From: Chloroflexota bacterium
Lineage (GTDB): Bacteria; Chloroflexota; UBA11872; VXNJ01
Assembly: GCA_009840625.1 (NCBI GenBank)
Contig: VXNJ01000001.1
Span: 434,001-498,000, forward strand
Length of the DNA: 64,000 nucleotides
Direction of reading: 5' to 3'
Part shown: piece by piece, positions 1 through 64,000 of the stretch
How positions within the stretch are numbered: the stretch's first letter is position 1
Layout of the letters: each line of letters starts with the position of its first letter
Made by a program: the position numbers and the translations under genes
The notes under the pieces: model-generated
Seen by the model: the letters and a program-made list of their open reading frames with translations, nothing else
Databases searched by the model: none
Told to the model about the DNA's origin: nothing

Positions 1-166
1 CGGCTCCGCCAACGCCGGCGTCCAAGTGGTCGCGCATCAATACCGCCAGTAGCGTCAATACCGGTAGCCAGCCGCCAACCGAAAGTGCGAAGCAGACGTT
101 CAAGGCCACGTAGGGCCGATCGGTCAATCCGCTGCCGCGCGGGATGGAATCAGGCCCGGAAGTCAT
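1..166 (-). CDS. MFS transporter, N-terminal fragment (runs off window edge)
   Basis: About 55 residues of the N-terminus of a major facilitator superfamily permease; the rest lies beyond base 1. It starts at an ATG (166) and contains DRPYVALN, GGWLPVLTLLA and MRDHL. These match the same positions of the complete MFS gene upstream (DRPYVVFS, GGWLPVLALLA, MRDHL), so the two are tandem paralogues on the same strand, 150 bp apart. The first transmembrane helix is visible. The substrate cannot be inferred. Confidence 0.75.
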   Translation of the reverse strand, partial: MTSGPDSIPRGSGLTDRPYVALNVCFALSVGGWLPVLTLLAVLMRDHLDAGVGGA

Positions 167-316
167 CACGTCGCACCATTTCGCGGCAACCGTGAATCTT
201 GCCAACAGTTCGTTCTGAAGGGCCTTTCGGAGATTTGAAGGGAAGCGGAAAAGCTTCCGGATAGGTGCGGACCCAAGCGGGTTCCCGTGCCTGCACCAAC
301 GCTTCCAATCTTCCGA

Positions 317-1510
317 TTAAGGCCGCAGAGTTCTGCGTGGCAAAGCCAGAACGCTGTACAGCGCCGGCGCAAACAGGGCCGCCGAGACCAGAAAGGCGAC
401 CCGGTGGTCAACCTGCCAGAGCAGGCCGGCCAAAAGGGCGCCGGCGATCATGCCGGTGGAAAACATGCTGGTGTGCAACCCGGAGATCGCCGGGATTTCG
501 GCCGGTTGAACGAGGTCGCCGCTGATCGCTGTTATCAGCGTGTGGTAGGCAGCGTGCGAGAACGACTGCATGGCGGCGGCGAGCAGGAGCACCGACAGGA
601 TTTGCGAGTGCCAGAAAAGCAGCGACGCGCCCGCGCCGATTAGCATCGATCCGGCCAGGAGATTGCGCCGCCCGATCCGGTCCGAGAGCGACCCGACCAG
701 GACCTGGGAGGCACCCCCGCCGATCGCCCCGGCGGTCAGGTAAAAGCCAACCGATGCAAGCTGGCCGGTAAGGTCCAGGAGCACCAGCGCCGAGAGCAGC
801 TGGAAGACGCCGAAATTCAGGCCCGAAACCAGGCGCGCGAACGCGGCCGCCAGGTTCAGGCGATCGGAGAGCAGACGCAGGTATCCGGCGAGCGGGAACC
901 TCTTCTGCGCGACCGCCGGGCCGGACCCCGAATCCAGCTCGGGCAGCGGGGACAGCACCACCAGCGATGAGATCGCCAGCAGGCCGGCTCCGCCCAGAAT
1001 CGTCGCCCAGATTCCGATCGCTTGGCCCAGCCAGGTCAGGATCGGACCGGAAACTCCAGGCGCCAGAGTCATCACAAATGCGTTCACACCGGTCCCGGCG
1101 CCGCGGCGCGCCGGCGCAACCGCCTGCAGGAGGTAGGTGCTGGTGCCGGTCCAGAAAAAAGGAACCACCAGGCCGGCCAGCGGGGCCAGCGCGATTACGT
1201 GCCAGCCCTCCCGGATGAGGCTGAGCAGGCCGGCGAACCCCATCATCCCGGCAGTTCCGATCAGCAGGGTCAGGCGGCCGCCCCAGCGCGATGCGAACGA
1301 TCCGGCAAACAGGCTCACAACCGATGCGACGGTCTGGATCACCAGGATCGTTGCCATCGCGGCCAGGACGCTCGAACCCAGATGATCGCGCATGTAAATC
1401 GCCAGAAGGGCCAGCACCGGCAGCCAGCCGCCCATCGCGAGGGCCTGCGAAAGGGAAAAGACCACATACGGTCGGTCGCGGAGCCGGCCCGCCGACGATT
1501 GAGCTTGCAA
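317..1510 (-). CDS. MFS transporter
   Basis: Integral membrane permease of about 397 residues with roughly 12 hydrophobic segments. The loop after helix 2 reads GSFASRWGGR, and the second half has the MFS-type loop GSLSDRIGRRN, consistent with the pseudo-duplicated MFS fold. I chose TTG at 1510, preceded by GAGG, because it gives a leader before DRPYV of about the same length as in the tandem paralogue; a GTG at 1552 would add 14 residues. It diverges from the aconitase X genes. Drug/H+ antiporter-like, substrate unknown. Confidence 0.85.
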   Translation of the reverse strand: MQAQSSAGRLRDRPYVVFSLSQALAMGGWLPVLALLAIYMRDHLGSSVLAAMATILVIQTVASVVSLFAGSFASRWGGRLTLLIGTAGMMGFAGLLSLIREGWHVIALAPLAGLVVPFFWTGTSTYLLQAVAPARRGAGTGVNAFVMTLAPGVSGPILTWLGQAIGIWATILGGAGLLAISSLVVLSPLPELDSGSGPAVAQKRFPLAGYLRLLSDRLNLAAAFARLVSGLNFGVFQLLSALVLLDLTGQLASVGFYLTAGAIGGGASQVLVGSLSDRIGRRNLLAGSMLIGAGASLLFWHSQILSVLLLAAAMQSFSHAAYHTLITAISGDLVQPAEIPAISGLHTSMFSTGMIAGALLAGLLWQVDHRVAFLVSAALFAPALYSVLALPRRTLRP

Positions 1511-1709
1511 ATTGCCTCGTTCGCGAAATGGGCGGATCGGCCAACGGCGCACCCCAAGCCCGACGACTCGCCGCTACGGGGCAAGGACGGTCTCGGCAAT
1601 GCCGCTGCGCGCGGCGATTTCGCATTCTGGCAGATCGATCCGGCGCCGGACTGATCGGCATTGGCAAAATCTATTTGCCTGCGGCGAACCCGCCCGGGGG
1701 CAATCGCCA

Positions 1710-2969
1710 ATGGAGCAGATTCCGACCGCAATGCGGCTCAACTCCCAAGAACAGGCAATGCTGGCCGGAGAGTCCGGCCAGGCGGCCCAACTGGCCCTGC
1801 AATTGCAGATAAAAGTGGGCGATTTCTTCGGCGCCGAGGATATGGTTCCGGTCCGGTCGGCGCACCTGGCCGCAGACGCCGAATCCTTGCGCGACTTCGG
1901 CGTCCAGTATCTGCGCTCGATCGCAGACCGGGACGGACGATTCAAGATTCCCACCACGATCAACGCCGGCGCCGCCGATCCGGACCGCCCCGGCGTGATC
2001 GGCCAGCGCCGCGTCTGGCACTCGCGCACCCGGGACATAAATGCGGCATTGGATGCGATGGGCGCGCACATGTGCCTGACCTGCGTCAATTACCAGCTGC
2101 TCGACCAACCGCACCTGGGCGAGCACCTGGCGTGGGGGGACACCGGGACCGTGATCTGGGCCAATTCGATCTGCGGGGCGCGTTCAAACTTCGAGGCCGG
2201 GCCGGCCGCACTCTGCGCTGGCATCACCGGGCGAACGCCGCGCTACGGGATGCATCTGGACGTCAACCGGCGAGCCGAGGTCCTGGTGCGGGTCAGCGCC
2301 CGCCCGCGGGGCCGCGGCCAGTGGAGTGCGCTGGGCGGGCTGGTGGGCCGCGAATTGAACGACTACTGGAGAGTCCCCTGCTTTGTCGGCGATTTCGGAT
2401 CACCCAGCCCGGACGAGCTCAAGTTCTTTGGCGCCGCGCTGGCCAGCTTCGGGTCGACTCCGATGTTCCACTGGGTCGGACTGACTCCCGAAGCGCCCAG
2501 CCTTGAAGCCGCATTCGGGAGTGCATCGCCTAAGCGCACGCTGGACGTCGACGATGCCGCGATCGCCGGATTCATGCGGGAGTTCACGCCCGATTCGGAC
2601 GCGGCCGATGTGGTCGCCTTCTCGGCTCCGCAGCTGTCCCCGCAGGAGATTGCCGATCTGGCGGCCCGTTTTCGCGGGCGGCGCGTCAGCGACCGGGTCC
2701 TCTGCCTGGCAACGACAAGCCCGATGGCTCGGCTGGAGGCGGAACGGCTCGGCCACGCCGGGACGCTGGCCGGCTCCGGCGTGGAGCTGATCGCCGGGAC
2801 CTGCTTTTACGTAATGGCCCCCCATGAACTCGTCAGTTCACGCGGTTTCCGCACCATCGTCACCGACTCGGCCAAGCTGGCCAACATAATCTCCGGCTAC
2901 GGATACCAGCCGGCCTTGCGGGGAACCGACGACTGCGTCGACGCCGCAATCACCGGGAAGATCCCGTGA
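1710..2969 (+). CDS. Aconitase X catalytic (large) subunit
   Basis: Member of the aconitase X large-subunit family (DUF521/PF04412), 419 residues. Candidate iron-sulfur cysteines are C122, C125 (MCLTCVNY) and C155 (NSICGARSN), the last in the conserved ANSxxGARxN motif. The family dehydrates cis-3-hydroxy-L-proline in bacteria and mevalonate 5-phosphate in archaea; the substrate here is not decidable. ATG 1710 is preceded by a GGGGG run. The reading frame is open further upstream (to 1512), but that part overlaps the promoter region of the divergent MFS gene and looks non-coding. The small subunit follows with a 4-bp overlap. Confidence 0.88.
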   Translation: MEQIPTAMRLNSQEQAMLAGESGQAAQLALQLQIKVGDFFGAEDMVPVRSAHLAADAESLRDFGVQYLRSIADRDGRFKIPTTINAGAADPDRPGVIGQRRVWHSRTRDINAALDAMGAHMCLTCVNYQLLDQPHLGEHLAWGDTGTVIWANSICGARSNFEAGPAALCAGITGRTPRYGMHLDVNRRAEVLVRVSARPRGRGQWSALGGLVGRELNDYWRVPCFVGDFGSPSPDELKFFGAALASFGSTPMFHWVGLTPEAPSLEAAFGSASPKRTLDVDDAAIAGFMREFTPDSDAADVVAFSAPQLSPQEIADLAARFRGRRVSDRVLCLATTSPMARLEAERLGHAGTLAGSGVELIAGTCFYVMAPHELVSSRGFRTIVTDSAKLANIISGYGYQPALRGTDDCVDAAITGKIP

Positions 2970-3397
2970 GCCGGCCGCCCGACCTGGTTCTGCGGGGACG
3001 CGCCGGCGTCGGACCGTCAGTTTCCGGAGTGGCCCTGGTCTCGCAGTCCGGGTTTTCGGCCCGTTACGACCTGGATCGCGAATCGGGCGTGTTTTCGCGG
3101 CCGGCCCATGACCTGTTCGGCCAGAGCTACCTGGAACGGATCCTGGTGTTCCCTACCGCCAAGGGCGGAATCGCCACCTCCTGGATGCTGGCCGAAATGG
3201 CCTCGCGCGACATGGCGCCGCTGGGGCTGATTTTTTCGTCGACCAATCCGGTCATGGTGCAAGGTGCGGTGCTGGCCGACCTGCCGCTCATGGCCGGGCT
3301 CGATCCCGATCCGGTCGTGGCGATCAAGACCGGGGATCGGGTGGAGCTCGACCCGGCCGCGGGCCGGGTCCGCGTATGGCGGGCCGAAGGTAGTTGA
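2966..3397 (+). CDS. Aconitase X swivelling (small) subunit
   Basis: 143 residues of the DUF126/PF01989 family, the mobile swivel domain that completes aconitase X. Typical signatures are GQSYLERILVFPTAKGG (around residue 51) and the ATSWMLAEM helix. It starts with GTG at 2966 inside the GTGA overlap with the large subunit stop, so the two are translationally coupled and presumably form one heterodimer. Archaeal and some bacterial enzymes have this split arrangement; others are fused. Confidence 0.88.
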   Translation: MSRPPDLVLRGRAGVGPSVSGVALVSQSGFSARYDLDRESGVFSRPAHDLFGQSYLERILVFPTAKGGIATSWMLAEMASRDMAPLGLIFSSTNPVMVQGAVLADLPLMAGLDPDPVVAIKTGDRVELDPAAGRVRVWRAEGS

Positions 3398-3443
3398 ATC
3401 ATTTCGATCGCCGCCGCGCGGCGGGATTTGACGGGAGCACTAG

Positions 3444-4898
3444 GTGAATTCCGAGAAACCCAACATCCTGTTCATCACCATGGACCAGCTCCGCTACGAC
3501 GCGCTGGGGGTCACCAGCGGCGGCCGGGTCAAGACCCCCAACATCGACCGGCTGGCGAGCGAAGGAGTGCTGTGCGAGAAATTCTTCGTTCACTCGCCGA
3601 TGTGCCAGCCTTCGCGGGCATCGATCATCACCGGACGGTACCCGCGGGTGACGGGAGTGCGCTGGAACTGGTACAACCTGCCCGATGACCCGAACCTGGC
3701 CCGCATGCTGGACGCATCGGGGTACCACACGATGGCCATCGGCAAGATGCACTTTACGCCGATCGAGGACAACCACGGATTCAAGGACCGGGTTTACGTC
3801 GAAGGCAAGATGTTCTCCGACTACGACGAGTACCGCACGATGCTTGGCTCCAAAGGCCTGGACGGCCGCTATTTCGAGCACGTGAAGCGCTGGAACAACG
3901 TGGACAACTTCGGCGCCGAGGTCTTTCCTCTTGGAGACGAGAACTACGTCGATTCATTCATCGGCGCGCGGGGGGTCGAAATGATCGCGTCCTGCGGGGA
4001 CGATCCATTCTTTGCCTGGTTTTCGTTCTGCAACCCGCACATGCCATTTGATCCGCCCGATTCGGTCGCGGACATGTACGACCCGGACGACATGGAGATC
4101 CCGCCCGATTTCTACCGTTCGCAGACCATGCGCTGGCCCGAGTACCGGACCAGCTCCGGACAGCAGGACTTCTCGCTGCTGACCGAGGAAAAACTGGCCC
4201 GGATCAAGGCCTACTACTACGCCACGATCTCGCTGGTCGACCGCGAGATCGGCCGCCTGCTGGATACGCTCGAACGCAAGGGCGTGCTGGACGAGACGGT
4301 CATCTTCTTTTTTGCCGACCACGGCGAGATGCTGGGGAACCGCGGCGTCCTCTGGAAGGGCCGCATGCTCTATGACCACATCACCCACGTGCCGCTGATA
4401 GTTCGCTACCCACGCGAATACGGCGGCGGCCAGATTGTCTCCGACATGCTCCAGGCGGTCGACCTGGTTCCGACGGTTCTGGATTTCTGCGGGGTGGACG
4501 GCCATATCGGACTGCAGGGTCAGAGTTTCAGGCGGCTGCTGGCTAAGGAACAGGTGCCCTGGCGGGACTGGGCGTTCGCCGAGTCGCTGAACATGAAGAT
4601 GCTGCGCACTCATGACTGGAAACTGATCCACTACGGTTCAAAGCCCTACGGGGAGCTGTACAACCTGGCCGAAGACCCCCTGGAGCTCGACAACCTCTAC
4701 GAAGACCCGGGCTGGCGCGAAAAGCGTTTCGAGCTCACCCGCCGGTTGGCCGATGTCCTGATCGAGACCGAAGACCAGTTACCGGGCCCGGCGACCGGAA
4801 CCGCTTACGAAGGGCTGTCCGGGCACCATCCAGCCCAGGAATACGGCGGCCGCGATCCCGACACTTACGCATACGGAAGCCGGCGCAGCCCGCGTTGA
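3444..4898 (+). CDS. Sulfatase, type I (formylglycine-dependent)
   Basis: Alkaline-phosphatase-superfamily sulfatase, 484 residues. The N-terminal metal site lies in NILFITMDQLRYD. The formylglycine motif CQPSR is at C54, followed by ASIITGRYP, and a second metal site is in FFFADHGEMLG. There is no signal peptide, so it should act in the cytoplasm. GTG start at 3444 has GGGAG six bases upstream. It ends 12 bp from the convergent phoU, with no visible terminator. Closest in style to choline-sulfatase/iduronate-type enzymes; substrate unknown. No maturase (FGE or anSME) is in this window. Confidence 0.92.
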   Translation: MNSEKPNILFITMDQLRYDALGVTSGGRVKTPNIDRLASEGVLCEKFFVHSPMCQPSRASIITGRYPRVTGVRWNWYNLPDDPNLARMLDASGYHTMAIGKMHFTPIEDNHGFKDRVYVEGKMFSDYDEYRTMLGSKGLDGRYFEHVKRWNNVDNFGAEVFPLGDENYVDSFIGARGVEMIASCGDDPFFAWFSFCNPHMPFDPPDSVADMYDPDDMEIPPDFYRSQTMRWPEYRTSSGQQDFSLLTEEKLARIKAYYYATISLVDREIGRLLDTLERKGVLDETVIFFFADHGEMLGNRGVLWKGRMLYDHITHVPLIVRYPREYGGGQIVSDMLQAVDLVPTVLDFCGVDGHIGLQGQSFRRLLAKEQVPWRDWAFAESLNMKMLRTHDWKLIHYGSKPYGELYNLAEDPLELDNLYEDPGWREKRFELTRRLADVLIETEDQLPGPATGTAYEGLSGHHPAQEYGGRDPDTYAYGSRRSPR

Positions 4899-4910
4899 GA
4901 TACCGGCCGG

Positions 4911-5603
4911 CTATTGCTCCGCCTGAGGCGAATACAGCCCACCCTGGACCCCGGTAACGAAGTAGTGCGCCCGTTCGGCGATGTTGACTGAGCGGTCGGC
5001 GATCCGCTCCAGCGTGTGGGCGATCCAGATGAGATAGGTGGCGCGCCGGATGGACGCGGGGTCTTCGATCATGTAGGAGAGCAATTCGCGCAGCACCTGC
5101 TGGTAAAGATCGTCGATCTCGTCGTCCCTGTGCCGAACCGAGAATGCGCGATCGACGTCGCGTTCGGTGAACGAGAGCATTGCGGTGTGCAGCATTTCGG
5201 TGGCAATGTCCGACATCCGCGGGATGTCGATCAGCGGCTTTAGAGGCGGTTCCTGCCCCATTTGCAGACCGATCTTGGCTATTCCCTCTGCGTAGTCGCC
5301 AATCCGCTCCAGCTCGGCGGCAATCAACAGCACCGAGATGATCTGCCGCAGGTCCGCAGCCATCGGCGCCTGCATGGCGATCAGTTCGATGCAGTGCTCC
5401 TGAATGGCCAATTCCTGCGTATCGATTTCGTCATCGTTGGCGATAACTGTCCGGGCCAGGTCCATGTCCCGGGTTCGCACCGCTTCGATGCAGTCGCGCA
5501 CCGAACGTTCGACCAGATTGGCCAGGATTATCAATCGGTCCTGCGCCAGCTCCAGGTTCTTGGTGTACTCGTGGCGCTGGGCGCCGAGGGGCAAATCTCT
5601 CAT
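4911..5603 (-). CDS. phoU: Phosphate-signalling protein PhoU
   Basis: 230 residues, all-helical, with two PhoU repeats. Conserved pieces are the DxELD-like NDDEIDTQE with [18 protein letters not shown] in the first half and [17 protein letters not shown] in the second. It links the Pst transporter to the PhoR kinase and keeps the regulon off when phosphate is abundant. It starts at ATG 5603, which overlaps the pstB stop (ATGA), and is the last gene of the phoP-to-phoU run. Confidence 0.95.
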
Positions 5604-6451
5604 CCGAACCTGCCGGTGATGTAGGCCTCGGTGCGCTCGTCGGATGGATTGGTGAAGACCTTATGGGTCTCGTCGAATTCGATCAGTTCGCCGGCGCCGC
5701 GGGCGTTGTTGAGAAAGTAGGCCGTCATGTCCGATATCCGGGCGGCCTGCTGCATGTTGTGAGTGACGATCACGATCGTGTACTTCTCGCGCAGCTCGCG
5801 GATCAGGTCCTCGATCTTGGTGGTCGCGATCGGGTCCAGCGCCGAACAGGGCTCGTCCATCAGGATCACGTCCGGCGACACCGCTATGGCGCGGGCGATG
5901 CAGAGCCGTTGCTGCTGGCCGCCGGAGAGCGCCAGCGCCGATCGCTTGAGGTCGTCCTTGACCTCGTCCCAGAGGGCCGCCTGGCGCAACGAGCGTTCAA
6001 CTAATTCATCCATGTCGCCCCGGTAGCCGTTGACCTTGGGTCCGTAGGCGACGTTCTGGTAAATCGACTTTGGAAAGGGATTGGGTTTTTGGAACACCAT
6101 TCCGATCTGCCGGCGCACTTCGACCGGATCTACGTTGCGCGCGAAAACATTCTGCCCGCGGTATAGCACTTCGCCTTTCACGCGCGTCCCGCGCACCATC
6201 TCGTTCATGCGGTTGAACAAGCGCAGATAGGTGCTCTTGCCGCAACCGGAAGGCCCGATGATCGCAGTCACCTGGTTGTGCGGAATAGTGAGCGTTACGC
6301 CTTCCAACGCCATCAGGCGCCCGTACCAGAAGCTGACGTTCCGGGTCGCCAGGATCGGATGCGGCCAGGCCTCCCCGTTTGGCGGCGCCGACGGCGCCGA
6401 AGCGGGCGCTTGGGCGTACCGCTGCGCGGTTCTCACGTTGGATTCGATCAT
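5600..6451 (-). CDS. pstB: Phosphate ABC transporter ATP-binding protein
   Basis: 283 residues from ATG 6451, which overlaps the pstA stop as ATGA; the upstream extension to 6505 lies within pstA and was dropped. Walker A is GPSGCGKST, the signature LSGGQQQRL and Walker [14 protein letters not shown]. It energises high-affinity phosphate uptake with PstSCA. About 45 N-terminal residues, with an Ala/Pro-rich stretch, precede the usual NVSFWYG start of the domain; this may be a linker or the true start may lie further in. Confidence 0.96.
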
Positions 6452-7335
6452 CGGTTGGCCCGTTCGAATTTGTAGCGAAGTATCACGGCGGTCAGGTTCG
6501 CGCAAAGCAACACGATCAGCAAAATCACGATCCCGCCGGCGGCGAGCGAAGCAAATTCGGGGTTCGGCAGCGATACCCAGTTGAATATCTGAATCGGCAA
6601 CACCGTGAAAAGGTCCATCGGGCCCTGCGGGTCAAACGCAATGTACGTCAGCGCCCCGATGGTAATCAACGGCGCGGTTTCGCCGATCGCGCGCGCCAGG
6701 GCCAATATCGTGCCGGTCAGGATCCCTGGGAGCGCCGCCGGCAGCACGGTCTTGTAGATGACTTCCCAGCGGCTGGCGCCAAGCGCGTAACCGCCCTCAC
6801 GCAGCGAGTCGGGAACGGCGCGGATGGCTTCGCGTGCCGCAACGATGATGATCGGCAGCACCAGCAGCGACATCGTCAGCGCCCCGGCGACGATGCTGCG
6901 GCCCAACCCGAAAGTGCGGACGAACAATCCCAGTCCGAGTAGCCCGTAAACGACCGAGGGCACGCCGGCGAGATTGGCGACGTTTATCTGGATGAAGCGG
7001 GTGATCCAGTTCTCCGGCGCGTACTCCTCAAGGTATATCGCCGATGCGACCCCCAGCGGGAACGAGATCAGGGCGGTGAACGCGATCAGCCAGAGGCTGC
7101 CCAGCAGCGCCGAGCGCAAACCCGATTCTTCAGGGAAGCGCGATGGAAAGCTGGTCAGGAATGCCAGGTCGATTTCGGGCAGGCCGCGCGAGAAGACGTC
7201 CAGCAGCAACGAGGCCAGGACGGCCAGCGCCAGCACAACCGAAATCAGCGTCGTCGCATAGAAGATCCAGGTCTTTACGGTCCGCCACCCGATCGAGCGT
7301 CGGGCCGCGGCAACCGAACCTTCCGGCGATCTCAT
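6448..7335 (-). CDS. pstA: Phosphate ABC transporter permease PstA
   Basis: 295 residues with about six transmembrane helices. The EAA-type cytoplasmic loop that contacts PstB reads [28 protein letters not shown] and YLEEYAP are typical of PstA. ATG 7335 overlaps the pstC stop (ATGA), and its own stop overlaps pstB. It forms the translocation channel with PstC. Confidence 0.95.
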
Positions 7336-8255
7336 TCGTACACCTCGCGAAACCGCCGAACGAGCCAGTCGCCAAGCAGATTCATCACGAAAGTCATGGC
7401 GAACAGCAGCGTGCCGACGGCAAATATCGTCTGGTACTCGATCGTGCCCTGTGGCGTATCGCCCAGCGATACCTGCACGATGTAAGCGGTCATCGTTTCC
7501 ATCGAATTGAGCAGGTCAAACCCCAAGCGGGGCTGCTGACCGGCGGCGATCGAGACGATCATCGTTTCCCCGATCGCCCTGGAGATCGAAAGTATCACCG
7601 CGGCCAGGATGCCCGAGAGGGCCGCCGGGACGATCACCTTGACCGCAGTCTCCAGCTTGGTTGCACCCAGCGCGTACGAACCCTCACGCAGGCCGACCGG
7701 GACTGCTTGCAACGCGTCCTCGGTAATCGAGGCCATCATCGGCAGGATCATGAAACCCATCACGATGCCGGCCGAGAGGACGTTGAATATTCCCGCGTCG
7801 GGAAATATCTCCCGCAGGATGGGTGTGACGAACAACAATGCGAAATATCCGTAAACCACGGTCGGGATTCCGGCCAGTACTTCAAGGGCCGGCTTCAGGA
7901 CGGTGCGCAACTGGGGTGCCGCCACTTCGGACATGAAGATCGCCGCAAGGAGCCCAAGCGGAACTGCGATCAGCATCGCCACCAGCGCCACCGCCAGCGT
8001 GCCGTTTACCAGCGGCAGCACGCCGAAGTGTTTGGATACGAATAACGGTGTCCAGCGGGTGCCGGTCAGAAACTCGACCGGCGAAACCTGGGTGAAGAAC
8101 TGGAACGTCTCGCCCAGCAAGGTAAAGATGATCCCGGCAGTGGTGAGCACCGAGACCGCCGCAGCCGCGAAAAGGACTGATCGCACCGCCCCCTCTACCA
8201 GGATTCGCTTGCGCTTGGGCGAGAGGTCTACGGTTTGTTGCTGTTGCATTGTCAC
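7332..8255 (-). CDS. pstC: Phosphate ABC transporter permease PstC
   Basis: 307 residues, six predicted membrane segments. The EAA loop is [22 protein letters not shown], and [11 protein letters not shown] and SRAIGETM are PstC-like. GTG at 8255 or ATG at 8249 (MQQQQ) could be the start. It is separated from pstS by 123 bp that carry a hairpin right after the pstS stop. Confidence 0.95.
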
Positions 8256-8357
8256 CCGGTCAGGCGGCGGCGGTTGGCCGCGCCATAGGATTTTGCGTTC
8301 GGGGATTTCCCGATCGCCCGCAGACCCGAGCGGCGGCCGCGGACTGGAGTCGCCGCG

Positions 8358-8377
8358 AGCCGCCGGTTCGCGGCGCT
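8358..8377 (-). promoter_or_regulatory. Hairpin directly after the pstS stop codon
   Basis: On the minus strand AGCGCCG-CGAAC-CGGCGGCT forms seven base pairs with one bulged G, beginning 2 nt past the pstS stop. There is no T-tract, so it is not a classic terminator. In many pst operons such a structure protects the pstS message and reduces read-through, giving more PstS than membrane subunits. That role is inference. Confidence 0.45.
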
Positions 8378-8378
8378 A

Positions 8379-9368
8379 CTAGCGGCTTTCAAATTTTTCA
8401 AGTTGTTCGGCGTACATTTCATCGGGCATGGCCACGTAACCGACATCCGCGGCTACGTGTTTGGCGTTTTCCAGGTAGAAGTGGATGAATTCCTCCACTT
8501 CGGGGCGCTCGGCCGCCTGGTTGCTCACATAGAAGAACAGCGGTCGCGAGAGCGGCGCGTAGGTCCCGTCGTTTACGGTGGTCTCGGAAGGCGATACGCA
8601 GCCGTTGCCGCCATCTACGGGGACGAGCTTCAAGCGATCGGCGTTGGCGGCGTAATAAGCCAGGCCGAGAAATCCGGTGGCGCTGGCATCACCGGCGATC
8701 CCCTGAACCAGGACATTGTCATCCTCGGACGGGGTGAAATCGCCGCGGCTGTGGCCCTCTTCGCCGTTTATCACCTCGGTGAAGAAATCAAACGTCCCCG
8801 AATCCACGCCCGGGCCGTAGAGGACGAGGCCGCGATCCGGAAAGCCATCGCGGACCTGAGACCAACTGGTGATTTTTTCTTCGGCCTCGGGGTCCCAGAT
8901 CCTCTTCAATTCGTCGACGGTGAGACAGTCGACCCAGTCGGCGGCCGGGTTGGCGAGCACCGCGAGCCCGTCGAACGCAACTGTGAGCTCGGTGAAATCG
9001 ACCCCGTTTTCGGTGCAGACCGCAGTTTCCGATTCCTTGATCGTGCGCGATGCGTTTGACAGGTCGGTTTCTCCGATGCAGAACTTCTTGAAACCGCCCC
9101 CGGAGCCCGAAATACCCACCGGGATCCGCACATTGGGATGGAGCTTTACGAATTCTTCCGCAACCGCCTGGGTAACCGGGCCGACAGTCGACGAACCGTC
9201 GGCCAGAATCGTGCCGCTCAGCCCTGATCCAGCGGTCAAATTCTGGTCACTCATGGCGTCGGAACCAGCGCTCGGGGAAGCCTCATCCGGGTCGCAAGCG
9301 GCCATGGCGGTGAAGGCGGCCAGGGCTCCTGTAGCGGCCAGCAGACTGCGCCTTGAAAGCTGGGTCAT
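8379..9368 (-). CDS. pstS: Phosphate-binding lipoprotein PstS
   Basis: 329 residues. The N-terminus has an RR-type (Tat-like) signal with [10 protein letters not shown] and a lipobox-like TAMAAC, predicting export and lipid anchoring near C24. The periplasmic-binding-protein fold shows the phosphate-contacting [11 protein letters not shown] and [27 protein letters not shown] carries the second Ser/Thr ligand group. It captures phosphate for PstCAB. The array of TTGAC repeats 75-114 bp upstream suggests direct control by PhoP. Confidence 0.94.
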
Positions 9369-9442
9369 TGCTCGTCCGGTTGTGGCTGAAACTGAATTGC
9401 CAGCCCAAAGTTAGGTGACGACGCCGGCCTGTCGTCGGGGCA

Positions 9443-9482
9443 ATGTCAACGCTGCGTCAATTCGCAGCTAGCGGCCCGTCAA
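9443..9482 (-). promoter_or_regulatory. Pho-box-like direct repeat array upstream of pstS
   Basis: Read on the minus strand, TTGAC begins at 9482, 9460 and 9449, i.e. on an exact 11-bp grid. The fourth slot (9471, CTAGC) is degenerate. Known PhoB/PhoP sites are 6-7 bp direct repeats with 11-bp periodicity (TTAACA-type in Bacillus, CTGTCAT-type in E. coli), so this is a good match in architecture. It begins 2 bp after the phoR stop. No convincing -10 box could be fixed. Confidence 0.6.
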
Positions 9483-9483
9483 A

Positions 9484-10806
9484 CTAGCCTCCGCCCAGAT
9501 TTGAGCCCCTTCGATCGGGAACCGACAGAATGAATTCGGATCCGCTGCCGACGCCGGCAGAGAGTACCTGGATGTCTCCGTCATGCAACTCGACCAGTTG
9601 CCGGGCAATGCTGAGGCCCAGTCCCGATCCGGCTGCGGTTCGAGCCGGATCGCCTTTGTAGAAACGCTCGAAAATCCGTTCCTGAATCGCCGGATCGATA
9701 CCGCAGCCTTCGTCGATCACGCGGATCCGGACAATGTCCTGCCGACGGTCGCCCACAACCCGTACCGACTTGCCCGGCGGCGTGAATTTCAATGCGTTCA
9801 GGAGCAGATTGGCGACGGCTATCTCGAGCTTGGCCTGATCGGCTTGAACCGGCAGGGAGCCCGCGATCTCCACAGTCAATTCCACCTGCGCGCGTCGCGC
9901 GACCGGATGCAACCGGCTTGCCAATTCGGACACCAACTGGGATAGGTCGACTCGCTGCCAATCCATCTGGTTGTCGATCGCATCTGCCCGGGCGGCGGCT
10001 ATTACGCTCTCGGTCAACTCGATGAGCCGGTCGGCCTCCGAATCGATCCTGGCCAGGAAGTCGTCGCGGAATCGGCGCTGGTCGACGGCCCCGCCGAGCA
10101 GGGCTTCGCAAAGCGATTTGATCGCCGCGACCGGCGTCCGCAGATCGTGCGAAATATTGGCAATCAGATCGCGCTGCGCCGCCCGTTGCCCCTCGATTGC
10201 GGTCACGTCCTGGAGGATCAACAGCACCCGGGATACGGTCCCGACCGCGATCGGGGTGGCCACAACCTGGAGGATCAAATCAGGATGAACCGGGCGCACT
10301 ATCCGGCGTTGGGTGCCCGTCCCCTCGCGAACCCGGCCGACCAGATCGACAATCTCGACGTCTCGCGCCAGGCGGGTAAGGGTGAGTCCGCCACTTTCGG
10401 CGCTTTCGATGCCGAAAATTCTGCTCGCCGCCGCGTTAATCACCTCGACCCGGTCGTCGCCGTCTATGACCACCACGCCGTCCGCCATGTTCTCGAGCAA
10501 ATGCCGCAGGTCCCGCGCCATCGCTTCGCCACGTCCGATCCGACGGGCGATTCGGTCGGCCAATTGCGGGTATTCGCCGATCGAGGCGGCCCCGAATCCC
10601 AATCTCCGGGAGACCGAGCCAATTGCGGCCAATCGGCGACCGAGCCAGCGCCTGGCAATGGCGGCGCCGGCCGCCGCGGCCAGCGCCGCCAGCACCAGTG
10701 CCGCGAATGCCGGCTGCGGCGCGACCCACCCTTGCGAAGTGATCCCAAGCAGGGTCCCCAATAGGATCCCCGCCGGAATGGCCAGCCAGATCCAGCGGTC
10801 GATCAA
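9484..10806 (-). CDS. phoR: Phosphate sensor histidine kinase
   Basis: 440 residues. Two hydrophobic N-terminal helices (about 7-50) have almost no periplasmic loop, followed by a linker and a PAS domain (LLENMADGVVVID, about 105-210). The HisKA domain has the phospho-acceptor His in NISHDLRTPVAAIK. The ATPase domain has the N box (ANLLLNALKF), the G1 box (DEGCGIDP) and the G2 box (GSGLGLSIA). The small sensor region is typical of PhoR, which senses the Pst/PhoU state rather than an external ligand. TTG start at 10806, 6 bp after phoP. Confidence 0.93.
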   Translation of the reverse strand: MIDRWIWLAIPAGILLGTLLGITSQGWVAPQPAFAALVLAALAAAAGAAIARRWLGRRLAAIGSVSRRLGFGAASIGEYPQLADRIARRIGRGEAMARDLRHLLENMADGVVVIDGDDRVEVINAAASRIFGIESAESGGLTLTRLARDVEIVDLVGRVREGTGTQRRIVRPVHPDLILQVVATPIAVGTVSRVLLILQDVTAIEGQRAAQRDLIANISHDLRTPVAAIKSLCEALLGGAVDQRRFRDDFLARIDSEADRLIELTESVIAAARADAIDNQMDWQRVDLSQLVSELASRLHPVARRAQVELTVEIAGSLPVQADQAKLEIAVANLLLNALKFTPPGKSVRVVGDRRQDIVRIRVIDEGCGIDPAIQERIFERFYKGDPARTAAGSGLGLSIARQLVELHDGDIQVLSAGVGSGSEFILSVPDRRGSNLGGG

Positions 10807-10812
10807 GCAACC

Positions 10813-11529
10813 CTAGGGGCGAGCGTAGCGGTACCCCGAACCGCGTACCGTTTGAATTCGTCTCGGATTGGTCGGGTCGGGTTCGATCTTGTGCCGCAAC
10901 AGGCTGATATGGACCCTGACCGTGCGAGTGTCCTCGGTAAAGTCGTGTCCCCAGACTTGGCGAATCAGGTCCTCGGACGAAATGACGCGTCCGCGATTGG
11001 CCAGCAAATGCTCCAGCAGATCGAATTCCTTGGGTCGCAACTCGACCGTTTCGCCGCCAATTTCAAGCCGCATGCCGGCACGGTCCAACACCAGATCGCC
11101 GTCGACGAGCGAGGAGTCGGATCGGCGCGATTCGAGTTCGCCCAGAAGCAGCGCGTGGCGGCGCAACAGCGCCTTGATGCGGGCCTGCAATTCGCGGACT
11201 GAAAAGGGCTTGGTGACGTAGTCGTCGGCCCCGATCTCAAGCCCGACCACTCGGTCGATCTCATCGTCGCGGGCGGTCAGCATGACGACTGGGACGCTTG
11301 AGTTTGCGCGAATCTCGCGACAGGCTTCGAACCCGTCCATGCCGGGCAGCATCACATCCAGTAGGACCAGATCAACCGCGGTCTGCCGAAGGTGGTCCAG
11401 GCCCTCCTCAGCGCTTGCGCAGGCGTGGATCCTGAACCCGGACTGGCGCAGGTTGTAACGCAAAGAGGCGACCAGGTTGGGCTCATCGTCAACCAGCAGG
11501 ATTCGCGGCGCCGGATCCGATCGGCTCAT
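10813..11529 (-). CDS. phoP: Phosphate response regulator (OmpR/PhoB family)
   Basis: 238 residues from ATG 11529; a TTG at 11538 is also possible. The receiver domain has the acidic pocket VDDEP, the phosphorylation site LLDVMLPGMDG and the switch/Lys MLTARDDE...DYVTKPF. The C-terminal winged helix includes LRPKEFDLLEHLL, and RVHISLLRHKIE is the recognition region. It forms a two-component pair with the following kinase and is the likely binder of the repeats upstream of pstS. The name phoB would be equally valid. Confidence 0.93.
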   Translation of the reverse strand: MSRSDPAPRILLVDDEPNLVASLRYNLRQSGFRIHACASAEEGLDHLRQTAVDLVLLDVMLPGMDGFEACREIRANSSVPVVMLTARDDEIDRVVGLEIGADDYVTKPFSVRELQARIKALLRRHALLLGELESRRSDSSLVDGDLVLDRAGMRLEIGGETVELRPKEFDLLEHLLANRGRVISSEDLIRQVWGHDFTEDTRTVRVHISLLRHKIEPDPTNPRRIQTVRGSGYRYARP

Positions 11530-11581
11530 TGAAGGCAAGTCGTCGACGCACGGGCAATTACCGGCCCGCGCCGGCCGCCGG

Positions 11582-12721
11582 TCAGAAGTGTATGTCTATC
11601 CTGGTGCCCACCTGGCAGAACTCATAGGTAAGCGCCGAGTCCGGCAGGCGCATATTGAGACAGCCGTGCGAGCGCCGGGTTCCGAAGTCGTCGTGCCAGT
11701 AAGCGTAATGGAACGCGTGGCCTTCCCAGGTGAAGTAGACGGTGTTGTAGATATTGCTTATGTCGTAGAACTCCTGGGTGCCCCAGAGGCCGGTCATGCG
11801 CTCCGTCTTGACCTTGCGGTTCACGTGAAAACTGCCCAGCGGAGTCTCAAATAGGTCTTTGCCCGAGGAGGTCGTGTACTGGAACACCGGGCCTTCGGCA
11901 GAGTGCAGAGTGACCAGTTGAGTGGCAAGGTTCACGTCAACCCAGCGCCCTCGCAGCGGACCCAGCGATGGAAGAAATTCCGTCGGGTCGTACAGCCGGG
12001 CGCCCTTGCGCGGCGCTACACCCGCTTGCGGGAGACCGTAGGCCGCCGCCAGCGAGCGTCCGATGGGCAGAGGGTGTGGCGACTGCCCATCCTTGGCGAC
12101 TGCGACGACCTTCTGGAACGGTTGCAGGATTGTTTCCTCGTCGAGCCGATACGCCCAGTCGATCGGGTCGCCCCAGGCGAACACCCCGCCGGTGTCGCGA
12201 TGCCAGTCGGCAAATGCCGGATGCATCCCGACGCTAGGTTCCCAGGGAATGTCGGCCTCGGTGAAGTCGCGCACCAGGGAGGTCAGTTGATAGGCGCGCC
12301 GGTTTATCCAGTCCGAACCGGCCGCCAGAGACCGGACCCCGGTTAATTCAGGCGAATCCGGATCGGTTATCAACGCCCCGAATTCAAAGAACTGAACGGT
12401 CTGCGGTCCGCGCGCTTGCGATTCGGATACCGGCCACCCAAACGTTTCGTTGGCGCCGTAGCGCGACCAGTGGTCCAGGACCGAGCCGCTGACATTGTGG
12501 CCGGTCTGAGGGACATAGACGATGTTTTCGCGGTCCCGCGGAGTCGTCTCTTCTGCTGCGGCCGGGGTCAATAGCGCGGCCCACGCCGGTTGGGCGGCGG
12601 CGGCCAGCCCGGCGGCAGCGCCGGCGGCGGCCAGTCCCAGCAGGCGGCGGCGACCCAGGCGTTGGTCCGGAAGCTGGATCAGGTGGCGGGATTCACCCAT
12701 GGTCAGGGGCGTTCGCTCCAT
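11582..12721 (-). CDS. Exported L,D-transpeptidase (YkuD domain)
   Basis: About 379 residues from ATG 12721; a TTG at 12739 is possible. A GRRRLLGLAAAG Tat-type signal with a long Ala-rich stretch predicts export. The C-terminal YkuD domain carries the HYAYW...SHGCLNMR catalytic signature (His and Cys nucleophile), which makes 3-3 peptidoglycan cross-links or anchors proteins. The central part (GANETFGWPVSE, FFEFGALI) resembles sequences found in other exported Chloroflexota proteins. It lies just upstream of phoP on the same strand, but a shared transcript is not established. Confidence 0.87.
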   Translation of the reverse strand: MERTPLTMGESRHLIQLPDQRLGRRRLLGLAAAGAAAGLAAAAQPAWAALLTPAAAEETTPRDRENIVYVPQTGHNVSGSVLDHWSRYGANETFGWPVSESQARGPQTVQFFEFGALITDPDSPELTGVRSLAAGSDWINRRAYQLTSLVRDFTEADIPWEPSVGMHPAFADWHRDTGGVFAWGDPIDWAYRLDEETILQPFQKVVAVAKDGQSPHPLPIGRSLAAAYGLPQAGVAPRKGARLYDPTEFLPSLGPLRGRWVDVNLATQLVTLHSAEGPVFQYTTSSGKDLFETPLGSFHVNRKVKTERMTGLWGTQEFYDISNIYNTVYFTWEGHAFHYAYWHDDFGTRRSHGCLNMRLPDSALTYEFCQVGTRIDIHF

Positions 12722-12856
12722 TGCCGGAATAGCTTGCAACTCTCCCCAGAATTATTATCAAGAAGGCTGCAACCCGGGCATTGCCGGTTGCCCGTACCCT
12801 CCTCACCGGTCAGACCATTGTTGCGCCCGATAACTCCGCCGGGAAAGGCCGAACCG

Positions 12857-13786
12857 ATGATTCCAAAGCGCCGATTCGGCCGTCACGAAGACGAGGTGAC
12901 GATCGTTGCCGTGGGATGCGGGCACATTGTCCGCCCCGGCACGACCTTTGAGCAATCGGTGGCGATCGTCCGGGCTGCGATAGACCGCGGTGTCAACTTC
13001 ATCGATACCGCCTGGGACTACGGCGAGGGCTCCAGCGAATTGCGGGTCGGCGCCGCAATCGAAGGGCGCCGCGAAGATCTTTTCCTGGCCACCAAGGTCT
13101 GCGCACGCGACCGCGTCAGCGCGGAAGCGCAAATCGATGAATCGCTGGATCGTTTGCGGACCGATCACGTCGATCTGCTTTCGCTGCATGAGATCAATTA
13201 CGACAACGATCCCGAATGGTGCTTTGCCCCGGATGGCGCCTTCGAGGCCCTGCTCGACGCCCGGGCCCAGGGCAAGACCCGGTACATCGGTTTCACTGGC
13301 CACAAGCATCCCGCGATCCTGGTGGAGATGCTGGGACGCTTTGACGGCTGGGATGCGGTGCAGATGCCGATCAACGTTTACGACGCCTCCTACCGCAGCT
13401 TCATCAATCAGGTGCTGCCGATCATTACCGAGCGCTCAATGGCCTGCATCGGCATGAAGTCGCTTGGCGGCAACGGGCAATTCATCAGGGACGGCGGCCT
13501 GACTGCGCAGGAATGCAGGCGGTTCGCCCTTTCGCAGCCCATAACTACGCTCAGCTGCGGCTTGACCAGCCTCGAGGACGTCGACCAGGACGTCGCCATC
13601 GGGGAGAACTTCGAGCCGTTCACCCCTGCAGAGATGCGTGAATTTGCCCACCGCGTACGCAATGAGGCCCGCGACGGCCGCCACGAATGGTTCAAGACCA
13701 ACAACTTCTTTGACAACTGGTACCACCGCGAGCAGCACGGATACCCGGAGGTTGCCGACGTGCGCAGCGCGCTGGGCCTCAAGTGA
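12857..13786 (+). CDS. Aldo/keto reductase
   Basis: 309 residues of the AKR fold. Visible catalytic residues are Asp and Tyr in FIDTAWDYGEGS, Lys in LATKVCARDR and His in LLSLHEINYD. It probably reduces a carbonyl with NADPH. The C-terminal NQVLPIITERSMACIGMKSLGG resembles the AKR group found in Planctomycetes and Chloroflexi, but lacks an extra ferredoxin domain. The open frame upstream to 12590 overlaps the divergent transpeptidase, so ATG 12857 is taken as the start. Confidence 0.9.
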   Translation: MIPKRRFGRHEDEVTIVAVGCGHIVRPGTTFEQSVAIVRAAIDRGVNFIDTAWDYGEGSSELRVGAAIEGRREDLFLATKVCARDRVSAEAQIDESLDRLRTDHVDLLSLHEINYDNDPEWCFAPDGAFEALLDARAQGKTRYIGFTGHKHPAILVEMLGRFDGWDAVQMPINVYDASYRSFINQVLPIITERSMACIGMKSLGGNGQFIRDGGLTAQECRRFALSQPITTLSCGLTSLEDVDQDVAIGENFEPFTPAEMREFAHRVRNEARDGRHEWFKTNNFFDNWYHREQHGYPEVADVRSALGLK

Positions 13787-13826
13787 GCGGTTGAACCGGC
13801 CCCGTGCCGGCTGAAGGTGTGGCCGC

Positions 13827-14342
13827 TTAGCGGCGCAAACGCGAAAACACGAGCATGGCGCCGGCCACGATCAGAAGCACCGGCCAGAACCGCAGCGCCA
13901 GGTTGATCAGATCTCCGACATACGACCAGAACTGCAGCGAAACCCAGTTGTCCAGCAGGAACAACGCCCCGACGACGATCAGGGCGACGCCGGCGATTAC
14001 CGGCCCATTTGACGGTCGCCGCGCCGCGGCCGGCCGGGCGGCGGCGGGTTCGGAGCCGGCGGACGCATCCGGGGTGGAATCCGCCGCCTTGGGCGCCGGA
14101 TCGGGCCGGCTGGGTTCAGCGGTGCCGACCAGTACCTCTGATCGCTGCGGCACGATCGCCCACATGGCAAGGTAGGCCAGCAGGCCGACGCCGGACGTAA
14201 CCAGGACGACCAGCACCCAGAGCAGCCGCACCAGGGTCGGGTCTATGCCCAGCCCCTCAGCCAGACCGCCGGCCACGCCGGAGATCTTGCGATCGTCTTC
14301 GCTGCGAAAGAGCCGGAACCCGGATCCGCCTGGACTGCTCAC
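13827..14342 (-). CDS. PspC-domain membrane protein
   Basis: About 171 residues from GTG 14342 (AGGG 8 bp upstream); an ATG at 14417 would overlap the SDR end by 23 bp. The PspC domain is FRLFRSEDDRKISGVAGGLAE plus a hydrophobic helix (about residues 10-65). A Pro/Ala-rich linker follows, then a C-terminal pair of helices (VIAGVALIVVGALFLLDNW and WPVLLIVAGAML) like LiaI/DUF5668. Such proteins act in envelope-stress sensing; the role here is inferred. Confidence 0.82.
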   Translation of the reverse strand: MSSPGGSGFRLFRSEDDRKISGVAGGLAEGLGIDPTLVRLLWVLVVLVTSGVGLLAYLAMWAIVPQRSEVLVGTAEPSRPDPAPKAADSTPDASAGSEPAAARPAAARRPSNGPVIAGVALIVVGALFLLDNWVSLQFWSYVGDLINLALRFWPVLLIVAGAMLVFSRLRR

Positions 14343-14394
14343 GATCCTGGCCCTGCCAAGGAGGGCGGATTGGACCGGGCCGGGGGGTGGGGAA

Positions 14395-15114
14395 TCACCA
14401 TTCGACCGGCTGACCATCGAAGAAGAATTCGCCATTGGGGCCGTCCGCCGGCAGTTGGGTCAGTGGTACGATGCCGGCGGCGGCGGTCGCAACGTCACGG
14501 TCGGCATCGGGACCGCCCATGTCCGTGCGCACCCACCCCGGGGTGGCCGAGTTGACCTTGATGTCGGCGTCTCCGACCAGATCGGCGAACACCCGCGTGA
14601 CCGCGTTGGCGGCGGCTTTCGAGATCCGGTAGGCCGGATGCCGCGAGGTCATGCGGGCCAGCGATCCGGCGCCGGAGGTCACATTCACGATCCGCCCGTA
14701 CCCCTGGTCCTGCATGACCGGAAACGCCGCGCGGCAAACCCGGTAGACGCCGAGCGCATTTACCTGAAAGCTGTCCAGCAGGGTCGCGTCGGTCGTCTCC
14801 AGCACGGCGGACGCTCCCGGCGCGGGCGCCTCGTCGAGCAGCGCTCCGGCGTTGTTCACCAGCACGTCCAGCCGTCCGCAGGCGCCGAGCACGAAATCGA
14901 TTGCGCGATCCACCGTGAACCGCTTGGTGACGTCCATCGGGCAGTAGAGAACCTCGATGCCATCGACCGCCAATTGCTGGACCGCCACCGCACCCAGGCG
15001 CTCGTCGCGCGAGGAGAGAACGGTCTTGAAGCCGGAACCGGCCAGCTGCCGGCAGAGCTGCAGCCCGATTCCGCGGTTGGCGCCGGTAACTAAAGCCACC
15101 CTGGTCTGGTTCAT
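14395..15114 (-). CDS. Short-chain dehydrogenase/reductase (carbonyl reductase-like)
   Basis: 239 residues, classical SDR. The cofactor motif TGANRGIG is near residue 10, NNAG in the middle, and the catalytic Ser and Tyr-x3-Lys are in NVTSGAGS and YRISK. VNSATPGWVRTDMGG is the substrate-side loop. TGANRGIG with the long DVT region resembles plant/animal carbonyl reductases (CBR1 type). The downstream PspC gene begins close to or overlapping its stop. Confidence 0.9.
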   Translation of the reverse strand: MNQTRVALVTGANRGIGLQLCRQLAGSGFKTVLSSRDERLGAVAVQQLAVDGIEVLYCPMDVTKRFTVDRAIDFVLGACGRLDVLVNNAGALLDEAPAPGASAVLETTDATLLDSFQVNALGVYRVCRAAFPVMQDQGYGRIVNVTSGAGSLARMTSRHPAYRISKAAANAVTRVFADLVGDADIKVNSATPGWVRTDMGGPDADRDVATAAAGIVPLTQLPADGPNGEFFFDGQPVEW

Positions 15115-15279
15115 TGCCTTGCGTCCCGGTCTGCTATCGCCATCAACTTGATCGCCCGGTCAATTTTGCAGATTGGTCCCTGGCAATGTCGGCAATTCCG
15201 GCCCGGCCGGCCCGGCCACCTTTTAATATGGCGGGCCAGCGCGGCCCATCGCCCCCAGAATCCCCCGAGAGCAGGGTAA

Positions 15280-16710
15280 ATGGACCGACCCAATTTCCTC
15301 ATCATCATGTCCGATGAGCACAACCCTGCCTACAGTTCGGTTTATGGCCACCCGACGGTGCAGACTCCCAATCTCGACCGCCTGGCGGCACAGGGGGCCA
15401 CGTTTGATAACGCCTACTGCAACTCGCCGCTGTGCGTGCCGTCGCGGGCATCCTTCATGTCCGGCCGATACGTGCACGAGGTTGAAGTCTGGGACAACGC
15501 CAACACCCTGCGCACCGACCAGATCACCTGGGCGCACCGGCTCAATTCGCTCGGCTACGACACGGCCCTGTGCGGCAAGATGCACTTCGTCGGGCCCGAC
15601 CAGATGCACGGTTTCAAGCATCGACTGCTGGAGGATATCCACGGTGGCGGGACGACCACCGGGCGGCTGCCCGATTGGTCGACGGGCGGTCACTTCGGCG
15701 ACACGATCGACAATGCCCGCCGGCTAACCGAGGTCCCGCGATCGGGCGATTACTTCCATCTCCGGTACGACGACGAGGTGGCCACTCGCACGGTCGAATT
15801 CCTTTCCCAGCCGGACCGGCGCGATCGCCCGTTCGCGATCTGCGCATCCATATTCACGCCGCACTTCCCCTTCATCGCCCGCGACCAGCACTATTACAAG
15901 TACTACGCCGACAACGTCGAGATGCCCCGGCTTGGCGCTGGCGATCTGGGCACGCTGCACCCGCAGAACGAACGATTGCTGGACGTGTTCCAATCCCGCG
16001 ACATTCCGGTCGAACAAGTGCGCAAGGCGCGGGCCGCCTATTACGGCATGTGCACATTCGCCGACGAGAAGATCGGTCAGATGGTCGACGCCCTTGATTA
16101 CCTGGGATTGGGCGATAACACCGTGGTGATCTACGTGGCCGATCACGGTGAGCAGCTGGGCGAAAAAGGGCTGTGGTACAAGTGCGGTTTCTACGATGCC
16201 TCGACCAAGATTCCATTCCTGGTGCGCTGGCCCGGGGTCACGTCTCCGGGCAGTCGTTTCAAGCGCGTTACGTCGCTCCTGGACGTGGTCAAGACGGTAC
16301 TGGAGGGCGCAGGCGCCGACAGTGAGCTCTGTCACGGTACCTCGCTCCTGCCGCTACTTTCGGGCGAGGAGTCTGACGGTGGCGGCGAGGCGATATGTGA
16401 CTACTACGCGCACGGATCGATAGCCCCCGGTCGCAGCATCCGCCAGGGCCGCTTCAAGCTCAATTACTACCATGGCGAACGGCCCGAATTGTTCGACCTG
16501 GAGGACGATCCCGAAGAGGTCTCAGACCTTGCCGCCGATCCCGCCCACGCTGGGACCGTGCAGCGATTGACGGCGGCCGCGCTGAAGGATTGGGATCCGG
16601 ATGAGATCTCGCGCCGCGTAGTCCACTCGCAGCAGTCGCGATCCAAGCTCGTAGGCGCGCTCGGCGACCAGCCCTGGGGGCAACCCTACCAGGGCGGCGA
16701 CTTCGCCTGA
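15280..16710 (+). CDS. Sulfatase, type I (choline-sulfatase-like)
   Basis: 476 residues. The N-terminal metal site is FLIIMSDEHNP, the formylglycine motif CVPSR is at C52 with ASFMSGR behind, and the C-terminal metal site is YVADHGEQLGEKG. There is no signal peptide, so it is predicted to be cytoplasmic. ATG 15280 has AGGG upstream. It is very similar in layout to the next gene (YGHP, NAYCNSP, WDNA, LCGKMHF, DQMHGFKHR all shared), so these two are tandem paralogues 55 bp apart. Confidence 0.93.
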   Translation: MDRPNFLIIMSDEHNPAYSSVYGHPTVQTPNLDRLAAQGATFDNAYCNSPLCVPSRASFMSGRYVHEVEVWDNANTLRTDQITWAHRLNSLGYDTALCGKMHFVGPDQMHGFKHRLLEDIHGGGTTTGRLPDWSTGGHFGDTIDNARRLTEVPRSGDYFHLRYDDEVATRTVEFLSQPDRRDRPFAICASIFTPHFPFIARDQHYYKYYADNVEMPRLGAGDLGTLHPQNERLLDVFQSRDIPVEQVRKARAAYYGMCTFADEKIGQMVDALDYLGLGDNTVVIYVADHGEQLGEKGLWYKCGFYDASTKIPFLVRWPGVTSPGSRFKRVTSLLDVVKTVLEGAGADSELCHGTSLLPLLSGEESDGGGEAICDYYAHGSIAPGRSIRQGRFKLNYYHGERPELFDLEDDPEEVSDLAADPAHAGTVQRLTAAALKDWDPDEISRRVVHSQQSRSKLVGALGDQPWGQPYQGGDFA

Positions 16711-16765
16711 TCGCTCCCTAGCCCGCCGCACCGACAACTCCCAGTTCAACTCCGAAGGCACGCCA

Positions 16766-18181
16766 ATGCCAAAGCGACCCAACATCCTGGTGGTGATGAG
16801 CGACGAACACTCGCGCAGTTTCACCGAGCCCTACGGCCATCCATTCGTCAAGTCACCCCACATGCAGCGCCTTGCCGACGAGGGGACCACGTTTGTCAAC
16901 GCGTACTGCAATTCGCCGATCTGCAACCCTTCGCGGGCATCGTTCATGACCGGCCAACACACCCCGCAGGTGGGGGCCTGGGACAATGCCGCCACCCTGA
17001 GCAGCGACGAGGCCACCTGGGCGCATCTGCTCAATGGGGCCGGATACGAGACCGTCCTTTGCGGAAAGATGCACTTCCAGGGCGCCGACCAGATGCACGG
17101 CTTCAAGCGCCGCATCCTGTCCGACGTCCACGGCGACGCCAACCCAAAACTGACCGCCGACTGGGTGGGCTGGCACCCTGAGAACGCGGCCGCCGACTAC
17201 AGCATGTTCACCCAGGCCGGGCCGGGCGAGCACCCCTATTCGGCCTACGACGAAGTCGCCGCCGCCCAAGCCAGCACTTACATCCGCGCCCAGGAGGGTG
17301 CGGACCGTCCCTGGGCGCTGCTGGTGGGACTGATCACTCCCCACTTCCCATTCATCGCGCGCCAGAAGTACTGGGACATGTACTATCCCGAACACGCCGA
17401 TCAGCCGCGCGTACCGGCTCACATAGACGACATCCACCCGCACAAGCGGCGCCTGGCGGAATGGTTCTCCTACGTGGACGTCGATCCCGAGCTGGTGGCA
17501 AGGGCCAGGGCTGCCTATTACGGACTTATCACCTATTGCGACGATTGCCTGGGTCAGATCCTGGCCGCAGTCGACGAGTCCGGCCAGGGCGAAGACACCG
17601 TAATCGTCTACACCTCCGATCACGGGGATGCGGTGGGCGAACACGGGATGTGGACCAAGCAGACTTTCTACGAGGATTCAGTCGGAGTCCCGCTGCACGT
17701 GCGTTGGCCGGGCAAGGTCGACGCCGGACGCCGCGTTAGCCAACCGGTGTCGTTGATTGACGTGACGCAAACGCTGCTCGACTGCGCCGACGTCGAAGCC
17801 CCCGACTACTGGTCTGGAGAGAGCCTGCTGGGGCTGGCCGGCGGCGGGCCCGAAGGCCCGGGCGAAGTCATCGCCGACTACACGGCGGTGGCCGCCAAGG
17901 GACCCTGCCGGATGGTGCGCGTGGGCGACCTGAAATACAACTACTACCACGGCGAGCCTGAGGAGCTGTTCGACATGGCCGCCGACCCGGACGAGCTTGT
18001 TAACCAGGTCCAGAATCCCCGCTACGCCGACGCGCTTGCCGATCTGCGCGCCCGGGCGCGCCGCGACTACGATCCCGACGAGGTCTATGCCCGCGCGCTG
18101 CGCTCGCAGCAAAACCGCCGGCTGATCAACGCCGGCCGAGCATCCAGCCCGTCCGGCTCCTGGGTTCCGGGGCGGCCTTAA
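16766..18181 (+). CDS. Sulfatase, type I (tandem paralogue)
   Basis: 471 residues. The metal site is ILVVMSDEHS, the formylglycine motif CNPSR is at C53 with ASFMTG following, and YTSDHGDAVGEHGMW is the C-terminal metal site. It has the same framework as the preceding sulfatase but clear divergence in the middle, suggesting related but different sulfate esters. No export signal. KatG follows after 102 bp on the same strand. Confidence 0.93.
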   Translation: MPKRPNILVVMSDEHSRSFTEPYGHPFVKSPHMQRLADEGTTFVNAYCNSPICNPSRASFMTGQHTPQVGAWDNAATLSSDEATWAHLLNGAGYETVLCGKMHFQGADQMHGFKRRILSDVHGDANPKLTADWVGWHPENAAADYSMFTQAGPGEHPYSAYDEVAAAQASTYIRAQEGADRPWALLVGLITPHFPFIARQKYWDMYYPEHADQPRVPAHIDDIHPHKRRLAEWFSYVDVDPELVARARAAYYGLITYCDDCLGQILAAVDESGQGEDTVIVYTSDHGDAVGEHGMWTKQTFYEDSVGVPLHVRWPGKVDAGRRVSQPVSLIDVTQTLLDCADVEAPDYWSGESLLGLAGGGPEGPGEVIADYTAVAAKGPCRMVRVGDLKYNYYHGEPEELFDMAADPDELVNQVQNPRYADALADLRARARRDYDPDEVYARALRSQQNRRLINAGRASSPSGSWVPGRP

Positions 18182-20404
<2,223 letters not shown>

Positions 20405-20473
20405 CGCCCGGACTTTCCCTGCCGGCCGTCGCTGACGCGTCGCCGGCGCGGAACCGAAACTAGTCGGCGGCGA

Positions 20474-21361
20474 CTACCCCTTGATCCCGCTCATCACGAT
20501 GCCCTGCGTGAACAGCTTCTGCAGGATGATGTAGACGATGAACAGCGGCACCGCCGAGATCATCGTCCCGGCCATCAGCAGGCCCCAGGGAATGATCTCG
20601 CCCTTCATGCTGGCGAGTCCGACCTGGATGGTCATGTAGTGCTCCTGGTTGATAACAACCAGCGGCCACAGGAAGTTATTCCAGGAAGCGGTGAAGGTAA
20701 ATATCGCCAGCGCGGCCAGCGCCGGCTTGGAATTTGGAATGATGATCTGCCAGAGCACCCGGAACCAGCCGCAGCCGTCGATTCGGGCGGCGTCCTCGAG
20801 TTCGCGCGGCATGTTGAGCATGAATTGCCTGATTAGGAACACGCCGAAGAATTCGACCAGCTGCAGCGAGGCGATTCCCTGGTAGGTGTTGACCCAACCG
20901 AGTTCCTTGATGATGATGAAGCTCGGTATGAGCCGGACCTGGATCGGAATCATCATCGCGCCCAGGTACGTGTAGAAGATGATGTCGCGGCCCGGCCAGC
21001 GCAGCCGGGCGAACGCGTAGCCGGCCAGCACGGTGAACGTCATGTTCGAGAGAATGACGATGAATCCGATCAGGAAGCTGTTGAACAGCCAGCGGATGAT
21101 CTGGTAGTCCTCGACGATGTCGATGTAGTTCTGCAGGTAGAGCGAATTGGGCAGGAAGTTCAGGCCGGGCTCATAGATCTCGCGCTCTTCTTTCAGCGAA
21201 GCCGAAAGCATCCACAGATAGGGGATGGTCACGAACAGCACGCCCATTACCAGGGCGGCGTAGAGGATGATCCTTCCGACTCGGCGCCAATTCTGGGTCC
21301 GCCGGGAGCGGATCGTTAGCGCCGGGTCGGCGACCGCTTCGATTACCTGGGTCTGGGCCAT
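20474..21361 (-). CDS. Carbohydrate ABC transporter permease (MalG type)
   Basis: 295 residues, six membrane helices. The EAA loop reads ELEDAARIDGCGWFRVLWQIIIPNSKPA, and SWNNFLWPLVV is characteristic of the CUT1 MalG group. ATG 21361 directly abuts the stop of its partner (TAAATG). It should form the channel for an oligosaccharide or polyol importer. No solute-binding protein or ATPase gene lies beside it. Confidence 0.92.
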   Translation of the reverse strand: MAQTQVIEAVADPALTIRSRRTQNWRRVGRIILYAALVMGVLFVTIPYLWMLSASLKEEREIYEPGLNFLPNSLYLQNYIDIVEDYQIIRWLFNSFLIGFIVILSNMTFTVLAGYAFARLRWPGRDIIFYTYLGAMMIPIQVRLIPSFIIIKELGWVNTYQGIASLQLVEFFGVFLIRQFMLNMPRELEDAARIDGCGWFRVLWQIIIPNSKPALAALAIFTFTASWNNFLWPLVVINQEHYMTIQVGLASMKGEIIPWGLLMAGTMISAVPLFIVYIILQKLFTQGIVMSGIKG

Positions 21362-22303
21362 TTAGAGGTACTCCGTGCGCGCGCCGATCAACCGGAACTG
21401 CAGCAGCGACAGCGAAAAGATCAGGATGAAGATGAACAGCGAAACCGCGCTGGCAAATCCCATCCGGAAGAATTCGAAGGCATTCTGGTACATGTAGAAC
21501 ACCATCACGTTGGTGGCGTTCACCGGCCCGCCTCCAGTCATTATGTAAATGACCGCGAACGAATTCTGGGTGGCGCGCAGGATCCCCAGGACCAGCACGA
21601 AGAGAGTGGTCGGCATCAGCAGCGGGATCACCACGTAGCGGAACGTGGTTACCGCGTTGGCCCCGTCAATCCGGGCGGCTTCCTTCAACTCCGAAGGTAT
21701 CCCCTGCAACCCCGCCAAGTAGATGACAGTGAAGTAGCCGACCTCCCGCCAAACGAAGGTGATGATCACAGTCGGCATCGCCAGGACCGGGTCCGAGGCC
21801 CAGCGCAAATCGTCCGGCAGCCCGACCACCTCTAGCAGGGCGTTGATTATGCCGAACTGCGGATCGAAAATCCAGAGCCAGATGACCGCGGTGGCGACCA
21901 GCGAGGTCACCACCGGGGAGTAGTAGAGTCCGCGCAGCAGCGACTCCGCCCTGATCCCCTGGTTCAGCGCCAGCGCAGTTCCCAGCGCTCCGCAAATCAT
22001 GATTGCGACCGAGGCCACCACGAACACAAACGTGTTCCACATGGTGCGTATGAAGTCCGGTTTGGTGATCAGCTCGGCGAAGTTTTCAATCCCGATGAAC
22101 TTGGCCGCTTCGAAGGGGTCGAGCGGATTCCAGCGGAAAAAAGCCAGATAGAACGACGCCAGGACCGGCACCAGCGTGAATATGAGAAAAAAGGCGAACG
22201 ATGGCAGGACGAACAGATACCCGCTGCGGGCCTCTTCATCCCTGACAAGTGCCACCAGGGTCCGCCAGGCATTGCGCTTCGGCAACGCCGACGTCGATTG
22301 CAT
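21362..22303 (-). CDS. Carbohydrate ABC transporter permease (MalF type)
   Basis: 313 residues from ATG 22303 (GAGG 8 bp upstream); a GTG at 22312 is possible. Six helices; the EAA loop is ELKEAARIDGANAVTTFRYVVIPLLMPT, and GLYYSPVVTSLVATAVIW is typical of UgpA/MalF. It pairs with the next permease. Its divergent neighbour is a sulfatase, so import of a sulfated sugar is a reasonable inference, not shown. Confidence 0.92.
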   Translation of the reverse strand: MQSTSALPKRNAWRTLVALVRDEEARSGYLFVLPSFAFFLIFTLVPVLASFYLAFFRWNPLDPFEAAKFIGIENFAELITKPDFIRTMWNTFVFVVASVAIMICGALGTALALNQGIRAESLLRGLYYSPVVTSLVATAVIWLWIFDPQFGIINALLEVVGLPDDLRWASDPVLAMPTVIITFVWREVGYFTVIYLAGLQGIPSELKEAARIDGANAVTTFRYVVIPLLMPTTLFVLVLGILRATQNSFAVIYIMTGGGPVNATNVMVFYMYQNAFEFFRMGFASAVSLFIFILIFSLSLLQFRLIGARTEYL

Positions 22304-22315
22304 AAAAAGCACCTC

Positions 22316-22335
22316 GTCGCCGTCAGATCGGCGAC
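22316..22335 (-). promoter_or_regulatory. Hairpin abutting the ribosome-binding site of the MalF-type permease
   Basis: A perfect 7-bp inverted repeat (GTCGCCG / CGGCGAC, 6-nt loop) ends exactly where the GAGG ribosome-binding site begins. In the mRNA it would sit in the 5' leader and could limit or modulate ribosome access. Function is inferred; no ligand-binding aptamer was recognised. Confidence 0.35.
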
Positions 22336-22487
22336 TTTGATGAACGTTGAAATTCTAGCCGGGCACGGCGGTAGCCAATGAGGGATTCGAGTTTTCGGGC
22401 GTCCGCCGTGTTCAAATTGGGGCGGCCTTGGCTGCCGCCAGGCATCCCCGCCGACCCGTGCCCACAACCAACCGGAGCTGACCGCTC

Positions 22488-23891
22488 GTGCCGAATACGC
22501 GCCCCAATCTTCTGCTGCTTATTCCCGACCAGCACCGCTGGGACTTCGGGCCCTGGGACCCGCAGTCGCCGTTGCGAATGCCGAACCTGGCAAGCCTGGC
22601 CGAGCGCGGGGTGCAGTTCGATCAGGCGATCGTAAACAGCCCGCTCTGCGCACCCATGCGGGCCAGTCTCGCGTCGGCGCGATCCTACGGATCGTGCGGA
22701 GTGGTCGACAACGGCAACGACTATCCGATCGACCTGCCGACCTTTTACCAGCAGCTGCGCAGCGCCGGATACCAGGTTTGCGGCACCGGCAAATTCGACC
22801 TCCACAAGGTGTCAGGTGGCTGGGGCCTTGACGGGCAGAACGGACTGGCCGATTGGGGATTCACGCAGGGGATCGACAACGAGGGCAAGTGGGACGGTTT
22901 TCGCAACTTCCGCGACACCGGCGCCGCGCAAGGTCCGTATTACAGGTTCCTGGTTGAGAACGACCTGGCCGAGGCGCACTGCCAGGACTTCGAGCGCCGC
23001 GGCCGCGATTACAGCGACGGCAGGGACTACGGCAGCACCTTTCCGACCACGCTGCCGGACTTTGCCTACGGCGACAACTGGATCGGGCGCAACACGATCG
23101 ACATCCTGCGCGACCTTCCGCAAGGACAGCCATGGTTCATGCAGGTCAATTTCACCGGTCCGCACGAACCGCAGGACATTACCGCCTCGATGTGGCATTC
23201 CTGTCAGGGTGTAGGGTACCCCGGCCCCTTGGCCAGTACCCAGCACGACGCCGAATTCCACAACCGGGCCCGCCAGAACTACGGTGCCATGCTGGAGAAC
23301 ATCGACGCCCGCATCGGCGAGATCATCGCCGCCGTCGAACGCCGCGGCGAACTGGACAACACCGTGATCGTCTACACGTCCGACCACGGCGACATGCTCG
23401 GCGATCACGACGAATGGCAGAAGTCGCGTCCCTGGCAATCGTCGGTCGCGGTGCCCTTGATAGCGGCCGGCCCGGGGGTGGCGCAGGGGCGGTCGAGCTC
23501 GGCCCTGATCCAAATGTTCGATCTGGCGGCCACGTTCATTGATTACGCCGACGCCGATCCGGTGCCCGAAATGGACTCTCAATCGATCCGCCCGGTCCTG
23601 GAGGACCCTGCGCGGGCACATCGCGAAATCCTCTTCTCGGGCCTCCGCTACCACGGCGGATACACGAGCGTGGCAGCGTCGCGCGAGCCGAAACACTACG
23701 TTTGGGACCTGGCCTTCGACGGGCGCTTCAAGTTGATCCACCAGCACGGCCTGGGGCTTAGCCCGCAGTTGTTCGATCTGGAATCGGACCCGGCGGAATC
23801 GAACGACCTTGCGGCCGCAGATCCCGACCGGACCTCCGCCATGCTCGAATTGATCCACGCCGAGACCGCCCGCAACGGCATCTCCGTCTAA
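22488..23891 (+). CDS. Sulfatase, CxPxR variant (Met at the Ser position)
   Basis: 467 residues. The metal site is LLLLIPDQHRWD. The activation motif is C54-A-P-M-R, i.e. the minimal CxPxR with Met where most sulfatases have Ser. YTSDHGDMLGDH is the second metal site. GTG start at 22488 with GGAG upstream. It is clearly paralogous to the next gene (DQHRWD/DQQRWDWGPW, SPLCAP, GKFDLHK/GKVDLHK, GIDNEGK). No signal peptide, so cytoplasmic. Confidence 0.9.
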   Translation: MPNTRPNLLLLIPDQHRWDFGPWDPQSPLRMPNLASLAERGVQFDQAIVNSPLCAPMRASLASARSYGSCGVVDNGNDYPIDLPTFYQQLRSAGYQVCGTGKFDLHKVSGGWGLDGQNGLADWGFTQGIDNEGKWDGFRNFRDTGAAQGPYYRFLVENDLAEAHCQDFERRGRDYSDGRDYGSTFPTTLPDFAYGDNWIGRNTIDILRDLPQGQPWFMQVNFTGPHEPQDITASMWHSCQGVGYPGPLASTQHDAEFHNRARQNYGAMLENIDARIGEIIAAVERRGELDNTVIVYTSDHGDMLGDHDEWQKSRPWQSSVAVPLIAAGPGVAQGRSSSALIQMFDLAATFIDYADADPVPEMDSQSIRPVLEDPARAHREILFSGLRYHGGYTSVAASREPKHYVWDLAFDGRFKLIHQHGLGLSPQLFDLESDPAESNDLAAADPDRTSAMLELIHAETARNGISV

Positions 23892-23930
23892 AGTCCAGCC
23901 CGCCACCGCATAGCGAGGAGTCGCGACCCC

Positions 23931-25310
23931 ATGGCCGAGCGCCCACCCAACCTACTGTTCATATTTCCCGACCAGCAGCGCTGGGACTGGGGGCCCTGGA
24001 ACGAGCAGCTGGACATCCGGACGCCGAACCTGGCCCGATTGGCCGAGCGGGGGGTGCGGTTCGAGCACACGATAACCAGTTCGCCGCTGTGTGCGCCGGC
24101 GCGGGCTTGTCTGGCCAGCGGGCGCAATTTCTGGCGCTGCGGGGTCAACGACAACTACGACGACACGCCCCTGGACGGGCCGTTCTTCTACCAGAACCTG
24201 CGCGCCGCCGGATACGAGGTCTGCGCGGTCGGCAAAGTCGACCTCCACAAGGGCACCGCGGAATGGAAGACCGACGGCTCCAGCTGGCTTGACCAGTGGG
24301 GGTTCACCCGCGGCATAGACAACGAGGGCAAACACGCGGGGGTGGTGACCGGCGACGAGGAGCCGGCCGGACCGTACATGGCGATGCTGCATCGCGAGGG
24401 CTGGGCCGACGCTCACGTGAAGGACTTAAAGAGCCGCCATTACTTTCTTGACACCCAGCCGACACCGCTGCCCGAGGATCTTTATTCGGACAACTGGATC
24501 GCCGACAACTGCCTCAGCGTCCTGGAACAGGTGGAGGTTGGCAAGCCCTGGTTCATGCAGATCAACTACACGGGTCCGCACGAACCAAACGACGTTACCC
24601 AGAGCATGTGGGATTCGGTCCAGGGGCGCCAATTCCCGGGCCCGGTAGACAGCACCGAGTTCGAACCCGGCGACCACCACCGGATCCGCCAGAACTACAC
24701 CGCCATGATCGAGAACATCGACCGGCACACCGGACGGATCCTGGATGCGATCGAAAGTCGCGGCGAACTGGAAAACACCATCGTCGTCTACTCATCCGAC
24801 CACGGCGAGATGCTGGGCGATCACAACTGCTGGGAAAAGTCCAACTTCTACGACGGCGCCCTGCGCGTGCCGCTGGTGATCGCCGGCCCGGGAATCGATG
24901 GCGGGCGAGTGTCCGACGCGCTGGCGCAGGTCAACGACCTGGGCCCGACGTTCCTCGACCTGGCCGGGGCCGAACCGCTGGGGGACAGCGACGGCCTTTC
25001 CCTGCGGCCGGTCCTGGAGGGCCGCGCCCGCGGAGTGCACGATTACTCCTATTCGGGCTTGAACCAACGCGGCTCAAGGGGTGCAAGCAGCTCCTACCGG
25101 GTGATCAGGGTGACTCGGTTCGACGTGGTGTGCGACGGGCGCTACAAGCTGGTTGTCGACCACACCGAAGGGCGCGAACTCCTCTTCGACGGCAAGATCG
25201 ATCCCCACGAATTGACCAACATCGTCGATAGCGAGCCGGAAGTGGCCGACCGGCTGCGGTCGGCGCTTGCCCGGCAAACCTCGCCGGGAGCGGGGGCGCC
25301 GGTCCGCTAA
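23931..25310 (+). CDS. Sulfatase, CxPxR variant (Ala at the Ser position)
   Basis: 459 residues. The metal site is LLFIFPDQQRWD, the activation motif is C54-A-P-A-R, and YSSDHGEMLGDHNCW is the C-terminal metal site. It is the tandem copy of the preceding sulfatase, 39 bp downstream, with HEPNDVTQSMWDS matching HEPQDITASMWHS. FGE still recognises CxPxR, so activity is plausible. It ends 28 bp from the convergent AI-2E-family gene. Confidence 0.9.
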   Translation: MAERPPNLLFIFPDQQRWDWGPWNEQLDIRTPNLARLAERGVRFEHTITSSPLCAPARACLASGRNFWRCGVNDNYDDTPLDGPFFYQNLRAAGYEVCAVGKVDLHKGTAEWKTDGSSWLDQWGFTRGIDNEGKHAGVVTGDEEPAGPYMAMLHREGWADAHVKDLKSRHYFLDTQPTPLPEDLYSDNWIADNCLSVLEQVEVGKPWFMQINYTGPHEPNDVTQSMWDSVQGRQFPGPVDSTEFEPGDHHRIRQNYTAMIENIDRHTGRILDAIESRGELENTIVVYSSDHGEMLGDHNCWEKSNFYDGALRVPLVIAGPGIDGGRVSDALAQVNDLGPTFLDLAGAEPLGDSDGLSLRPVLEGRARGVHDYSYSGLNQRGSRGASSSYRVIRVTRFDVVCDGRYKLVVDHTEGRELLFDGKIDPHELTNIVDSEPEVADRLRSALARQTSPGAGAPVR

Positions 25311-25338
25311 GCCCCGCGCCGCGGTTCAGTAGCGGCGG

Positions 25339-26481
25339 TCAATCGTTTTCGGCGGGGGCGGGATCCGCGTCTTCGGAATTGGTGGCATCACCGTCCTCGC
25401 GCGCCCTGGCGTCGTCTGCCCAGCGCAGGAATATCGCCCGCAGAATCAGTGAAATCAGGACTCCAGCCGGAACGCCGAATAGGATCCCCCAGAAACCGAG
25501 CAGGGCGGCCCCGACCAGGACAGAGGCGATCAGCGCCAGCGGGTTGACGCCGGCGACCTGCCCGACGACGTTGGGCCGGACCAGGTTTTCCAACACCGCC
25601 TGGATGATCAGTAGCGGAATGCCCACCCAGAACACCGCAACCGTCCACGAATCCAACAGCGCGATCAGCACCGGCAGCAGGAGGCCGATCAGGGCCCCGA
25701 CGATCGGCACCGCCAGCAGCAGCCCGGATATCACCGCCGGAAACAGCCATGGATCCACGTCGGCGATCCGCAATACGACGGCGACCGCGATCGCAAAGAG
25801 CACGACCTCGGTTATTACCCCGAGCATGTAGGCTCCGAACGCACTCTCTACAGTGCTGACCCCGGTCGCCAGGTAGCGCGACCAGGAGGTCGGCAATCGC
25901 CGGCGCAGCTTCGCCAGGACCGGGTCCCAGTTCAACATCATGTAAACGGTCACGATCAGGACCAGAACGAAATTGATTGCTCCCGCGGCGACCGAGGTCA
26001 GGCCCTGCAGGACTTCAGTGGCGGCCTGGCCTACCAGGCCCTGCAGGTTGCTGGCGTAATCGTCGATTACCTGTTCGACGCTGGTGACCGGCATGCCCAG
26101 CGATGCCAATATGTCAAGCGCCCAGGAGTAAAGCTGGCTCACCTCCTCGGAATATTCGCCCAGCCGGTCGATGATTTCGCGCAGGTCGCGAACCATGTAG
26201 GGGACCGACAGGGTCACCAGCCCGGCGATTAGCAGGAATGCCCCGATCGCGACCAGGAAAACCGCCAGGGTGTAGGGGATTGGGTGCCCGCGCAGCCGCA
26301 GGCGGCGCAACCAGCGCACCGGCGGCAGCAGTAGCAGGTTGAGCATCGTGGCGAAGAGGAATATCAGGATCACCGAGCCGAGCTCGCGGCCGGCGTCCAC
26401 CACGAATCCGCCCAGGTAGACGACCAGTGCGGCGATCCCCAACCCGAAAAATATGCGCCGCAGTTGCCGGGTGGTCACCAC
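25339..26481 (-). CDS. AI-2E family transporter (YdiK/PerM-type)
   Basis: 380 residues with about seven or eight membrane helices and the family's central soluble segment (SVPYMVRDLREIIDRLGEYSEEV). LPVLIALLDSWTVAVFWVGIPLLIIQAVLENLVRPNVVG is the conserved family core. Members include Na+/H+ exchangers and a proposed autoinducer-2 exporter; the substrate is unknown. The C-terminal tail is acidic and hydrophilic. GTG start at 26481, 5 bp downstream of pntB on the same strand. Confidence 0.88.
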   Translation of the reverse strand: MVTTRQLRRIFFGLGIAALVVYLGGFVVDAGRELGSVILIFLFATMLNLLLLPPVRWLRRLRLRGHPIPYTLAVFLVAIGAFLLIAGLVTLSVPYMVRDLREIIDRLGEYSEEVSQLYSWALDILASLGMPVTSVEQVIDDYASNLQGLVGQAATEVLQGLTSVAAGAINFVLVLIVTVYMMLNWDPVLAKLRRRLPTSWSRYLATGVSTVESAFGAYMLGVITEVVLFAIAVAVVLRIADVDPWLFPAVISGLLLAVPIVGALIGLLLPVLIALLDSWTVAVFWVGIPLLIIQAVLENLVRPNVVGQVAGVNPLALIASVLVGAALLGFWGILFGVPAGVLISLILRAIFLRWADDARAREDGDATNSEDADPAPAEND

Positions 26482-26486
26482 CGTCG

Positions 26487-27869
26487 CTAGCCCGCCTTCA
26501 GCGCGCGGAGCAGTTGCTCGGTCATCTCGCGACCGTCGCCGAACAGCATCACCGTGTTTTCGGAAGCGAAGAGTTCGTTGGAGATTCCGGCGAACCCGGG
26601 CGAGAGCGAACGCTTGATCACCACGACCGTGCGGGCCCGTCCGGCTTCCAGGATCGGCATGCCGAAGATCGGGCTCCCCGGATCGGACGCTGCGGCCGGG
26701 TTCACCACGTCATTGGCGCCGATAACGATCGCGACGTCGGTCTGCGGCATGCGCGGATTGGCTTGATCTAGTTCGAGCAGTTCTTCATAGGGTACGTCGG
26801 CCTCCGCCAGCAGGACGTTCATGTGCCCGGGCATGCGGCCGGCCACCGGGTGGATGGCGAACCCGACCTTGACCCCGGCGGCTTTCAGGTGGTCCGAAAG
26901 CTCGCGAACCGCGTGCTGGGCCTGGGCGACGGCCATTCCGTAACCGGGAACGATCTGCACGCTGTCGGCAACCTCCAGGACCATCGCCACTTCATCCGGG
27001 CTGGTGGCGGTCACGCGGCCGTCGTAGACGTCGGCCGAGGTGGTCCCGGCGGACCCGAAGTTGCGTAGCACGACGTCGGCCAGCGAGCGGTTCATCGCCC
27101 TGCTCATGATCAGGGTCAGGATCAGGCCGGCTACCCCCACCAGCGACCCGGCGATGACCAGAATCTCGATCCCGAGGGCGAATCCGGTTGCCGCCGCAGC
27201 AACGCCGGAGAGCGAGTTGAGCATCGATATCACCACCGGCATGTCAGCCCCGCCGATGGGTAACGTCAGCGCCAATCCGAGGACCGCGGCGACGAGCGCC
27301 ACCCCGAGCAGCCACCAGATCCAGTCCGGTTGGTAGACATACATACCCGCCAGCGCCAGGCCCAGCAGTATCTGAAGCGACGCGCTGCCGCGGTGGAACC
27401 AGTTGATGCGCGGTTGCCAGCGTGCGAACCCCTGCAGTTTTATGAGCGCCACCAGCGAACCGGTAAACGTCAAGACTCCGATTAGGGTCCCGGCGGCAAC
27501 CGATACGGTGACCTGCACCGAATCCGCCGCCGCCCCGGCGCCGACCAGGGCGGCGGCAACCGCCACCAGCGCCGAGGCCGCCCCGCCGAATCCGTTGAAG
27601 GTCGCGACCAGTTGCGGCATTGCGGTGAAACGGACCAGGAAGGCCAGCGCGGCACCCAGTCCGGCGCCCGCAGCGAGGCCGATTCCGATCCACAGGAATT
27701 CCACGATTTCGGACGCCGTCAACGTGGCCAGGACCGCCACCAGCATGCCGCTCGCGGCCAGCAGGTTGCCGCGCACCGCGCTGCGCGGCGAGGCCATGCC
27801 CTTCAGGCCGACCACCAGCAGGACGGCCGCGATCAGATAGGCGGCTCCGATAAGGCCGTCCGAGCTCAT
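26487..27869 (-). CDS. pntB: NAD(P) transhydrogenase subunit beta
   Basis: 460 residues. About nine membrane helices come first, then the NADPH-binding domain III with GYGMAVAQAQHAV and VNPAAASDPGSPIFGMPIL. It uses proton re-entry to drive hydride transfer from NADH to NADP+. ATG 27869 overlaps the pntAB stop (ATGA). All three subunits are present, so the enzyme should be functional and a source of NADPH. Confidence 0.96.
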   Translation of the reverse strand: MSSDGLIGAAYLIAAVLLVVGLKGMASPRSAVRGNLLAASGMLVAVLATLTASEIVEFLWIGIGLAAGAGLGAALAFLVRFTAMPQLVATFNGFGGAASALVAVAAALVGAGAAADSVQVTVSVAAGTLIGVLTFTGSLVALIKLQGFARWQPRINWFHRGSASLQILLGLALAGMYVYQPDWIWWLLGVALVAAVLGLALTLPIGGADMPVVISMLNSLSGVAAAATGFALGIEILVIAGSLVGVAGLILTLIMSRAMNRSLADVVLRNFGSAGTTSADVYDGRVTATSPDEVAMVLEVADSVQIVPGYGMAVAQAQHAVRELSDHLKAAGVKVGFAIHPVAGRMPGHMNVLLAEADVPYEELLELDQANPRMPQTDVAIVIGANDVVNPAAASDPGSPIFGMPILEAGRARTVVVIKRSLSPGFAGISNELFASENTVMLFGDGREMTEQLLRALKAG

Positions 27870-28147
27870 TTGCGACGCCTGAATTTGCTCAGCATGCGTC
27901 CGGTTACCAGGAATCCGCCGACCACGTTGACGGTCGCCAGGGTCACCGCCAGGGTGCCCAGCAACGTCGGCCAGAGCCCCTCGGCAGCTCCGGCCGCCAC
28001 CAGCGCCCCCACGATGGTTATTCCAGAAATCGCGTTCGCCCCGGACATGAGCGGCGTGTGCAGGGTGGGCGGCACCTTGGTGATCAGTTCAAGTCCCAGC
28101 AGCACCGAAAGCGCCAGGATCGTGGGCAACACAAGTCCTTCAGGCAT
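27866..28147 (-). CDS. pntAB: NAD(P) transhydrogenase subunit alpha part 2
   Basis: 93 residues with three membrane helices: LPTILALSVLLGLELI, SGITIVGALVAAGAAEG and GTLAVTLATVNVVGGFLVTGRML. It is the membrane anchor that is fused to PntA in E. coli but separate in Rhodospirillum-type enzymes. ATG 28147 overlaps the pntAA stop by 8 bp. The open frame continues upstream to 28357, but that part lies inside pntAA. Confidence 0.94.
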   Translation of the reverse strand: MPEGLVLPTILALSVLLGLELITKVPPTLHTPLMSGANAISGITIVGALVAAGAAEGLWPTLLGTLAVTLATVNVVGGFLVTGRMLSKFRRRK

Positions 28148-29312
28148 CCGGATCACCTTCTCCCGGTGACGGTTGCGGGCAGAGTTGCTCCAACACCATC
28201 CGGCTGCGCACGCTGCCCTCGGCCGCCACCAGCGATTCGGCCAGGATTTCGTCCTTGGACGGATCGTCGCCGCATTCGGCCAGTAGCGCCAGGAAACGCG
28301 CCAGATTGCGGGAATACATCTGTGATGCGTGCGCGGCCAGCTGCGATTCGGCATCACTCAGGCCCACCACCGCTACCCCGGCGCGATCGACAGTCTGGCC
28401 GGGTGCCGAAGCCGCGCAGTTTCCGCCCTTGGCCGCGGCTAGGTCGATCAGTACCGATCCCGGTTGCATTTTGGCCAGCATTTCATCTGTCACCAGGACC
28501 GGCGCCCTGGCCCCGGCCACGAGGGCCGCAGTGATAACCACGTCGGCGTCGGCAAGGACGGCGCCGAGTTGCTCGCGCTGCCGGCGCAGGAATTCGGCCG
28601 ACTGATCGCGGGCGTAGCCGCCAGCGGTCTGAATGCCGGCAACATCCAGATCCAGTTCAATGAACTGCGCACCCAAGCTCTCGACCTGTTCGCGGACTTC
28701 TTCGCGGACGTCGTAAGCCGACACGCGGGCGCCCAGCCGCCTGGCGGTGGCGATGGCCTGCAAACCGGCCACCCCGACCCCCAAGACCGTCACCTTGGCC
28801 GGGGCCAGGGTACCTGCCGCGGTCATGAGCAGCGGAAAGATCTGCGGCAGCCGATTGGCTGCGACCAGAACCGCCTTGTAGCCGGCCAAGGTCGCCATCG
28901 CCGACAGGGCGTCCAGGGACTGAGCGCGCGAAATCCGGGGAACCATCTCGAACGCGAACGCTCGCAGCCCGCGCTCGGCGATTGCGGCAACGTGCCCGGC
29001 CCGGGCGATCGGATCCAGCAAACCGACCACCGTAGCTCCGGCGGGCAGGGCCGCCAGATCGCCTTCGTCCGGGTAGGGTGCGATCGCGGCCACTGCGGCC
29101 CCGGCCAGCAGCTGGCCGCGGTCGGCGGCGATGGCGGCCCCGGCGGAACGGTACTCAGCGTCCGCATGGCCAGCCCGCTCTCCGGCGCCGGAGAGCACGC
29201 TCACTTCGTATCCGGAATCCAGCAGCATCCCGACGTCGCCCGGTACGATCGCGACGCGACGTTCGGAATCGTCCGCGGCCGGCGCCACGGCAACTACCCG
29301 GGAATTGCTCAA
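28140..29312 (-). CDS. pntAA: NAD(P) transhydrogenase subunit alpha part 1
   Basis: 390 residues, the soluble NAD(H)-binding domain I. Features are ERRVAIVPGDVGMLLDSGY at the N-terminus, RISRAQSLDALS, the Rossmann motif VLGVGVAGLQAIATARRLGA (about 175-195) and VIDLAAAKGGNCA-type residues (LIDLAAAKGGN). The split architecture is AA-AB-B. It starts at ATG 29312, overlapping the stop of the DapA-fold gene by 4 bp. Confidence 0.95.
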   Translation of the reverse strand: MSNSRVVAVAPAADDSERRVAIVPGDVGMLLDSGYEVSVLSGAGERAGHADAEYRSAGAAIAADRGQLLAGAAVAAIAPYPDEGDLAALPAGATVVGLLDPIARAGHVAAIAERGLRAFAFEMVPRISRAQSLDALSAMATLAGYKAVLVAANRLPQIFPLLMTAAGTLAPAKVTVLGVGVAGLQAIATARRLGARVSAYDVREEVREQVESLGAQFIELDLDVAGIQTAGGYARDQSAEFLRRQREQLGAVLADADVVITAALVAGARAPVLVTDEMLAKMQPGSVLIDLAAAKGGNCAASAPGQTVDRAGVAVVGLSDAESQLAAHASQMYSRNLARFLALLAECGDDPSKDEILAESLVAAEGSVRSRMVLEQLCPQPSPGEGDPDA

Positions 29313-30247
29313 GGTCTCTGCTGTCCGCCGGCCGTTTTGGAGTCGAAGACCGCGCGCTCGAATCCCGGCACGCCCCGCCGCGCCAGGCCCGCAAACAGCC
29401 GGTCGGCGGTCTCCCGCGAAACATCATCGAATACTTGCGCCGGCCCCCGCACGTGCGCCGAACCGATCATCCCGAGGCGCTCGAAATAGCGCTTCTGGCA
29501 GTGCATGTAGAGATCCAGTGACTGCATTCCGAAGGTCAGCAGGGGCAGGATTTTCTCGTATTCGGCCAACCCCGCCTCGCGGGATCCTTCGCGCAGCAGC
29601 CCGTCGATCCGCAGCCAGGCCGGGGCCAGGTCGAGACCGGGGACGCAGCCGACCGCGCCGCGGGCCACGAATTCGGGATAGTTGATCCCCCCGTTGCCGG
29701 TGAAAACCCGCAAACCGGCCGCCGCCAACTGCGAGGTGCGCGCCCCGACCGCAGCCGACTCCTCCTTGATTGAAAAGACCGACGGTACCTGCCGGCAGAG
29801 CTGTTCCAGGTCGTCCGGCAGTACGTCGACTCCCGTTTCCCGGGGCGCGTTCTGCAACATGATCGGCAGGTCGGCGGCGGTGGCCACCGCGCGTACATGG
29901 TTTACCAGCGCCGCGCCGGCGCAGCCGGGCGGGGTGCGCAGCATGACCGCGGCGGCTCCCAGGCTCCTATAGGACCGGGCCTGCTCAACCGCTGCTTGCG
30001 TGTACCCGTCCACTCCGGCGATTACCGGTTTCCTAACGTTTGCCGAAGAAACAACGGTTTCGACCACCGCGGAACGTTCGCTTTCGGAAAGGGCGCGCGA
30101 TTCGGATGCCACGCCCAGCGCAACCAGCGCGCCAACATCCGACTCGGCCAGCAGGTCCGACAAGTTGTCCAAGCCGGGATGGTCGACGCTTCCACCGGTC
30201 GGGTCGAACGGAGTGGGAACGACGGGCGCAATGCCGCACAGATCCAT
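29309..30247 (-). CDS. DapA-fold (dihydrodipicolinate synthase/NAL family) aldolase or dehydratase
   Basis: 312 residues, TIM-barrel lyase. The Schiff-base lysine is present (VFSIKEES). DapA landmarks are changed, however: the GTTGE loop reads GVASES, the Tyr of the LYNVP motif is Gln (LQNAPRETG), and the Tyr-rich YYY loop is RTPPG. It is therefore not a dihydrodipicolinate synthase; a sugar-acid or keto-acid lyase is more likely. ATG 30247 is used because the upstream frame has no conserved content. It is coupled to pntAA and divergent from iolD. Confidence 0.85.
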   Translation of the reverse strand: MDLCGIAPVVPTPFDPTGGSVDHPGLDNLSDLLAESDVGALVALGVASESRALSESERSAVVETVVSSANVRKPVIAGVDGYTQAAVEQARSYRSLGAAAVMLRTPPGCAGAALVNHVRAVATAADLPIMLQNAPRETGVDVLPDDLEQLCRQVPSVFSIKEESAAVGARTSQLAAAGLRVFTGNGGINYPEFVARGAVGCVPGLDLAPAWLRIDGLLREGSREAGLAEYEKILPLLTFGMQSLDLYMHCQKRYFERLGMIGSAHVRGPAQVFDDVSRETADRLFAGLARRGVPGFERAVFDSKTAGGQQRP

Positions 30248-30396
30248 AGAGGTGGGGCCGAGACCTTCTGTCGTTAGCGCGCTGAATGGCGGGCGCCGCT
30301 GTCTCTCGTATTTTCTACCGCCGGAGGCTGGCAGCGAACCCCCATAGAATCGGCGCACATTCGGAGACATACCACCAACAGGATGGGGCCGCAGCC

Positions 30397-32271
30397 ATGT
30401 CCGCAACAATGCGGCTTACCGCCGGCCAGGCGATCGTACGCTTTCTGGCCGCCCAGTACAGTCAATTCGACGGCGAACGCCAACGCCTGATCAACGGCAT
30501 GTTCGGCATATTCGGTCACGGCAACGTGGCTGGGCTGGGCCAGGCCCTTGAGGAAGAGCGCGGCCTGCTGCGCTACCACCAGCCGCACAATGAGCAGGCG
30601 ATGGTGCACACCGCATCCGGATATTCGAAGGCCATGCGACGGCGCGCCGTAATGGCTTGCACCGCATCGATCGGGCCGGGGACCACCAACATGGTTTCCG
30701 GTGCCGCCACCGCCACGATCAACCGCTTGCCGGTGCTACTTTTTGCGTCCGACAACTACGCCACCCGTCACCAGGGACCGGTTCTCCAGCAGCTTGAGCA
30801 CCCGGTCAGCTTCGACACCTCGGCGGCCGACACTCTGCGGCCGGTGAGCCGTTTCTTCGACCGCGTTTCAAGGCCCGAACAACTGCTGACCGCCCTGCCG
30901 GAAGCCATGCGCGTGCTGACCGACGTGCGCGAAACCGGCGCGGTAACGATCGCGCTGCCCCAGGACGTGCAAATGATGGCCTATGACTGGCCGGTCCATT
31001 TCTTCAACGAACGCACCTGGACGATCGCCCGGCCATATCCGAATCCCGATGCCATCAACGCCGCCGCTGAGCTGCTGCGGTCGGCCCGCAATCCGGTAAT
31101 CCTGGCGGGCGGCGGCGCGATTTATTCCGACGCCGAAGCGGTGCTCGGCGAGGTTGCCCGCACCTGCGGAATCCCGATCGGGGAGACGCACGCCGGGCTT
31201 TCCGCGGGACGGTTGGCCGGCGATCTGGCGCTCGGCGGGATGGGGGTCTGTGGGACCCCGCAGGCCGCCCAGATCGCGGCCGCAGCCGATCTGGTGATCG
31301 GCATCGGCACCCGCTATTCAGACTTTGCGACGGGCTCCAATTCGCTCTTCCAGAACCCCGAAGTGGCGTTCCTGAACATCAACGTCGCCGGGCATGACGC
31401 CTACAAGCAGGGCGGGCTGGCGGTGGAGGCCGACGCCCGCATCGCGCTAGAACAGCTGCTCCTGGCCGCATCCGATTACCGGGCCGACCCGGATTGGACC
31501 GAGCGCGCGCGGCGCCTCAACCAGGAATGGCGGGTTCAGCTCGACACCGAAGTCAGGCCGCCGGCGCCGGGCGAAGGCATGAACCAGGCCCAAGTGATCC
31601 AGGCGCTCAATGAACACCTGGATTCGGGGGATTTCGTCACGGTGGCGGCCGGATCTCCACCGGGCGACGTACAGCAGCAATGGATCTCGGCGGACAGCGG
31701 TCAGCCGCTGGTCGAATTCGGCTTCTCCTGCATGGGTTGGGAATTGCCGGCCGCGCTGGGAGCCAAGCTGGCCCGGCCCGAGGCCAGCGTCTATACCTTC
31801 ATCGGCGACGGCACCTACCTGATGAATAACACCGAAATCGTCACCGCCGCCAAAGAGGGCCTAAAGATCGTTATCGTGGTGGCCAACAATCACGGCTTCC
31901 AGATCATCCGCAAACTGCAAGAGGCAAAAACCGGCCGCGCGTTCGGGAACGAATTCCGCACCCGCGAAGAGGCGACCGACCGTCTCACCGGCGCCTATGC
32001 GGGAATCGACTTCGTCAAGAATGCCGAATCGCTCGGTGCGGTCGGGCTGACGGCGACCAGCCTGGAGGAGTTGCGCGCCGCCCTGCGCCAGGCCGATTCG
32101 GTTACACGCCAACCGGTCCTGATCGAATGTGAAGTCGAACCCTCGCGCTGGGCCGCGGACACCGGCGTCTGGTGGGACGTTTCAGTGCCCGAGATCTCCT
32201 CCTACGAGGACGTGGTGGCGATGCGGGCCGAGTACGACCAGCAAAAGCGGAGCCAGCGCCTCTACTACTAG
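30397..32271 (+). CDS. iolD: 3D-(3,5/4)-trihydroxycyclohexane-1,2-dione hydrolase
   Basis: 624 residues, a thiamine-diphosphate enzyme of myo-inositol catabolism that opens the ring of THcHDO to 5-deoxy-glucuronate. The start MRLTAGQAIVRFL and INGMFGIFGHGNVAGLG are characteristic. The TPP glutamate is in HNEQAMVHTA, and the GDG...NN motif is GDGTYLMNN to VVANN. ATG 30397 has GGGG upstream. No iolB, iolC or iolE lies beside it; inositol genes would have to be elsewhere, or the substrate differs. Confidence 0.93.
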   Translation: MSATMRLTAGQAIVRFLAAQYSQFDGERQRLINGMFGIFGHGNVAGLGQALEEERGLLRYHQPHNEQAMVHTASGYSKAMRRRAVMACTASIGPGTTNMVSGAATATINRLPVLLFASDNYATRHQGPVLQQLEHPVSFDTSAADTLRPVSRFFDRVSRPEQLLTALPEAMRVLTDVRETGAVTIALPQDVQMMAYDWPVHFFNERTWTIARPYPNPDAINAAAELLRSARNPVILAGGGAIYSDAEAVLGEVARTCGIPIGETHAGLSAGRLAGDLALGGMGVCGTPQAAQIAAAADLVIGIGTRYSDFATGSNSLFQNPEVAFLNINVAGHDAYKQGGLAVEADARIALEQLLLAASDYRADPDWTERARRLNQEWRVQLDTEVRPPAPGEGMNQAQVIQALNEHLDSGDFVTVAAGSPPGDVQQQWISADSGQPLVEFGFSCMGWELPAALGAKLARPEASVYTFIGDGTYLMNNTEIVTAAKEGLKIVIVVANNHGFQIIRKLQEAKTGRAFGNEFRTREEATDRLTGAYAGIDFVKNAESLGAVGLTATSLEELRAALRQADSVTRQPVLIECEVEPSRWAADTGVWWDVSVPEISSYEDVVAMRAEYDQQKRSQRLYY

Positions 32272-32317
32272 GCCTTGCCGGCAGGATGCCCGGCCGGGCG
32301 ACATCGGGCGAGTGCGG

Positions 32318-32782
32318 TTACCCCGGCGGGTACTCGTTGGCCCTGTCGTGCACCTGGATGATCTCGATGATGCCGCCCTCCGGGTCGTAGGCGTAGCAGA
32401 CCGTCTTCGCTCCGCCCGGAGCCTCTACCAGACCGGAGATGGGTCTCCCGCCCGCAGCCAACAACCGTTCGTGCATTCCGGCTGCGTCGTTGGTCTCAAC
32501 CGCTATGTGGTTGGCGTGCAGGGCGTTCGCCTGCCTGGGCCCGGGCCGGTCCGGATGCGAGTGATAGCAGAGCAGTTCCAGCTGGCGCGGTGATGCGTCG
32601 GTGCCCAGAATCGCGACTTCCACGTCTGCATCCTTTAGGCCGACGACTTTTTCGGTGAATTCGTCCCCGCGCCGGAACCGGTGCTGGATTTCGAATCCGA
32701 GCGCATCGTTGAAAAATCCGATCATCCGGTCCATGTCGGCAACCACGATCCCGGCGTGCGTCAATCGACTCGAAGGCGGCAT
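32318..32782 (-). CDS. VOC superfamily (glyoxalase/dioxygenase-fold) protein
   Basis: 154 residues with two beta-alpha-beta-beta-beta modules. Candidate metal ligands are the His in LTHAGIVVADMDRM, the His in ANHIAVET (NHIAVE) and the Glu in GGIIEIIQVHD. DPEGGIIEIIQ is the usual family end. Members include glyoxalase I, methylmalonyl-CoA epimerase and dioxygenases; the function here is not assigned. It abuts the stop of the ADP-ribosylglycohydrolase gene with no gap. Confidence 0.85.
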   Translation of the reverse strand: MPPSSRLTHAGIVVADMDRMIGFFNDALGFEIQHRFRRGDEFTEKVVGLKDADVEVAILGTDASPRQLELLCYHSHPDRPGPRQANALHANHIAVETNDAAGMHERLLAAGGRPISGLVEAPGGAKTVCYAYDPEGGIIEIIQVHDRANEYPPG

Positions 32783-34084
32783 CTACCGACTCTTTGCCAG
32801 GGTGTGGGTCCGCTCGGCCAGATCGCTAATTCGAGAGCCATCGAATCCGGCCACCATGCTGCCGACTCGATCTCCGAGCGGATCGATCCAGGCCGTCGGG
32901 AGCGAGCGGGCGCCGAGAATCGCGCCCACGATTGACCCGGCGGTGGCGCCGTTGCAGTCGGTGTCGAGGCCGCAGGCAACCGCGATCGAGATGGACTTCT
33001 CCAGATCGCATTCGCCCCAAAGCAGGCCGATCGCCACGAAACAGGCGTTGTTGATGGTGTGTACGCCGTGGTAGTGCCCGCAGGTCGACATGACCTGGGC
33101 CAGGGCCTGCTCCCAATCGAGACCGCGTTCGCGGGAGTCGATCACGCTCTCCAGTTCGCGCTGCAAACGGGATCGCGCCGGAATCTGGTCCATTCCGGCC
33201 AGCAGCGCCTGTAGCGGATCGTCGGTGGCGAATGCGGCGGCGTTGGCGGCAGCCGCAAAAAGCGCCCCGTAGATCCCGTTCTTGATGTGCGAAACGATGG
33301 CGTCCCGGTAGGCCAGTTCGGCCGCGGCGGCCGGGTCGCCGGCGCAGGCGTAGCCGTAGACATCGGTCCGGATCTGGGCGCCGATCCATTCGCGGAATGG
33401 ATTCCGTACGGTGGCCGATTCGGGCGGGGCGATACCCAGCATGAGGTTCTTGTAGGCGACCCGCTCGGCGGTGTAGGTCATGTTTGCCGGAATGCCCTCG
33501 AGCCAGGCTTCGGCGACGTCGGCGGCGGCAAAGTCGAAGCCGTTTCGCTCAAGATTCGCCAGCGCAAAAATCATGTAGTCGATGTCATCGTCGCGGGCCA
33601 TCGAAGAAAAGTTCCCGCGGGCAGCTTCATACGCAGACTGGTGAAGTGGAATCCCGACGTCGTGGTCCGGGATCAACGGGATGTAGTCGTCGGGCGGAAA
33701 CGCGTATTCGGGCTCCAGGTAGCGCCGGATCGCCCAGTGCGGCCAACCCTCGACCGGTTTCCCAAGCTGGCATCCGGCGCAGCGGCCCAGCCACGCTCCG
33801 GCGACCGCATCGCCCAAGTCCGCGGGCAAGTCGCCCAGCTGCGCCCGGGGATTCGGTCGGGCGGCTTGGATCTGGTCCAGGCCGCTGGGTTCGGCGTCTT
33901 CCAACGGACCAGTGCCGGCAAGCGCCTCGGCAAGCGACCACAGTTGTTCGAATTCGGAATCGGCAGCGCCGTGTTTCTGCAGCCGGTTGTGGCGATCCGA
34001 GAGTTCGACCGGATCGCAACCTTCCTCCTTGAGCTGTGCGATCTCGAATCCGAGCAGCGATTCGTGGCTGGTGTAATCGATCAT
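32783..34084 (-). CDS. ADP-ribosylglycohydrolase family protein with N-terminal extension
   Basis: 433 residues. The catalytic domain begins about residue 90 (AVAGAWLGRCAGCQLGKPVEGW). Metal-binding acidic residues sit in MARDDDIDYM and in GLDTDCNGATAGSIVG. The family (PF03747, DraG/ARH type) removes ADP-ribose from proteins or other acceptors, or hydrolyses related N-glycosides. The first about 85 residues are hydrophilic and of unknown function. A second family member is at 40919-41875. It diverges from tyrS across 186 bp. Confidence 0.87.
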   Translation of the reverse strand: MIDYTSHESLLGFEIAQLKEEGCDPVELSDRHNRLQKHGAADSEFEQLWSLAEALAGTGPLEDAEPSGLDQIQAARPNPRAQLGDLPADLGDAVAGAWLGRCAGCQLGKPVEGWPHWAIRRYLEPEYAFPPDDYIPLIPDHDVGIPLHQSAYEAARGNFSSMARDDDIDYMIFALANLERNGFDFAAADVAEAWLEGIPANMTYTAERVAYKNLMLGIAPPESATVRNPFREWIGAQIRTDVYGYACAGDPAAAAELAYRDAIVSHIKNGIYGALFAAAANAAAFATDDPLQALLAGMDQIPARSRLQRELESVIDSRERGLDWEQALAQVMSTCGHYHGVHTINNACFVAIGLLWGECDLEKSISIAVACGLDTDCNGATAGSIVGAILGARSLPTAWIDPLGDRVGSMVAGFDGSRISDLAERTHTLAKSR

Positions 34085-34270
34085 TGCCGGGGCCTGGTCT
34101 GGTGCTGATCACGATTCAATGTTGAACTAGCTGAGGCGAAATTTGGATTCACAACCCCGCATCCGATGCCCGCTTGCCGCGGCGCCCTGGTTTTGCCGGA
34201 TTCGAGGGTCGAAGACCAGCCTTATTGCCGAAACTTGCCCCGGAGCCGGAAAGTTCAAGGTAGCCACGAA

Positions 34271-35554
34271 TTGACCCCGATACGGCCGCGTCCCGGCATC
34301 TTCGCCGAACTTGAATCGCGCGGCCTGGTCCATTCCAAGACCCACGAGGACCTCGAATCGATCCTCGACCGCGAGCAGATGACCCTTTACTGCGGGTTCG
34401 ATCCGACCGCCCCTTCGCTGCAGGTCGGTAACCTCGTGCCGCTGCTGACACTGGCCCGTTTCCAGCGCTATCGCCACCGCCCGATCGTGGTTCTCGGCGG
34501 AGGCACCGGCATGATTGGCGACCCTTCGGGCAAGAGCGACGAACGCAACCTGCTCGACCAAACGACCCTGTCCGAAAACGCCGCCGCCCAGCGGCGCCAG
34601 TTCGAGGCGATCCTGGACTTTGAAGACGAGGTCGCGCCGGCCTTGATGGTCGACAACCTCGATTGGCTCGCCCCCCTCGACCTGATCGGGTTCCTGCGCG
34701 ACGTGGGCAAGCACTTCCCGGTTTCGGTCATGCTCTCCCGGGAGTCGGTCAACCGGCGCCTCGGCAGCGATGCCGGGATTTCGTTCACCGAGTTCAGCTA
34801 CCAGGCGATACAGGCCTACGATTTCCTACACCTGTACCGCGCGTACGACTGCCGGTTGCAAATCGGCGGGTCCGACCAGCTTGGGAACATAGTGGCCGGA
34901 ACCGATTTGATCCGTCGCTCGCTCGGTCCCGAGGACCGCGCCTTCGGCCTGGTCTTCCCGTTGTTGCAGACCCGGAGTGGCCAGAAGATGGGCAAGACCG
35001 CCGCCGGGACGATTTGGCTGGACGCCGAGCGCACCCCGGTGCTTGATTTCTACCAGTACTGGTACAACTTCGCCGACGAGGACGTCCTAGCGGCGCTCAA
35101 GGTGTTCACTTTCTGCGATCACGTCCAAATCGCCGACGCCGAAAGCCAGCTGCGCGCTGAGCCGGCCGCGCGCCGGGCGCAACGATTGCTGGCCGATTCG
35201 GTCACCGCGCTCGTTCATGGCGCCGAGGCGGCGGCTGCCGCGCGTGCCGAACAGGCGGCAATGTTCGGCCGCGGCGCCGCGGCCGGGGCCGCCTCCACGC
35301 CTCACCTGCTGGTTGATTCGGACGATCTTGAAGCCGGGCTCGACCTGCGCCAGCTGCTGGTCGATTGCGGACTCGCGCCGTCGCGCTCCCAGGCCCGCCG
35401 GCTGATCGCCCAGGGGGCGATCAGGATCAACGGCCTAAAGCGCGGCAATGAGCCGCTGAAGCCCTCCGACCTCGACGCCGACGGGCTGATCCTGCTGGCG
35501 GCCGGACCGCGCAACCGCCGGCTGATCGGAGTGCGCGGAACCGACCAGAGCTAG
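34271..35554 (+). CDS. tyrS: Tyrosyl-tRNA synthetase
   Basis: 427 residues, class I synthetase. GFDPTAPSLQVGNL is the HIGH-region; both usual His are replaced (Q and N). KMGKT is the KMSKS loop, and the tyrosine pocket is seen in YQAIQAYDFLHLY and GGSDQLGNI. The C-terminal S4-like domain is RQARRLIAQG-type (SQARRLIAQGAIRING). I used TTG 34271 with AAGG 11 bp upstream; an ATG at 34166 would add 35 residues without family similarity. Its TAG shares a CTAG palindrome with the convergent neighbour's stop. Confidence 0.93.
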   Translation: MTPIRPRPGIFAELESRGLVHSKTHEDLESILDREQMTLYCGFDPTAPSLQVGNLVPLLTLARFQRYRHRPIVVLGGGTGMIGDPSGKSDERNLLDQTTLSENAAAQRRQFEAILDFEDEVAPALMVDNLDWLAPLDLIGFLRDVGKHFPVSVMLSRESVNRRLGSDAGISFTEFSYQAIQAYDFLHLYRAYDCRLQIGGSDQLGNIVAGTDLIRRSLGPEDRAFGLVFPLLQTRSGQKMGKTAAGTIWLDAERTPVLDFYQYWYNFADEDVLAALKVFTFCDHVQIADAESQLRAEPAARRAQRLLADSVTALVHGAEAAAAARAEQAAMFGRGAAAGAASTPHLLVDSDDLEAGLDLRQLLVDCGLAPSRSQARRLIAQGAIRINGLKRGNEPLKPSDLDADGLILLAAGPRNRRLIGVRGTDQS

Positions 35555-36594
35555 AGCGAAGCCGGCCGGACCCTTCGTCCGGTGCGGGCCGACCGCTCGA
35601 CCGCCTCCACGAACTGCATGTACTCCAGTCCCAGCTCCCAGTTGGGATTCCCGTCGGTTCCGGAGCGCACCGCGGCGATGAAATCGGCTTCGACCCGCCA
35701 AGCGGCCGCCGGGTCGGGCTTGAATTGCTCGTCAGTCCATCCGGGCGCGCGCCGCAGGGTCAGGTTCCCACCCTCGCTGCTGGACGGGCCGGCCGTCCAG
35801 TGCAGGCTCGCCCCGGTCCCGTATGCCGAAACGGCGGTCTCGCCGGCGCCACCGGCATTGCTGGAGAAAGTCAGGCTGGCCAATCCGCCGTTCTCCAGAC
35901 CGGCAGTAACAAATACCGCGTCGGGACGCTCTACGGCCGACGACGAATCCCCGGCGGGTCGTTCGTCAACGAACGTTGCGTCGCCGGCCAGTACCCAGTC
36001 GGCCCGCAGACCGAACCAGGTGAGCAGCACCTCGTAGAGGATGCCCAGGGTCAGGGTGTTGGCGCCGGAAAGGCTCTCGCGCTGACGCCAGTGCAACGGC
36101 GTCCGCGGATCCAGGTAGGACGGATTAAAGTCCCGGACCACCAGGTGCCTGATCTGGCCAAGGGTTCCTGAATCGACGATCTGCTTTATCCGGGGTGCAA
36201 ATTGCATGCCGTGCGGCGGAGGGCAGACCATCGTGGTGAGTTCGGTGCCTTCCTTGGCCGCCAACATGCGGCGCGCATCAGCTGCGTCCATCGCCAATCG
36301 TGCCTGGCAGAAAACATGCTTGCCTGCCCCAAGCGCTCGCTCGGAAATCTCGGAATGCAGGTAAGGCCAGGTCCCTATGAATACCGCGTCGACGCGATCG
36401 TCAGTGAGCAGTTCCCGCCAGTCCGCATACACGGTCCGGACTCCGAAGTCGGCGGCGAATCTCTCGCCCGAGGCCCTGGTGCGGTTGGCCACCGCAACCA
36501 GGTCGACCCCGGCGATTGCCGCCAGTCCGGGGGCGTGTCGCAGCCGGGTTATGCCGCCGGCGCCAATGAACCCGATCCCCAGGCTGTTACTCAT
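35551..36594 (-). CDS. Gfo/Idh/MocA family oxidoreductase
   Basis: 347 residues. The N-terminal Rossmann motif is IGFIGAGGITRLRHAPGL, and the usual EKP motif is altered to CQARLAMDAADA, losing the EKP lysine. The C-terminal domain is alpha/beta (NPSYLDPRTPLHWRQR and GALHW-type region). Family members oxidise sugars, inositols or their derivatives with NAD(P). ATG 36594 overlaps the stop of the upstream dehydrogenase (ATGA), so the two may share a pathway. Confidence 0.86.
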   Translation of the reverse strand: MSNSLGIGFIGAGGITRLRHAPGLAAIAGVDLVAVANRTRASGERFAADFGVRTVYADWRELLTDDRVDAVFIGTWPYLHSEISERALGAGKHVFCQARLAMDAADARRMLAAKEGTELTTMVCPPPHGMQFAPRIKQIVDSGTLGQIRHLVVRDFNPSYLDPRTPLHWRQRESLSGANTLTLGILYEVLLTWFGLRADWVLAGDATFVDERPAGDSSSAVERPDAVFVTAGLENGGLASLTFSSNAGGAGETAVSAYGTGASLHWTAGPSSSEGGNLTLRRAPGWTDEQFKPDPAAAWRVEADFIAAVRSGTDGNPNWELGLEYMQFVEAVERSARTGRRVRPASL

Positions 36595-37526
36595 ATGTCC
36601 AGCTCCGCAACGTTGGGGTAGAGCTTGTCGCCGACCGAGCGCAGCGGCTCGATGTCGGCGGCGGCCTCATAAATCTTGAGGACGGCGGCGTAGTGCTCGC
36701 GCGCGTACTGGACTTGGGCCTGACGCATCATTGCCTGCGCCGCTGCATTCACCGAAATCGGAACATCCAGGTCGGAAGCGTGTTTGAGCGCCAGGCGCGA
36801 ATCTTTGGCGCTGAGCGTAGTTGTGAATCCCGGTTCGAAATTGCGCTCGGTAAATGTTTTCGGCCACCAAATGTGGTGCATTCCGCGAGCCGGCGTCATG
36901 TAGAACGCCTCCAGCATGGTCTCGAGTTTCAATCCGCTCTTGGCGCCCAGGGTGAGCGACTCCGAAGTTGCGCAGAGGATCGTGCAGTTGAGCATGTTGT
37001 TGACCAGTTTGAGTGCCGATCCGGTCCCGACCGCGCCGGTTTGAAGTTGAACTTCCGAGATCGCCCCGATCAGATGCTGAGCGCGCTCGTAGACACCGGG
37101 ATTGGCCCCGACCGGCATTCCCAGGGTGCCGGTGCGGGCCTGTTCGGGTCCGCGCAGCATCGGGGCGTCGATCGTCTCCACACCCTGTTCCAGGAGCCGG
37201 TCGGCAACCGAGATGATGAACGTCGGGTCGACGGTGGCGTGGTTGAGAAATATCGCCCCGTTTCCGATCCCTGCGGCCACGCCGCCGTCACCAAAAACCG
37301 CAGCTTCGGTTTCAGGCGGACCGGGCAAAACGGCCTGTACGAACTCGGCTTCGGACGCCGCTTCGGCCGGTGAGCCAGCGGTATCGGCCCCCATGGCTGC
37401 GGCGCGTTCCAGGGCCTCGGGATTGGCGTCGTACACGGTGACCGGATGCCCGGCGCGGAGCACCTGCCCCAATAAGCCGATCCCCATGATCCCGGCGCCT
37501 ACAAGTCCTACTCGCTCTTTGGCCAT
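36591..37526 (-). CDS. NAD(P)-dependent 3-hydroxyisobutyrate dehydrogenase-type oxidoreductase
   Basis: 311 residues of the beta-hydroxyacid dehydrogenase family. The Rossmann motif is VGLVGAGIMGIGLLGQ and the catalytic Lys lies in GSALKLVNNMLNC (helix after the 240 region). FSTTLSAKD-type FTTTLSAKDSRLA is the C-terminal consensus. Members oxidise 3-hydroxyisobutyrate, tartronate semialdehyde or glyoxylate-like compounds. It is coupled by ATGA overlap to the downstream Gfo/Idh/MocA gene. Confidence 0.87.
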   Translation of the reverse strand: MAKERVGLVGAGIMGIGLLGQVLRAGHPVTVYDANPEALERAAAMGADTAGSPAEAASEAEFVQAVLPGPPETEAAVFGDGGVAAGIGNGAIFLNHATVDPTFIISVADRLLEQGVETIDAPMLRGPEQARTGTLGMPVGANPGVYERAQHLIGAISEVQLQTGAVGTGSALKLVNNMLNCTILCATSESLTLGAKSGLKLETMLEAFYMTPARGMHHIWWPKTFTERNFEPGFTTTLSAKDSRLALKHASDLDVPISVNAAAQAMMRQAQVQYAREHYAAVLKIYEAAADIEPLRSVGDKLYPNVAELDI

Positions 37527-37877
37527 TTGCGATTTCGCCCCAACTGCCGAATGGATGTGCCGCCCCGACGTGCGGGGCCGAATTACTGGAAAAGACTACC
37601 CGCGGGCGCAGATCGGCGCGGCAAACGGTCCGATACTCGGTCTATTTGCTGATTGGGGCTGCCGCATGGCGGCCTCGCAATACGCCGGGGGTCATTGCGT
37701 GTTTGCAGGTTCCGCGCCGAGTCCGGACTGGCTATTCGCAGGAACAATTTCGTATATTTGATCGATCAAGCCGGACTATGCCTTGCCTGAAGGCATCACG
37801 CCGGTGCGGCCGACAAAAATCCGCCGCTGTTCCAGTTCCATTAATTCCCGTTCGCTCGAACTCGCAAAGGGTTCCAT
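37527..37877. other. Non-coding interval between divergent genes
   Basis: 351 bp upstream of both the minus-strand dehydrogenase operon and the SPFH gene. No ORF with protein-like features was found. It contains two small inverted repeats: a 6-bp one at 37562-37578 (GCCCCG/CGGGGC) and a perfect 7-bp one at 37778-37796 (ATGCCTT/AAGGCAT). It presumably holds both promoters, but no clear -35/-10 pair was fixed. Confidence 0.6.
37778..37796. repeat. Perfect 7-bp inverted repeat upstream of the SPFH gene
   Basis: ATGCCTT and AAGGCAT around a 5-nt centre, 81 bp before the SPFH start codon. It could be an operator for a dimeric regulator or a 5'-leader hairpin. No T-run follows, so it is not a terminator. 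Confidence 0.4.
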
Positions 37878-38744
37878 ATGCAGTCCCGTTCCAGCTCCCT
37901 GGCATTGGGCTTCGTTGTCGTCATCGTCGCCATCGTCGCCCTGTTTGCTTTCTTCTCGATTCGAATCGTTGGTGTCGGGCAGGCGGGAGTAATTCACACT
38001 TTCGGCGTGGTCGACCCGGTATCAAAACCGCCCGGTCTGCTGCTGAAGCTCCCGTGGTCGGCGCTGGAGCAGTTGAACGTCCGGACCCAGGAATTCACGA
38101 TGAGCTCGCGCACCGAGGAAGCCGGACTCGGCGCTGACGACGCGGTTCAGACGCTGACCAGCGAGGGTCTTACGGTAGGGCTCGACATTACGGTGCTGTT
38201 CCGCCTCGAATTCCAGACCGCGCCGGTAGTTTTCCGCACGATTGGGCCCGATTACCAGGCGATCATCGTCCGCCCCGCGATCCGGAACGCGATCCGTGAC
38301 GTGGTGGCCCAGTACACCGCCCAGGACCTCTATACGACCGGTCGTGAGCAGGTGGCGATCCAGATCGAAGAGCAACTGCGGGGCGCGCTGGAGCCGCGCG
38401 GCGTCAACATCGAAAACGTGCTGCTGCGCGATGTGCGCCTGCCGCCCGTGATTCAGCAGGCGATCGACGACAAGCTGGCCGAGGAACAGCGGGTCCAGCA
38501 GGCCGAGTTCAGCCGCCAACGGCAAGAAGTCGAGGCCCAGCGCCGCGTCATCGAAGCCGGCGGTGAGCGCGACGCGCAGGCCGAAATCGCCAAGACGCTG
38601 ACCGACGAGTACCTGCAGCTCCTTTACATCAACAGCCTCAAAGACATATCCGGCGGAAGCGTCGTTTACGTTCCGGTAAGCCCCGACACAGGCCTGCCGG
38701 TATTTGTCGACGCTTCCGGATCCGGAAACTCGGCCGGTAATTGA
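37878..38744 (+). CDS. SPFH/Band 7 membrane protein (prohibitin-like)
   Basis: 288 residues. One N-terminal transmembrane helix (about residues 8-27) is followed by the Band 7 domain: GQAGVIHTFGVVD, TSEGLTVGLDITVLFRL and RPAIRNAIRDVVAQYTAQDLYT. A charged coiled coil follows (EEQRVQQAEFSRQRQEVEAQRRVIEAGGERDAQ within about 195-235). It likely oligomerises into ring or lattice assemblies at the membrane and may modulate FtsH-like proteolysis, as HflK/HflC and prohibitins do. ATG 37878. Confidence 0.9.
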   Translation: MQSRSSSLALGFVVVIVAIVALFAFFSIRIVGVGQAGVIHTFGVVDPVSKPPGLLLKLPWSALEQLNVRTQEFTMSSRTEEAGLGADDAVQTLTSEGLTVGLDITVLFRLEFQTAPVVFRTIGPDYQAIIVRPAIRNAIRDVVAQYTAQDLYTTGREQVAIQIEEQLRGALEPRGVNIENVLLRDVRLPPVIQQAIDDKLAEEQRVQQAEFSRQRQEVEAQRRVIEAGGERDAQAEIAKTLTDEYLQLLYINSLKDISGGSVVYVPVSPDTGLPVFVDASGSGNSAGN

Positions 38745-38783
38745 CACCACGGCCGGTTCCCGTCGGGTACCGGCCGCCCCAGC

Positions 38784-38860
38784 GGGCGATTAGCTCAGTT
38801 GGCCAGAGCACTACGTTTACACCGTAGGGGTCGCAGGTTCAAGTCCTGCATCGCCCACCA
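38784..38860 (+). tRNA. tRNA-Val (anticodon TAC)
   Basis: 77 nt including an encoded CCA. The acceptor stem GGGCGAT pairs with ATCGCCC; the anticodon arm CTACG-TTTACAC-CGTAG places TAC in the loop. The T arm is GCAGG-TTCAAGT-CCTGC. All stems pair fully. Confidence 0.97.
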
Positions 38861-39028
38861 GTGCAAATCGCCTGTATGACACAGCCATCGGGTACGACTC
38901 GTTGCTCTATTGGCACGCCGCCATTCGTTGCAGGGCGGTCTTGCAAAGGCGCGATTCCAGCGCATCGCCACCCGGAGCTTCCTAACGCCAGCTTCCCAGG
39001 CGTAATTTCCGGGGGGATCTGACCGCGA

Positions 39029-39466
39029 ATGCTCATCTCCCCAAGGTTGCGAAAGCTTTTAACGCTCGGCGCTGTGCTTGCGTTGACGGCCGCGGCGGCT
39101 TGCGACGCATACGGAGAAGACCCGGCACCGCAAAACCCTGCGAACACGCCGGCGGTCGTATCCGGAGCTCCCGCGGGCCCAGATGAAACGCCAGCCGTCG
39201 CGGACGGCGAAGGCGCGGACGCCGAAGTCGAAGCTGCCGCGCGGCGATTGTTGGCCGCAGAGGTCGGCGAGGGAGCCTTCAGACTCCTCAGTTACGAGAG
39301 GGTTCAATGGCCTGACGCCAGCCTGGGGTGCCCGGAGGAAGGCTACGCGTACGCCCAGGTGATTACACCGGGCCACAAACTCCTTTTCGATCTCGACGGA
39401 GCGCTTTACCCAGTCCATTCCAACGCCGACGGCTCGCACATGGTGATCTGTGGAGAAGATGGGTGA
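39029..39466 (+). CDS. Putative lipoprotein with WPDxSLGCP domain
   Basis: 145 residues. The N-terminus is a basic stretch, hydrophobic core and lipobox-like LTAAAAC (C25), so it should be exported and lipid-anchored. An Ala/Pro/Glu-rich spacer follows. The C-terminal about 50 residues (VQWPDASLGCPEEGYAYAQVITPGHKL to MVICGEDG) match a small domain seen in exported Chloroflexota and cyanobacterial proteins, with two conserved Cys. Function unknown. Confidence 0.78.
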   Translation: MLISPRLRKLLTLGAVLALTAAAACDAYGEDPAPQNPANTPAVVSGAPAGPDETPAVADGEGADAEVEAAARRLLAAEVGEGAFRLLSYERVQWPDASLGCPEEGYAYAQVITPGHKLLFDLDGALYPVHSNADGSHMVICGEDG

Positions 39467-39523
39467 TGCCGACGGGGCTTAGGTTGCACCGCGAGCCCGC
39501 CATTCGGCCCCGGTCCCGATTTC

Positions 39524-39841
39524 TTGGAAGCCGGCCATGGCCGGCGATTAGGCCCGGCGGATTGGGGATTACTCGATCTCCGGCCCTCTGCCATTCGGTC
39601 GCCGGGGCGCCCGGCGCGGAGTGAATTACCTGAGCTTGCCGACAAGCGCCGAGCCCGCTTGAACGCCATTCATTGCCTGATGGCGGGCATCGCCTACCTG
39701 GATCGCGATCGCGGCTTGGAGAACTTGAGTTCCCCCAGTCGGCGGCGCCCGTCGCGGAACACGACCGCCGACGGGGTGCTATTCGAAAACCCGAATCCCG
39801 AGCAGGTCCAGCTTCTCAATCAGATCCTTATGCATGAGTGA
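39524..39841 (+). CDS. Doubtful small ORF before the Nudix gene
   Basis: Up to 105 codons between the lipoprotein and the Nudix gene; an internal ATG at 39677 gives about 54 residues. Only the C-terminal part (DGVLFENPNPEQVQLLNQ) looks protein-like, and its stop overlaps the Nudix start by 8 bp, which fits coupling. The N-terminal half is Arg/Pro-rich and likely spurious. It may be non-coding; this is the only candidate in the 39467-39833 interval. Confidence 0.25.
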   Translation: MEAGHGRRLGPADWGLLDLRPSAIRSPGRPARSELPELADKRRARLNAIHCLMAGIAYLDRDRGLENLSSPSRRRPSRNTTADGVLFENPNPEQVQLLNQILMHE

Positions 39842-40280
39842 ACGGCCGCTGCGCCAGAAGATCGCGTGCGGCGGGATCGTGCTCTGCAACGGCCACGGAT
39901 TGCTGATCCGCAAGCACGGCCTCTGGGATTTGCCCAAGGGCAAACGCCGCCGCGGGGAGGCGGTCAAGGACTGCGCGATGCGGGAGATAAGTGAAGAAAC
40001 CGGGCTGGCAGCCGCACTGCTTAAGCGGCGATCAAAGCTCTGCAAGACGCGCTACGTGGCCTATTACGGCGGAGAACCGGTGCTAAAGAAAGTTCACTGG
40101 CTGGTTTTCGAATACGGCGGCAAACTGACCGATCCGCTGGTCCCCGACTTTGCCGAAGATATCGACCTCTGTCGCTGGGTGCCGTTCGCCGAACTCGAAG
40201 AGCATTTCAACGGGGCCAGGCCATATTTGCAGCCGGTCGCCCGCGCAGTGCTCGATCTATTGGTGGAAGCCGTCAATTGA
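39834..40280 (+). CDS. Nudix hydrolase
   Basis: 148 residues. The Nudix box spans about 35-57: GKRRRGEAVKDCAMREISEETGL, with the REISEE metal-binding core. LWDLPKGK precedes it, as in diadenosine polyphosphate or MutT/ADP-ribose pyrophosphatases. It hydrolyses a nucleoside diphosphate linked to another moiety; the substrate is unknown. ATG 39834. Confidence 0.9.
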   Translation: MSERPLRQKIACGGIVLCNGHGLLIRKHGLWDLPKGKRRRGEAVKDCAMREISEETGLAAALLKRRSKLCKTRYVAYYGGEPVLKKVHWLVFEYGGKLTDPLVPDFAEDIDLCRWVPFAELEEHFNGARPYLQPVARAVLDLLVEAVN

Positions 40281-40326
40281 TCTCCGAATTTGAACTACCG
40301 CCCCGCCGTACAATCGATCGCTTTTT

Positions 40327-40399
40327 GCCGAGATAGCTCAGTCGGTAGAGCAGTGGACTGAAAATCCATGTGTCGCCGGTTCAATTCCGGCTCTCGGCA
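40327..40399 (+). tRNA. tRNA-Phe (anticodon GAA)
   Basis: 73 nt. The acceptor GCCGAGA pairs with TCTCGGC, the anticodon arm GTGGA-CTGAAAA-TCCAT gives GAA, and the T arm is GCCGG-TTCAATT-CCGGC. The 3' end is followed by CCG, so CCA is not encoded and must be added, unlike in the Val and Cys tRNAs here. Confidence 0.97.
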
Positions 40400-40409
40400 C
40401 CGAATCTAC

Positions 40410-40922
40410 ATGCAAATCTGGCCTCCGCCCACCGACGGCGAACCGCCGCGACCGCGTCCCGCCTGGGACCGGATCGCGCATCGCTTCGCGGTTCAAATCG
40501 TAGCCCTGGCACTGGCGCTGGCGCTGCTGTCGGCCGTAGCGCCCGGAATCGTAAGCCTGCCGCCGTTCGGGCAGATCGAGTACCTTGCGACGCTGATCGC
40601 GTTCGCGGCGATCCTGGCCGCCGTCAACATCGTCTTGCGGCCCCTGATCTATTTGTTGTTCGGGCCGCTGGCGTGTCTTTTGATCGTGCTCACTTTCGGC
40701 GCCTTCCATTTCATTCTCGGAGCGGTGCTGCTGCTGTGGGCCAGCGAGGTGGTGCCCGGAGTAACCGTAGGGGGATTCGGCAGCGCGTTGCTGGCAGCGT
40801 TGTTGACTTCGCTGGCGGCGACCCTGGCTAGCGCGCTTTTCGTGCGAGAAGCCCCAGTTCAGGTCCATTTCATTCGCGGGCGGGGGTCGCAGGACCCGGA
40901 TTCCGGCTCTGAGCCGGACTAG
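40410..40922 (+). CDS. Phage holin/YvlD-like small membrane protein
   Basis: 170 residues from ATG 40410, only 10 bp after the tRNA-Phe gene; the longer frame runs into the tRNA and was rejected. About four hydrophobic helices include ILAAVNIVLRPLIYLLFGPL and LIVLTFGAFHFILGAVLLLWASEVVPGVTVGGF, the DUF4/PF04020-type pattern. Function unknown. A second copy of this family is at 43854-44252. Its stop overlaps the convergent neighbour's stop through a CTAG palindrome. Confidence 0.78.
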   Translation: MQIWPPPTDGEPPRPRPAWDRIAHRFAVQIVALALALALLSAVAPGIVSLPPFGQIEYLATLIAFAAILAAVNIVLRPLIYLLFGPLACLLIVLTFGAFHFILGAVLLLWASEVVPGVTVGGFGSALLAALLTSLAATLASALFVREAPVQVHFIRGRGSQDPDSGSEPD

Positions 40923-41875
40923 TTCGCGGCCGCGTGCAATCGTCGGGCAAACCCTTCCAAGAGGTCCCGCTGCTGCACAGTTTCGAGCCAGCGTTCCGGA
41001 ATGCCGCCCACTCCGTAGTGGGCGCCCGCCAGGGCGCCGTAGACGCAGGCGGTTGTGTCGGTGTCCATTCCCAGGGATATGGCCGCGGCCGCACCGGATT
41101 CGAAGTCATCCGTGCCGGCGAATGCCCACAGCGCCGCTTCGAGCGTGCACTGGACATCGTTGGCGCCCGAGATTTGGGATCGATCGCGCCGGGCAAGCCC
41201 CCCGTCCAATATCGATTCCAAGCGCCCCGGAAACGGGCGTTCCAGGCCCGAACTTCCGGCCCCGGCGGCCAGCAGATCCTCACGCCGCGCTCCGCCAAGG
41301 GCGGCGGATACTAGCGCCGCGTAAACCTGGCATGCCGCGCGGCAAATCGGATCGCGGTGGGTGGGTTCGGAGCATTCGGCAGCCGCGTCCAGCAGCTGTG
41401 CTCCGGAGCCGAAATAAAGCGGGGCGGCGGCGGCGCGCATCAGCGACCCGTTGGTAAGCGCGGACTCGTCTCCCCAAACCTCCTCGCCGGAATCGAACCG
41501 CGCCAGGGCGACCCTGACCGTCGGGCCCATGCCGAAGGTGACGCCGGTTGGCGTCAGGTGGCCCTGCCTTCCCCAACGCCAATATCGATACATCTGATCG
41601 CGCAGGTTTACGCCGCCGCACTCAAGTAGGCTTTCGGCCAGGCAGAGAGTCATCGATGTGTCGTCCGTCCAGGAACCGGCGGGCAGGCTTATCGATTCGT
41701 CCGCCGACGTGGCGCTGGTTCTCCTTAGCCCGAACCTCAATCGCTCGTGGGGCAGCATTTCGGTGACCGGTTCGGAGGGAACGGGGTCGGCGAACTCAAA
41801 CGGCATACCCAGAGCGTCGCCGCAGGCAAGTCCCAGGACGGCGCCGCGCCAGCGGTCGATCGAATCAATGTTCAT
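40919..41875 (-). CDS. ADP-ribosylglycohydrolase family protein
   Basis: 318 residues from ATG 41875 (AGGGG 9 bp upstream). GAVLGLACGDALGMPFEF opens the domain, and the metal-binding acidic motifs are SWTDDTSMTLCLAESLLE and GMDTDTTACVYGALAGAHYG. This is the standard DraG/ARH-type layout, in contrast with the longer member at 32783-34084. Likely removes ADP-ribose from an acceptor; substrate unknown. Confidence 0.9.
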   Translation of the reverse strand: MNIDSIDRWRGAVLGLACGDALGMPFEFADPVPSEPVTEMLPHERLRFGLRRTSATSADESISLPAGSWTDDTSMTLCLAESLLECGGVNLRDQMYRYWRWGRQGHLTPTGVTFGMGPTVRVALARFDSGEEVWGDESALTNGSLMRAAAAPLYFGSGAQLLDAAAECSEPTHRDPICRAACQVYAALVSAALGGARREDLLAAGAGSSGLERPFPGRLESILDGGLARRDRSQISGANDVQCTLEAALWAFAGTDDFESGAAAAISLGMDTDTTACVYGALAGAHYGVGGIPERWLETVQQRDLLEGFARRLHAAAN

Positions 41876-41957
41876 ATGTTGTGTCCCCTTGGGCTTCAGA
41901 GTTAGCTGCTGCGAACGCAAACCAAACCATTATTCTTATTGGTCCGTACCCGGCTCA

Positions 41958-42031
<74 letters not shown>

Positions 42032-42090
42032 AGACATTCGTTCGAATTCGCGCTCGCCGGCGCCACCTCTCAGGGCCGTCGGCGCTTGAA

Positions 42091-43857
42091 TCAGCGCAGT
42101 CCCGCGCCCAATCCGAGGCGGCGGACCGCGCGCCGGACCCGCACCTGAACTTTTTCGGGCCGCGAGTCAATCCAGATGACATTGGGATCGTCGGCATTGG
42201 CAATCAGCCAGCGGTCGATGCGGTTGGTAACGCTTACATCGCCGGAGTCGGGCAAGCCGGTGTCCGTCGCCAGCAGCGCTTCGACCGACTCTGCAATGCG
42301 GCCGGGAGCATCGGCCGGGATCCTGTAGCGGCGAACCGCGCTGCCGCCTTCGATCAACCAGAGCGCCACCCGCGCCGGATCGGAATCGTGGGCAACAACC
42401 AACACCCTGCCTCCGGACTCTCCTCCCGGCAACGGACGCGGCCACGGTTCGCGGGCGTTCAATCGTCGCAGGATTCGCTTGGCCGACGACGAACCTGATT
42501 CATCCAGATAACGACGCGCGCGACTGATTCCGCCGCTCAGGAATGCCCGCCCGGCCCCGATCGCAAGCTCCGATGGTCCGTTCTCCCCGCCCCACCGCGC
42601 CGGAATTCCCAAGGCCGAGCGCAATTGCTGCGCCAGGCGGCGGGCGTGGGCCGCGGTCCGGAACGGGCCGGCGCAGGCGATGGCGCCTTTGGGGGGTTGC
42701 CGGCAAGCGTGCAACTGGCCCCGCCCGGAATCGCCACGAATGGCGACGTAGTGCGGTCCCTGGTGCGAACGCAGCTGGCGGTTGAAAGCCGGGCGCAGTC
42801 GCGCAATCTGCTCCTGCTCGAGCACCAACGCCTCCAGTTCGGACCCCGCCAGATCGAATTCGATCCGGTCTATTTGCTCGACGAAAGCCTCGCGGCGGCG
42901 GGCGTGGCGGTTGCTGTTGTTCAAGTGGGTTCGCACCCGACGCTGAAGGGAACGGGCCATCCCCACGTAGATCACGTCACCGGCGGCGTCGAGCAGCCGG
43001 TACACGCCGGGCAGCGATGGCAGCTGGGTAGCGACTTCTTCCAAGAGGCGCCCGCGGACACCGGCCGGGCTGGAGTCCGGCCGGCTGGCCGCCCGGAGCT
43101 GCCCGATGGTCTTTGTTCCCTCACTGCGCGCGCGCTCCGCCTGTCGCAGAAAGACTTTCCGCACCGCCTCTGCGTCGGCGGCCGCGCGGTGGCCCTCGTG
43201 CGGCGGCAAGCCGTAGAGCTCGAGGGTCCGGGCCAACCCGAACGGTCCGGAGTCGGCATGTTGCCAGGCGGCAATTGCCATCGTGTCCAGGCCGTCGCCG
43301 CTGAACGCCGGAATACCGGCCCAGCGCGCTTCGAGGTTCAGGAACCCCAGATCCGACGGAAGGTTGTGGGCGACCAGGACCGCCCCCAAACAGAATTCCG
43401 ACAACGCCTCCACGGCCTCCGCCGGCCCGGGCGCCCCGGAGAGCATCGCGGCGCGGATTCCGGTAATCCTGGTTACCGCGCGGGCAATCGGTTCGGGGCA
43501 GGCCACGAGGGTTTCGAACCTTCCCCTGACTCCGTCCAATCCGAACCGGACCGCGCCCAGTTCGACAATCCGATGCCGTCCCGAAGCCCCGCCGTTGGAT
43601 TCGACGTCGATTGCGACAAACTCGGCGTTCTGCAAGCCGACGTCGCGCATCTCCCAGTCCGCCAGCGACACCATTCCCTGACTGCGCTGGAAGCGCCGGT
43701 CCGAATCGACTGCCGCCGCCAGGCGGGCGTACAGCCGATGGGGTATCGGAGATGTAGTTCGGTAGGCCGCCCGGGCCAACACGGGCAGCGGCAACGGACG
43801 GTCGGTTTCCTCCAGCTCCGCCTGGGCGCGGTCCAGCAACCCCGCCTGATCATTCAT
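42091..43857 (-). CDS. DEDDh exonuclease fused to a UvrC-type GIY-YIG domain
   Basis: 588 residues from ATG 43857, overlapping the stop of the YvlD-like gene (ATGA). The N-terminal DnaQ-like exonuclease (about 75-240) carries DVE (FVAIDVESN), NxxxD (HNLPSDLGF) and HxAxxDA (GHRAAADAE). The GIY-YIG nuclease domain (about 300-380) has LPGVYRL and VIYVGMA. The C-terminal region (about 390-588) is unassigned. The same DEDDh plus GIY-YIG architecture is known from actinobacterial DNA-repair genes. Probable role: repair endonuclease with 3'-5' exonuclease. Confidence 0.9.
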   Translation of the reverse strand: MNDQAGLLDRAQAELEETDRPLPLPVLARAAYRTTSPIPHRLYARLAAAVDSDRRFQRSQGMVSLADWEMRDVGLQNAEFVAIDVESNGGASGRHRIVELGAVRFGLDGVRGRFETLVACPEPIARAVTRITGIRAAMLSGAPGPAEAVEALSEFCLGAVLVAHNLPSDLGFLNLEARWAGIPAFSGDGLDTMAIAAWQHADSGPFGLARTLELYGLPPHEGHRAAADAEAVRKVFLRQAERARSEGTKTIGQLRAASRPDSSPAGVRGRLLEEVATQLPSLPGVYRLLDAAGDVIYVGMARSLQRRVRTHLNNSNRHARRREAFVEQIDRIEFDLAGSELEALVLEQEQIARLRPAFNRQLRSHQGPHYVAIRGDSGRGQLHACRQPPKGAIACAGPFRTAAHARRLAQQLRSALGIPARWGGENGPSELAIGAGRAFLSGGISRARRYLDESGSSSAKRILRRLNAREPWPRPLPGGESGGRVLVVAHDSDPARVALWLIEGGSAVRRYRIPADAPGRIAESVEALLATDTGLPDSGDVSVTNRIDRWLIANADDPNVIWIDSRPEKVQVRVRRAVRRLGLGAGLR

Positions 43858-44252
43858 CGCCGGCGACGATCCTGCGTCTCGGACCCCAGGATTTGCCAGG
43901 CAACAACCGAGATCACGGCGATGATGGCCGCGGTCGCCAGGGTGGTCAACGGCCCATCGACCGACACCGCCAGCGGCAATTGCAGTGTCAGCCAGAAGAG
44001 GAGACCGGCCGCCACGAGATGGATCGACCCCAGGGTGAGCACGGTCAGGGCGCAGCCGACCGGTCCCAGCAGCCGAAAGACGAGCGGTCGCACGTAGGTC
44101 GTGAGAACCGCAAACGCGGCGGCAAACCCGGCCAGCGTGCGCCAGTATTCCTCCGAGGTCGTCGGCGGCAGATCGAGCGATCCCCAGAGCAGCGCCCCCG
44201 CGGTCGCCAGGCCGGCAACGGCCGCGACCCAATTCACCAACAGGCGGCGCAA
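43854..44252 (-). CDS. Phage holin/YvlD-like small membrane protein (second copy)
   Basis: 132 residues, four hydrophobic helices. VRPLVFRLLGPVGCALTVLTLGSIHLVAAGLLFWL mirrors the core of the protein at 40410-40922 (LRPLIYLLFGPLACLLIVLTFGAFHFILGAVLLLW). It is coupled by ATGA to the DnaQ/GIY-YIG gene. Function unknown. Confidence 0.75.
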   Translation of the reverse strand: MRRLLVNWVAAVAGLATAGALLWGSLDLPPTTSEEYWRTLAGFAAAFAVLTTYVRPLVFRLLGPVGCALTVLTLGSIHLVAAGLLFWLTLQLPLAVSVDGPLTTLATAAIIAVISVVAWQILGSETQDRRRR

Positions 44253-44287
44253 GCTACCTCCCGGGGGTAATCATCCCCCAAGCACGG

Positions 44288-45178
44288 TCAAAGGGGCTTG
44301 ACTTCCACGCCGGCCAGATGCTCCAGCGTCAGAACGGCGGCGGTTATGTCCAGGCCGCCGTGGCCCAGCGCCTGGGCTTCGCGCATGAAGCTCTCGGCCT
44401 GCATGCCGACGTTGTTGCGGACGCCCAGCGAACGGCAGAGGTCGGACGTCAAACCCAGGTCCTTGGCCAGCAGATCGACCGAAAAAGCCGGGTCGAAATC
44501 ACGTTTCAGGACCTTCATGCCGAAGTTTCGATCGAGCGAGGCCGAGGCCGCGGTCGCCGACTGCAGGACGTCAAGCAGGCGTTCGGGATCGAGCCCGAAC
44601 TTCTGGGCCATCACGAACGCCTCGCCGGCGATCGCCAGTTGGGCGGCGAAGATGACCTGGTTGGCCAGCTTGGTTACCGAACCAGCGCCCGGTCCGCCCA
44701 TAAGGTTCACGTTTCCGCCCAGGACGTCCAGCACCGGGTGGGCGTGATCATAGGCCGCCTGTTCGCCGCCGACCATGATCGCCAGGGTCCCGGCCTCGGC
44801 TCCCCAAGGGCCGCCCGAAATTGGCGCGTCGAGGTAGCCGATTCCCTTTTCCTTGGCTGCCGCAAAGCACTTCTCGGCGGTATCCACCCCGTTGGTTGAA
44901 AAGTCGATCAGGGTGGAACCTGGCGCCGCGCGCTCGATAACGCCACCTTCGCCGAGGAATATGTCTTCGGAGATTTGGGGCAGCAACAAGCAGGCGCCGA
45001 CGACTTCGCACTCGGCGGCCAGTTCCCCCGGCGATCCGGCGAGTTTTGCGCCGGCGGCCACGAGCGGTTCGGCCTTGGATGCGGTTCGGTTCCAGACAAC
45101 GGTCTCGAACCCGGCCTCGACGAGATTGGCGGCCATCGGCAGGCCCATGGTCCCGAGACCAATGAATCCGACTTTCAT
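44288..45178 (-). CDS. 3-hydroxyisobutyrate/tartronate semialdehyde-type reductase
   Basis: 296 residues from ATG 45178. The Rossmann motif is VGFIGLGTMGLPMAANL, the substrate motif DAPISGGPWGAEAGTL, the catalytic Lys is in GAGSVTKLANQVIF, and FSVDLLAKDLGL is the C-terminal consensus. It is a closer match to canonical GarR/MmsB than the enzyme at 36591-37526. It probably acts on a short-chain hydroxy acid. Confidence 0.9.
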   Translation of the reverse strand: MKVGFIGLGTMGLPMAANLVEAGFETVVWNRTASKAEPLVAAGAKLAGSPGELAAECEVVGACLLLPQISEDIFLGEGGVIERAAPGSTLIDFSTNGVDTAEKCFAAAKEKGIGYLDAPISGGPWGAEAGTLAIMVGGEQAAYDHAHPVLDVLGGNVNLMGGPGAGSVTKLANQVIFAAQLAIAGEAFVMAQKFGLDPERLLDVLQSATAASASLDRNFGMKVLKRDFDPAFSVDLLAKDLGLTSDLCRSLGVRNNVGMQAESFMREAQALGHGGLDITAAVLTLEHLAGVEVKPL

Positions 45179-45280
45179 CTGCGCCAAAAGTCCTTCTAGT
45201 AGATGGGGGTGTTTCGGGTTCGCGGTGTTAGCAACCCGCCTGAATCCCCCGGCGGACCGGGGTCACATCCCGATTATGGG

Positions 45281-48200
45281 TCAGGTCCGCGGGGAACCGC
45301 CCGGGAGGAGTTCGACGGCTTCCGGCAGGTCCTGCAAGAAGCCGGCCGGGTCGCCGACGGGATCCGGCACGGCCAGCAGCACTCGCGGGCCCTGGCCGGT
45401 CAATTCGAGTTCGACCCGGTTCCGGCCCGGGTTGCCGCGCAGGCAGGCGGCGAGCCCCGCGAGAGCGCCGCGATCGGCATCCTCGTCGCCGCAGAGCCGC
45501 ATGCGCAGGCGCAGCGCACGGTCGGGCAGTTCGGCGGGCGGCTGCGGTCCCGGCCGGGGCTCGGGGTGGGCCGGAGCTCGCCGGCGCCGCGACCCGGAAC
45601 GCCGAGCAGATCGGTCGGGCGGCGGACCATCGGCCGGCAGTTGCGCGAGCGGCGCCACCGTGTCCTCGTCGCCAATGAGCAATCGGACGCCCGGACCGTC
45701 CGATTCCACCCGCCCGGTCAACCACAGGCGGGTGTTTTCCTCCAGGTGCCGGCGGGACTTCTCGTACATGCGCGGCAGCACCGTCACCGCTAGCCCGCCG
45801 GACCCGCCGGCCACCAGTTGGAATGCGCACATCTGGTTGTTGTTGCGGGTGCGGAAACTGCGCAATTGACTGACCACTCCGCCGGTGGCTACCTTGGATC
45901 CCGTTTCGCCGGCATCGATCTGGTCCGGCAGCTTCAAGCGGCCCGCCCTCAGCCGCTCGATCACCTCGTCCATGGCGTCGGAGGTGAAATTGATCCCCAG
46001 CAGCTCACGCTCCCAGCCGGCGCATTCCTCGGGACTGGCCGACTCTACTGACGGCAACGCGAACGAGATCCCGGCCTCGCCGTTGCCGGGGCCGTTCTGC
46101 ATCGCGCCGAACAGCGACTGCTGGTCGAGCAATCCGCTGGATTTGAGCGACTGCAGGTGCCGGATGACCGGGTCGATCACCCCCAGCAGGGCGTTGCGCT
46201 CGCCGAACACGTCGAGCGCGCCGGCCTTGGCGAGCTTCTCCAGCTGCAGGCGCCCGATCTGGTCGGAAGCGCGCTTGCACATGTCGGGCATGTCCGTATA
46301 CCCCGAACCGCGCTTTTCGACAATCGACTGGGCGGCTTGCCGGCCGATGCCTTTGATCGAAGCGAGGCCGAACCGGATCGACGGCCCGTCGACTTCAAAG
46401 TCGGCTCCGGAACGGGCCACGCTGGGCGGTTCGACCTTGATGCCGAGCTTGCGGCATTCGCCGATTGCGGCCGCCAGCTTGGCCGAATCCCCGGCGGCGG
46501 TGGTCAGCACCGCGGCCATGAACTCGCGCGGGTAGTTGGCTTTCAGGTAGGCGGTCCAATATGCGACCGTCCCGTAGTAGAAAGCGTGGGCTTTGTTGAA
46601 GCCGTAGCCGCCGAACGGTTCGATCAGTTCGTAGATCGACTCGGCCACCTGGCGCGGGATCTCGCGCTCGGCCGCCCCGGTCAGGAATTTTTCGCGCTGC
46701 TCGGCCAGCTCGGCGGGAATCTTCTTGCCCAGCGCCTTGCGCATCACGTCGATCTCGGGCCAGCTGTATCCGGCCAGTTCGCGGGCGGCGATCAGCACCT
46801 GGTCTTGATAGACCATCACACCGTAGGTCTCCTCCAGGATCGGCCGCAGGCTGGGATGCAGGTAGGAGACCCGCTCAGGCGCGTTCTTCATCGCAACGTA
46901 CTGATCGATGTTCGACATCGGGCCGGGCCGGTAAAGCGCAACCAGGACTGCCAGGTCCTCCACGCGGGTGGGTTTCAGCTGCACCAGAGCCCGGGTCATA
47001 CCCTCGCCCTCAAGCTGAAAGCAGCCCACGGTGCGGCCGCGCGAGAGCATTTCGAACGTCGCCGAATCATCGAACGGGATCTTCTCAATGTCGATCTGGC
47101 GTCCATGGTGAGTCTTGATCAGGCCCAGCGCGGTGCTCAGCGTCCGGAATGTTGTCAGGCCCAGGATGTCGAGTTTGAGAAAACCGATGGTCTCCAGCGT
47201 TTCGAACGTGTACTGGGCCACCCGCTCGCCCTGCTGGCCGCGCATAAGCGGCAGGTGCTCGGCCAGCGGCGAACTGGAGACGACCACGCCGGCCGCGTGC
47301 ACCGAAGGATTACGCGAGATTCCCTCAAGCTTCAGGCCCAGATCGATCAGCCGCTTGACCTGAGGATCGTCGGCATAAGCTGAGGCGATTTCGTCCACGT
47401 TGTCGAGCGCCCGCCGCAAATCCCAGGGGTCGACCGCGTTCTGCGGTATGGCCTTGGCGATTCGATCGACGGCATCGTAGGGCATTTCCAGGACCCGCCC
47501 TACGTCGCGGACTACCTGTCGCGCCGCCATCGTGCCAAAAGTTGCGATCTGGGCGACGTGGTCGCGTCCGTACTTGCGGGCGAGGTAATCGATCACGGTC
47601 GCCCGCTCGTTGTCCGGAAAGTCCATGTCGATGTCCGGCGGGCGATCGCGGCGGCCCTCGTTCAGGAACCGCTCGAAGGGGATGTTGCGCTCGATGGGGT
47701 CGATTCCGGAAATCCCCAGGGCGAACGCCACCAGCGATCCGCCGACCGACCCGCGCGGGCCGGCGAGCATGCCGCGCTGACGCACGAATTGGAAGATTTC
47801 GGCGTGGATCAGAAAGTAGACCTCGAACCCCAGGTCGCAGATGATCCCCAGTTCGTAGTCGAGTCGCTCGCGGTAACCCGGCGAAGATCCGCGGCGGCGC
47901 TCGTTTAGACCCTCGACCGCCAGCGCGCGCAGGTGCTCGGCCGCAGTGCGGCCCTCCGGAAGGTCCACCTGCGGAAGCGAGATCCGGCCCAGGTCCAACT
48001 CCAGGTGGCAGCGCTCGGCCACCAGGTTGGTGTTCTCGAACGCATCCGGGAACTCGGCCAGGACGCCGGCCATCTCCTCGGGCCCGGCCAGGTGGTAATG
48101 GCCTTCCATCCGGAGACGGTCGGCGTCGGCGACGCGGGACTTGGTCCCGATGCACAGGAGCGCGTCGTGGGCGTCGCGGTCTTCGCGGCCCACGTAGTGG

Positions 48201-48835
48201 ACGTCCTGGGTCCCGACCAGCGGAGCTTGCAAGCGCTTCGATATCTCCAGCAAGCCGACGTTCAGTTGGCGTTCGAAATCCAAGCCGTGATTCATCACCT
48301 CGACGAAGAATCGATCCGCGCCGAACAGCTCCCGGTAGAAGCCGGCCAGCTCCAGGGCTGAATCGGTGTTGCCCTGGCGGATCCGCCGCGAGACTTCGCT
48401 GGAAGGACAGCCCGACAGGCATACGATGCCGTCGGAGTGGGCGGCGAGCAGGTCAAGGTCGATCCGCGGCCGGTAGTAGAAACCTTCCAGGTGGGCTCGC
48501 GAAACCATGCCGATCAGGTTGCGGTAGCCGACTTCGTTCTCGGCCAGCAGGGTCAGGTGGGTCGAACTCTGGTCGCGCCGGCCTTCCTTCTTGTCCATCG
48601 CGCGCGCGGCCACGTAGACCTCGCAGCCAACGATCGGTTGAATGCCCTGGCGGCGGGCTTCCAGGTAGAAATTCATCGCCCCGTACATTGACCCGTGGTC
48701 GGTCAGCGCCAGCGCCCGCATGCCCTGCTCGCGGGCGGCCGAGACCAGTTGCGGGATCTTGCCCATCCCGTCCAGAAGGCTGAATTCGGAATGGACGTGC
48801 AGGTGTACGAAATCCGAACGGGGAGACGCCTGCAT
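45281..48835 (-). CDS. dnaE: DNA polymerase III subunit alpha
   Basis: 1184 residues. The N-terminal PHP domain starts HLHVHSEFSLLDG (residues 11-23). The catalytic Asp residues are D401 and D403 (PDIDMDFPDNE), with the third in GFLKLDILGL. The region ISGIDPIERNIPFERFLNEGR is highly conserved. Helix-hairpin-helix and OB-type (GVVSQLRSFRTRNNNQM) segments follow. It is the replicative polymerase of the DnaE1 type. Confidence 0.97.
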   Translation of the reverse strand: MQASPRSDFVHLHVHSEFSLLDGMGKIPQLVSAAREQGMRALALTDHGSMYGAMNFYLEARRQGIQPIVGCEVYVAARAMDKKEGRRDQSSTHLTLLAENEVGYRNLIGMVSRAHLEGFYYRPRIDLDLLAAHSDGIVCLSGCPSSEVSRRIRQGNTDSALELAGFYRELFGADRFFVEVMNHGLDFERQLNVGLLEISKRLQAPLVGTQDVHYVGREDRDAHDALLCIGTKSRVADADRLRMEGHYHLAGPEEMAGVLAEFPDAFENTNLVAERCHLELDLGRISLPQVDLPEGRTAAEHLRALAVEGLNERRRGSSPGYRERLDYELGIICDLGFEVYFLIHAEIFQFVRQRGMLAGPRGSVGGSLVAFALGISGIDPIERNIPFERFLNEGRRDRPPDIDMDFPDNERATVIDYLARKYGRDHVAQIATFGTMAARQVVRDVGRVLEMPYDAVDRIAKAIPQNAVDPWDLRRALDNVDEIASAYADDPQVKRLIDLGLKLEGISRNPSVHAAGVVVSSSPLAEHLPLMRGQQGERVAQYTFETLETIGFLKLDILGLTTFRTLSTALGLIKTHHGRQIDIEKIPFDDSATFEMLSRGRTVGCFQLEGEGMTRALVQLKPTRVEDLAVLVALYRPGPMSNIDQYVAMKNAPERVSYLHPSLRPILEETYGVMVYQDQVLIAARELAGYSWPEIDVMRKALGKKIPAELAEQREKFLTGAAEREIPRQVAESIYELIEPFGGYGFNKAHAFYYGTVAYWTAYLKANYPREFMAAVLTTAAGDSAKLAAAIGECRKLGIKVEPPSVARSGADFEVDGPSIRFGLASIKGIGRQAAQSIVEKRGSGYTDMPDMCKRASDQIGRLQLEKLAKAGALDVFGERNALLGVIDPVIRHLQSLKSSGLLDQQSLFGAMQNGPGNGEAGISFALPSVESASPEECAGWERELLGINFTSDAMDEVIERLRAGRLKLPDQIDAGETGSKVATGGVVSQLRSFRTRNNNQMCAFQLVAGGSGGLAVTVLPRMYEKSRRHLEENTRLWLTGRVESDGPGVRLLIGDEDTVAPLAQLPADGPPPDRSARRSGSRRRRAPAHPEPRPGPQPPAELPDRALRLRMRLCGDEDADRGALAGLAACLRGNPGRNRVELELTGQGPRVLLAVPDPVGDPAGFLQDLPEAVELLPGGSPRT

Positions 48836-48962
48836 GGCCCGATTCTAGTGGCCGCATCCGGCGGTTTCAGCGCCCAATTGCGACTTCGCTCCCGCCTTAG
48901 CGAATAGCGGAATGGTGCTCGGTTGATAATGACCACAAGCTGCAGCGGCCTAAGGGGCAGGA

Positions 48963-49178
48963 TTGGACTTTACGACCTTCGTGATCCCGCTGGCGATCGT
49001 CGCCGCGGCGGTCCTGCTGCTGCCGCGCATCATGGGTCCCCAGGGCCCGCGTTGCAACCGCTGCGACGGCACCGGCAACATCGACGAACGTTGGCCCGAT
49101 CCTTCCAAACCGGGCGGTTGGCACGTGGCCAGTGGCACGTGTCCAAAGTGCGGCGGCAAGGGCCGTCTGCGCCGCTGA
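48963..49178 (+). CDS. Small membrane protein with two CxxCxGxG knuckles
   Basis: 71 residues from TTG 48963, with AGGGGCAGGA upstream. One N-terminal transmembrane helix (about 5-23, FVIPLAIVAAAVLLLP) precedes two zinc-knuckle-like motifs, CNRCDGTGNI (about 32) and CPKCGGKG (about 61), spaced as in the DnaJ cysteine-rich domain. It may be a membrane-tethered zinc ribbon. It diverges from dnaE and lies close before the FGGY kinase. No known function. Confidence 0.65.
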   Translation: MDFTTFVIPLAIVAAAVLLLPRIMGPQGPRCNRCDGTGNIDERWPDPSKPGGWHVASGTCPKCGGKGRLRR

Positions 49179-49205
49179 TACGCCGCCGGCCAGTCAGCGA
49201 ACCCC

Positions 49206-50720
49206 TTGCCGGACAGCGTATTGGCTAACCCCGTATTCGTCGGCCTGGACGCCGGTACCACCGGGGTCAAGGCAACCGCTTTCCTGGACGACGGGCGAGA
49301 CGTTGCCAGCGTGCGCGCCGAGCTGCCGATGAACTCGCCGGTCCCAGGCGCGGCCGAGCAGGACCCGGACCACTTCGTAGCAACCTGCTTAACAGTTCTG
49401 GCAGATTGCCTCCGCGCGGTGAAAGAGCGTGGCCACCCGATCGCCGCGATCGGGTTGAGCGGGATCATCGGATCGTTGGTCGTACTCGACCGCCAACTGC
49501 GTCCGCTGGGTATGGCGTTCACCTGGGCCGACCTCCGTTGTGGCCCGCAGGTTGAAGAGGCGATCGAGGCCCTGGACCACGATTCCGTCTACTTTCAGAC
49601 CGGATGCCAGATCCACTCCATATACACCGGCCCCAAGATCGCGTGGTTGGCCCGCCGTGAACCGGAGCGGTTTGCGGCCGGCCGCTGGTTCGTCCCGCTC
49701 AAGTCATACCTTCTGCTCAAGCTCACCGGCTCGTTGCTGTTGGATCGCTCGGTGGGTTCCGGGTCCGGCTTGCTTGACACCTCCGGTCTCAGCTGGAATG
49801 ACGATTGGCTGCAGTTCCTGGGCGTCGATCCCGGTTCGCTGGGCGAGCTGGTCGAATCCGACCACCGCTGCCGGCTAACGTCCGAAGCTGCCGCCATGCT
49901 GGGGGTGCCGCGAGCCACCCCGCTGATCGTCGGCGCCGCCGACGGAATGCTCTCTTCGCTCGGCGTCGGTGCGGTCGGAGAAGGGGTTTACACCGCCATG
50001 ATCGCCACCTCGGCCGCCTGTCGCACGGTCGATAGCCGTCCGATCCTGCATCCGCGGCGGGCGACCTGGTCCTACTACCTGGCCGACGGCCTCTGGGTAA
50101 ACGGGGGCGCCATCTCCTCGGCCGGAATCGTGTATCGCTGGGTCCGTGACACCCTTTTTGCCGATCGGGCCGGACCCGAAGACTATTCCCCGGTGAACGC
50201 GGCCGCGGAGGCAGCCCCGCCGGGCGCCGACGGACTGTTGATGCTTCCATTCCTAGCCGGTGAGCGTTCGCCCAACTGGAACGTAAACGCCCGCGGCGCG
50301 CTGCTGGGCATGACCCTGGGGCACGGCCGCGGGCACGTCGCCCGGGCGGCAATGGAATCGATCTGCCTGCACCTTGGCCACGTAATGTCGGCCCTGCGCG
50401 AAATCTGCTCGGCGCCGCGGCAGGTCAGGACGACCGGCGGATTCCGCGGATCGAGCTTCTGGGTGCAAATGCTCTGCGACTGCCTGGCCACCCCGCTGGC
50501 CCTGCCGCAGGAGGGAGACGCCTCGGTCCTGGGGGCGGCGATGCTGGCCATGCGCGCCGAAGGCGCGATGGAATCGCTGCTCGACGCTCCCAAATTGGTT
50601 CCGATCGTCGGTGAGGTTCGGCCCGATCCGGCCGCCGCTGATCACTTCGCCCGCCAGCGGAAGCGCTACGAAGAGATGTATGCCACGCTCGAACCGCAAT
50701 TTGCGGGCCTGGCCGGGTAA
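49206..50720 (+). CDS. FGGY-family carbohydrate kinase (xylulokinase-like)
   Basis: 504 residues. The N-terminal phosphate-1 motif is FVGLDAGTTGVKATAF, with AIGLSGIIGSLVVLDR, and the C-terminal FGGY region contains VRTTGGFRGSSFWVQMLCDCLATPL. It phosphorylates a ketose, polyol or glycerol; identity is uncertain. TTG start at 49206. An MFS transporter gene follows 8 bp downstream, suggesting uptake plus phosphorylation of one sugar. Confidence 0.9.
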   Translation: MPDSVLANPVFVGLDAGTTGVKATAFLDDGRDVASVRAELPMNSPVPGAAEQDPDHFVATCLTVLADCLRAVKERGHPIAAIGLSGIIGSLVVLDRQLRPLGMAFTWADLRCGPQVEEAIEALDHDSVYFQTGCQIHSIYTGPKIAWLARREPERFAAGRWFVPLKSYLLLKLTGSLLLDRSVGSGSGLLDTSGLSWNDDWLQFLGVDPGSLGELVESDHRCRLTSEAAAMLGVPRATPLIVGAADGMLSSLGVGAVGEGVYTAMIATSAACRTVDSRPILHPRRATWSYYLADGLWVNGGAISSAGIVYRWVRDTLFADRAGPEDYSPVNAAAEAAPPGADGLLMLPFLAGERSPNWNVNARGALLGMTLGHGRGHVARAAMESICLHLGHVMSALREICSAPRQVRTTGGFRGSSFWVQMLCDCLATPLALPQEGDASVLGAAMLAMRAEGAMESLLDAPKLVPIVGEVRPDPAAADHFARQRKRYEEMYATLEPQFAGLAG

Positions 50721-50728
50721 GCCGACCG

Positions 50729-51934
50729 ATGCGCGCGCTGCTGACCATAGCCGGGAACCGGATCCTCCCCGGACAGACCCAGCCCTTCCGACTACTGGTG
50801 GTTGCCGGGGCACTCTACTCGCTCGGGTTTTTTGCCTACAACACGGTCTTTACCAATTTCGCGGTCGAGTCCATCGGCATCACGCCCTTCGAGTTGGGTC
50901 TGCTGGAGACGATTCGCGAGATCCCCGGCCTTCTCTCGGTCCTGATGGCGGCGGCGGTGATGATGCTGCTGGAGCCGGTGGTGGCCGGACTCGCCCTGCT
51001 GCTGATGGCTTTCGGAGTCCTCAACTACTTCTACGTCGACTCGGTCGCCTTGCTGATCGTCTTCTCGCTGATATGGAGCATCGGATTCCACACCTGGTCA
51101 CCGCTGGCGATATCGCTTGCCCTGCGGTTCGGCAAAGATTCCGACATGGGCACCCGGTTGGGGATCCTGCGCTCTTCGGGAAACATCGCCGCCCTGGCCG
51201 GAATCGCGGTCGTCTACCTTGTCACCGCCGGATTCGGATTCCGCCCGATGTTCATCTTTTCGGGGGTAATGATCGGTCTTGGCGGGCTGATCATGTTCAC
51301 TATCAGGTCGCAAGAGCATCCGCCCGAGCAGCGGATCGTGATCCGTCCCCAGTACTGGCTCTTCTACGTCCTGCAGATCCTCAATGGCGGCCGCCGGCAC
51401 ATCTTCATGACCTTCGCGGTATTTGCCCTTGTCGAGCGCTACGGAACCCCGATTTCGACGATTACCACGCTCTTTCTGGTCAACCAGGTCGTGTCGATCT
51501 TCGCCGCTTACGTCTTCGGACGCTGGATCGATCGCTACGGAGAGCGGCTCGTCTTCGTGCCCTCGACGTTCTTCATCGGCCTGGTGTTTCTGGGCTACGC
51601 GTTCATTGATTCGGTCAACGTCCTGTTCGCCCTGTACGTCATCGACAACCTGCTGTTTTCAAATCAGCTGGCGATCTCGACCTTCGGCAAGAAGATGCTG
51701 ATCAAGGCCTCGGATCTGCGGCCCACTATGGTGACCGGCCAGACCATGAACCACATCGCGGCGGTGATTGTGCCGATAACCGGTGGGATCCTCTGGCAGC
51801 AATTCGGTCACGTGGTCCCGTTCGTGGGCGGGGCGGTGATCGCCGCCGCCAGCTGCGTGTTCGGGTTGCTCATGACCGACCGGACCCAGGTTTCGGTCGA
51901 GGGTCCGCGCTTCTCCCCTACCTCGGCGACCTGA
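50729..51934 (+). CDS. MFS transporter
   Basis: 401 residues with about 12 hydrophobic helices. The second-half loop is FGRWIDRYGERL; helix 1 begins FRLLVVAGALYSLGFFAYNTVF. ATG 50729, 8 bp after the kinase stop, so probably an operon; the substrate would be the kinase's sugar or alcohol. This is inference from position only. Confidence 0.87.
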   Translation: MRALLTIAGNRILPGQTQPFRLLVVAGALYSLGFFAYNTVFTNFAVESIGITPFELGLLETIREIPGLLSVLMAAAVMMLLEPVVAGLALLLMAFGVLNYFYVDSVALLIVFSLIWSIGFHTWSPLAISLALRFGKDSDMGTRLGILRSSGNIAALAGIAVVYLVTAGFGFRPMFIFSGVMIGLGGLIMFTIRSQEHPPEQRIVIRPQYWLFYVLQILNGGRRHIFMTFAVFALVERYGTPISTITTLFLVNQVVSIFAAYVFGRWIDRYGERLVFVPSTFFIGLVFLGYAFIDSVNVLFALYVIDNLLFSNQLAISTFGKKMLIKASDLRPTMVTGQTMNHIAAVIVPITGGILWQQFGHVVPFVGGAVIAAASCVFGLLMTDRTQVSVEGPRFSPTSAT

Positions 51935-52061
51935 GCCCGAACTCCAGCCGCCAACGCCCCGGCCTCTGATAATTCCCCCGGGGATCTTCTCCGGGCAGTT
52001 GGCCCGCGACCCGGTGACCGCCGGATCCGGTCTTCCGGGCAGATCCTTGCCCCAGTACTGA

Positions 52062-54117
<2,056 letters not shown>

Positions 54118-54121
<4 letters not shown>

Positions 54122-55308
54122 GCAGGGTCGTTTACCTGCAGGCGGCGTCCGGGGCCGCCGGCGACATGTTCCTGGCCGCCCTGATCGACGCCGGTATGCC
54201 TTTCGGGATGCTTGAGGAACGCCTCCGCCGGCTCGCCCTCCCGCACTGGTCTATGCGGCCGCGAAGGGTGGTTCGCGGAGCAATCAGCGCCACCTGGCTG
54301 CAGGTGGAGACTATCCCCGAGCAGGTGCAACGCGGGCTCCCTGAGATCCGGGAACTTATCTGCGCCGCCGATCTCGGAACAGCGGTCGAATCCCGGGCGC
54401 TGGCGATGTTCGAGCAACTCGGGCACGCCGAAGCGGGAATTCACGGAGTCCCGCTGGAAAAGGTGCATTTTCACGAGGTCGGCGCCGCCGACGCCATCTT
54501 GGACCTGGTCGGGGCGGCGGTCGGAATCGAGTGGTTGGACGCCGCCGAGATCACGGTTTCGCCGATCAACGTCGGCTCCGGCCACGCGGACACCGCGCAC
54601 GGCCGCCTGCCGATTCCGGCGCCGGCCACGCTGGCCCTGGTTACTTCCGCCGGGGCACCGATCTATTCCGGTGATGAATCGATCGAATTGCTCACCCCCA
54701 CCGGAGCGGTGATTCTGACTTCGATCGCCGACCGGTTCGGCGCCATCCCCGCCATGCGGCCGACCGCCTACGGATACGGTGCCGGGTCGGCGAACCTGGT
54801 GATCCCCAACGTCCTGCGGGTCGTAATCGGCAACAACTTGACCGCCTCCGGGACCGATTCGGTGGTCGTTTTGGAAACCAACGTCGATGACGCCAGCGGC
54901 GAAGTACTGGGGTTCGCCGCCGAGCGCTGCCTGGCGGCCGGGGCGTTGGATGTCTGGATGGTCCCGATCCAGATGAAGAAGTTCCGCCCGGGCACCGCCC
55001 TGCACGTGATCTGCCAACCGGAAAAAGCCGCCGAAATTGAGAATGTGATATTCACGGAAACCGGCACGCTCGGAATCCGCCGCCGCTCGCTTGAGCGCCG
55101 GATCCTGGACCGCCGGGTGTGGACCGTGGAAACCCAGTTCGGATCGATCAGGATCAAATCGGCCGCCGATGCGAACCTGATTTCGCCGGAATATGAAGAT
55201 GTCCGCCGTGCCGCGCTAGCTCACCAGCGGCCGATTGCCGAGGTAATGCGGGCAGCCCGCCAGACCGCCGAGTCCACCGGCGAGAATGAACGGCACCCGG
55301 CCAGCTAA
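54118..55308 (+). CDS. larC: Nickel pincer cofactor biosynthesis protein LarC
   Basis: 396 residues, the CTP-dependent nickel insertase of NPN synthesis. GAAGDMFLAALIDAGMPF, EKVHFHEVGAADAILDLVGA and LVLETNVDDASGEVLG-type residues (VVLETNVDDAS) are all intact in one frame, without the frameshift that splits larC in L. plantarum. ATG 54118 overlaps larB (ATGA). larE (sulfur donor) and any larA are not in the window. Confidence 0.95.
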
Positions 55309-55320
55309 TTGAGACCATCC

Positions 55321-55755
55321 ATGCGTGACGCAGCCCGACCGGTCGGATCGTCGATCGGCAACCTATCAGGGGCTGAGATAAACCTCGAGTTTTCGGCAGC
55401 GCAACGCGTTAGGGCCGACACCTGCCGGGCCGGCTATTCGGCCATCGCCTTGACCCACGCCGACCGCGCCCAGCTTGAGCAATCAGCGAGCGGGGCCGTC
55501 ATCGCGGGCACCGCCCGTCTGGCCGATTCGGCTGCCATCGTGGCCTGCGGCGGTTCGGTGCGAATCGAGAACGGGGCCACCCCGGTAATCATCGGCGGGG
55601 CCGTCGAGGCCCAGCGGGTAATGGCTCTTGCCGTGGTTGCGGGCTCTGTGGAAGGCCACGTAAGTGCCTTGATGGGGACCCGCGCCGCGATCGCATTCGG
55701 AGTTGCGTTGGGCCTGAGCGCGCTGCTGGCACGCCTGCTGCGCCGCTGGATCTGA
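55321..55755 (+). CDS. Hypothetical protein with C-terminal membrane helix in the lar operon
   Basis: 144 residues from ATG 55321; a TTG at 55309, right after the larC stop, is possible. The middle has short beta-type repeats: ASGAVIAGTARL, SAAIVACGGSV, GATPVIIGGAV, MALAVVAGSVEG. They suggest a beta-helix or bactofilin-like fold, followed by a single helix (AFGVALGLSALLARLLRRWI) that ends in Arg/Trp/Ile. No known function. Confidence 0.65.
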   Translation: MRDAARPVGSSIGNLSGAEINLEFSAAQRVRADTCRAGYSAIALTHADRAQLEQSASGAVIAGTARLADSAAIVACGGSVRIENGATPVIIGGAVEAQRVMALAVVAGSVEGHVSALMGTRAAIAFGVALGLSALLARLLRRWI

Positions 55756-55784
55756 CCACCTCCGCCAGCGGCTGATTCGACCCG

Positions 55785-56474
55785 ATGTCCGCCCGCACGC
55801 GATCGGCCCGGTACCTGGGCCCGGCCCGACCAGCGGCCCAGCCTCTCCCCGACAAGGTATGTGGTGCGGAGGAAGCGGTCGCCCAGATCCAGGACGGCGA
55901 TACGGTCTTGGTTGGCGGGAGCGGTAGGCCCAGTTACCCCGCGGCCCTGATTGCGGCGCTGCTGGACTCACCGGCCGGCGACCTGACCATCATCTGCCTG
56001 GACGCCGACGACGATTGGGTAGCCCGACTGCTAGCGAGCGGGCGCTGTAGTCGTCTGCTCACCGGCGCCGCCGGACCAAAAATCCGCGAAGCGGCCGGTG
56101 AATCGGGGGTTGAGATCGTGCCCCCGGGAGTGCTGCTGGAGCGGCTCCGGGCCGCCGGCGCCGGCCTCGGCGGGGTCCTCGTTCCACCCGAGCTGGCAGG
56201 CGGGGGCGATTTTTCGCCCACGATGGTCGGCGAAAGGGAGTTTTCGGTCGCGCCGGCCCTGATCGGCAACGTGGCCCTGGTCAAGGCCTGGCGTGGCGAC
56301 CGATTCGGAAATCTTGCCTATCGCGGATCGCGCGCCGGATCCAACCCGGTGATGGCGACCGCGGCGCCGGTAGTGGTGGCATTGGTGGATGAGCTGTACG
56401 AGATCGGCGACATCGATCCCGCGGCGGTGGCCACACCCGGCGTGATCGTTCGCCACGTCGTCAAGGACGACTGA
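55785..56474 (+). CDS. CoA-transferase family subunit A-like protein
   Basis: 229 residues aligned to the family I (3-oxoacid CoA-transferase) alpha subunit: IQDGDTVLVGG, LLERLRAAGAGLGGVLVP, VALVKAWRGDRFGNLAYRG and HTPGI-type ATPGVIVRHVV. The glycine-rich loop after VGG is altered (SGRPSYPAAL instead of FGLCGIPE). It pairs with the next gene. It is 29 bp after the membrane hypothetical in the lar run. Confidence 0.8.
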   Translation: MSARTRSARYLGPARPAAQPLPDKVCGAEEAVAQIQDGDTVLVGGSGRPSYPAALIAALLDSPAGDLTIICLDADDDWVARLLASGRCSRLLTGAAGPKIREAAGESGVEIVPPGVLLERLRAAGAGLGGVLVPPELAGGGDFSPTMVGEREFSVAPALIGNVALVKAWRGDRFGNLAYRGSRAGSNPVMATAAPVVVALVDELYEIGDIDPAAVATPGVIVRHVVKDD

Positions 56475-56475
56475 C

Positions 56476-57189
56476 ATGGCCTGGTCGGCGCATGACATCG
56501 CCAAGGCGCTTGCGGATGAACTCGAAACCAATGACGTCGTCTATCTGGACGCCGGGTTGCCGCGCCTGGTGGGCGAGCATCTGGCGGGACGCGCGGTAAT
56601 CGCGGTTGACCGAAGCGGCCTGATCGGCCTGGGGCCGGCCCCACGTGGGCGCGAACGCGGGCTGCAGCCGGCCGACGGCGGCGAAACGGTTACCGTGATA
56701 TCCGGCGGCGCGATGGCCGGCCCCGTGCGAGCGGCGGCGATGCTGCGGCGCGGATGGATCGACGTCGGCGTGGTCGAAGCGAGTCAAGTCGACGCGGCCG
56801 GTGATCTGGCACCCTCGGACGATGAATCCGCTCCCGGCCACCTGCGGGAGATCGTATACGGAGTCGGCCGGCTCATAGCCTGCCTTCAGCACCAATTGCC
56901 GGACGGCAGCCCGGCGCTGAGCCAAAAATTGGCGCCGGACGAGCGCAATCTTTCGCCGGCGAACTGCGCTCTGGTGGTCACTGAACTCGGGGTTTTTCGG
57001 CCTACCGGCGACGGGTTCGAATTGCTAAAGTCGGCGTCGTCGGTGGACCTTGATGAATTGGCAAGCCGCACCGGTGCGCCGGTCTCGGACCAACGGGACC
57101 GTGGATCCGGGAGCCACGACCCCCAGCCGTCCGACGATCCAGAGGATGAGGACGATCTCCTCGCCAGCGCGACGCCACCGCCGGACTAA
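56476..57189 (+). CDS. CoA-transferase family subunit B-like protein lacking the catalytic Glu
   Basis: 237 residues. The family scaffold is clear (VYLDAGLPRLVGEHL, GLIGLGPAP, VISGGAMAGPV, IDVGVVEASQVDAAGDLA, CALVVTELGVFRP), but the position of the thioester-forming Glu (SENG in CtfB/ScoB) is D45-R46-S47-G48. An acidic C-terminal tail (about 200-237) is unusual. It cannot act as a standard CoA-transferase unless another residue replaces Glu. Its role is unknown. Confidence 0.78.
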   Translation: MAWSAHDIAKALADELETNDVVYLDAGLPRLVGEHLAGRAVIAVDRSGLIGLGPAPRGRERGLQPADGGETVTVISGGAMAGPVRAAAMLRRGWIDVGVVEASQVDAAGDLAPSDDESAPGHLREIVYGVGRLIACLQHQLPDGSPALSQKLAPDERNLSPANCALVVTELGVFRPTGDGFELLKSASSVDLDELASRTGAPVSDQRDRGSGSHDPQPSDDPEDEDDLLASATPPPD

Positions 57190-57195
57190 TTAAGG

Positions 57196-58209
57196 TCAGG
57201 CAAGCGGCAGCTCCACTCTGCAACCACCCTCGCTTGCCGAAATCTCGGCCGCTATGCAGGCATGGTGCGTGTTTACCGTCCCGGCGAGGTTCAATTCGGA
57301 ATCCGTTCCTTCGTCCAAACAGTCGAACAGGTGGCCCAGCTCGCCGGTGAAGGGGTGTGAAACTACATCGGCCGAATCGGGCCGCTCGACCGGAAATTCG
57401 ACGAATCCCTGAAGGCCCGGAAGCTGTCGCGAATAGAGGCGGTTGTTGCGGACCGATCCCTCGGTCCCCAGCAGGTCGACATCGAATTGGTAAGGCATAC
57501 GGGCCCCCAGCGACGCAGAGACTTTGCCGATTGCCCCGCTGGCAAGCTCGCACACGAATACGGTGGTGGACGGGTATTCGTGGGCCGTCCCGTCGCGGGT
57601 GGCCAGGGCCGAGAGGGCGGCGATATCGGAACCGGTGAAGAAGCGCAATGCATCCACGGCGTGGCAGCCCGCACACAGCAGCGCGTTGCCCCCGGCGGCC
57701 CGGGTCTTGGCCCACGCGAAACCGCTGTACCAGTCCCCGACTTCATGCCAGTAATTGATTTCGCCGTAGAAGATCCGCCCCAGAAGACCCTTATCTATCT
57801 GGGCACGGATCAGGTCAAACATCGGATTCCAGTGCAACACGAACCCGACCAGCGTGGTTACTCCGGCCGCAGCGACTGCCTGCACCGCCCGATCCAGCGA
57901 CTCGGTGTCCAGGGCGGCCGGCTTTTCGATCAATATGTGCTTGCCCGCTTGCGCCGCCAGAACCGTTTCGGAAGCGTGCAGGTCGTTTGGTGTGGCCAGT
58001 ACTACGACGTCCACCGCCGAATCGGCTAACAGATCTTCGATGCGCCCGTAGGCGGCCGCGTCAAGGCCGTTGTCGGCACAGAATCGGGATGCACTTTCAA
58101 CCGAGGATCCGCCCACTGCCACGACCCGGCAACGCGGATCGGACCGTGCCGCCTCAAGGTGGGCCGAAGCCACCCAGCCGGTTCCCTGAATCGCTACTCC
58201 GTAGATAAT
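57196..58209 (-). CDS. Gfo/Idh/MocA family oxidoreductase (non-standard start codon)
   Basis: About 337 residues. The Rossmann motif GVAIQGTGWVASAHLEAA is at the very N-terminus, and the catalytic EKP motif LIEKPAALDTES is intact, unlike the homologue at 35551-36594. AAGGNALLCAGCHAVDALRFF is the substrate-side helix with a His. No ATG/GTG/TTG fits: AAAGGAG (58220-58214) lies 4 and 7 bp upstream of ATT (58209) and ATC (58206), so an infC-like start is likely; upstream TTGs would give odd leaders. Confidence 0.82.
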   Translation of the reverse strand: MIYGVAIQGTGWVASAHLEAARSDPRCRVVAVGGSSVESASRFCADNGLDAAAYGRIEDLLADSAVDVVVLATPNDLHASETVLAAQAGKHILIEKPAALDTESLDRAVQAVAAAGVTTLVGFVLHWNPMFDLIRAQIDKGLLGRIFYGEINYWHEVGDWYSGFAWAKTRAAGGNALLCAGCHAVDALRFFTGSDIAALSALATRDGTAHEYPSTTVFVCELASGAIGKVSASLGARMPYQFDVDLLGTEGSVRNNRLYSRQLPGLQGFVEFPVERPDSADVVSHPFTGELGHLFDCLDEGTDSELNLAGTVNTHHACIAAEISASEGGCRVELPLA

Positions 58210-58274
58210 TACGCTCCTTTTTTCGCCATCCCGGATCGCTTCCGTCCCGGCATTCAAATTAAAGTTCAAGTGAT

Positions 58275-58709
58275 ATGCGCCGGGCCCTGGACCAAGCACT
58301 GATCGACTCCGCCGAGGACCCTCGCCTGGCGGACTGGCTGGCAATTCACGCCCCTGACCGGGCCATGGCGATTATGTCCCTGGCCGTGCACTGGATGGGT
58401 CGCGGCGGACGCTTGCGGATCCGGTCCAATTCGCTCGGGCTGGTGATTCCGCCGAGCGCGTCCGTGATCGGCGCCCGCCTGGTCTGCCCTGCCGCGCCGG
58501 AGAGGGATCCGTTCCTTGAATTCCTGCCCGGGCGGTTGCGGCGCAGCGTCCCTTCGCCGGACGATATCGAAGACTTCGTCGACAGCCTGGAGTCGTTCAG
58601 GGCCGCCGCCAATCGATCGGATACGAGCTGGCGATTCCCCGCCTGCACCGCCCCCCAAAAGCTGCAGATGGTGCTCGACGCGCTCGCCGATATGTGCTCG
58701 CGGCGATGA
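58275..58709 (+). CDS. Hypothetical protein coupled to an MFS transporter
   Basis: 144 residues, no family recognised. It begins MRRALDQALIDSAEDPRL, and the middle (RGGRLRIRSNSLGLVIPP, IGARLVCPAAPERDPFLEFLPGRLRR) looks basic with beta strands. The C-terminus is helical (DIEDFVDSLESF, LQMVLDALADMCSRR). Its TGA overlaps the transporter's ATG (ATGA). It starts 65 bp from the divergent oxidoreductase. Confidence 0.55.
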   Translation: MRRALDQALIDSAEDPRLADWLAIHAPDRAMAIMSLAVHWMGRGGRLRIRSNSLGLVIPPSASVIGARLVCPAAPERDPFLEFLPGRLRRSVPSPDDIEDFVDSLESFRAAANRSDTSWRFPACTAPQKLQMVLDALADMCSRR

Positions 58710-60130
58710 GCCGGTCGACCGCCGTCGCTGTCCGGCCCAATTGGCCCCAGGCGGTAGTCGTCGGGTTGGGGGTCTTTATGGCCACCACCGACGTCTCGAG
58801 TGTGACCATCGCCCTCCCCACCATCGCCCGCGAACTGGATGTGGACCTGCCCCAGGCGCAATGGGTCGCGCTGGGTTACATGCTCGGCACCGCCAGCCTG
58901 ATGCTTTTCTTCGGCCGCCTCTCCGACCTGATCGGGCGCCGCCGGCTGGCCCTGGTGGGGTTTGCGATCTACGGGGGGTTCGCGATCGTTTCGGCGCTGA
59001 GTGTGAACCTGCCGATGCTGGTCGCGGCCAGGATCATCCAGAGCGTCGGTGGTTCGATGCTGCAATCGACCGGCAACGCCTTGATGGTTACCGCCTTCCC
59101 CGCATCGATGCGGGGTCGCGCCATGGGCCTGAACGGATCCGTTGTATCGCTGGGATTACTCGCCGGCCCGATCATCGGCGGCCTAATCACCGGCCTGCTG
59201 GGCTGGCGCTTCATCTTCCTGCTGGCCGCCCCGCTCGGGCTGGCCGCGCTGGCGCTGGGAGCCTGGATCCTGAAGGAGGACAAGATCCCCGAAAGCAGCG
59301 CCCGCATGGATTGGCTGGGAGCCGCCCTGCTGGTCGGCTGGACCGGTGCGCTTACCTACGGGATCAACCAGAGCGCGCTGCGGGGTCTGGGCAACCCGCT
59401 GATAATCGCGGTTCTGGCCGGCGGAATACTGCTGGTGGCGGCGTTTTTCTGGCGCCAATTGCGCGCCGCAAGCCCGCTGGTGGAGCTAAGGGTGTTCAAG
59501 GTCCACGCCTTCACAATCTCCATTGGGATCGGCTTCCTGACTTTCATCGGGATCGCCGGCCACGTTCTCATGACCCCCTTCCTGCTCCAGGACGTGATGC
59601 GTATTTCCCCGGCCACGGCGGGCGCGTTGATGTCGCTGATGCCGTTGGGGGCGGTGCTCCTGGCCCTGCAGGCGGGCGCCTTCGTCGACCGTTTCGGCCC
59701 GCGCATCCCGGCCACTCTGGGCCTGCTCGTAATGAGTGCCGCCACCGCCTCGATGCTGCTGTTGGACGAGCAGTCGACGATTTTGGACGTTGGCGTTCGC
59801 ATGCTCGTCCTGGGGCTCGGCCAGGGCCTGTTCATGTCGCCCAATTCCAGTTCGATCATGGGGTCGTTGCCGCTCAGCCACATCGGCCTGGCGGGGGCGT
59901 TCAACGCCTGGATGCGGACATCTGGGTTCGTCTACGGTCAGGCGGCCTTCGGACTGCTCTTCGCCGCCGTGGTGCTCTCCTTCGAAGGAGTTCAGGAGGC
60001 CCTGCAGGCGCCGTTCGAATTCGCCCGTTACGGTTACTGGGCCGTGTACGGGACGGCCGCGGGACTATTCCTTGTTGCCGCGGCCCTGGCAGCGACCCGC
60101 GGGCGGGTGGTTACCCCGGCCAGCCTCTGA
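58706..60130 (+). CDS. MFS drug transporter, DHA2 (EmrB/QacA) type
   Basis: 474 residues and about 14 helices. Motif A is FFGRLSDLIGRRRL, motif C is in the GLLAGPIIGGLITGLLGWRFIFLL segment, and DVSSVTIALPTIARELDVDLPQAQWV is the DHA2 signature after helix 1. It probably exports a toxic or metabolic compound. ATG 58706 within ATGA. It ends 7 bp from the convergent citrate synthase. Confidence 0.92.
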   Translation: MSRSTAVAVRPNWPQAVVVGLGVFMATTDVSSVTIALPTIARELDVDLPQAQWVALGYMLGTASLMLFFGRLSDLIGRRRLALVGFAIYGGFAIVSALSVNLPMLVAARIIQSVGGSMLQSTGNALMVTAFPASMRGRAMGLNGSVVSLGLLAGPIIGGLITGLLGWRFIFLLAAPLGLAALALGAWILKEDKIPESSARMDWLGAALLVGWTGALTYGINQSALRGLGNPLIIAVLAGGILLVAAFFWRQLRAASPLVELRVFKVHAFTISIGIGFLTFIGIAGHVLMTPFLLQDVMRISPATAGALMSLMPLGAVLLALQAGAFVDRFGPRIPATLGLLVMSAATASMLLLDEQSTILDVGVRMLVLGLGQGLFMSPNSSSIMGSLPLSHIGLAGAFNAWMRTSGFVYGQAAFGLLFAAVVLSFEGVQEALQAPFEFARYGYWAVYGTAAGLFLVAAALAATRGRVVTPASL

Positions 60131-60137
60131 CCCGGCC

Positions 60138-61301
60138 CTACCGCTGGGTAGGAGTCAGACCGCGCTCTTCGATGGCCACGTATTCGCGCTCCCAGGCCCC
60201 GGCGTATTCGAGCCGCGGACGGATGATGCGGTTGTTGCCAACCTGCTCGATGATGTGCGCGGTCCAGCCGGTCATCCGCGAAACGGCAAATATCGGAGTG
60301 AACAGGTCGACCGGTATCCCCAGGTTGTGATAGACGCTGGCCGAATAGAAATCGACGTTCGCGTTGAGACCTTTTTCGCGCATCATGATCTCTTCGATCG
60401 CTCCCGACAACTCAAAGAGCGAAAGGTCGCCAACGTCCTCACCGAGTTGCCGCGACATCTCGCGCAGGACTCCGGCGCGCGGATCCGCGGTCCGGTAAAC
60501 GGCGTGACCAAAGCCCATGATCAATTGACGCGCGGCCAGGCGCTGGTGGATCGCGGCCTCGGCGTTGCTCCGGTCACCAATCTGCAGCAGCATTTGCAAT
60601 GCGGCCGCGTTGGCGCCGCCGTGCAAGGGTCCCTTGAGGGCTCCTATTGCACCGGCGATCGCCGAATGCAGGTCGGTCAGGGTCGCGGCTATCACGCGCC
60701 CGGCGAAAGTGGATGCATTGAGTTCGTGCTCGGCGTGCAGGATCAGGGCAATGTCAAGGCTGCGGGCTGCGACGGCGGAGGGTCGCTCCCCCCGCAACTG
60801 ATATAGGAAATTGGCCGCAAACCCCAGCTCCGGGTCCGGATCGACCGGCGCCATGCCCTGGCCGATGCGCCAGGCTCCGGCCACGATGCTCGATGTCTGG
60901 GCGGTGAGCCGCTCGGACTTGCGCAGGAGGGCGGTCGGCGAATCGTCGCCGTAGTCTGGGTCGTGACCGGCCAACGCCGAAACACCGGTACGGAGCGCAT
61001 CCATAACCTGGACCGGGCCCAGTTCCCTGAGAACGTTCCAGACCTGCTGGGGTACTGATGCCGCAGCGAACCGCTCGGCCAGGGGACGGAGTTGATTGAT
61101 TGCCGGTAGCTCACCGTGCCAGAGCAGATAGGCCACTTCCTCGAACGTGGAATGCTGGGCCAACTCTTCGATCGGGTAGCCGCAGTAACGCAGGATGCCC
61201 CGCTCTCCATCCAGGTAACAGATGGTTGAGGAGCCAGCAATCACATCTCGCAAGCCGGCAGTTTTGTCTGGCAAGAATCCCCCCTGAACGTCCCGGATCA
61301 T
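60138..61301 (-). CDS. gltA: Citrate synthase
   Basis: 387 residues from ATG 61301; a frame open to 61886 runs antisense to RNase HI and was rejected. RDVIAGSSTICYLDGERGILRYCGYPIEEL is the N-terminal signature. Catalytic His are in GPLHGGANA and GFGHAVYRTADPR, and Asp is in NVDFYSASVYH. It condenses acetyl-CoA with oxaloacetate; a 2-methylcitrate synthase activity is not excluded. It diverges from the RNase HI gene. Confidence 0.93.
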   Translation of the reverse strand: MIRDVQGGFLPDKTAGLRDVIAGSSTICYLDGERGILRYCGYPIEELAQHSTFEEVAYLLWHGELPAINQLRPLAERFAAASVPQQVWNVLRELGPVQVMDALRTGVSALAGHDPDYGDDSPTALLRKSERLTAQTSSIVAGAWRIGQGMAPVDPDPELGFAANFLYQLRGERPSAVAARSLDIALILHAEHELNASTFAGRVIAATLTDLHSAIAGAIGALKGPLHGGANAAALQMLLQIGDRSNAEAAIHQRLAARQLIMGFGHAVYRTADPRAGVLREMSRQLGEDVGDLSLFELSGAIEEIMMREKGLNANVDFYSASVYHNLGIPVDLFTPIFAVSRMTGWTAHIIEQVGNNRIIRPRLEYAGAWEREYVAIEERGLTPTQR

Positions 61302-61346
61302 GATAATTGAAGTGCCGGCACAGCGACGCCGAAAGGACCTGGCAAA

Positions 61347-61778
61347 TTGGCCTCGGCAGCCGCGTTCGACGGTTACATCTACGCCGACGGTGCCTCCCGT
61401 GGGAACCCCGGGGCGGCAGCTGCGGCGGCGATCCTTCTTGACGGCGACGGCAACGAACTGGGTCGCTCCCAAATCTATCTGGGTACCGACACCAACAACG
61501 CTGCTGAATACCAGGGTCTGCGGCTGGGGCTGCTGCTGGCCGACCAGAGAGGCCTGCGGCGGGTAGCCTGTCGGCTGGACTCCGAGTTGGTCGTAAAGCA
61601 GATGCGCGGCGAGTACCGCGTCCGCAACCCCCGCCTGCGCGCAATCGCCCAGACCGTGCGCAAGCTCTGCGCGCGATTCGAAGAGGTCGAATTCGTCCAT
61701 GTGCGGCGCGCCGGCAACGCCGTCGCCGACGGCTTGGCCAACGCCGCAATCGACGCTTTCCAAGCCGAAGAAGCCTGA
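61347..61778 (+). CDS. rnhA: Ribonuclease HI
   Basis: 143 residues. Active-site acids are D14 (YADGASRGNPG), E54 (NNAAEYQ), D78 (RLDSELVVKQM) and D128 (GNAVADGLANAA), with H118 in FVHVRRAGN. It degrades RNA in RNA-DNA hybrids. TTG start at 61347 with AAAGGA upstream. Confidence 0.95.
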   Translation: MASAAAFDGYIYADGASRGNPGAAAAAAILLDGDGNELGRSQIYLGTDTNNAAEYQGLRLGLLLADQRGLRRVACRLDSELVVKQMRGEYRVRNPRLRAIAQTVRKLCARFEEVEFVHVRRAGNAVADGLANAAIDAFQAEEA

Positions 61779-61892
61779 CTCCGGGCCGCTGGACGGCCGG
61801 AGGTTAATTCGCGCAGACATGACTCCCGGCGGCTCCGACCCCATGCACGGTGTGGTACCAAAACCCTGAAAAGAGCCCGAGATCACGACAAT

Positions 61893-61917
61893 GTGGTAAA
61901 TGGTGGGTCAAAGTGGT
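61893..61917 (+). promoter_or_regulatory. MraZ-box-like triplet upstream of mraZ
   Basis: GTGGT, GTGGG and GTGGT begin at 61893, 61903 and 61913, an exact 10-bp period. Known MraZ sites are TGGGN/GTGGN-type repeats separated by 5 bp, so this is the expected autoregulatory operator, 44-68 bp before the ATG. TAGACT at 61917 is a possible -10 element overlapping the last repeat. Confidence 0.75.
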
Positions 61918-61960
61918 AGACTAGGCTTTCTCGGATCAAGGAGAGCGAGTTGCCGCGCCG

Positions 61961-62407
61961 ATGGAACGCTTCATGGGCACGTATATGCATTCGCTCGACT
62001 CGAAAGGTCGACTGACCGTGCCGAGCCGATTTCGAGACGGGTTGGCCGATGGTGGCGCGATCACGCGCGGCATCGACACCTGCTTGGAAATCCTGCCAAT
62101 GGGGGCCTGGGAAGCTAAAGCCGAACGGGTCACCGGGTTGGATGAATTTCGCAGCGAAGGCCGCAACGCCCGACGGGCGCTGTTCGCCAACGCAGTCCGA
62201 CTGGATATCGACCGGCAGGGGCGGGTCTCAATCCCCGCGCCGCTGCGCGAAATGGTTGGTATCGCCAAGGAAGTCGCGGTTGTCGGAGCTGGCGAAAAAA
62301 TCGAAATCTGGTGCGCCGAGAAATGGGGCCAACTGCAAGCCGGACTGCCGGCGACGATCGCCGACACCTTCAGGACAGCGTCCGAAACCGGCCCCAGCAA
62401 CTCTTAA
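61961..62407 (+). CDS. mraZ: Transcriptional regulator MraZ
   Basis: 148 residues with two AbrB-like repeats. FMGTYMHSLDSKGRLTVPSRFRDGL is the first SpoVT/AbrB motif, and AVRLDIDRQGRVSIPAPLREMVGI the second. It forms a ring and represses the dcw operon. ATG 61961 is used; AAGGAG lies 16-17 bp upstream, longer than usual. First gene of the dcw start. Confidence 0.95.
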   Translation: MERFMGTYMHSLDSKGRLTVPSRFRDGLADGGAITRGIDTCLEILPMGAWEAKAERVTGLDEFRSEGRNARRALFANAVRLDIDRQGRVSIPAPLREMVGIAKEVAVVGAGEKIEIWCAEKWGQLQAGLPATIADTFRTASETGPSNS

Positions 62408-62409
62408 CG

Positions 62410-62455
62410 GGTATTCGTGTGGGGCAGAGTGCCTCCCCTCCGCCCCACACATACC
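62410..62455 (+). promoter_or_regulatory. Strong hairpin between mraZ and rsmH
   Basis: GTGTGGGGC (62417-62425) and GCCCCACAC (62442-62450) are perfect complements with a 16-nt loop, extended by GGTAT/ATACC after a 2-nt bulge, so about 14 bp in total. No T-tract follows. It may regulate read-through or mRNA stability between mraZ and the rest of the dcw operon. Confidence 0.5.
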
Positions 62456-62470
62456 GAAGTCGCTAATCCC

Positions 62471-63361
62471 GTGGTCCAGCCAACTTCACACCAATCGGTG
62501 ATGGCGCGCGAAGCACTGGCCCTGCTCGATCCGCAACCGAACCTGGACTACCTCGACGCCACCACCGGCGGCGGGGGACATTCCTGCTTGATCCTGAACG
62601 GCAACGCTCCCGACGGAAGGCTGCTCGCCATCGACGCCGACGCCGACGCGATCGAGCGCGCCCGGCAGCAACTCTCCCGGTTCGGGCAGCGCGCGGTACT
62701 GGCACACGCCAACTTTGCCGATGCACCGGCGGTTGCGCGCGAATCCGGGTTCGACCGGTTCGACGGGGTTTTGGCCGATTTGGGCCTTTCCTCGGACCAG
62801 CTCGCCGATCCCAATCGCGGTTTCGCGTTCGCCTCCGATGGTCCGCTCGATATGCGGTTCGACCTCCGCCAGGAACGCACTGCCGCAGATTATGTCAATG
62901 ACATGCGCGAGAAGGAACTGGCCGACCTTATATATCGCTACGGTGACGAACGCGACAGCCGGCGAATCGCCCGGGCGATCTGTCAGGCCCGCGCCAAGAA
63001 CCCGATTACCCGAACCGGCGATCTGGCCGCGGTTGTGTCAGGGGCGCGCCGGCGGCGGCGCCGCGGCATTCACCCCGCGACGCGCACCTTCCAGGCCCTG
63101 CGGATCGCGGTGAATCGGGAACTTGAAAACCTGGAGCGGTTTCTGGAGGGAATCCTCGGCATCGGCGCCCGGGGCGCTCGCATAGTTGTGATTTCCTTTC
63201 ACAGTGCCGAGGACAGGCTGGTCAAGCTCGCGTTCAGGTCCGGCCAAACCGAGGGTCGACTCACCGTGCGTACGCCCAAACCGCTGCGGCCGCAGGCCGA
63301 TGAATTGGCTGCCAACCGGCGCGCCCGCAGCGCCCGACTCCGATGCGCGGTTCTGAATTGA
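62471..63361 (+). CDS. rsmH: 16S rRNA (cytosine-1402-N4)-methyltransferase
   Basis: About 296 residues from GTG 62471; GTG 62417 is possible but would lie inside the hairpin. The SAM motif is LDATTGGGGHS, followed by LLAIDADADAIERA and VLADLGLSSDQLADP. HPATRTFQALRIAVNRELENLE is the signature of RsmH (MraW). It methylates C1402 in the ribosomal P site. Confidence 0.96.
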   Translation: MVQPTSHQSVMAREALALLDPQPNLDYLDATTGGGGHSCLILNGNAPDGRLLAIDADADAIERARQQLSRFGQRAVLAHANFADAPAVARESGFDRFDGVLADLGLSSDQLADPNRGFAFASDGPLDMRFDLRQERTAADYVNDMREKELADLIYRYGDERDSRRIARAICQARAKNPITRTGDLAAVVSGARRRRRRGIHPATRTFQALRIAVNRELENLERFLEGILGIGARGARIVVISFHSAEDRLVKLAFRSGQTEGRLTVRTPKPLRPQADELAANRRARSARLRCAVLN

Positions 63362-63855
63362 ACGTCCAGGGCACCGACTTCATCGCGCTCGGGGCCGCCG
63401 GGTCCTCCGGGAAGTCCGCCGGATTCACCGGGCTGTGGGCCAGAATCCGAGCTGCCGGAACGCTGCCCCGCCCCGGCGTGGTCGTTCTCACCCTGGTGGC
63501 GGCGGCGTTTCTGGTGACCATGATTCTGGTGCTGCAGCTGCAACTGCAGGCGGCCCGGATCGCCACCGTGAACGAACTCGAGCGCGAACTTTCCCAATTG
63601 CAGCGGGTGCGCTCGGCGCTGCTGGTTGAAGCCGCGACCGCGTCTAACCTCCCGCGGATTGAGCAACGGGCCGGCGAACTGGGAATGCACCCGGCCGAGC
63701 CCGCCGCCACAATCTCGCCGCCGACGCGTGGCCGCTCGCGGGTAGGTCCTTCCCCTACCTGGTCGGACCCGGCTCCGCCGGAAATCCCCCACTGGCGAGA
63801 TCGTTTCTGGCACGCCCTTCTGCGGTGGACCGGCCGCAGTCCCCCCGGCGCCTGA
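63343..63855 (+). CDS. ftsL: FtsL-like cell division protein
   Basis: 170 residues overlapping rsmH by 19 bp. One transmembrane helix (about 46-64, VVVLTLVAAAFLVTMILVL) is followed by a coiled coil (about 70-95, ATVNELERELSQLQRVRSALL). The C-terminal LPRIEQRAGELGM matches FtsL/DivIC-like ends. Position between rsmH and an FtsI gene supports FtsL. Family sequence similarity is weak, as usual. Confidence 0.75.
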   Translation: MRGSELNVQGTDFIALGAAGSSGKSAGFTGLWARIRAAGTLPRPGVVVLTLVAAAFLVTMILVLQLQLQAARIATVNELERELSQLQRVRSALLVEAATASNLPRIEQRAGELGMHPAEPAATISPPTRGRSRVGPSPTWSDPAPPEIPHWRDRFWHALLRWTGRSPPGA

Positions 63856-63858
63856 ACC

Positions 63859-64000
63859 GTGCCAGTGCACCCGACCACGGACGACCGACCGCAGCTCGGC
63901 CGCCGGCTGCTCTTCCTGGGCGGCGCCAACCTCGCTCTGGCCGGGGCGGTCACCCATGCTCTGCTGCGGATTCAGGTCCGCGAGCAAAGCGCGCACACCG
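63859..64000 (+). CDS. ftsI: FtsI/PBP2-type transpeptidase, N-terminal fragment
   Basis: GTG at 63859 opens a frame of 47 codons that runs off the window end. It has a cytoplasmic start, a membrane helix (RRLLFLGGANLALAGAVTH) and LLRIQVREQ, the typical juxtamembrane region of division penicillin-binding proteins. It is placed directly behind ftsL, as in dcw clusters. The catalytic domain is outside the window. Confidence 0.7.
   Translation, partial: MPVHPTTDDRPQLGRRLLFLGGANLALAGAVTHALLRIQVREQSAHT

Follow-up and report, generated by a model that had tools for sequence, protein, structure and literature searches.

A pair of genes resembling the two subunits of a class I CoA-transferase stands at the end of an operon that opens with enolase and continues with larB and larC, and its beta-like subunit lacks the glutamate through which these enzymes act. 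The question raised by this locus is whether the pair still carries out CoA transfer and, if it does not, what it is kept for. The locus lies in the window, which is the whole stretch of 64,000 nucleotides of DNA from an uncultured member of the Chloroflexota analysed here. A first-pass annotation had proposed a binding or regulatory pseudoenzyme, or else a different acyl-transfer enzyme, linked to the use of the nickel-pincer cofactor. The pseudoenzyme part of that proposal is maintained below; the link to the cofactor is given up, and so is the condition, named there as a check, that such pairs always lack Glu.

The gene run and the family of the pair

The genes eno, larB, larC, that of a small transmembrane (TM) protein, and those of the alpha-like and beta-like subunits are open reading frames in the order and on the plus strand described by the first-pass annotation (Table 1). 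The span that it gave for the pair, 55309-57189, begins instead at the TM gene (55309/55321).

Table 1. Features of the eno-to-beta gene run and its flank (window coordinates).
Feature	Position	Strand	Remarks
eno (enolase)	52074..53375	+	opens the run, start codon TTG; TIGR01060 3e-192, above cut-off
larB	53372..54121	+	4-nt ATGA overlap with eno; NF033503 LarB 7.6e-79, above cut-off
larC	54118..55308	+	4-nt ATGA overlap with larB, ATG start; TIGR00299 and NF052512 above cut-off
small TM protein, predicted beta-solenoid and C-terminal membrane helix	55321..55755	+	alternative TTG start at 55309
alpha-like (AtoD/ScoA-type) CoA-transferase subunit	55785..56474	+	PF01144 (CoA_trans) 3.7e-31, TIGR02429 above cut-off
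alpha glycine loop (acetate pocket), residues 44-52	55914..55940	+	GGSGRPSYP versus GGFxxxGxP
beta-like (AtoA/ScoB-type) CoA-transferase subunit	56476..57189	+	starts 1 nt past the alpha stop; TIGR02428 1.5e-23
beta Arg46 codon	56611..56613	+	aligned with the catalytic Glu
beta Glu101 codon	56776..56778	+	Gly invariant in homologues; candidate relocated carboxylate
beta residues 121-126, GHLREI	56836..56853	+	replaces the GGAMDL external oxyanion loop
acidic C-terminal tail of beta	57100..57186	+	seen only in the window's family
Gfo/Idh/MocA-type oxidoreductase	57196-58344	minus	convergent with the eno-to-beta run

Both subunits are homologous to the profiles of class I (AtoDA/SCOT-type) CoA-transferases. 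In profile searches the alpha subunit scores 134 bits against TIGR02429, whose curated cut-off is 128.5, and the beta subunit 83 bits against TIGR02428, well below the cut-off of 243.6, as a clear but divergent B subunit. They are the sole PF01144 matches in the genome of the window. The pair shares with AtoDA/CtfAB (class I, PF01144; 5DBN, 9CSC) the two-gene alpha/beta layout and the family profile matches, and its fold is assigned to 3RRL, 5DBN and CtfAB with a Foldseek probability of 1.00. The PDB matches of beta are CtfB, AtoA and SCOT. The closest matches of both subunits are thus AtoDA, CtfAB and SCOT and not the glutaconate CoA-transferase branch, from which IpdA- and AibA-like chains give only weak matches, and these to alpha. 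Chance is no concern here, since the homology is strong and the loss of Glu is common to one related genus. The two subunits would presumably assemble into an alpha/beta heterodimer, the class I enzymes being alpha/beta heterotetramers. The monomer model of beta, built on a four-sequence alignment, is of moderate confidence (pLDDT 60.7); a scan of viral contigs for beta homologues that could deepen this alignment found none.

Loss of the active site

In class I enzymes the catalytic Glu forms the acyl anhydride and the CoA thioester, and a backbone Gly provides the oxyanion hole (PMC4876117). In CtfAB, the E46S and E46A substitutions abolish activity and E46D leaves only a weak hydrolase (PMC12400318). 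The roles of the alpha and beta positions discussed here are taken from these two studies.

As the first-pass annotation had noticed, the Glu of the SENG motif is absent from the window beta, where Arg46 (in DRSG) aligns with the catalytic Glu of CtfB (Glu46), AtoA and SCOT. For comparison, the 28 nearest Chloroflexota homologues inspected outside the window's family all carry Glu in this column. The same annotation was also right about the altered glycine loop of alpha, in which Ser occupies the place of the signature Phe that is present in 27 of the 28 homologues and in those sister genera that keep Glu. In CtfAB numbering, the acetate pocket of alpha shows the changes Phe24 to Ser, Asn50 to Leu and Gln98 to Pro, while in beta Asn22 is replaced by Tyr and the Gly of the oxyanion loop by His. 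This last change falls within GHLREI, the counterpart of the GGAMDL external oxyanion-hole loop, which from the alignment would be equivalent to the loop of AarC Gly388, whose oxyanion role is described in PMC4876117. The NWxx stretch ahead of it is deleted, so that the NWxxPG loop is also gone, and the Lys positions that bind the CoA phosphates are not retained in the pair. The Gln at the position of Gln105 is retained in beta. Beta Glu101 sits at a Gly that is invariant in the homologues, and Asp is found there in the second genus devoid of the catalytic Glu (G020).

The claim that beta keeps the whole family frame goes too far. Of 37 near-invariant positions 18 are changed, against 5 of 37 in each sister that keeps Glu; in G020 the changes amount to 24 of 37. 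Likewise, the GGAM cited as a family motif (beta residues 77-80) corresponds in the alignment to PGASFF, and the true GGAMDL loop is the one that reads GHLREI. A sequencing or assembly error behind Arg46 was ruled out, given that the whole set of loops is altered and that another genus also lacks Glu. Since neither Glu nor the oxyanion loop is in place, CoA transfer by the window pair would not be expected. Such pairs should not be annotated as 3-oxoacid CoA-transferases, as the above-cut-off score of alpha would prompt.

Distribution among related genomes

The class was sampled with 41 genomes, five of them from the family of the window and 19 from its sister family. A scan of named genomes with the window beta alone gave no match, and the loci were recovered instead with an alignment of the TM protein. 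In this group of Chloroflexota the eno-larB-larC-TM run is found across the class, whereas the CoA-transferase pair stands behind it in one family only, directly after the TM gene and at the end of the operon in all five genomes. The expected conservation of the neighbourhood in related genomes is thus confirmed, though within this five-genome family only.

The expectation that the pair always lacks Glu did not hold. At the same locus, the catalytic motif reads HSESG in G021 and HMENG in G023, with Glu kept, and VDRSG in the window (G000) and ICTNG in G020, where Thr replaces Glu. The orthologous pairs of G021 and G023 (records JAPOWW01 and JASLPR01) occupy the same locus as that of the window and share with it the order of the genes, their tight coupling and the acidic tail. 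They differ from it by having kept Glu (SESG, MENG) as well as most of the positions typical of the family. A family of pairs always devoid of Glu and tied to lar was therefore rejected, also because the pair is absent from the sister family. Every outside homologue inspected carries Glu, which makes its absence the derived state.

The betas of the family form one clade with support of 98/95 in a tree of four sequences, the G022 beta being cut by a contig end. Trees of three and four genes do not separate one loss of Glu from two (AU p about 0.5), and a ten-gene tree with missing data groups both Glu-less genera with support of 98/99; a single loss is plausible, not proven. Erosion is also found in members that keep Glu, for instance Asn22 to Ser in both G021 and G023 and Gln98 to Leu in G023. 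Some of it predates the loss of Glu, and such erosion makes the ancestral activity of the clade itself uncertain.

At a single locus there are four orthologous pairs, of which two carry the catalytic Glu and two lack it. They constitute a natural before-and-after set in which to test how a CoA-transferase becomes a pseudoenzyme or acquires another reaction. The open-access literature searched describes no protein of the AtoDA/SCOT branch that is devoid of Glu; the cases that it does describe belong to the glutaconate branch.

Two further PF01144 observations were made. G020 has an additional fused PF01144 protein (G020:C13:59333-60034, a 513-aa open frame), like those of families f3-f5; no protein of this type exists in the genome of the window. 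In another Chloroflexota family, a Glu-keeping pair (L144, 3488-6832; G120:C85) lies near a thiolase-like ORF and near a solenoid that resembles bactofilin and carries a membrane helix, an association that is possibly a coincidence.

A probable pseudoenzyme retained in the operon

The pair is probably a catalytically dead transferase that is kept as a binding, regulatory or structural heterodimer. The inactivity of the CtfAB E46S and E46A variants (PMC12400318) and the loss of further active-site positions in the window pair support this reading, which the first-pass annotation had already put forward. By its sequence the pair descends from the AtoDA-type acetate/acetoacetate CoA-transferases. 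A working enzyme of this type would have been added behind an already existing eno-larB-larC-TM operon in the common ancestor of the window's family. The window lineage has since lost the residues of Glu-thioester catalysis, together with the oxyanion loop and a large part of the acyl pocket. Class I CoA-transferase action would no longer be possible for the pair, which, still tightly coupled, would most likely serve in a complex with a binding, regulatory or structural function.

In both Glu-less pairs the frames are open and tightly coupled, although identity between the housekeeping proteins of the genomes is down to 46-69%. In a neutral simulation that ignored indels, only about 0.05% of beta frames remained open at 0.5 substitutions per site. 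The GC content of alpha and beta at the three codon positions resembles that of the neighbouring genes, and the G020 subunits score 154 bits (alpha, cut-off 128.5) and 74 bits (beta). That both pairs remain intact and coupled at such deep divergence argues for a retained function, though with less force should Glu have been lost recently and in each lineage separately.

Alternative explanations

The main rival to a pseudoenzyme is a neofunctionalised pair that would still bind a CoA thioester but catalyse hydrolysis, decarboxylation or a retro-aldol reaction, perhaps by means of Glu101 or another group. Precedents can be found among class I relatives that, like the window pair, have no beta Glu. 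The cholesterol ring hydrolase IpdAB has Gly in its place and shows no transferase activity, yet it opens the ring in a known acyl-CoA reaction (PMC5380842), and AibA/AibB, a 3-methylglutaconyl-CoA decarboxylase with a known substrate, has Cys56 (PMC7756340). However, both belong to the glutaconate CoA-transferase branch and not to that of AtoDA (PMC5380842, PMC7756340). An acidic residue has arisen at the same invariant Gly in each of the two lineages without Glu and could be a relocated catalytic group, and the Gln105 position is kept, but one acid among so many changed positions is within chance, and the oxyanion loop, the pocket residues and the phosphate-binding Lys positions have also gone. 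A new acyl-CoA activity is considered rather unlikely.

Slow decay, in which the pair lost its use in the window and G020 lineages and a degenerating remnant is carried along by the operon, is somewhat less likely. It would account for the great length of the beta branches (2.96 and 4.37 changes per site) and for the many near-invariant positions altered in both. Nevertheless, the two small genomes (2.3 and 1.9 Mb) are only distantly related and the genes are intact and start/stop coupled in both, codon-position GC is normal, and alpha lies above the family cut-off in both genera. Measured against housekeeping genes, the window beta branch stands at about 3-fold, in line with the values for the relatives that keep Glu (about 3- to 4-fold), with that of G020 higher.

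The pair might also act together with its neighbour. An acidic tail of about 30 residues closes the beta subunit in the four family members with a full-length beta (window, L037, L038 and L041), whether Glu is kept or not. In the window, the last 30 residues hold 10 D/E and one K/R, against a mean of 4.6 D/E in the 28 outside homologues, none of which has such a tail. The TM protein was found in 39 of the 41 class genomes, and its gene adjoins larC in every class locus examined whose flank reaches larC (window 55321-55755; L037-L049). Its model (pLDDT 76) has strands at a 15-residue period followed by a helix at 120-143. The constant companion of larC in the class is this predicted TM beta-solenoid and not the CoA-transferase pair. 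The protein has no Pfam match, and a search for a fold known in the PDB gave none under E 0.001, with only a weak resemblance to bactofilin. Distant relatives occur elsewhere in the phylum and do not adjoin larC in the loci checked. A more speculative proposal, and an improbable one, is that a new type of AtoDA-branch module binding acyl-CoA or carboxylate, or else an enzyme whose carboxylate has been relocated (Glu101/Asp), acts with the adjacent solenoid through the acidic tail and connects the Lar genes with central carbon metabolism (enolase).

A role of the pair connected with the synthesis of the nickel-pincer cofactor or with the product of LarA is very improbable, in spite of the fixed place of the pair behind larB-larC-TM in the five family genomes and the presence of larA and larE in the genome of the window, because all 19 sister-family genomes keep LarA and LarE and contain no PF01144 protein, and because a position at the operon end is what would be expected of a passenger insertion. 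In the class, LarA (Lar_N matches) is present in 40 of the 41 genomes and LarE above cut-off in 39; in the sister family larB-larC-TM occurs in nearly all genomes, and larB-larC wherever it was looked at. The pair does not co-occur with larB, larC and larE across genomes as a cofactor-synthesis gene would. It is not needed for the cofactor, and its place in the operon is at most that of an optional passenger. In many sister-family genomes a Gfo/Idh/MocA-type oxidoreductase gene, of the type that converges on the run in the window, is found directly 3' of the TM gene.
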